Shown piece by piece: positions 1-22,059 of a stretch of DNA of 22,059 nt; position 1 is the first letter of the stretch, and each line of letters begins with the position of its first letter. The notes beneath the pieces are model-generated. The model had not been told where the DNA came from, made no database searches, and saw nothing but the letters and a program-made list of their open reading frames with translations. This DNA comes from a virus, in IMG/VR virus record IMGVR_UViG_3300038701_002856, positions 1 to 22,059 of that record; one strand, written 5' to 3'. The position numbers and the translations under genes were made by a program.

Positions 1-9
1 ATTTTTTTA

Positions 10-36
10 CAAATATACGTAAAAAAAATAAATGTA
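10..36 (-). promoter_or_regulatory. possible promoter for a gene left of the window
   Basis: On the minus strand this stretch contains TATATTTG (17-10), an exact match to the Bacteroidota -7 consensus TAnnTTTG, and TACATTTA (36-29), identical to the -7 box of promoter P2. It lies downstream of the terminator at 81-115, so it could start the next leftward unit. I see no convincing -33 TTG element, and the TGTAATCAAAC leader shared by P1-P5 is absent. This is a weak call based on the -7 box and position only. Confidence 0.3.
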
Positions 37-80
37 ATAAATTGTTTACTTAGTGTAAAAAATGTTTACATAATGAACAA

Positions 81-115
81 TAAAAAACCCTCGCGAAATC
101 AATCACAAGGGTTTT
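81..115 (-). terminator. rho-independent terminator of the leftward operon
   Basis: Read on the minus strand, AAAACCCT (115-108) pairs perfectly with AGGGTTTT (91-84) across a 16-base loop and runs into a T tract. It follows the last leftward gene (stop at 164-166). A second, weaker inverted repeat (AACTAAACC at 153-145 with GGTTTTAGTT at 133-124, one bulge) lies between the stop codon and this hairpin and may help termination or protect the 3' end. Confidence 0.8.
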
Positions 116-163
116 ACGGATATAACTAAAACCAAGGTCCAAAAGGTTTAGTTTTTAAATGTA

Positions 164-631
164 CTATTTTTTTGAATAACTTTTAAATCCATTAGGTAAT
201 TTTATAATTATACCAGTACAATAAACATCTTCATCACCTTCACATTCCATAACTTTAAAATGCCTATGATCAATGTTTTCATTTACCCTATAGCTAAAAG
301 CTCCTGATTCATTTAAGTCGTAATCTTCAAGAATTTCTCCGGTTCTTTCTATTTTTCCACACCAGAAAATCTTAAGACCTAATTGCTTAGCTTCTTCTTT
401 CAACTGTAAATCGCTAGCATGCTGTGTTAAATCTGAACCGTCCCATCCTTCACAATGTTCACAATAACCACTTAAATAGCTTTCAGAACCGTAACAATAC
501 ATTAAATCATCACTACCTCCGACTATTATAACTATATTATTTTCTTCTGCTAACTTTTTAGCTTCTTCTGGAACATCTCTAATATAAGGTATTCCATCAC
601 AAATTTGTCTTATTTGATCTATCGTTTCCAT
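164..631 (-). CDS. unknown phage protein, 155 residues
   Basis: A soluble acidic protein and the last gene before the terminator. It contains IVIIVGGSDDLM near residues 33-44 and a Cys/His cluster YCEHCEGWDG near 57-66. The ...GxSDDLM(E/Y)... stretch resembles a phage protein family of unknown function in which this strand is followed by a short description-like 'G' motif; I recall this pattern but cannot name a family. The CxHC pair could bind a metal, but there are no clear partner ligands. The start METIDQIRQ follows an A/T-rich leader without a Shine-Dalgarno site. The preceding small gene (644-781) stops 13 bases upstream in the same frame. Function unknown. Confidence 0.7.
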   Translation of the reverse strand: METIDQIRQICDGIPYIRDVPEEAKKLAEENNIVIIVGGSDDLMYCYGSESYLSGYCEHCEGWDGSDLTQHASDLQLKEEAKQLGLKIFWCGKIERTGEILEDYDLNESGAFSYRVNENIDHRHFKVMECEGDEDVYCTGIIIKLPNGFKSYSKK

Positions 632-643
632 ATTATTAAATAT

Positions 644-781
644 TTATGACAAAAGAAATTCTTCTGAGTCCATTTTAACAGCTGAAATTATTTTTATCCT
701 AACTTCTAGTTCTACATTAGTTAAACCATGTAATTCATCTAATTTACTATGAGCTTCGTCTATTATGTTTTGAATTCTCAT
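644..781 (-). CDS. small unknown protein, 45 residues
   Basis: An ORF filling the gap between two genes: MRIQNIIDEAHSKLDELHGL at the start, ending EEFLLS. The sequence looks like an amphipathic helical protein with Glu, Lys and Leu spaced as in a short coiled coil. An in-frame ATG at 808 would add nine hydrophobic residues (MEVELVFFY) and overlap the upstream gene by ten bases (ATGGAGGTAG). I prefer the ATG at 781 because the resulting protein has a more natural N-terminus, but the longer form is possible. Function unknown. Confidence 0.5.
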   Translation of the reverse strand: MRIQNIIDEAHSKLDELHGLTNVELEVRIKIISAVKMDSEEFLLS

Positions 782-798
782 ATAAAAGAAAACTAACT

Positions 799-1029
799 CT
801 ACCTCCATACTATCCTTACTTTAGATTCTCCTCTTAATATCCTAGATAGATTGTTATCAAAGTGAAAAGCCTCCCAGTTTGAGATCTCTTTTTCACCAAG
901 CATAAACTTATATTGCCTTCTTTCTTTAAAAGCTTTTTTTCTTAACTCATTTAAGAATAAAGCAAATTTAGAAAAAGGTGTTCTTTTAGCTTGTACAAAG
1001 CTATGGTTTGATACTTCTTTTGTTTTCAT
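799..1029 (-). CDS. small basic protein of unknown function
   Basis: 76 residues, strongly basic, with an RKKAFKERRQYKF stretch near residues 30-42. No membrane segment, Cys pair or recognisable domain is seen. The start has an A/T-rich leader (AATTATAAAAAATG) typical of this phage. It lies 9 bases after the upstream Cys-rich protein gene. The charge suggests nucleic-acid binding, which is only inference. Confidence 0.6.
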   Translation of the reverse strand: MKTKEVSNHSFVQAKRTPFSKFALFLNELRKKAFKERRQYKFMLGEKEISNWEAFHFDNNLSRILRGESKVRIVWR

Positions 1030-1038
1030 TTTTTATAA

Positions 1039-1245
1039 TTAATAATTAGTTGATAAATCTTTAGCTATTAAATAAGCACAGTTTTGTTCATGTTTTAAGT
1101 CTTTCATATCTAAATCATCTCCACATTCAGTAGCCATACAAAAACAACATCTAGTTGTATTTCTATCAAAATCTACTTCTGGATAACTTTCTTCTAAAAC
1201 TTGTCTACATAATTCTTGTATATCTTTTTCTCTTTGATTGTCCAT
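1039..1245 (-). CDS. small Cys/His protein, possible zinc-binding
   Basis: 68 residues. The middle holds RCCFCMATEC (about 32-41) followed by HEQNCAYLIAKDL (about 52-64). A C-x-C...C cluster followed by HExxC and a helix ending in KDL is a layout seen in small phage proteins thought to fold as zinc ribbons; that is from memory of the pattern, not a named family. It sits between a small basic protein gene and a lipoprotein gene, 12 bases after the latter's stop. Function unknown. Confidence 0.6.
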   Translation of the reverse strand: MDNQREKDIQELCRQVLEESYPEVDFDRNTTRCCFCMATECGDDLDMKDLKHEQNCAYLIAKDLSTNY

Positions 1246-1257
1246 AATTTATATTTT

Positions 1258-1593
1258 TTACTTTTCAACAAAAAAAGAATTACAAGACGTCACTGATGAA
1301 TATTGTTCGTAATAAATCATCCCTAAGGTATCATTAACTAATTTGTGATTAACTACACCAAAACTTTCGTAAGTATTGTCAGAGGTCAAAGAAAGACCTA
1401 TACCATTTACACTTATTTGACTATTAGATAATTGCACAATTGTTATCTCTTGATTTTGTACCATACAGAAATTAGAAGTAGCTGTATAAATACCAGATAT
1501 ATCAATAACTTCATTTTTACTCAATACTAAATCCTCATCTTTTTCACAACTAAACAATGATACAACTGCTAATATTAATGTTATCTTTTTCAT
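1258..1593 (-). CDS. surface-exposed lipoprotein with LES signal
   Basis: 111 residues. The N-terminus MKKITLILAVVSLFSC is a lipoprotein signal peptide with the lipidated Cys at 16. Directly after it comes EKDED (17-21), a lysine plus acidic run matching the lipoprotein export signal that sends Bacteroidota lipoproteins to the outer face of the outer membrane. The mature part (about 95 residues) is rich in Ser, Thr, Val and Ile and looks beta-rich, with two further Cys (near 43 and 104) that could form a disulfide. Together with the next lipoprotein gene upstream it may alter the host surface, for example to block superinfection; that role is inferred from phage precedents, not shown. Confidence 0.75.
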   Translation of the reverse strand: MKKITLILAVVSLFSCEKDEDLVLSKNEVIDISGIYTATSNFCMVQNQEITIVQLSNSQISVNGIGLSLTSDNTYESFGVVNHKLVNDTLGMIYYEQYSSVTSCNSFFVEK

Positions 1594-1599
1594 ATCAAA

Positions 1600-1881
1600 C
1601 TATTTTAATGTGTCACCAATTTTTAAACCTAAATCACCACCTATTCTACATGAGTAGACGCTATCGTTTTCATCTATAACTACTATGGATATTTTACAAT
1701 AATCAAATGATCCTTCCATTTCGCTTATAGCTATAACTCTAGTAGTGCCTTTACAATTATTTAGCATTGTAGGAAAGTATTTGTAACTTCCTTCACTAAA
1801 TCTATCTGTTTCAACGTTTTGATTACAGCTGTAAAAAACACAAGAAGTAAATGTAAATAACAATATTTTAAATAAACTCAT
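1600..1881 (-). CDS. second small lipoprotein
   Basis: 93 residues with a hydrophobic N-terminus MSLFKILLFTFTSCVFYSC; the lipidated residue is probably Cys19 (FYSC), with Cys14 as an alternative. After Cys19 comes NQNVETD, which lacks the compact lysine/acidic export signal of the neighbouring lipoprotein, so this one may stay in the periplasm. Three Cys in the mature part (near 43, 62 and 77) could bridge. The C-terminal IGGDLGLKIGDTLK suggests a small beta fold. It is co-transcribed with the lipoprotein gene at 1258-1593, 6 bases away, and the two share size and layout. Confidence 0.65.
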   Translation of the reverse strand: MSLFKILLFTFTSCVFYSCNQNVETDRFSEGSYKYFPTMLNNCKGTTRVIAISEMEGSFDYCKISIVVIDENDSVYSCRIGGDLGLKIGDTLK

Positions 1882-1884
1882 TAT

Positions 1885-2067
1885 CTATTTGTTTCTTAAG
1901 ATATTATTAAAACTATTTATTAAATCTTTTTCATCAATGAAATCAAAGACACAACCTCCTACGTACAACAGTTCCCCGCTTCCATCGGCGAAAAAAACTA
2001 TACGAGGTAGTTTATAATTAGTTTCTTCTTTTACTCTTTTTAATAAATCTAAAATTTCACGTTTCAT
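1885..2067 (-). CDS. small unknown protein behind promoter P1
   Basis: 60 residues, MKREILDLLKRVKEETN at the start. An upstream in-frame ATG (2103) would lie inside the promoter's -7 region, so the ATG at 2067 is chosen; it follows the leader AAAACAACAAATATT shared with other phage starts. The middle IVFFADGSGELLYVGG looks like a beta hairpin. First gene of the unit that goes on to the two lipoproteins. Function unknown. Confidence 0.65.
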   Translation of the reverse strand: MKREILDLLKRVKEETNYKLPRIVFFADGSGELLYVGGCVFDFIDEKDLINSFNNILRNK

Positions 2068-2077
2068 AATATTTGTT

Positions 2078-2132
2078 GTTTTGATTACATAAGCAATGTA
2101 CAACTATTTTCTTAAAATGAAAAGAAAACTTT
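2078..2132 (-). promoter_or_regulatory. phage promoter P1
   Basis: On the minus strand: AAAGTTTTCTTTTCATTTTAAG, 10 bases, TACATTGC (2100-2093), then TGTAATCAAAAC. The -7-like box sits exactly 11 bases after CATTTTAA, and TGTAATC begins 11 bases after the first base of that box, as in P2-P5. It drives the unit 2067 to 164. Confidence 0.75.
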
Positions 2133-2158
2133 AAAATATTTTAAAATAAATTCAAATA

Positions 2159-3454
2159 TTACCAAATTATCATCGTAGCATCTTGTTCCAATTCGAACCA
2201 ATATCTCATCATTATGCTATCCCAATCATCTGGTGATCTACCTAACTTCTCTTTTATTAGATCTTTAGGTATGATAGCCATTTTACCATCTTTATCTATA
2301 TCTTTTTGTTTAACCTGTTCTAACTCTTCAGATATAGTGTTTATAATATCATCTATCTCACAATTCTCTATAACTTCTCTTAATTCTATTTTCTTAGCCA
2401 TTTTAATAGAACATTGTGATTTTAAGTTATCGTAGTTTTCTCCATTTAAAGGCCTTGAGTTATTAACAAAACCTTGACATTCTAAATAATCTACTACACC
2501 GCCTCCTACTCCATCTTCATCAACTATAACTCTAGATCTTGGTATTCCGTAAGATGATTCTAAACCAGTAATTATATCAACTATCTCATTGACTAAACTA
2601 GTAGCCATTTCTAATCGCTTTATACAAACCCATCCATGCCAAACTCTTATAACTGTTTTGTCTTTACCTTTTCTTGCTACATCACACGTTATATATTTAT
2701 AGCCTTCGGGTTTTACATGTACACTATTAAAGTAGTCTTTTATAGCGTCATAACTAATTAAAGCAGATGGATCATTATCATATTCCCAATTACCGTAATA
2801 AAGTCTTTCTTTACTATTCTTATCTAGTTCTAATAAAGATTGTATATAAGATGGTGGTAAATGAGGGTTGTCAGTAGGAAGTGCTTGTATGAACCTCCTG
2901 TTAGTCTTTATAGTTTGATCTTTATAAGGTTTATAAAAAAGTCTATATACCCATCCTTTTGAAGGGTTACATGTACCAAGTAATTTAGGTATTAAGTCAT
3001 ACTCTTTAAGTTTATAACGAATTCTAGATTTAACTATTTGCCAAGCTTTATGGGTTATCTGATTACACTCATCTATGAAAGCACCAGTTATCTCTAAAGA
3101 TCCTAAACTATCATAATTAGGATCAGAAGGATAATGAAATAGATCCTTTAATATTATTTCACTACCATTAACATGTGTAATTATCCCTGACTGATTATTA
3201 AGATGAAATTGATTAGATATACCTAATTCAGAACAAGTGTCCAAGAAAGTGTTTAAAGTAGTTTCTTTTAAAGCTTTTAATTTGCTTCTTCCTAGTAACC
3301 ACCTTGTTCCTGGATAATTCTGACAACACTCTATTAACCAAAGAACTCCTAATTTAGATTTACCACCACCAGCAGCTCCTCCATATACTAATTCATTGGT
3401 TTCTTTATCCTTTAAAAAATATACAGCATGTTCTTGCTTAAGAAGTAGATTCAT
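2159..3454 (-). CDS. terL: terminase large subunit
   Basis: 431 residues, a normal length. This is the packaging motor ATPase and headful or cos nuclease that loads DNA into the prohead. The ATPase domain shows Walker A GGAAGGGKS (25-33), Walker B GAFIDE (124-129) and the coupling motif TCNP (161-164). The C-terminal RNase H-like nuclease domain shows ITCDVARKGKDKT with Asp258, then VIVDEDGVGGG with acidic residues near 312-314, and a late SPDDWDSIM segment that probably supplies the third metal ligand. The start at 3454 overlaps the small subunit gene by 17 bases, which fits translational coupling. Confidence 0.96.
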   Translation of the reverse strand: MNLLLKQEHAVYFLKDKETNELVYGGAAGGGKSKLGVLWLIECCQNYPGTRWLLGRSKLKALKETTLNTFLDTCSELGISNQFHLNNQSGIITHVNGSEIILKDLFHYPSDPNYDSLGSLEITGAFIDECNQITHKAWQIVKSRIRYKLKEYDLIPKLLGTCNPSKGWVYRLFYKPYKDQTIKTNRRFIQALPTDNPHLPPSYIQSLLELDKNSKERLYYGNWEYDNDPSALISYDAIKDYFNSVHVKPEGYKYITCDVARKGKDKTVIRVWHGWVCIKRLEMATSLVNEIVDIITGLESSYGIPRSRVIVDEDGVGGGVVDYLECQGFVNNSRPLNGENYDNLKSQCSIKMAKKIELREVIENCEIDDIINTISEELEQVKQKDIDKDGKMAIIPKDLIKEKLGRSPDDWDSIMMRYWFELEQDATMIIW

Positions 3455-3917
3455 CTGGTTTTAACCCTTGACCAAGATTGATTATTGTTTGTTTTACTTC
3501 TCCAGAATGCTTCTGTTCTTGTTTATCTGCTAATCCTAGATCTCTAGCTATAATAGATGGATTAAACATGCCTACAGTAGCGTAAGTATACTTCTGATCA
3601 GCTATAACTCCTTCTATGTGTGTTACGACTCTCGAGAAATCTTCACTTACAGTATGTAAATCTCTTATTACTCTCCAATCACAGCATCCACAGAATCTAG
3701 CAAATTCATCTTTTTTAAATACTCTAGGGTGTGGTATTTCTACTTTAACTAAACCACCTCCAGATGACTTGTAATCTATTTCTATAATTGGGTTATCAAT
3801 ACACCATTTAAAATATTCATCAGCAGCTATTACTAATGTTTCAGGATCTTTTATGATTCTATCTCTACCATGTTTAGATCTTGCTTTCCAAAATTGATTT
3901 CCTTCAGGTGCAGGCAT
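3438..3917 (-). CDS. terS: terminase small subunit
   Basis: 159 residues. DNA-recognition subunit that selects phage DNA for packaging and passes it to TerL. The MPAPEGNQFWKARSKHGR start, an EYFKWCIDNP helix near 34-43, and the late NPSIIARDLGLADKQE segment (about 120-135) match the gp3-type DNA-packaging proteins of many Bacteroides and flavobacterial phages. The middle DEFARFCGCCDWRVIRDL is the likely helix-turn-helix. It lies directly upstream of and overlaps terL. Identification rests on the sequence pattern plus the neighbour. Confidence 0.88.
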   Translation of the reverse strand: MPAPEGNQFWKARSKHGRDRIIKDPETLVIAADEYFKWCIDNPIIEIDYKSSGGGLVKVEIPHPRVFKKDEFARFCGCCDWRVIRDLHTVSEDFSRVVTHIEGVIADQKYTYATVGMFNPSIIARDLGLADKQEQKHSGEVKQTIINLGQGLKPDESTS

Positions 3918-3952
3918 ATATCAAAACGTTTGATGATACACAAATATAATAA

Positions 3953-4192
3953 TTAATCATCAATGTTTTTTGGTATATAATCTATCTCAGCTTCTTTTAA
4001 AAAAGTTTTATAATTAACTGGAGTTTTAAAAGAGAAAACTATAAAATCATCATAATCACGTCTAAACACATCTGGATACATTATCCATTTCCACCATAAT
4101 ATAGTCATAGTTTTTTCGTCTATTTCTTTTTCTCCTTCGTCAGTTACTATAATTCTTTTATCTTTATTTTCTTTAAACTCTATTAGTTTCAT
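3953..4192 (-). CDS. unknown protein, 79 residues
   Basis: Start taken at ATG 4192 (MKLIEFKENKDKR) because it lies one base after the upstream stop (TAAGATG), which is the usual spacing in this operon; longer in-frame starts would lie inside the upstream gene. It contains MTILWWKWIMYPDVFRRDYD, aromatic-rich but too polar for a clear membrane segment. Gene before the terminase small subunit. No family recognised. Confidence 0.6.
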   Translation of the reverse strand: MKLIEFKENKDKRIIVTDEGEKEIDEKTMTILWWKWIMYPDVFRRDYDDFIVFSFKTPVNYKTFLKEAEIDYIPKNIDD

Positions 4193-4193
4193 C

Positions 4194-4460
4194 TTAGTCT
4201 TCTTTATCATATTTACTTTTAAACAACCAACTATCACTCCATTTGTTTTCGTTTATATACTCATCATCTTTCCATGATATAAAAAGACAATTAAGTAGAA
4301 AAGCTAAATTCAACAAAGGTATTAACATGAAAACAACGTCAACTAATTCTATAGGTTCTCCATAGTTTTCTCCTTTAGGATTCTTATGTTTCTTTATAAT
4401 GTAATTTCTACACACTAATAAAGGAACGATGTAAATAGATAATAATATTATAATTCCCAT
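4194..4460 (-). CDS. small membrane protein
   Basis: 88 residues with two hydrophobic segments: IIILLSIYIVPLLVC (3-17) and VVFMLIPLLNLAFLLNCLFI (about 42-61). Between them lies a basic loop with KKHKNPKG, and the C-terminus is charged (KYDKED). This suggests a two-pass inner-membrane protein with the charged loop in the cytoplasm. It stands between two small genes upstream of the terminase. It could be a holin-like or exclusion protein; nothing in the sequence decides this. Confidence 0.65.
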   Translation of the reverse strand: MGIIILLSIYIVPLLVCRNYIIKKHKNPKGENYGEPIELVDVVFMLIPLLNLAFLLNCLFISWKDDEYINENKWSDSWLFKSKYDKED

Positions 4461-4464
4461 TTGA

Positions 4465-4770
4465 TTATTTTGTTTTAAATTTTATATCAATGTCTTTATT
4501 ATTTTCTAACACTTGGTTTTCTATTGATCCAACTTGTATCATTATATCAGCCATGTTATAACAAAAAGTAGCTAATGCATATTCATCATAACCAATATGA
4601 TCTCCTTCGTAATCTTGAGAAGATAATTCTCCATTCATAGCTTCAATAGCAATTTTATCTCTTAAAGATAAATTGTTATTGTTTTTGTTACTATCTTGAA
4701 TAGCTGTTTTAACTCCCCATAAAGCCATACATATTGAAGCTGAACATAATGATATAATAAATTCTAACAT
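4465..4770 (-). CDS. phage protein with N-terminal membrane anchor
   Basis: Start taken at ATG 4770 (MLEFIISLCSASICMALWG), 101 residues, preceded by the A-rich leader TAAAAATTAAAATT; a longer ORF would start inside the structured region upstream. One N-terminal hydrophobic segment (about 3-19). The middle LRDKIAIEAMNGELSSQD and later ALATFCYNMADIMIQ resemble a frequent small phage protein pattern (LRDxIAxxAMxG...AxxxYxxADAML) of unknown role. The membrane anchor on this pattern is unusual. Confidence 0.65.
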   Translation of the reverse strand: MLEFIISLCSASICMALWGVKTAIQDSNKNNNNLSLRDKIAIEAMNGELSSQDYEGDHIGYDEYALATFCYNMADIMIQVGSIENQVLENNKDIDIKFKTK

Positions 4771-4787
4771 AATTTTAATTTTTAATA

Positions 4788-4962
4788 AACTACCTGTCCA
4801 TTTCCAAGTGGAACACATTTCCACGGGCTCGAACCGTGTTGAGCCATACTCATGTGTCTTACAATAAACATCATCATCTTGGCATGATTATGATAGCATC
4901 CTTCTATAACTAATATATAGACAATTACTATTTATACCACTGTTTATCTTCAGCAGGTAGTT
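4788..4962 (-). ncRNA. structured non-coding region closed by a 9-bp repeat
   Basis: The 200-base gap between the coiled-coil gene and the gene at 4465-4770 has an inverted repeat, AACTACCTG (4788-4796) with CAGGTAGTT (4954-4962), enclosing several hairpins. At 4813-4857 the minus strand can fold as a three-way junction: ACACAT/ATGTGT, GAG/CTC, and a CACGG-TTCGAGC-CCGTG arm with the look of a tRNA T arm. GTGGAA/TTCCAC (4808-4824) is a mutually exclusive 6-bp hairpin. Another hairpin, ATCAT/ATGAT, lies near 4872-4897. No full tRNA can be drawn: no acceptor partner is found. It could be a regulatory leader, a processing site or a decayed tRNA. Confidence 0.4.
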
Positions 4963-4975
4963 CATGTTTTACAAA

Positions 4976-5251
4976 TTACTTTTCAGGGAAAAGTTCTTTA
5001 ATTACTTTTTCAAGATTTTTGATAGCTAATTTTCTACCTTCAATCTCATCCATTTTATCAAGAATATCTTGAGATGACAAGGTTTGGTTTGATTTTAGCT
5101 CTACTAGCTCTCGCTCGTTTTGTTTTAGAACTCGTTTTGTTTCCCTTAAGTCTGCTTCTAGTTGCAACTTGTTGTCTTCGACTGCATATTGTAGGTTTTG
5201 CTCGTCGATTTGTTCTTGACTCTGTGTTCTCAACTCTCTGTAAGTTTTCAT
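4976..5251 (-). CDS. coiled-coil protein overlapping its neighbour
   Basis: 91 residues, almost wholly predicted coiled coil: Glu, Lys, Leu and Gln heptads from about 8 to 88 with no Cys. The ATG at 5251 follows the leader AAACAAACAAATAAAAAAG, one of the best matches to this phage's A-rich translation leader, which supports it as a real gene although it overlaps the end of the 5058-6128 frame by 194 bases. After its TAA stop the same frame continues for 16 codons as FVKHELPAEDKQWYK before TAG. The role could be structural or scaffold-like; that is a guess from composition only. Confidence 0.65.
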   Translation of the reverse strand: MKTYRELRTQSQEQIDEQNLQYAVEDNKLQLEADLRETKRVLKQNERELVELKSNQTLSSQDILDKMDEIEGRKLAIKNLEKVIKELFPEK

Positions 5252-6128
5252 CTTCTTTTTTATTTGTTTGTTTTGTGCTCTTACTCGAAGGGGAAGAGCT
5301 TTCCCTTAAATCTTTTAATACAGTGAAATCAGTAACTTGATAACCTAATTTATCTCCTTTATTATTTATAATAATAAACTCATTATCTAATGATGAATAG
5401 TAAGCTTCAAAAATATCTCCAACATTAATATTATTATACCATCCTTCATTTATGCATTTAACAACGTGTGTCGGGTTTTCTATTTGATAATCATAAGTTA
5501 ATTCGAAATCTTCGTATTTGTTATATAACTCGTTTTTTTCCTCGTGTAACATTATACCAGTATTATCATAAGGGTATGCGTCAATATAACCGTTATCCCA
5601 TTGTACTCTATATCTAAGATACGTCGCTCCAGTTAAATCTATAATAGTACCCAATGTTTGTCTACCTTCAGAATCTATATCCTGATTACCGTATTCCCAC
5701 TTAATGTTTCTCTTAACTCTGTCTCCGATTTTTAGTTCTTTGTTGTTATTATAATTGTTACAAAGTTCTTTAAGAGCACTAACTACATTTGTTAAAGCTT
5801 CAAAATCATTATCCTTAGAACTAGGCCAATATCCTCCTCTTTCTTTATAACCATAATGTCTACTACAAAATTCTTCAGGATTTTTTATATTTAACATACT
5901 GAATATTTTCCTATTATTGTTATGCAATGACGCTTCTAAATAGTTATCTCTAACAAAATAGTTTACAATATCATCTCCTATTTTGAAGCTTACTTTATCA
6001 TTTAATTTTAAAATTTCCATAGTTTCAGATTTAACTCTAATTATATCTACAAATCCCATTGTATCGAATGTTTTACACTTTTTAATACTAGGTTTAATAC
6101 CAAAATCTATACTTATACTATTACACAT
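5058..6128 (-). CDS. unknown protein with SH3-like repeats and basic tail
   Basis: 356 residues. Around 50-100 is a mixed region. KIGDRVKRN (about 133-141) through LGTIIDLTGATYLRYRVQWDNG (158-179, split here by meaning only) looks like an SH3/KOW-type beta barrel, as in proteins that hold RNA or protein tails; a second GDIF-type strand lies near 240. The last 80 residues are rich in Ser, Lys, Arg and Thr with no clear fold and are encoded where the coiled-coil gene runs in another frame. The ATG at 6128 begins two bases after the tRNA-like gene's end; internal ATGs (residues 24, 37) are alternatives. No family recognised. Confidence 0.6.
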   Translation of the reverse strand: MCNSISIDFGIKPSIKKCKTFDTMGFVDIIRVKSETMEILKLNDKVSFKIGDDIVNYFVRDNYLEASLHNNNRKIFSMLNIKNPEEFCSRHYGYKERGGYWPSSKDNDFEALTNVVSALKELCNNYNNNKELKIGDRVKRNIKWEYGNQDIDSEGRQTLGTIIDLTGATYLRYRVQWDNGYIDAYPYDNTGIMLHEEKNELYNKYEDFELTYDYQIENPTHVVKCINEGWYNNINVGDIFEAYYSSLDNEFIIINNKGDKLGYQVTDFTVLKDLRESSSPSSKSTKQTNKKEDENLQRVENTESRTNRRAKPTICSRRQQVATRSRLKGNKTSSKTKRARASRAKIKPNLVISRYS

Positions 6129-6130
6129 GT

Positions 6131-6275
6131 GGTTGAGGAAGGATTCGAACCCTCATTCTTAGCTATTGATTTGACTATACAACTCTTTTATTAGTACTAA
6201 GATAGTTAACATCTCTGTTCCATTTTATTAAGCCTTATTTTACGTCAAGCGTCTACCAAATTCCGCCACTCAACC
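6131..6275 (-). tRNA. tRNA-Leu-like gene with insert in anticodon loop
   Basis: Minus strand. Acceptor GGTTGAG (6275-6269) pairs fully with CTCAACC (6137-6131), followed by A as discriminator. The D arm GCGGAATTTGGTAGACGC (6266-6249) is of the Leu type. The T arm GAGGG-TTCGAAT-CCTTC (6154-6138) is standard. TTGAC (6248-6244) pairs with GTCAA (6175-6171) as the anticodon stem, and 16 bases form a class II variable region. The loop between the stem halves is 68 bases instead of 7, so about 61 bases are extra and no anticodon can be assigned. The insert is too short for a known self-splicing intron. It may be a broken tRNA, a minimal intron, or a processing element. Confidence 0.6.
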
Positions 6276-6279
6276 ATTT

Positions 6280-6381
6280 GCCGAATTATCGGCGTCAGTC
6301 ATTACCATAATTAACGCCCTATGTCCTTAATATAACCTTCATAGCGTAATCATTATGGTCTCGTCTTCCTCAGACAGGAGG
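6280..6381 (-). ncRNA. hairpin-rich non-coding stretch before the tRNA-like gene
   Basis: The stretch between the gene ending at 6406 and the tRNA-like gene has no plausible ORF but three strong inverted repeats: a 6-bp hairpin around 6365-6381 (one G-T pair); an 8-bp stem ACCATAAT/ATTATGGT (6359-6352 with 6311-6304) enclosing ACGC-TATG/CATA-(GG)-GCGT; and GCCGA-TAAT-TCGGC (6293-6280), ending 4 bases before the tRNA acceptor stem. The nested stems suggest a folded RNA made together with the tRNA-like gene. I could not match it to a named RNA family. Confidence 0.4.
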
Positions 6382-6405
6382 TAAGTAAGAAAAGCAGAAG
6401 GTATA

Positions 6406-6669
6406 TTATTTCTTTCTCTTAAATAGTATATAATGTTCTATAGTTTTTTTAGATCCATTTTTCAAAACTATAGTTTGTCTTCTTCTGTAATATCTTCCTT
6501 GATCAGTAACAGTCATGTGGCAAGCTTTGGTGTTCTTACAGAATCTTTCTTTTTGAATGTGATCTCTTCTTTGCCTTCTATTAGGAAAAGAATTAATAAA
6601 AGGATTGTTAACAGTAATAGGATTAACTACTTTACCGTTTTCTACTTTTTTAATATAAGGTGTATTCAT
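6406..6669 (-). CDS. basic phage protein of unknown function
   Basis: 87 residues, very basic, containing NPITVNNPFINSFPNRRQRR (about 16-35) and RYYRRRQ (59-65), and ending in FKRKK. A similar 'NPF...NRRxRRxH' start is recalled from other Bacteroidota phage proteins with no known role. It is the first gene behind promoter P2; its ATG follows the shared leader ATCAAACAACAAATATT. The structured RNA and tRNA-like gene follow it. RNA or DNA binding is likely from charge alone. Confidence 0.7.
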   Translation of the reverse strand: MNTPYIKKVENGKVVNPITVNNPFINSFPNRRQRRDHIQKERFCKNTKACHMTVTDQGRYYRRRQTIVLKNGSKKTIEHYILFKRKK

Positions 6670-6679
6670 AATATTTGTT

Positions 6680-6733
6680 GTTTGATTACATTATAAATGT
6701 ATAACATTATTTTTAAAATAAAAAGAAAACTTT
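6680..6733 (-). promoter_or_regulatory. phage promoter P2
   Basis: Minus strand: AAAGTTTTCTTTTTATTTTAA, 11 bases, TACATTTA (6701-6694), then TGTAATCAAAC with the same spacings as P1, P4 and P5. The -7 box here is closest to the Bacteroidota consensus TAnnTTTG. The upstream block reaches into the end of the preceding broken gene. Confidence 0.75.
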
Positions 6734-6742
6734 CTATTTTTT

Positions 6743-6913
6743 TTAGTTTTTTACTGAAATATAGACTTTAAGATCTTTATATTTAGCCCAGTTTTCTTTC
6801 TGAAGCTCGTCAATAAGATTATAAGCTTCTTCTCTATTGTCAAAAGTATCATTCACTTATAGTACTTTCCTTTTAGGAAAGAACTCTTTTCTTACTTTAT
6901 ATAAGTGTGTCAT
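6743..6913 (-). pseudogene. small gene interrupted by an in-frame TAA
   Basis: From ATG 6913, overlapping the end of the HExxH gene by 17 bases, the frame reads MTHLYKVRKEFFPKRKVL, then TAA (6859-6857), then VNDTFDNREEAYNLIDELQ and on to a TAA at 6745-6743. Both parts look like one 56-residue protein: KRKVLxVNDTFDN reads naturally across the stop, and the second part has a strong amphipathic helix. Translation of the second half alone could begin at GTG 6856. It is either a nonsense mutation or a site of stop-codon readthrough. No family recognised. Confidence 0.55.
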
Positions 6914-7241
6914 AAACTTTTTTAGTTAAAAAGCCTAATAAATACGCATAAGCTTCTTCTGTATCATAGTTTAAATTTATATCTGATGAATCCATGATTC
7001 TAGCACACATGTGTAAGCATTCATGACTAACAGTGTTTATGTCACTGTTTTTTCTTAAAAGCATAAACATACCTGATTTTTTAGTATACATACACGCTCC
7101 TAATGGCTCTTCGTTGTCTAACCATTTACACTCTTTCTTACTAACGCCTTTTTTTCTTAAATGTTTAATCCAATAATTGTTATCACCAATAATTAAAGTG
7201 AATTTTTTATTATATAATTCTATATTTATTTCTTTTACCAT
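6897..7241 (-). CDS. HExxH protein, putative zinc metallopeptidase
   Basis: 114 residues. SHECLHMCAR holds HExxH with His73, Glu74 and His77; the later NYDTEEAYAYLLGFL (91-105) offers Glu95 or Glu96 as third zinc ligand. The layout (HExxH followed by ...EExxAYLLGxL) recurs in small phage proteins related to zincin peptidases of the ImmA/SprT type. It lacks a signal peptide, so it would act in the cytoplasm. Its start overlaps the stop of the 31-residue gene by seven bases (ATGGTAA). Activity is not proven; the substrate is unknown. Confidence 0.6.
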   Translation of the reverse strand: MVKEINIELYNKKFTLIIGDNNYWIKHLRKKGVSKKECKWLDNEEPLGACMYTKKSGMFMLLRKNSDINTVSHECLHMCARIMDSSDINLNYDTEEAYAYLLGFLTKKVYDTLI

Positions 7242-7330
7242 ATAGCTAATTGTTTCGGTTTTTCTTCATTGCAACCTTTAGGATCAATACATTCATCCAA
7301 TAAATAACACGTGTAACAATCTTTATTCAT
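7235..7330 (-). CDS. 31-residue four-Cys peptide
   Basis: MNKDCYTCYLLDECIDPKGC is the first 20 of 31 residues, giving C-x2-C-x6-C-x5-C. Four Cys in 16 residues suggest a small zinc knuckle. The context supports a real gene: its ATG comes one base after the stop of the PLP enzyme gene (TAACATG), and its stop TAA lies inside the first codons of the next gene (ATGGTAA). Function unknown; possibly an inhibitor or adaptor peptide. Confidence 0.6.
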   Translation of the reverse strand: MNKDCYTCYLLDECIDPKGCNEEKPKQLAIW

Positions 7331-7331
7331 G

Positions 7332-8228
7332 TTATGAATTATTTAAAACTTCAAAATCTCTTAAATCACCCCAATCTCTATAACTATCAATAGAGTTAGC
7401 TTGTAACTTAGGTTTATCCGCATCTCCTGCTACGCTAAAGAACCAATCTCCTTTATTACCAAATTTTAACATGTAATCAAAACCTTTAGAATCGTAAGAA
7501 GATTCACAGTCAAATTCTTTAGGTATATAATCACTTTTAGAGTTAAATGGCTTATGATAAGAAAAGAACTCAGCTTTACCTAATTCTCCTTGTTGTACAT
7601 TCCTAGCAACTGCTACAGCTTTAAATTCAGTATCAGGCAATGCTATTTGCAAAGCTCTAGTTAATACACCTGTAGATATAACTGTCCACATAACTTTTGG
7701 CTTTTCTTTATCTTTAAAAAAATCATGAACACATCTAACAGCATTAGCTGTTACTAATTCATGATCCAAACCTAAAGGGACAAAAAAAGCTCCGGTTTTT
7801 TCAGCATACTTTTTTGCTATTCTATTAGCATTTGGCATAGCTGCTATTCTAACAAATAAAGGTTTAGCACCATATTCTATACATAGTCTTTGATGTTCAC
7901 TAGCTTCTTTACTAGAAGGCATAACTAATGTTAATTTTTTACCATACTTTTTACAAAGATACGATAAACTAATACCAGCAAAACCTCTTCTAGGTTGCAC
8001 GTAGACTATTTCTTCTTCTTTAACAGATTTTATCAACATCTCACCAAACCTAGCTTTAGCACCTACTGGATTTGATACTGATTCATCTATAACATTGAAT
8101 CCATTAACGTCTTTAACTACAAAGTCTTTAAATGAACTTTTAAAATCTTTAGTTAATTCAAGGTAATAATTAAGATCTTTTAATCTCAAATCCTTGTTAT
8201 CTTCTCCTATTTGTTTATTTAGAAACAT
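7332..8228 (-). CDS. TrpB-like (fold type II) PLP-dependent enzyme
   Basis: 298 residues. Fold type II PLP enzymes rework amino acids through an aldimine. Here Lys58 in NPVGAKARFGEM is the likely PLP lysine. RGFAGISLSYLCKKYGKK (81-98) takes the place of the GNHGxAxAxxAxxxG helix. EYGAKPLFV follows as the usual GAxV strand. STG at 185-187 matches the phosphate-binding SGG-type loop. It is not a plain cysteine synthase or threonine synthase. Its ORF overlaps the thymine-pyrophosphorylase-like gene by 14 bases, so it probably acts on the amino-acid or amine group that enzyme attaches to DNA thymine, or makes its substrate. That role is inferred. Confidence 0.65.
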   Translation of the reverse strand: MFLNKQIGEDNKDLRLKDLNYYLELTKDFKSSFKDFVVKDVNGFNVIDESVSNPVGAKARFGEMLIKSVKEEEIVYVQPRRGFAGISLSYLCKKYGKKLTLVMPSSKEASEHQRLCIEYGAKPLFVRIAAMPNANRIAKKYAEKTGAFFVPLGLDHELVTANAVRCVHDFFKDKEKPKVMWTVISTGVLTRALQIALPDTEFKAVAVARNVQQGELGKAEFFSYHKPFNSKSDYIPKEFDCESSYDSKGFDYMLKFGNKGDWFFSVAGDADKPKLQANSIDSYRDWGDLRDFEVLNNS

Positions 8229-9126
8229 TATTGTAATATTTAACTCCTTTATTCATTTTAATATGATCTTCTGATTGAAAGTTATCTAGATACCTTATAA
8301 AGTCACAAGCTACATCTTCCATATCATAAGGTTTACTATTATTACCAGTTAAATCACATAAATATCTTATTGCTTCATCAGACTTCATGTCAGGTAATAT
8401 CAACTTTAAACACTTTTTAGCATTGGTACCCAAGTACACGTCAGAATCTTGATCTACATAATTAGGATAATATTCAGCCATATCCATAGCAAAAGCAGTT
8501 AATACGAAATTCTGTCTTTTATAACCATTTTCAATTAACCAATTATTTCCTTCATCAACTACCATTTTGATTGGGATTAAACCATATTTATAATCTATAA
8601 TAAATTCCCATAAGTGAGTTACTAAATCTATAGCTCTGAATTGAATAAAATTCCTTAATCCTCCTTTTATCATTGGAAGTAAATAACCTTTAACATCACA
8701 AAATTTATTTTCAGGTATATTTTCTATCCATTCTTGATAATTGTATCTTTCTTTAATAAACTCTTCTATTACCCAGAAATTACCAAAACCATGGCTACCA
8801 TAAGGAGTGTCATTAGTCTTAGGGATGTAATTAATACCTGATCCACATAATCTAAATAGATAGCATAGAGCTACAAAATTAAAATGAGATATATTTTCAT
8901 GAACATTTTTAAAATAAACCCCATTACCTTTAGGATCTTTATCTACACAATGTATAGCCTCTAATAACGAACTAAAAGCAGCGTATCTTCTATTAACAAC
9001 ATCATATATTGGGACATTCCAAATTAAATCATCATTAATATCTTCTTTTGTCCATATACCATTTTGATACTTTCTTTCTTGCATCATCTCGGCCTTATTA
9101 TAATACTGTACAAATTGGTCTATCAT
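8215..9126 (-). CDS. aGPT pyrophosphorylase-like base-modification enzyme
   Basis: 303 residues. The family (alpha-glutamyl/putrescinyl thymine pyrophosphorylases, helical DNA-glycosylase-like fold) replaces the diphosphate of 5-(diphosphooxymethyl)uracil in DNA with an amino acid or amine. Supporting motifs, in family order: ERKYQNGIWTKEDI then NVPIYDVVNRR (17-47), like RxxxxxGxPWTxDPIL..NVYRxxDR; QFRAIDLVTHL (162-172), like the FxAYxxxxDL helix; GTNAKKCL (233-240), in place of GPGxxRGL; and DMEDVACDFIRYLD (268-281), like the DIEHxLCExDKY end. Several usual residues are changed, so this is a divergent member or relative. Flanked by the SGNH-like and PLP genes. Confidence 0.55.
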   Translation of the reverse strand: MIDQFVQYYNKAEMMQERKYQNGIWTKEDINDDLIWNVPIYDVVNRRYAAFSSLLEAIHCVDKDPKGNGVYFKNVHENISHFNFVALCYLFRLCGSGINYIPKTNDTPYGSHGFGNFWVIEEFIKERYNYQEWIENIPENKFCDVKGYLLPMIKGGLRNFIQFRAIDLVTHLWEFIIDYKYGLIPIKMVVDEGNNWLIENGYKRQNFVLTAFAMDMAEYYPNYVDQDSDVYLGTNAKKCLKLILPDMKSDEAIRYLCDLTGNNSKPYDMEDVACDFIRYLDNFQSEDHIKMNKGVKYYNNVSK

Positions 9127-9127
9127 A

Positions 9128-10084
9128 TTAAAATAGTTTTTGTTGTTTTGTTTGTAAAATATCTTCTATAAACATATAAGAAGTAGGTCTTAAATGAACT
9201 GATCTACGTGATTCCATTTCGTTAAATGATAATTCATCTTTATTGACAAGATCCCATTCTAAATAGTTAAAACCATTTCTATTACAAATCTCTTTTAACC
9301 TATTATTAAAAAATTTAACATAAGAAGATCTTTCTTCTTTAGAACCAAAAAACTTTTCTCCTTTATATAATCCTGATTTAGGAAGTTCTCTTGATTCATC
9401 TTCTATAGGTAATAATGAAACTAGACTAATGTTTTTTAAGTTTAATTCTATAAGTTGCTTTTCTAATTCTAATATTAATTGACTAATAGTATTCATACTA
9501 TCAAATCTATGAACATGGAATCTTATATCAATATTACCAGCATAAAAAATTAAATCTCTAGTAGATTCTTTAATATATGATTTCAAACCTTTTTTTAAGA
9601 ATCCATGTAAAGTTTTTCCATTATTTACATCTATAGAATACCCAGGCTTAAATACTGATACACTATGACTATCTCCTAATATTAGTTTATCATTATATTC
9701 GTTTGTTTTAAAAACTCTTGGTATTCTAAATTTAATATCAACAAAATCTTTAAGTTCTTTTCTTTTAATACACATATCATTGTAGTCTATTTTTTTATTT
9801 ATAGAATACAAGTACCCTTTAAAAGAGCTTAATTTCATTAATCTAGTTTTTACTTTATCATCTACACCTCCAAAGAAATTATATTTACCTTTTTCGTAGT
9901 TTATCCCTTCAGAAATAAACAACGTATGATATTTATCCCAATCGTCTTTCTCAGTCAAAACATCAACATTTAAACCATAAGAAATTGTTAACATTGATTT
10001 TAAACACAAAGTCCAACCTCCATTATGAGATGATAAACTAGTTACAGGATTTGATATAATACCTATTATTCCTATTTTTTTCAT
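9128..10084 (-). CDS. SGNH-hydrolase-like protein of the modification cassette
   Basis: 318 residues. LILGDSHSVSVFKPG puts a GDSx block at 137-140 (Ser139 as nucleophile); AGNIDIRFH (182-190) fits the GxN block; SVHLRP with His297 fits the catalytic His. The usual Asp three residues before the His is Arg here, so the triad may be incomplete. The first 135 residues form a separate domain with a Rossmann-like start (KKIGIIGIISN) and a GGW at 22-24, resembling the N-terminus of GT-B glycosyltransferases. It could add or remove an acyl group on the modified base, or bind it. The start follows the tRNA-like gene; the stop is one base before the next ATG. Confidence 0.5.
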   Translation of the reverse strand: MKKIGIIGIISNPVTSLSSHNGGWTLCLKSMLTISYGLNVDVLTEKDDWDKYHTLFISEGINYEKGKYNFFGGVDDKVKTRLMKLSSFKGYLYSINKKIDYNDMCIKRKELKDFVDIKFRIPRVFKTNEYNDKLILGDSHSVSVFKPGYSIDVNNGKTLHGFLKKGLKSYIKESTRDLIFYAGNIDIRFHVHRFDSMNTISQLILELEKQLIELNLKNISLVSLLPIEDESRELPKSGLYKGEKFFGSKEERSSYVKFFNNRLKEICNRNGFNYLEWDLVNKDELSFNEMESRRSVHLRPTSYMFIEDILQTKQQKLF

Positions 10085-10100
10085 GTTAATTTAATTTTGA

Positions 10101-10171
10101 TCGCCAGGTGAGACTCGAACTCACGACCTTTCGCATAAAGCACTCAGTTCTACCTACTGAACTACTGGCGA
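10101..10171 (-). tRNA. tRNA-like gene with non-canonical anticodon arm
   Basis: Minus strand. Acceptor TCGCCAG/CTGGCGA, 7 perfect pairs; D arm GTTC-AGTAGGTA-GAAC; T arm GTGAG-TTCGAGT-CTCAC, all perfect. Between D and T arms are 22 bases, about the normal number, but no 5-pair stem with a 7-base loop can be drawn; the best hairpin is CTTT-ATGCG-AAAG. Counting by position would place UUA at 34-36, an ochre-reading anticodon, but the flanking stem would not pair, so I do not assign an amino acid. It lies 16 bases before the SGNH-like gene and could be a decayed tRNA or a tRNA-like processing signal. Confidence 0.6.
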
Positions 10172-10197
10172 TTCCCTCTAACAGTCTCCGTCGACCT

Positions 10198-10998
10198 TTA
10201 TTTTAATCCTTTTACAACTGCAGTACCAGCGCCAAAGACATTGTTATTACCATAAGGACTTTTTCCTTTTTTAGCCCATATCTCTTGAATCTCTAACCTT
10301 TTTAATTCAAGCATTTTAGGCTGTGACATAATATCCTTTGTTTTAGCATCGTATTGAGCTGCTTCATAATTACCTTTAGATTCGGCAACTTTAGCTTTTG
10401 CAAGAGCTATTTTTTCAGCTTCTTTTTTCTTAGCTAATTCGTTCTTACCTAATTGTACAGCTGTTTGCTCAGCTAATTTAGCCACACTTTTAGGTATATC
10501 AACATCTGTCATTTGAACCCTCGCAAATAGCACGTAAAACTCAGGGAGTTCTTTGCTTAAAATTTCAGTTATTTTAGATTCTGCTTCTTGACGTTTTGTA
10601 ATATTTAACTCTACAGCTGAATACTGAGGAACTACTTCTTTTCCTGCTGATTTAACAGTCTTAATTATCTTAGTCTCAACATCTGTTATCTTAGTGTGAA
10701 GTAGATTTAACCTATCCGGATCAAGTTTATAATCCAAAGATAATTCTACAGTTGTTACCATGTTATTCTTATCGTTAAAATCATACTTTTGTACTATAGT
10801 TTTCTCTCGAACATCATAATCTTCAGTTTCATCAAAAATCCAATGAAAACCATAATGTATACCTTCTGAGTATATTTTTTCCATATTGGTTTTTCCTCCC
10901 CATGATACTTCTACAGCTTTATGTCCTGGAGGTACAGATGTACAAGATGATAAAATGTGAATAATTGATAGTAATAATATTATTTTTTTCATTTTCAT
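10198..10998 (-). CDS. SPFH/band 7 (prohibitin-like) lipoprotein
   Basis: 266 residues. The N-terminus MKMKKIILLLSIIHILSSC is a lipoprotein signal with Cys19 in LSSC. The next ~130 residues (VPPGHKAVEVSWGG, TTVELSLDYKLDP) match SPFH/band 7 proteins, which form ring-like oligomers at membranes. From about 165 to 235 a long Ala/Glu/Lys helix follows, as in prohibitins and HflK/C. The lipid anchor in place of the usual membrane helix suggests the periplasmic face of a membrane. Phages of Bacteroidota often carry such genes; the role is unknown, perhaps membrane protection or HflKC-like modulation of a protease. Between the 39-residue peptide and the tRNA-like gene. Confidence 0.8.
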   Translation of the reverse strand: MKMKKIILLLSIIHILSSCTSVPPGHKAVEVSWGGKTNMEKIYSEGIHYGFHWIFDETEDYDVREKTIVQKYDFNDKNNMVTTVELSLDYKLDPDRLNLLHTKITDVETKIIKTVKSAGKEVVPQYSAVELNITKRQEAESKITEILSKELPEFYVLFARVQMTDVDIPKSVAKLAEQTAVQLGKNELAKKKEAEKIALAKAKVAESKGNYEAAQYDAKTKDIMSQPKMLELKRLEIQEIWAKKGKSPYGNNNVFGAGTAVVKGLK

Positions 10999-11003
10999 TT
11001 TTT

Positions 11004-11123
11004 TTAATTTTTATTTGATTTGTTTTCGGTATTGTTTTTATCTCTGTTCCTAAGCCACTCCCAGCTCATCCAGAATCCCCAAACAACAATAGAGGATGCG
11101 ATTATTATTAAAGCGCTTTTCAT
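11004..11123 (-). CDS. 39-residue single-pass membrane peptide
   Basis: MKSALIIIASSIVVWGFWMS begins a single membrane segment (about 4-22), followed by a polar tail WLRNRDKNNTENKSNKN. The ATG abuts the stop codon of the preceding coiled-coil gene (TAAATG), and the next gene starts 6 bases after its stop with an A-rich leader, so it sits as a normal operon gene. It may work with the SPFH lipoprotein next to it. Function unknown. Confidence 0.7.
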   Translation of the reverse strand: MKSALIIIASSIVVWGFWMSWEWLRNRDKNNTENKSNKN

Positions 11124-12254
11124 TTACTTATTTATGTGATCCAAGATTTTGTCTATTAAAATTGAAACGTCGATGTACATTTTTTTATTGGTATCAGAAT
11201 CAAACGTATATTTACTTTTTAAAGCTTCTAAATCTTGCTTCAAATCGATAACTTTTTCAGCATCGCCTTTTTCGAGTTCTGCTTGAATACGTGCTTCTTC
11301 TTCACGTTTAGCCTTATCTTCTGCTTCTTGCTTTTCTCTCAATTCACGTTCAGCTTTCTCTTTTTCTTTGCGCTCAGCTTCAAGCTTTGCTTCCATTTCC
11401 TCACGTTCCTTTTTCGCTTGTTCCTCACGCTCAATTCTTTCTTTTTCAATGCGCTCGTTTTCGATAGCTTCTAATCTGTCACGTTCTTCTTTTTCCTTCT
11501 TTAAACGCTCGTTTTCGGCCTTTATAGCAGCTTGCTCCTTTTCGTGATTATCTTTCAAACCAAAAAGAGTCAATAAAATCTTGTTATAATCATCTTCGGT
11601 GATTTCACCAAAATCTAATCCAAGATAATTATCAGGCATAAATTGCCTTAAACCTTCACTATTTATTTTAGCTAATCTACTAACTCTTAAGTTTGATTTC
11701 TTAAGTTCCAATTCTTCTTGCTCTTTTCTAAGCCGTTCTTGCTCAATTCGCTCTTGATGCTCTTTTTTCTTAGTAGCTAAATATGATTGATAAACATCTT
11801 CTGGCATGGATTTTAAATCCATATTGCAAGCTTCCTCGAAGTATACAGTTAATTCTTCAACACGGGCTTTTTGTAGGGCCTCTAGCCGTTCTTGTTCTTT
11901 CCTTTCAGCGTATTGCTCCATTTCCAAAAGATCGGCCTCCATACGTTCATTTACGGCGATTTCTTTGCGCTTGATAGCGTCGACAAATTGACCACCTTTC
12001 AAAAAGAAATCTTTAGCCGTTTTGTGCCAGACATTTATTCCCTTAGTTCTGTTCTTTTGAACCAATAGGCGAAGCTCACGAGCTACTTTTGGAGTCTCTT
12101 CATCTTCCAAATCAAGTTTTATAACTTCTGAAAACCTTTTTTCAAGCTCAGATCGTTCTTCAACTATTTGAGGTAGATTACCCGTTAACTCTTTAGCTTG
12201 TTTTTTTTCAATCCCATATTCTTTAGGATCAATTACCTGTAGATTGTTTTCCAT
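11124..12254 (-). CDS. coiled-coil protein, DUF1351-like N-terminus
   Basis: 376 residues. The N-terminal 110 residues (ARELRLLVQKNRTKGINVWH around 59-78, then KDFFLKGGQFVDAIKR) look like a phage domain often annotated DUF1351. Then come two long Glu/Lys/Arg helices (about 115-190 and 245-345) with TolA-like repeats of ERxEREEQAKKEREE, and a short globular end. Base composition is richer in G and C than its neighbours because of Glu/Arg codons. Phage proteins of this type usually lie near recombination and replication genes; the biochemical role is unknown. It has its own promoter, P3, and is the first gene of that unit. Confidence 0.75.
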   Translation of the reverse strand: MENNLQVIDPKEYGIEKKQAKELTGNLPQIVEERSELEKRFSEVIKLDLEDEETPKVARELRLLVQKNRTKGINVWHKTAKDFFLKGGQFVDAIKRKEIAVNERMEADLLEMEQYAERKEQERLEALQKARVEELTVYFEEACNMDLKSMPEDVYQSYLATKKKEHQERIEQERLRKEQEELELKKSNLRVSRLAKINSEGLRQFMPDNYLGLDFGEITEDDYNKILLTLFGLKDNHEKEQAAIKAENERLKKEKEERDRLEAIENERIEKERIEREEQAKKEREEMEAKLEAERKEKEKAERELREKQEAEDKAKREEEARIQAELEKGDAEKVIDLKQDLEALKSKYTFDSDTNKKMYIDVSILIDKILDHINK

Positions 12255-12261
12255 TTTGTTC

Positions 12262-12317
12262 TAGTTTAATTACACTACAATATTAACACTTAATTTTTTA
12301 AAATTAAAAGTTTTCTT
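12262..12317 (-). promoter_or_regulatory. phage promoter P3
   Basis: Minus strand: GAAAACTTTTAATTTTAA, 12 bases, TAATATTG (12285-12278), then TGTAATTAAAC. This is the most diverged of the five copies, but the distance from the -7-like box to TGTAAT is the same 11 bases as in the others. Confidence 0.65.
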
Positions 12318-12334
12318 TGCTTTTTTTTGATGAA

Positions 12335-13288
12335 TTACTGAATTTTTATCCATTCAACAAAAGCCATAGACTTCCATTTTATCTTTATTCTTGGTTTAAG
12401 GTTGATCCTTCCTTTAGAAAAGTCTCTAGCATAATTAATATCCATTTTAGCCCTTCTATCTGAAGACTCCTCAATTATATTTGTAGCTTGTTTTTCTAAT
12501 TCTATTTCGAATTCCTCTGTAAAAGATATTTTGTTTTCTTTTTTTAAGAAATCATAAAGAATACTCATTAAGTGATCATCTGGTTCTATTTTTACATCTC
12601 CATTAGCTTTATATGTTATACATTTTGATTCCTTGTAATTAGATATTAACTCATCTATAATTGGATAACTTTCTTTTTTCATTAAATCATCCTTGTTTTC
12701 ATATGGTTGTTCGAAGATATTTATCTGACTATTTTCAGGTATATTTCTTCTACTTTCTTTATTAGGATATTCAAATATATTACACATTTGCCTAACTCTA
12801 TCAGCTACTACATCTCCATATAATTCCTTGAACTCATCTGGTGTTAAATTAGTACTTATAAAGGTTAGTTTTTTAGATTTTAAAAACAAATCATATCTAG
12901 CCATTAATAGATCGTTAATAACCCATTTTTTTTGACCATAATGTCCTGATTTATCTTCTTGCCCAACATCATCTATAATTCTATGATGTTTATATTTGTA
13001 TCCTTTTATTCCTATCTCTCCCTCTGAAGAATAAATAGAACTAATATCATTAGCTGAAGCATAATGTATAGATGGTAAAGAATGTATTAACATGTATTTT
13101 TGAATAGATTGTAATAAAGTAGTCTTCCCTACACCGACAGGTCCATATATGAAAAAACCTTTATTAATATCAAAAGCTCCATCTTGTCTATTCAACCATT
13201 TATGAACAGCTCTAAATAAATCCATTTCACTATCCTTGTAGTCTATAGATTTATTTGTCAACTTTTTTATGACCTCTAAAATATTCAT
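12335..13288 (-). CDS. DnaC-like replicative helicase loader (AAA+)
   Basis: 317 residues. AAA+ ATPase of the DnaC/DnaI/IstB group that loads the replicative helicase at the origin. Walker A GPVGVGKT (49-56), Walker B RIIDDVG (103-109), sensor 1 STN (145-147) and an arginine-finger-like DRVRQM (163-168) are all present and in order. The C-terminal 130 residues are unlike host DnaC and may bind the phage's own partner. It overlaps the thymidylate-synthase-like gene by ATGA. The partner helicase is not in the window. Confidence 0.88.
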   Translation of the reverse strand: MNILEVIKKLTNKSIDYKDSEMDLFRAVHKWLNRQDGAFDINKGFFIYGPVGVGKTTLLQSIQKYMLIHSLPSIHYASANDISSIYSSEGEIGIKGYKYKHHRIIDDVGQEDKSGHYGQKKWVINDLLMARYDLFLKSKKLTFISTNLTPDEFKELYGDVVADRVRQMCNIFEYPNKESRRNIPENSQINIFEQPYENKDDLMKKESYPIIDELISNYKESKCITYKANGDVKIEPDDHLMSILYDFLKKENKISFTEEFEIELEKQATNIIEESSDRRAKMDINYARDFSKGRINLKPRIKIKWKSMAFVEWIKIQ

Positions 13289-13917
13289 ATCTTATTCAAG
13301 TAATCGTTATATAAATGCATATTGCTAGCAAAATGATAATACCAACCTACTGTTAAATTTAGTTCTTCAGCTACCATTTTTTGTAACTCAGAAAAACAAT
13401 ACTGATCATTGCAGAATCCAAACCATAAATCGTTTGACCTCATATTTACAGTCATGCATAATTCATCGTTTATGATTTGGAAATGAATAGAATTAGTACA
13501 AGGAGTGTCGTATCCATAGGTAGTTATCTCTTTACCATCGTAAATACTTAACACAGCTTGCCTTGTGTTTTTATCTATTTTTAATATATCAATTATATTT
13601 CTTAATTGATTATTTCTATTCCATTGCCAACCATAATTAGATCTAACATGTCCTTTATCATCCATGTGGTTTTTCCAAATAGGAGCATGTTTTGAAATTT
13701 CAACAGCAGAAGGATCTCCTGATAAATACCAATCCCATTCTCTTTCAGCATATTTTTTACTCCATTTCCTATAATCAATATTTATACTGTTTTCTAAAGG
13801 TTCTTCCAAATAAAACCCTATATTGAATAAAGTTTTAGTATCCCTAAATTCACTCCCTTCTAAGCTTATTAATTCATATAACTTATCAAAAGCTTCAGAT
13901 GCATTTTTAAATTTCAT
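13285..13917 (-). CDS. thymidylate synthase / dUMP hydroxymethylase family
   Basis: 210 residues, shorter than host ThyA (about 264). The nucleophile is Cys140 in DTPCTNSIHFQ, where ThyA has PPCH; NMRSNDLWFGFCND (158-171) holds the phosphate-binding Arg160 and the base-reading Asn/Asp; NMHLY (199-203) matches DAHIY. The TPCT and FGFCNDQY changes are those seen in phage enzymes annotated as thymidylate synthase or deoxypyrimidine hydroxymethylase. With a dCMP deaminase just upstream, the substrate is probably dUMP and the product dTMP or 5-hydroxymethyl-dUMP; sequence alone does not decide which. It overlaps both neighbours, so all three are co-translated. Confidence 0.8.
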   Translation of the reverse strand: MKFKNASEAFDKLYELISLEGSEFRDTKTLFNIGFYLEEPLENSINIDYRKWSKKYAEREWDWYLSGDPSAVEISKHAPIWKNHMDDKGHVRSNYGWQWNRNNQLRNIIDILKIDKNTRQAVLSIYDGKEITTYGYDTPCTNSIHFQIINDELCMTVNMRSNDLWFGFCNDQYCFSELQKMVAEELNLTVGWYYHFASNMHLYNDYLNKI

Positions 13918-14302
13918 TTATTTCTATTTTAGCTTTTTGTAACAATTCTAAACCTTTTGTTTCTATATATTTTTCTCTATAGAAAACTCTTTTTATACCA
14001 GATTGTATTATAAGTTTAGCACATTCTATACATGGAGACATGGTAACATATAAATCAGAATTTAAAGAAGATTCATTTGATTTAGCACATTTTGATATAC
14101 AATTGGATTCCGCGTGCAACACTTCTTCTTTTGTAACATTATCTTCTTCACAAGAATTTTCAAAACCAGAAGGAGTGCCGTTGTATCCAATAGATATGAT
14201 CCTATTATCTTTAACTAAGATAGCACCTACTTTTTTTCTTTTAGAATAAGATGATTCAGATATTACACTAGCAATATCCATGTATTGATGATTAGTTACC
14301 AT
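13907..14302 (-). CDS. dCMP deaminase
   Basis: 131 residues, a normal length. Zinc-dependent conversion of dCMP to dUMP. The zinc and proton-shuttle motif HAE is at 63-65 (VLHAESNC), and PCxxC at 90-94 (SPCIECAKL) gives the two Cys ligands. NGTPSGFENSCEE (41-53) matches the substrate loop of dCMP deaminases. It supplies dUMP to the adjacent thymidylate synthase/hydroxymethylase-type enzyme, whose gene overlaps it by 11 bases, and its own start overlaps the MazG-type gene's stop by one base. Confidence 0.93.
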   Translation of the reverse strand: MVTNHQYMDIASVISESSYSKRKKVGAILVKDNRIISIGYNGTPSGFENSCEEDNVTKEEVLHAESNCISKCAKSNESSLNSDLYVTMSPCIECAKLIIQSGIKRVFYREKYIETKGLELLQKAKIEINEI

Positions 14303-14895
14303 TACTTTATATCTTTTACTCTAACATAAGCTTTTCCTCCTTGCTTTAAAGATGGTTTAGCTATTAAGTGTAAATCATCTTTATCCGTAAAGACTTTATC
14401 TCCTAATATTATGTCATGATTCTTCAAAAAAGAATTGATATCAGTAAACACACAAGGTAAGTTATAATATCCGTTTTTATGGAGATCTCCTTTAACTTGC
14501 TTTCTAGTTATCTTCTCGTCTTTTTTAAACGTCCCGTTTTCCATTTTACCTGTCCTAGATTTTATGACATCATAAGCAGATTCTATACATGTTTCTATAC
14601 TTATCCAATCTTCATTAGTCATTTCCATCATAGAACCACCGTCTCCAGCTACATCTTCATAATAAGTCTCTGATCTATTTTCGTCGAAATACTTATTTCC
14701 AAGAAAAGCTAAATTAGTCAACACTACAGCGATATCACCTATAGCATCGATAAACTCTGGTTCATCTTTCTTTAGAATAGCTTTAGCTAATTCGCCTGTT
14801 TCTTCTATGAGTTTAGCAAATTGAGTCTTTACATCACCCATATCGTAAATACCTCTTTTGCTTGCCCAATCTCTAATTAATTCGAATTTTTCCAT
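14302..14895 (-). CDS. MazG-type nucleotide pyrophosphohydrolase
   Basis: Start taken at ATG 14895 (MEKFELIRDWASKRG), 197 residues: it lies one base after the preceding stop and is preceded by the leader ATCAAAACAACAAATAAA; a longer frame would begin inside the upstream gene. The MazG motif EExxE (31-35) and FIDAIGD (48-54) give the magnesium-binding acidic residues. MazG-type enzymes cut NTPs or dNTPs to NMPs, here perhaps dUTP or dCTP to feed the deaminase and hydroxymethylase steps or clear unwanted nucleotides. The C-terminal 90 residues (KVFTDKDDLHLIAKPS) are an extra domain of unknown role. Confidence 0.82.
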   Translation of the reverse strand: MEKFELIRDWASKRGIYDMGDVKTQFAKLIEETGELAKAILKKDEPEFIDAIGDIAVVLTNLAFLGNKYFDENRSETYYEDVAGDGGSMMEMTNEDWISIETCIESAYDVIKSRTGKMENGTFKKDEKITRKQVKGDLHKNGYYNLPCVFTDINSFLKNHDIILGDKVFTDKDDLHLIAKPSLKQGGKAYVRVKDIK

Positions 14896-14896
14896 T

Positions 14897-15169
14897 TTAT
14901 TTGTTGTTTTGATTTTCAATATAATTATTCATACTACCTAAGTAAGCTACAGCATCTAACAGATTGTCCTCTTTATGTGAGTAGCTCTCTCTTGACATTT
15001 TAAGTGCAACCATGCACTTATATAGATCTACAGCTGTTATGTCCTTAGAAGTCATGAGAGATGCTAATTTAGCAGCTTTTTCCATTCCATCCTCTATCGG
15101 GCCGTACATTCTCTCTTTTTCTTGAGATCTTTTGTTAATTATTTTATCAGCTTCATTTAAAATATTCAT
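14897..15169 (-). CDS. DUF6378-like phage protein
   Basis: 90 residues. ERMYGPIEDGMEKAAKL near 19-35, then DITAVDLYKCMVALKMSRES (43-62) and NLLDAVAYLGSMNNY (69-83) match small phage proteins recalled as DUF6378, all-alpha and of unknown role, with some likeness to MazG-type helical folds (acidic residues spaced across helices). It lies directly before the MazG-type gene, and its last codons form part of that gene's A-rich translation leader. Confidence 0.75.
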   Translation of the reverse strand: MNILNEADKIINKRSQEKERMYGPIEDGMEKAAKLASLMTSKDITAVDLYKCMVALKMSRESYSHKEDNLLDAVAYLGSMNNYIENQNNK

Positions 15170-15172
15170 AGT

Positions 15173-16012
15173 CTATTGATTTGATTTATCTTCGAATTTT
15201 ATACTTTCCATTTTAATCTCTTGATCAAAGTTTTCTCCAGAACTAACTCCGTTATTTCTTTTGTCACTTTGTTTTTTAAAAAACTCTTGTGGTCTATAAA
15301 TATCATTTTTACCACGAGTCATAGAATCACTAAGTATTTGAATAGCTAGTTCATCTTTTTCTTTTGAAAAATCTTTTAACTTCCTAGCGAAGTCTTCTGC
15401 TATAATTTGATTTAAAGTAAATTTATCACTAAGCTTCAATCTTTGCTTGTGAAACTCCATCCAATTCTGCCTGACTAAAACATTTTTAAAAATATTAGAA
15501 CAACTTGAAACATGCTCTAAGAAAAAAAAGTTTTTCTCTAAATTAATTATTAAATCAAAATTATTTTTGTTTTCGTGTGTGTGTGTGCTTTCACTCTCTG
15601 GTATATTGGTATATTGGTATATTGGTATATCTACAGTACATTTGCTTTGACCAGTGCCCTGTAGTTGCTTTGTCAAGTGCCCTATAGTTGCTTTGTCAAG
15701 TGCTTTGTCAAGTGCTTTATCAAAATTTGATAGGGCAATAACGTTTGAAGAGTATTGATTTTTGCTTTTTTCTATTAATTCGAAGAAATTTAACTTGACT
15801 AAATCATTAAAATGACTTATATAAGTATTGTAAGATTTTATACCTACAGCTTCCATTACCATGGTAGTAGGTAATCCAAATTGTTTCTTCCATCCTAATC
15901 TATTACAATGTTCTATCGCGAAAAAATATATAGCTATATGATTAGGTTTAATTAATCCAGTATTCTCGAAAGAGAAGTCCCAAAATTTTCTTGTTAAGCT
16001 ATAAATATCCAT
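15173..16012 (-). CDS. replication initiator-like winged-helix protein
   Basis: 279 residues. The N-terminal 100 residues (FGLPTTMVMEAVGIKSYNTY near 45-64, then FNDLVKLNFFELIEKS) form a winged-helix domain as in phage replication initiators and DnaD-type organisers. The middle (about 97-145) is low complexity because two DNA repeat arrays run through it (KALDKALDKA; IYQYTNIP). The C-terminal part (NQIIAEDFARKLKDFSKE, DIYRPQEFFKK) is a helical domain. A repeat-bearing gene for an initiator is the layout of lambda O and its origin. Host protein partners would include the DnaC-like loader encoded downstream. Confidence 0.65.
   Translation of the reverse strand: MDIYSLTRKFWDFSFENTGLIKPNHIAIYFFAIEHCNRLGWKKQFGLPTTMVMEAVGIKSYNTYISHFNDLVKLNFFELIEKSKNQYSSNVIALSNFDKALDKALDKATIGHLTKQLQGTGQSKCTVDIPIYQYTNIPESESTHTHENKNNFDLIINLEKNFFFLEHVSSCSNIFKNVLVRQNWMEFHKQRLKLSDKFTLNQIIAEDFARKLKDFSKEKDELAIQILSDSMTRGKNDIYRPQEFFKKQSDKRNNGVSSGENFDQEIKMESIKFEDKSNQ
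15600..15630. repeat. 8-bp tandem repeat, nearly four copies
   Basis: GGTATATT repeated 3.9 times without a mismatch, inside the initiator-like gene. The AT-rich repeat next to the array at 15641-15724 would suit an unwinding element. Just left is a GTGTGTGTGTG run (15575-15587). Confidence 0.85.
15641..15724. repeat. iteron-like array, candidate replication origin
   Basis: Two 23-24-base units (15641-15664 and 15665-15687, TTGCTTTGwCmAGTGCCCTrTAG) followed by three 12-13-base units sharing TGCTTTGTCAAG (15688-15724). Five copies of one core on the same face and in the same direction, within the gene for an initiator-like protein and next to an AT-rich repeat, match the layout of iteron origins such as lambda ori. 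Origin function is inferred. Confidence 0.55.
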
Positions 16013-16024
16013 GTTTTCTCATTA

Positions 16025-16050
16025 ATAGGGAGAGATTTAACTCTCCCTAT
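16025..16050 (-). promoter_or_regulatory. 10-bp intercistronic hairpin
   Basis: ATAGGGAGAG pairs perfectly with CTCTCCCTAT around a 6-base loop, between the stop at 16061 and the initiator-like start codon (12 bases away). No T run follows on the minus strand, so it is more likely an mRNA processing or translation-control element, or a weak attenuator, than a true terminator. It lies upstream of the gene that carries the candidate origin. Confidence 0.6.
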
Positions 16051-16060
16051 ATTATTGTTT

Positions 16061-16789
16061 TTAGTGAAGTTCAATTAACGCACAATCAAACCCTATTTTT
16101 TTAAAATCTGTTATTTGATCACGTATTATTTTTTCAGATAATTGATCTATCATATCTAATAAATGTATTGATTCTAAATAAAAATCAACACCATCACTAG
16201 TAGCATCATAACATAATTCTACTTCTATCTCAACATGTTTCTCACCTTTAAATAAAGGTATAGATAAATAAAAACAACTAGGTAAATCAGCGTTAACTTC
16301 TCTTTCCAAGTTATCTTTAGTCTTACCTCTTTGATTATTAGCTTGTTCTATTAATGAATTAACTTTAGCTGAAAAAGAAGATAATTTACTATGTAATTCA
16401 TTAAATACATCACTATCAACAAAATAAGACCTAAATCTCTTTAAGTGTTTAGCTAATTTAACAGCGCCGTATCTACTTTCACTGTTTATTTTTAACATTT
16501 CTAGAGTTTTTGATTCAATCAAAGAACCTGTAACAATATTTGATTCTTGACTTTTATCATCCTCAGTAAATGTTATAATCCTTTTTTCTATAGAAAAAGA
16601 TAAAGAAGCTACACTAGGGTCCATAAATCCCATTCTATTAGATATATAACTTACTGGCCCATTAATTACTGTTTTGTAATTAGATGGTTTTTTTGGTAAC
16701 AAAGGTAAAGCTTCACCTTCTCTAAAGACTATTTCTAGAGCCTTGCCCTCGACGTCTTTTGCTTCGATATTTATACTTGGTTTATCCAT
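16061..16789 (-). CDS. unknown phage protein, 242 residues
   Basis: Soluble mixed alpha/beta protein. It starts MDKPSINIEAKDVEGKALEI, has a helical middle (FNELHSKLSSFSAKVNSLIEQ near 129-149) and a beta-rich part (FYLSIPLFKGEKHVEIEVEL, about 172-191), then a helical end. No catalytic motif seen. It overlaps the next upstream gene (16782-17210) by 8 bases and belongs to the SSB-DnaA-like block. I know of no family for it; a role in replication or recombination is suggested only by position. Confidence 0.7.
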   Translation of the reverse strand: MDKPSINIEAKDVEGKALEIVFREGEALPLLPKKPSNYKTVINGPVSYISNRMGFMDPSVASLSFSIEKRIITFTEDDKSQESNIVTGSLIESKTLEMLKINSESRYGAVKLAKHLKRFRSYFVDSDVFNELHSKLSSFSAKVNSLIEQANNQRGKTKDNLEREVNADLPSCFYLSIPLFKGEKHVEIEVELCYDATSDGVDFYLESIHLLDMIDQLSEKIIRDQITDFKKIGFDCALIELH

Positions 16790-17210
16790 TTCTTGAAACT
16801 TTTAAGCCTAACGAATATTGACGTTCTTCAATATTCATAGGTCTAGTGTTTACTAATATACCTTCAGCATCATACTGACCAACTCTTCTTTTCTCGTGGT
16901 CATAGAATTCATACAATACACCCTCTACTTCTTCTGCGTCTTCTTTTAATAAATAAAGAAGCGAAGCTTGATCAGATTTTGCTTTTTTTATCTGTTCTTT
17001 TATAGGATTAGTAGCTATTTTTAATTTCGCTTCTAATTCTGATATTTCTTGGGTTTTCGCTGATAAATCCAACTCCACGTCTTTTCTTTCTTCAGGATTT
17101 AAAGACCTCATATAGGTACCTTCTACAGTACTGTCACATTGAGCTTCTAGGTTATCCCTTATTTCCTCTGGAGTAAGCGATATTTCTTCTTTGAACAATC
17201 TTTGTTCCAT
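16782..17210 (-). CDS. coiled-coil protein of unknown function
   Basis: 142 residues. A helical pair from about 20 to 95 (LDLSAKTQEISELEAKLKIA, then KEQIKKAKSDQASLLYLLKE) is followed by a small beta end with EGVLYEFYDHEKRRVGQYD (95-113) and NTRPMNIEERQYSL. The end looks like a short strand-turn-strand. Paired by an 8-base overlap with the 242-residue gene, so the two products may act together. Upstream lies SSB, 29 bases away. Confidence 0.7.
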   Translation of the reverse strand: MEQRLFKEEISLTPEEIRDNLEAQCDSTVEGTYMRSLNPEERKDVELDLSAKTQEISELEAKLKIATNPIKEQIKKAKSDQASLLYLLKEDAEEVEGVLYEFYDHEKRRVGQYDAEGILVNTRPMNIEERQYSLGLKVSRNG

Positions 17211-17239
17211 ATTACTTATTTATTTGGTTACTAATTAAA

Positions 17240-17620
17240 TTAAAAAGGTAAATCATCGACATCTGAATTACCTTGATAGTGAGTTGAATGACTACTGTCT
17301 TTATTGTCCAAAATCTTTAATGACTTAGAAACTATCTGTGTATAATACCTTTTGTCTCCTTTAGAATCTGTATAAGATCTATTTTGAAGTTTCCCTTCTA
17401 AATATACCAAAGATCCTTTAGTCACGTTTTCACTTATATATTTAGCTGATTTACCAAAAGCTACTATATTATGCCAATCTGTTTGAGTTACATACTCTCC
17501 TGATTTATCTTTAAAAGACTCAGAAGTAGCTACATTAAATTGACACATATCACTTCCTTTTACATGCTTTATTTCAGGATCTTTACCTAGTCTACCTATT
17601 AATATCGTTTTGTTGATCAT
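17240..17620 (-). CDS. ssb: single-stranded DNA-binding protein
   Basis: 126 residues. OB fold from MINKTILIGRLGKDPE to about residue 105, with NVATSESF, DWHNIVAFGKSAKY and LVYLEGKLQNRSYTD as in bacterial SSB. The C-terminal linker is very short and ends in the acidic tip DVDDLPF, the docking site for replication and repair partners, so it can recruit host proteins. It coats single strands in replication and during annealing by the Rad52-like protein encoded upstream. One base overlap with the HTH-like gene. Confidence 0.95.
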   Translation of the reverse strand: MINKTILIGRLGKDPEIKHVKGSDMCQFNVATSESFKDKSGEYVTQTDWHNIVAFGKSAKYISENVTKGSLVYLEGKLQNRSYTDSKGDKRYYTQIVSKSLKILDNKDSSHSTHYQGNSDVDDLPF

Positions 17621-17826
17621 TATTTTACTATTTTGATTTTAAGGCCTATTTTCTCAAATGAATCTATCTCATCTTGAGTTAATTCGTTGTCTAACTCTCT
17701 TCTCCATAAAGTGCCTATAGAGATTTTACTTTTTCTAGCTATAAAACCTCTCTTTAACCCAGATTGATTTATATCTCTAGTTAAGTTCTCTACTTTTATA
17801 GAATTATTTTTAGTTTTACTCTTCAT
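17620..17826 (-). CDS. putative helix-turn-helix protein
   Basis: 68 residues, basic. RGFIARKSKISIGTLWRRE (26-44) reads as a helix-turn-helix: a helix with Ala, a Ser/Gly turn and a recognition helix with Trp and Arg. The later LTQDEIDSFEKIGL is a supporting helix. It could be a small regulator or origin-binding protein of the replication block. Its stop abuts the SSB start (one base shared), and it overlaps the upstream gene by 11 bases. Domain call from pattern only. Confidence 0.55.
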   Translation of the reverse strand: MKSKTKNNSIKVENLTRDINQSGLKRGFIARKSKISIGTLWRRELDNELTQDEIDSFEKIGLKIKIVK

Positions 17827-18028
17827 GTTGTATTATAATATTTGCTTGTAACCATAATTTTTCCATATTGATTAAATCTCCTACTCTTTTATGAAAGCAA
17901 AATTCAAAAAAACACAAACTTGCCTCATTAAAGTTTTTATCAATTATTATATTTCTAATTCTAACTAATTGATCTATAGTTAATGAATCAAATATTAATT
18001 TTGCTATTCTATCTTCAATAATAGTCAT
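17816..18028 (-). CDS. small unknown protein, 70 residues
   Basis: MTIIEDRIAKLIFDSLTIDQ start, rich in Ile and Phe, with CFFEFCFHKR near 39-48. The middle is hydrophobic yet includes polar residues, so it is more likely a compact helical protein than membrane-bound. It overlaps the DnaA-like gene by ATGA and the HTH-like gene by 11 bases, so translation is coupled. No family recognised. Confidence 0.6.
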   Translation of the reverse strand: MTIIEDRIAKLIFDSLTIDQLVRIRNIIIDKNFNEASLCFFEFCFHKRVGDLINMEKLWLQANIIIQHEE

Positions 18029-18339
18029 ATCTGATCTTTTAATTTTAAATTTTCAACAATAAAACTTTCATAATCATTATAATCTTTACAATAATTAGAT
18101 TCGAAAGTCATTCTATCTTGATGCCTAATTAAAGAAGACATAATACTAGTGTGATTTAACCTATTTACTATTTTAGCTATATTTTCGTAAGATAAACCAT
18201 ATGATTTTCTTATGAAGAAAATAGCAAAATCTCTAGCTTTAACATTTTCTTGATTACGAGAACTACTTAATAAATCATTTTTAGATAATTCAGAATACTC
18301 GCATGTTAAATCTATAATCCTATCAGTTTTAGTTATCAT
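18025..18339 (-). CDS. stand-alone DnaA domain IV-like protein
   Basis: Start taken at ATG 18339 (MITKTDRIIDLTCEYSELSK), 104 residues, overlapping the upstream stop by 11 bases (ATGATAACTAA); a longer frame lies inside that gene. VKARDFAIFFIRKSYGLSYE then NRLNHTSIMSSLIRH matches the C-terminal DnaA-box-binding domain of DnaA: a long helix, a short linker and the HTSIxxxL signature (host DHTTVxxA). There is no AAA+ domain. It may bind DnaA boxes or a phage origin and recruit or block host DnaA. Confidence 0.78.
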   Translation of the reverse strand: MITKTDRIIDLTCEYSELSKNDLLSSSRNQENVKARDFAIFFIRKSYGLSYENIAKIVNRLNHTSIMSSLIRHQDRMTFESNYCKDYNDYESFIVENLKLKDQI

Positions 18340-18646
18340 TTTCTTTATTTTTTTCGTTACAATAATCGACAGCGTCGTCGTATGAATCAAAGTGCCTAAG
18401 TGGTATTAAATCTTTATTACCAAAAGTACTTGTAGTAATACTTGATTCTACACAAGCACTGGGTTTTTCAAATACTACTTTTCCTATATTAAATAACCCC
18501 ATTGATTTAACAGTATTATCATCTATAACATAAGAGTATATTTTATCAAAAAAACCTTTTTTAACTAACTGTATACCAAGGATTTTAAATCCTTTCCTAT
18601 AAATATATTCAGGTTTAATTAACTCGTCTCTAGGTATGTATTTCAT
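18329..18646 (-). CDS. unknown protein behind promoter P4
   Basis: 105 residues: MKYIPRDELIKPEYIYRKGF start, a beta-rich middle (IYSYVIDDNTVKSMGLFNIG) and a helical end with DSYDDAVDYCNEKNKEN. First gene of the P4 unit; its ATG follows the shared leader AATCAAAACAATAAGTATT. It overlaps the DnaA-like gene by 11 bases. No family recognised. Confidence 0.65.
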   Translation of the reverse strand: MKYIPRDELIKPEYIYRKGFKILGIQLVKKGFFDKIYSYVIDDNTVKSMGLFNIGKVVFEKPSACVESSITTSTFGNKDLIPLRHFDSYDDAVDYCNEKNKENDN

Positions 18647-18656
18647 AATACTTATT

Positions 18657-18710
18657 GTTTTGATTACATAAGCAATGTACTAACTTTTTCTTAAAATGAA
18701 AACTTTTCTT
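18657..18710 (-). promoter_or_regulatory. phage promoter P4
   Basis: Minus strand: AAAGTTTTCATTTTAAG, then 10 bases, TACATTGC (18679-18672), then TGTAATCAAAAC. Near-identical to P5 over about 50 bases; only a few positions differ. It drives the DnaA-like to SSB block and perhaps more. Confidence 0.78.
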
Positions 18711-19409
18711 TTAATTTTTTTGGTTTAAAACTATAGTTTTGTAAACTTCTCTAAGTTTTTCAACTCTAAATTTTATTTCTTCTTCTATTTTTTTATCCCT
18801 TTTTATAACAAAAGATTTAACTCTCAATTCTTTTGATATATATTTTATAATATTATTGTTATGATCTATTTGTGAACAAGCCTCTATATAATCTGGGTTA
18901 TCTTCTTGGCAATCAAACTTAAAATAAAGTCTTTTCTTTTCTTCTTCTATAATCTCTTTAGGGGTCGGAACTAAACAATATATTAATTTAGCAACTTCTT
19001 TATTTGTTAACATCATATAACCACGTAGCTGATACTCGTAAGCTTTAGATATACTAGACTCATGAAACGTTCTTATATTGTATGATGTTTTTATATCTTC
19101 AACAGATGAATCAAGAACTATGTCAGGTGTACCTGTTAACCATTCGTTTTCTAAATTATCTTTAAAAGCATATCTAAAACCTCCGTAAACATCTGAAACT
19201 AATTGCATAGAATCTTGTTCACATAAGTTTCCTTTTTTAATTTCATTACTAAATATTAGTTCTTTATAACTATATTTCTCTTCTAAGAACATGCCTGAAA
19301 CTAATTTTTTAGCTGTTTGTGATAAATTACCAGCCTCTTTATCTGCTTTTGATTTAGGATTAGTAAATACATCCCCAAGTTTACTGCATCTCACTTTTAA
19401 TTCTTTCAT
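18711..19409 (-). CDS. YqaJ/lambda exonuclease-like recombination nuclease
   Basis: 232 residues. PD-(D/E)XK nuclease that chews 5' ends to give single strands for annealing. Motifs: Glu64 in GNLCEQDSM; GTPDIVLD (93-100) with Asp96; EDIKT (104-108) with Lys107; YEYQLRGYM (124-132) with Gln127. This order and spacing are those of YqaJ and lambda Exo. Its start overlaps the stop of the Rad52-like annealing protein gene by ATGA; exonuclease and annealing protein act as a pair. Confidence 0.85.
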   Translation of the reverse strand: MKELKVRCSKLGDVFTNPKSKADKEAGNLSQTAKKLVSGMFLEEKYSYKELIFSNEIKKGNLCEQDSMQLVSDVYGGFRYAFKDNLENEWLTGTPDIVLDSSVEDIKTSYNIRTFHESSISKAYEYQLRGYMMLTNKEVAKLIYCLVPTPKEIIEEEKKRLYFKFDCQEDNPDYIEACSQIDHNNNIIKYISKELRVKSFVIKRDKKIEEEIKFRVEKLREVYKTIVLNQKN

Positions 19410-20068
19410 AATGTTTTTAATTTTTGATTATACAAATTCATTAGACCATGATGTTTAGCTACTTTTTCTAAAGAAGCTAATTCAATTTTGTTTTCGCATT
19501 TACTTATCGCATTTATAACACGTTCTTTTTCTTGGTCTAATTGTATGTCTTTAATACCTAAAACCGAATCATCTACTTTTAATGTATAGTTTTCAGCTCT
19601 ATTTAAGTTACCTCCAAATATTTTACCTATCTTTTCAGCAGCATCTTTAATAGCAAAACTCTCAGCGGCTGGTGCAGCCATTTGAACCGCAGCGGTTTTC
19701 ATTTGGTTAAAATCAACAGCTCCAGCTCCCTGAGCGGTTTGCATAGGTGCAGCCCCTATACCATCTTGAAAAGTCCAATCCCCATTTATAGGATTCTTAT
19801 AATGCAACCTAATAGTAACGCATACGCTGTTGGCTATATGTTTAACGTCTTTTATTTCAACTCGCCACTCTTTAAATATATAATTTAGTAAGTGTTCAAC
19901 CGCTTCTATAGGTAAATATAAACCTTTAGTTATTTGATTTGTTTTTACAAAACTAGGATGGGGATCTTGGTTTAACAAGACAACTAAAGCGTCTTGAGCC
20001 ATTTTTTCTTGTATTTCCCCTGATGAAAAACCATCTACAAGCTGTTGTACTGTTGGTAATTTATTCAT
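19406..20068 (-). CDS. Rad52-like single-strand annealing protein
   Basis: 220 residues. DNA annealing protein for phage recombination. The core LPIEAVEHLLNYIFKEWRVE (52-71) is followed by VTIRLHYKNPINGDWTFQDG (84-103), GAAPMQT and PAAESFAIKDAAEKIGKIFG (133-152) with LNRAE. The ...KDAAEKxGxxFGxxLNR segment is characteristic of Rad52-superfamily annealing proteins of phages. The C-terminal 55 residues form a helical tail, perhaps for SSB binding. Pairs with the exonuclease gene just downstream. Confidence 0.78.
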   Translation of the reverse strand: MNKLPTVQQLVDGFSSGEIQEKMAQDALVVLLNQDPHPSFVKTNQITKGLYLPIEAVEHLLNYIFKEWRVEIKDVKHIANSVCVTIRLHYKNPINGDWTFQDGIGAAPMQTAQGAGAVDFNQMKTAAVQMAAPAAESFAIKDAAEKIGKIFGGNLNRAENYTLKVDDSVLGIKDIQLDQEKERVINAISKCENKIELASLEKVAKHHGLMNLYNQKLKTL

Positions 20069-20330
20069 AATTGTTTTCTATATAATTTTCAATAATGTTT
20101 CCTATATCAATATAACGAAGACACTCATACAAATCAAAATGTAAACCCTCTCTTACGTCTCCATCTCCATGATCAAAAGGCGTAGGTGTAGTAAACTCAT
20201 CTACTAGATCTTCTTCATGGACTTTAAGATACTCTTCGAAATCATCAAAAGAAACTTCTAACCATTTACCATTACAATAAATATCTATAGACTGGGTTAA
20301 CCAGTCTATAGCAAAATCTTCTCTTTTCAT
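20061..20330 (-). CDS. unknown acidic protein, 89 residues
   Basis: Start taken at ATG 20330 (MKREDFAIDWLTQSIDIYCN), one base after the preceding stop; the longer frame would need a TTG. Very acidic, with FDDFEEYLKVHEEDLVDEF near 29-47 and an unusual FDHGDGDVREG turn (54-64), ending in helices. Acidic DNA-mimic proteins are common in early phage operons, but nothing specific supports that here. It overlaps the Rad52-like gene by 8 bases. Confidence 0.65.
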   Translation of the reverse strand: MKREDFAIDWLTQSIDIYCNGKWLEVSFDDFEEYLKVHEEDLVDEFTTPTPFDHGDGDVREGLHFDLYECLRYIDIGNIIENYIENNYE

Positions 20331-20331
20331 T

Positions 20332-20556
20332 TTAATCAATTTTAGTAGATAATATAGATTTTATTAAATCTTCATCATGACCTAATTGAGAATAAGTATT
20401 ACCACCTATAGAATCATCTTCTAATTGATCTTTAAAGAATGTAATTATTTGTCTATACTTACAATCTTCATACATTTTTAATGCAGATAAATGGACTAAA
20501 CTATTATTACAAGTTGTCTCTAGTGTTTCAATAATTCTTTCTGATAATTCTTTCAT
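20332..20556 (-). CDS. unknown protein, first gene behind promoter P5
   Basis: 74 residues: MKELSERIIETLETTCNNSL start, then CKYRQIITFFKDQLEDDS, ending GHDEDLIKSILSTKID. All-alpha, acidic. It begins the recombination operon from P5; its leader is AATCAAACAATAAAACAA. It is followed one base later by the 89-residue gene. No family recognised. Confidence 0.65.
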   Translation of the reverse strand: MKELSERIIETLETTCNNSLVHLSALKMYEDCKYRQIITFFKDQLEDDSIGGNTYSQLGHDEDLIKSILSTKID

Positions 20557-20565
20557 TTGTTTTAT

Positions 20566-20622
20566 TGTTTGATTACATAAGCAATGTACTAACTTTTTTT
20601 TAAAATGAAAACTTTTCTTTTA
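20566..20622 (-). promoter_or_regulatory. phage promoter P5
   Basis: Minus strand: AAAGTTTTCATTTTAA, 11 bases, TACATTGC (20588-20581), then TGTAATCAAAC. This starts the early recombination operon. Upstream (20623-20733) there is no ORF that I trust; it holds AT-rich sequence and a stray copy of the TGTAATCAAAC-type leader at 20730-20711 that lacks the promoter parts. Confidence 0.78.
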
Positions 20623-20733
20623 ATTTTTTTTGTTTAAAAAAACAAAAATTATTAATATCGATTTTTATTATTATATTTAAACCCAACCTTAAAGAAGATC
20701 CCATCTTCGCTATTTGTTGGTTTGATTACACTC

Positions 20734-20767
20734 AAAAAACGCCTGTCGTACCACGTCGGGCGTTTTT
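20734..20767 (-). terminator. terminator of the lysis operon
   Basis: AAAAACGCC pairs with GGCGTTTTT across a 15-base loop. Read on the minus strand a T6 run follows, so it can end transcripts from the holin side. On the plus strand it lies 12 bases before the start of the lone rightward gene, so in that direction it would sit in the 5' leader or act as an attenuator. Confidence 0.7.
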
Positions 20768-20779
20768 AATTTAAAAGAT

Positions 20780-20941
20780 ATGGCTACTACAGAAGAAAAA
20801 GTTATAGATGCACTGTGTGTTCCTATTATGAATAAATTAAAATCAATAGGAGTTAAAGAGATAGATTTTGGTCACGATTTTATAGATTTCAAAGTTGGAC
20901 AAGAAAAAATAAGATTAAAAGCTAGTAAATTGAAAAAATAA
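20780..20941 (+). CDS. lone plus-strand gene, 53 residues
   Basis: The only plus-strand gene in the window: MATTEEKVIDALCVPIMNKL begins it, then a turn with GHDFIDFKVG and the basic end LKASKLKK. It has normal phage codon use and a sensible helix-strand pattern, which makes a chance ORF unlikely. It converges on the holin gene with four bases between stops. Its 5' leader contains the hairpin at 20734-20767. No clear plus-strand promoter is visible; a TATATTTA at about 20671-20678 is a weak candidate. Function unknown; a regulator or small structural protein is possible. Confidence 0.6.
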   Translation: MATTEEKVIDALCVPIMNKLKSIGVKEIDFGHDFIDFKVGQEKIRLKASKLKK

Positions 20942-20945
20942 CAAA

Positions 20946-21380
20946 CTATTTGTTATTTCTCTTATCCCATGATCTTAATCCAAAATAAGCTGTATTAACT
21001 AATGTTAGTGTAGTTACGTATAGATCTATCCAATTATCTTTCACAGTAATCACTTTAGTACTATCTAATACGCAAAGAATAAATACCACTAAGTTCGTGA
21101 ATGCTAAAACTGAAGGTCTTATATTTTTAGCGAATTTAGATCCATTTTTATTATCACTTTCCCATCTTTTTGTTACTTCTTGTTTATCAAGTAATATAAG
21201 GTCGTAAGCATTTCTTTTTAACTCATTACTAATACTTTTATCCTTATCTATAGCATCACTTACATGGTTAAGAAATGAAATACCAGTTAAACCACCTGCT
21301 CCATCTAATATTTTAGGAGCAAAATCCTTCAAAAATTTACCTACTCTAGTTTTACCATTTTCCTCTTTAAACTTTCCCAT
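20946..21380 (-). CDS. holin, 3TM superfamily type
   Basis: 144 residues. A cytoplasmic amphipathic part with LLDKQEVTKRWESDN (about 63-77) and KFAKNIRPSVLAFTNLVVF leads to two membrane segments (about 91-106 and 117-135), ending in SWDKRNNK. The ExTxRWxxD...RP... layout is that of the GTA-type 3TM holin family. It makes lesions in the inner membrane so the endolysin can reach the wall. The endolysin gene lies just upstream, one base away. Confidence 0.8.
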   Translation of the reverse strand: MGKFKEENGKTRVGKFLKDFAPKILDGAGGLTGISFLNHVSDAIDKDKSISNELKRNAYDLILLDKQEVTKRWESDNKNGSKFAKNIRPSVLAFTNLVVFILCVLDSTKVITVKDNWIDLYVTTLTLVNTAYFGLRSWDKRNNK

Positions 21381-21381
21381 T

Positions 21382-21900
21382 TTAGCTGTTTATTATAGAT
21401 TTAATTTCTTCATTAGTCATTAACCTATACTTTGTTTTACCATTTTCTCTAAAAGCAACTAACAAACTAGAAGAGTCATCAGATTCATCATAACTAACGT
21501 GGACCCAATCAGGGTTTTCCTTATTACCAAACTCCCATATTAATTTAGTATATAGTTGATTTTCTAACAAGAACTTAAATATATCTCTATTAGTTAAAGG
21601 TCTACCCAATCTACGACTATGTGCATCAAAAAAATCAGCGTCTAAATCTAAAGCGCAACCTTTTAAATGATCACTTTTTTTAGCAGATCCTTTAATGTTT
21701 CTATTTAACTCTTCAGATCTATAACCAGAACTAACAAATATTTTGCAATCCGCCCAATCTCTTAAAGGTTGAAAAACTTTTTCAGCTATTTTCTTTAGGT
21801 TTTTTAAATGTTCTTTTGTTGGAGCATTAGGTATGCCTAATCTTTTAGCTGTGCCGCTTCTAGTAACCTCTTTTAGTGACAAATTCTTACTTAGTCTCAT
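21382..21900 (-). CDS. M15-family endolysin (peptidoglycan peptidase)
   Basis: 172 residues. Zinc peptidase that cuts peptidoglycan cross-links or stem peptides. SSGYRSEELNRNIKGSAKKS (57-76) continues to DHLKGCALDLD, giving the SxHxxGxAxDxD zinc motif (His78, Asp85); DWVHVSY near 136 holds the final His. This is the M15_3/M15_4 type of phage lysins. No signal peptide, so it depends on the holin. Overlaps the next membrane gene by ATGA. Confidence 0.88.
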   Translation of the reverse strand: MRLSKNLSLKEVTRSGTAKRLGIPNAPTKEHLKNLKKIAEKVFQPLRDWADCKIFVSSGYRSEELNRNIKGSAKKSDHLKGCALDLDADFFDAHSRRLGRPLTNRDIFKFLLENQLYTKLIWEFGNKENPDWVHVSYDESDDSSSLLVAFRENGKTKYRLMTNEEIKSIINS

Positions 21901-22059
21901 TTACCTTTTATATGTTTTATTAATAACTTTAATCCTTCAACTATTTTAGGGTATTGGACTAGAAATAATATTATAAATGATAATATAGGCATAATAAAAT
22001 CTATAGATGTTAACTTGTCTAAAATACCTAATAAGTAACCTATAATATTACTATTAGTT
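21897..22059 (-). CDS. membrane protein, 3' end only
   Basis: 54 codons of a gene that runs off the right edge. It includes IIGYLLGILDKLTSID and a strong membrane segment FIMPILSFIILFLVQYPKIV, ending in a basic tail LLIKHIKGK. Its stop overlaps the endolysin start by ATGA, so it belongs to the lysis operon: a second holin, antiholin or spanin-like protein are options. The start codon is outside the window. Confidence 0.6.
   Translation of the reverse strand, partial: TNSNIIGYLLGILDKLTSIDFIMPILSFIILFLVQYPKIVEGLKLLIKHIKGK

Follow-up and report, generated by a model that had tools for sequence, protein, structure and literature searches.

The gene neighborhood described here raises the question of which DNA base its phage may modify and by what chemistry. 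The window, the whole 22,059-nucleotide stretch of IMG/VR record IMGVR_UViG_3300038701_002856 that was analyzed, had been interpreted in a preliminary description as encoding thymidine hypermodification, in which a thymidylate synthase (TS) homolog provides 5-hmdU, this base is phosphorylated in DNA, and an aGPT-type enzyme exchanges the phosphate for an amino acid or amine. The genes named for the window are all intact open reading frames on the - strand:

7332-8228, - strand: PALP-superfamily PLP enzyme (Pfam PALP, conserved Lys58, alignment with CysK and phage PALPs)
8215-9126, - strand: helical aGPT/AADT-like protein (AF2 model and structural matches, without a Pfam or profile match)
9128-10084, - strand: SGNH hydrolase-fold protein (AF2 model, fold match, conserved residues, fusions)
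13285-13917, - strand: TS-fold enzyme, predicted dCMP 5-hydroxymethylase (Pfam Thymidylat_synt, 82.8 bits; D177 and T147)
13907-14302, - strand: dCMP deaminase (Pfam dCMP_cyt_deam_1, 84.3 bits; phrog_174, E 2e-52)
14302-14919, - strand: MazG-type nucleotide pyrophosphohydrolase (Pfam MazG, 25.2 bits, cut-off 22; phrog_1992, E 2e-30; synteny)
14897-15169, - strand: DUF6378 protein (Pfam DUF6378, 51.3 bits; synteny)

The last of these was missing from the gene list of the preliminary description; in relatives it is the first gene of a single viral cassette (80 of 91 loci) ordered DUF6378-SGNH-helical-PLP-TS-MazG. The helical protein was found to be encoded in 38 IMG/VR stretches in a first search and in 213 in a later one. 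At 91 nonredundant IMG/VR loci, the neighbors of its gene included the PLP gene (89 loci), the SGNH gene (85, plus 2 in which it is fused), and the TS (81), DUF6378 (80), and MazG (69) genes, all on the same strand with median gaps of -4, -7, -14, +1, and -4 bp. This linkage far exceeds chance. In the window the PLP and helical genes overlap by 14 bp, and the cassette is interrupted by ~3 kb, unlike in its relatives, where the TS gene usually lies directly after the PLP gene and can therefore be counted as a cassette member. A tblastn search of 50,697 phage records, with the helical protein as the query, returned no match, and neither did a genome_contigs search covering 84,980 species, from which the family appears to be restricted to viruses. 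PADLOC reported no match.

The identity of the base can be addressed through the TS-fold enzyme. The catalytic C146 and, at the position that corresponds to residue 177 of E. coli ThyA, an Asp, the pyrimidine-discriminating residue that together with the Cys marks T4 gp42-like dCMP hydroxymethylases, are present in all 79 cassette TS enzymes, and T147 (E. coli numbering) is present in 78; the window enzyme has the Asp as well. In the alignment D177 and T147 are common to the cassette enzymes and gp42 of phages T4 and 44RR, whereas ThyA and the enzymes of SPO1, ViI, PaMx11, YuA, and nACB2 have N177, and phages with 5-hmdU combine N177 with N147. Positions 177 and 147 were previously the top discriminators of modified-cytosine contigs (PMC8670742). 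A phylogeny of the TS enzymes separated the cassette and cytosine enzymes from those of the 5-hmdU phages in one split (support 89/87), and the closest PDB relatives of the window enzyme were the CMP hydroxymethylase MilA and T4 dCMP hydroxymethylase. The closest relative from an isolated phage (49%, Bacteroides phage BF503P2) is encoded near a carbamoyltransferase of a type whose action on hmC has been demonstrated (PMC8670742). Since D177 is present as in T4 dCMP hydroxymethylase, 5-hydroxymethylcytosine is the predicted product and 5-hmdU is not. The window enzyme is thus predicted to be a dCMP 5-hydroxymethylase, although D177 is common to dCMP methylases and hydroxymethylases alike. Judged from these sequences, it is highly likely that cytosine is the modified base, and the phage very probably replaces the cytosine of its DNA with a decorated base.

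The helical protein was modeled with AF2 at a pLDDT of 86.9. Its best match among solved structures (VIA-align) was the PaMx11 PUGT 8z2n, with a Z score of 10.6, a middling value for a helical protein, and an rmsd of 3.8 over 201 residues. In the BFVD viral library it matched A0A6J5L8T5, annotated as "Amino acid:DNA transferase" (E 5.8e-13, TM 0.77), as well as a 5-hmdU DNA kinase. Sequence searches of Pfam (above the cut-off), PHROGs, NCBIfam, and the PDB returned nothing, PF18723 and PF18724 matched none of 29 family members and 4 divergent ones, and hhalign of the window helical family against the HMUDK_hel and ADDT alignments gave no signal. The preliminary description had called this protein aGPT-like and had set a structural match to that fold as the test of its proposal; the match was found, and the call is upheld for the fold while the profile search against the Pfam aGPT families that it also suggested came back empty. 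On its predicted model, then, the protein has the fold of the aGPT/AADT/HMUDK_hel family, a link that is structural and without sequence-profile support.

The SGNH protein (AF2 pLDDT, 91.6) aligned to GDSL esterases with a Z score of 13.1, with a Rossmann-like N-terminal part preceding the hydrolase fold, and had no Pfam match above the cut-off. Ser139, Asn184, and His297 are kept in 88 of 88 sequences and G156 in 87 of 88, so that the protein has the Ser, Gly, Asn, and His of blocks I, II, III, and V that characterize the SGNH superfamily. The usual Asp three residues ahead of the catalytic His is absent, position 294 being Q (84 of 88), R, or K. SGNH proteins may be hydrolases instead of transferases. 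In two contigs (L089 and L096) the SGNH protein and the helical domain form a single fused open reading frame. Aeromonas T4-like phages likewise combine this SGNH family with an HMUDK_hel domain in one protein (ORF233c in 44RR); profile-profile comparison matched the C-terminal domain of the 44RR protein to HMUDK_hel. No SGNH-aGPT pairing was found described in the literature searched, a search outside which the main thymidine-hypermodification papers lay.

The PLP enzyme matches Pfam PALP (PF00291) at 37.1 bits (cut-off, 35) and belongs to fold-type II, with an invariant Schiff-base Lys58 (n = 25) and a kept phosphate loop. It had been labeled "TrpB-like"; assignment as a PLP enzyme was correct, but its nearest PDB relative within the PALP superfamily is cysteine synthase (E 1e-4) and not TrpB. 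It does not qualify as a cysteine synthase (CysK/CysM) itself, with 26.8 bits to TIGR01136 against a cut-off of 344, and in an alignment with CysK and phage PALPs the substrate-carboxylate loop TSGNT is replaced by PR-x-G. In phage R6L, a ParB-DNA methylase contains an embedded PALP from the same family as the window enzyme. The PALP might instead produce a small molecule.

Several explanations can be weighed against these observations. The original one, that 5-hmdU is incorporated, phosphorylated in DNA, and exchanged for an amino acid by an aGPT enzyme, would account for the aGPT/AADT fold of the helical protein, and genes for TS, dCMP deaminase, and a pyrophosphohydrolase are found in ViI and PaMx11 too. 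However, the cytosine-specific D177 and T147 of the cassette TS, in place of the N177 and N147 of 5-hmdU phages, and its position on the other side of the tree make thymidine improbable as the base; what survives of the preliminary description is a DNA-hypermodification pathway with an aGPT/AADT-type helical fold, an SGNH partner, and a PLP enzyme for tailoring. The 5-hmdU DNA kinase which it expected in the rest of the genome was not found either: no kinase is present in the cassette or among the genes kept across relatives, PF18748 had no match in the 20 longest relatives and PF18751 none in 13 long ones, and PF13671 gave only a weak match, below the cut-off, in those 13. All cassette relatives are contig fragments, and a kinase may thus be located elsewhere in the genome. 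This bears equally on a cytosine pathway with an unseen kinase, in which the helical protein would be a true amino acid:DNA transferase acting on phosphorylated hmC and the SGNH and PALP proteins would merely trim the adduct. Such a pathway is a possibility that we hold to be less than even: the nearest named BFVD relatives are of the AADT type, the top PDB match, PUGT, is a transferase, and PrincePhergus combines a P-loop kinase with HMUDK_hel and a D177 TS, but the kinase searches without a find and the fact that the fusion partner of the helical domain is SGNH and not a kinase argue against it.

The cytosine might also be hydroxymethylated while the SGNH and PALP proteins are ordinary metabolic or host takeover enzymes, e.g., for cysteine supply, that travel along. 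The relationship of the PALP to cysteine synthase and the resemblance of the SGNH fold to common esterases fit this explanation. We consider it decidedly improbable given the near-complete linkage and overlap of the genes, the fusion of SGNH to a DNA-modifying fold in two lineages, the absence of the CysK substrate loop, and the occurrence elsewhere of a PALP inside a DNA methylase. The remaining suggestion, in which the helical protein would be a DNA glycosylase of the helix-hairpin-helix type that acts in base excision, and neither a transferase nor the helical partner of one, was anticipated in the preliminary description, which asked for a comparison with glycosylase folds. AGOG glycosylases do match (Z 8.6) and take the top ranks in a Foldseek search of the PDB, but in VIA-align they are outranked by PUGT, the viral-library matches are to AADT and HMUDK proteins, and the gene is linked to those for TS, SGNH, and PALP, which leaves a glycosylase highly improbable.

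We therefore return to a phage cytosine-hypermodification cassette, a proposal which as a whole we consider fairly probable, and within it we think it likely that the SGNH, helical, and PALP proteins carry out hypermodification at the level of DNA. The TS-fold enzyme would convert dCMP to 5-hydroxymethyl-dCMP, and MazG, a candidate dCTPase, perhaps with DUF6378, which may function in nucleotide pool control, would drain dCTP such that modified C enters DNA; the dCMP deaminase (dCMP to dUMP) would supply dTMP synthesis. The helical aGPT-fold protein may bind the 5-hmC base in DNA and present it to its SGNH partner, which would occupy the place held by the P-loop kinase in 5-hmdU DNA kinases and would move an acyl-type group onto the hydroxymethyl oxygen or activate that oxygen otherwise; an acyl step by SGNH is itself doubtful. 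The PALP, a relative of cysteine synthase with an altered substrate loop, may then add or remodel an amino-acid-like group on the base. Our tentative hypothesis is that SGNH and the helical protein form a kinase-independent 5-hmC-DNA acyltransferase that uses a base ester instead of a phosphate for activation, that PALP builds an amino-acid adduct on cytosine, and that a simpler, SGNH-only version operates in Aeromonas T4-like phages. The cytosine step is the strong part of this scheme, and we infer the dCTPase role, the acyl chemistry, the order of the SGNH/helical and PALP steps, and the final base.

To our knowledge, thymine is the main phage base on which elaborate amino-acid chemistry has been described, and the cytosine cases that we know of involve sugars, carbamoyl groups, and one carboxymethyl-glycine route. 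The cassette is widespread and marine, its phages are probably flavobacterial, and it suggests an undescribed kind of DNA decoration. If the proposal is true, a cytosine hydroxymethylase combined with an aGPT fold, SGNH in place of a kinase, and a PLP enzyme would add to what is known of DNA chemistry and of how restriction and Cas nucleases are evaded; if the SGNH-helical acyltransferase is also true, both the DNA base and its activation chemistry would be previously undescribed.

The thymidine hypermodification systems of PaMx11, M6, ViI, and SP10 use a dUMP hydroxymethylase, a 5-hmdU DNA kinase with HMUDK_hel, ADDT/PUGT, and PLP enzymes. The cassette likewise brings together a TS-fold hydroxymethylase, a helical AADT/HMUDK-fold protein, a PLP enzyme, and nucleotide pool genes, but its TS is of the cytosine type (D177), it has an SGNH partner and no kinase was found, its PLP enzyme is a fold-type II PALP, and its helical protein is matched by neither the ADDT nor the HMUDK_hel model of Pfam. 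Scans for close relatives of two PaMx11 proteins, gp50 and gp46, yielded few sequences. With the T4 hmC pathway (gp42, gp56, and glucosyltransferases) it shares the dCMP hydroxymethylase signature, a dCMP deaminase, and a pool-cleaning pyrophosphatase, whereas SGNH, helical, and PALP proteins are present and a glucosyltransferase is not. The same three proteins stand in the place of the carbamoyltransferase of the 5-hmC carbamoyltransferase systems (MetaGPA, eLife 2021, PMC8670742; BF503P2), which are similar in their TS (49%) and in their MazG/PRA-PH and dCMP deaminase partners. An amino-acid-bearing cytosine in phage DNA, as proposed here, has a parallel in the carboxymethylcytosine-glycine made by CmoA/CmoX/CmoY through postreplicative Cx-SAM chemistry and an ATP-dependent ligase, a scheme that, unlike the cassette, involves no TS, SGNH, or PLP enzyme (Nat Commun 2025, PMC12783734).

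Aeromonas phage 44RR differs from the cassette in that the helical domain of ORF233c is of another subfamily and that no PALP of the cassette family was found in the phage; our literature search found no study of ORF233c. Both link the same SGNH family with a helical domain of the aGPT/AADT/HMUDK_hel type. No glucosyltransferase is annotated in the gp42 region of 44RR, and the proposal yields a concrete prediction for the hmC modifier in Aeromonas phages such as this type phage, which carries both gp42 and gp56.

The genes considered here occupy two parts of a 22-kb viral contig, and all lie on the minus strand:

7332-8228, minus strand, pyridoxal phosphate (PLP) enzyme of the PALP superfamily (Pfam PALP above cut-off)
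8215-9126, minus strand, helical protein (no Pfam family matched)
9128-10084, minus strand, SGNH protein (no Pfam family matched)
13285-13917, minus strand, thymidylate synthase (TS)-like enzyme (Pfam TS above cut-off)
13907-14302, minus strand, dCMP deaminase (Pfam above cut-off)
14302-14919, minus strand, MazG (Pfam above cut-off)
14897-15169, minus strand, DUF6378 protein (Pfam above cut-off)

The cassette is split in the window by a helicase-loader gene, an SPFH/Band 7 lipoprotein gene (10198-10998) and a tRNA-Lys (ttt; 10099-10171). Elsewhere, the order DUF6378-SGNH-helical-PLP-TS-MazG was repeated on a single strand across 91 non-redundant loci, with median intergenic gaps of -4, -7, -14, +1, and -4 bp along that order. 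The helical gene was accompanied by PLP in 89/91 loci, SGNH in 85/91, TS in 81/91, DUF6378 in 80/91 and MazG in 69/91; SGNH was missing as a gene of its own from six loci: in two it was fused, and the other four start at the helical gene. TS is thus tied to the cassette far more tightly than the window by itself indicates. Searches of 50,697 phage records and of 84,980 prokaryote species returned no match to the helical protein, which is encoded in 213 IMG/VR stretches. In 10 loci (L015:3978-4565 and relatives), a protein of 186 to 195 aa with a weak YunG-like match is inserted between the PLP and TS genes. The terminase large subunit of the window (2159-3454) is 66% identical to that of Cellulophaga phage phi10:1 and 60% identical to that of Flavobacterium phage 11b, which suggests a flavobacterial host.

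The closest solved structures to the TS-like protein were the MilA CMP hydroxymethylase and the T4 dCMP hydroxymethylase. The position governing pyrimidine choice (177 in Escherichia coli ThyA) is Asp in the window and in 79/79 cassette sequences, as in gp42 of T4 and 44RR, whereas it is Asn in ThyA, SPO1 gp29, ViI, PaMx11, YuA, and nACB2. Position 147 is Thr in 78/79 cassette sequences and His or Asn in those same uridine enzymes. The Asp177 and Asn177 groups were split in the TS tree (support, 89/87), although some long branches make the inner placements unsure. These two positions were the best discriminators of modified-cytosine contigs in a metagenomic association study (PMC8670742). The closest TS relative from an isolated phage, Bacteroides phage BF503P2 (49%), has a nearby gene for a carbamoyltransferase, a class that acts on 5-hydroxymethylcytosine (hmC) (PMC8670742). 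Taken together, these features indicate that the pathway is most likely built on cytosine, and the thymidine (5-hmdU) base put forward in the preliminary description is not borne out by the Asp177 of the cassette enzymes. The TS sequence is also compatible with a dCMP methylase; we infer the hydroxymethyl group from the downstream enzymes.

The AF2 model of the helical protein (pLDDT, 86.9) best matched PUGT, the PaMx11 5-phosphomethyl-dU glycinyltransferase, among solved structures (Z, 10.6; rmsd, 3.8; 201 residues). The named viral matches were amino acid:DNA transferases and the 5-hmdU DNA kinase of SP10, with DNA glycosylases and queuine salvage proteins ranking below (Z, 7 to 9). The earlier assignment to the aGPT type thus holds at the level of structure and found no support in sequence profile searches and comparisons. 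By eye, residues 270-279 (E-D-V-A-C-D-F-I-R-Y) lie nearer to E-H-T-L-C-E-F-D-K-Y of HMUDK_hel gp50 than to V-E-T-I-L-C-K-W-K-S-H of PUGT gp46, a resemblance that serves as a lead.

In the AF2 model of the SGNH protein (pLDDT, 91.6), residues 130-307 matched GDSL esterases and acetyltransferases (Z, 13.1; PatB, 11.3). Ser139, Asn184, and His297 are invariant among 88 SGNH sequences, with 44RR, IME13, and PTm1 represented; the Asp that normally precedes the catalytic His is absent. Residues 1-129 (window 9698-10084) show a separate N-terminal Rossmann-like pattern, a part barely covered by the fold search. Natural SGNH-helical fusions of 639 aa occur on contigs from two different metagenomes (L089:4423-6342 and L096:904-2823). 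In Aeromonas phage 44RR2.8t, ORF233c (L045:6013-8400; 795 aa) carries an SGNH part of this family fused to a C-terminal domain resembling HMUDK_hel (Pfam E, 0.0036, below cut-off; hhalign over 244 columns, P 2e-6, probability 89%), a region found in 19 Aeromonas phage records. 44RR has genes for gp42 and gp56; T4-like a-gt.4 and a-gt.5, but neither a-gt nor b-gt, appear in the annotated first 50 kb of its genome. ORF233c, from an isolated phage, is a candidate enzyme for modifying hmC.

The 5-hmdU kinase of SP10 (637 aa) is known to combine a kinase and a helical domain. In Microbacterium phage PrincePhergus, a P-loop kinase gene adjoins an HMUDK_hel gene (L125:1368-2841 and 4546-5358) and the TS is of the cytosine type (D177), so that this pair is possibly a 5-hmC DNA kinase, the 5-hmdU in the Pfam family name notwithstanding. 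Neither a recurrent kinase in the cassette neighborhoods nor a kinase above cut-off in long relatives was found. Since SGNH is joined to helical domains as the kinase is in SP10 (by fusion) and PrincePhergus (as neighbors), it takes the position that the kinase has there.

The linkage, active-site type, folds, fusions, and retained catalytic residues were shown computationally. In the proposed pathway, MazG and DUF6378 would remove dCTP and SGNH would carry out acyl transfer; what PALP makes, and in which order the steps run, is likewise inferred. Hypermodified pyrimidines made via TS-fold enzymes are already known; no description of a cytosine pathway combining an aGPT-fold protein, SGNH replacing the kinase, and PALP was found in the literature searched, where coverage of key papers was incomplete. 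Since a PALP of the window family was not found in the Aeromonas phages bearing the SGNH-helical pair, nor window-type SGNH and helical proteins in phages bearing PALP, the pair and PALP look like two separable modules.

The window PALP enzyme retains the invariant Schiff-base lysine, is nearest, weakly, to cysteine synthase, and has PR-x-G in place of the substrate loop TSGNT. Its phage relatives sit inside or beside ParB-DNA methylase genes, which fits repeated recruitment of this group to DNA modification. In Microcystis phage Mae-JY30, PALP comes after a pair of genes with the annotation ParB/sulfiredoxin, and one of this pair hits a DNA methylase model. In Erythrobacter phage R6L gp1 (L052:1-2423), possibly another PLP-dependent DNA modification, the PALP domain interrupts a ParB-DNA methylase, sitting between its DPFAGGS and CPPYG motifs. 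A PAPS-reductase-like gene lies close to R6L gp1.
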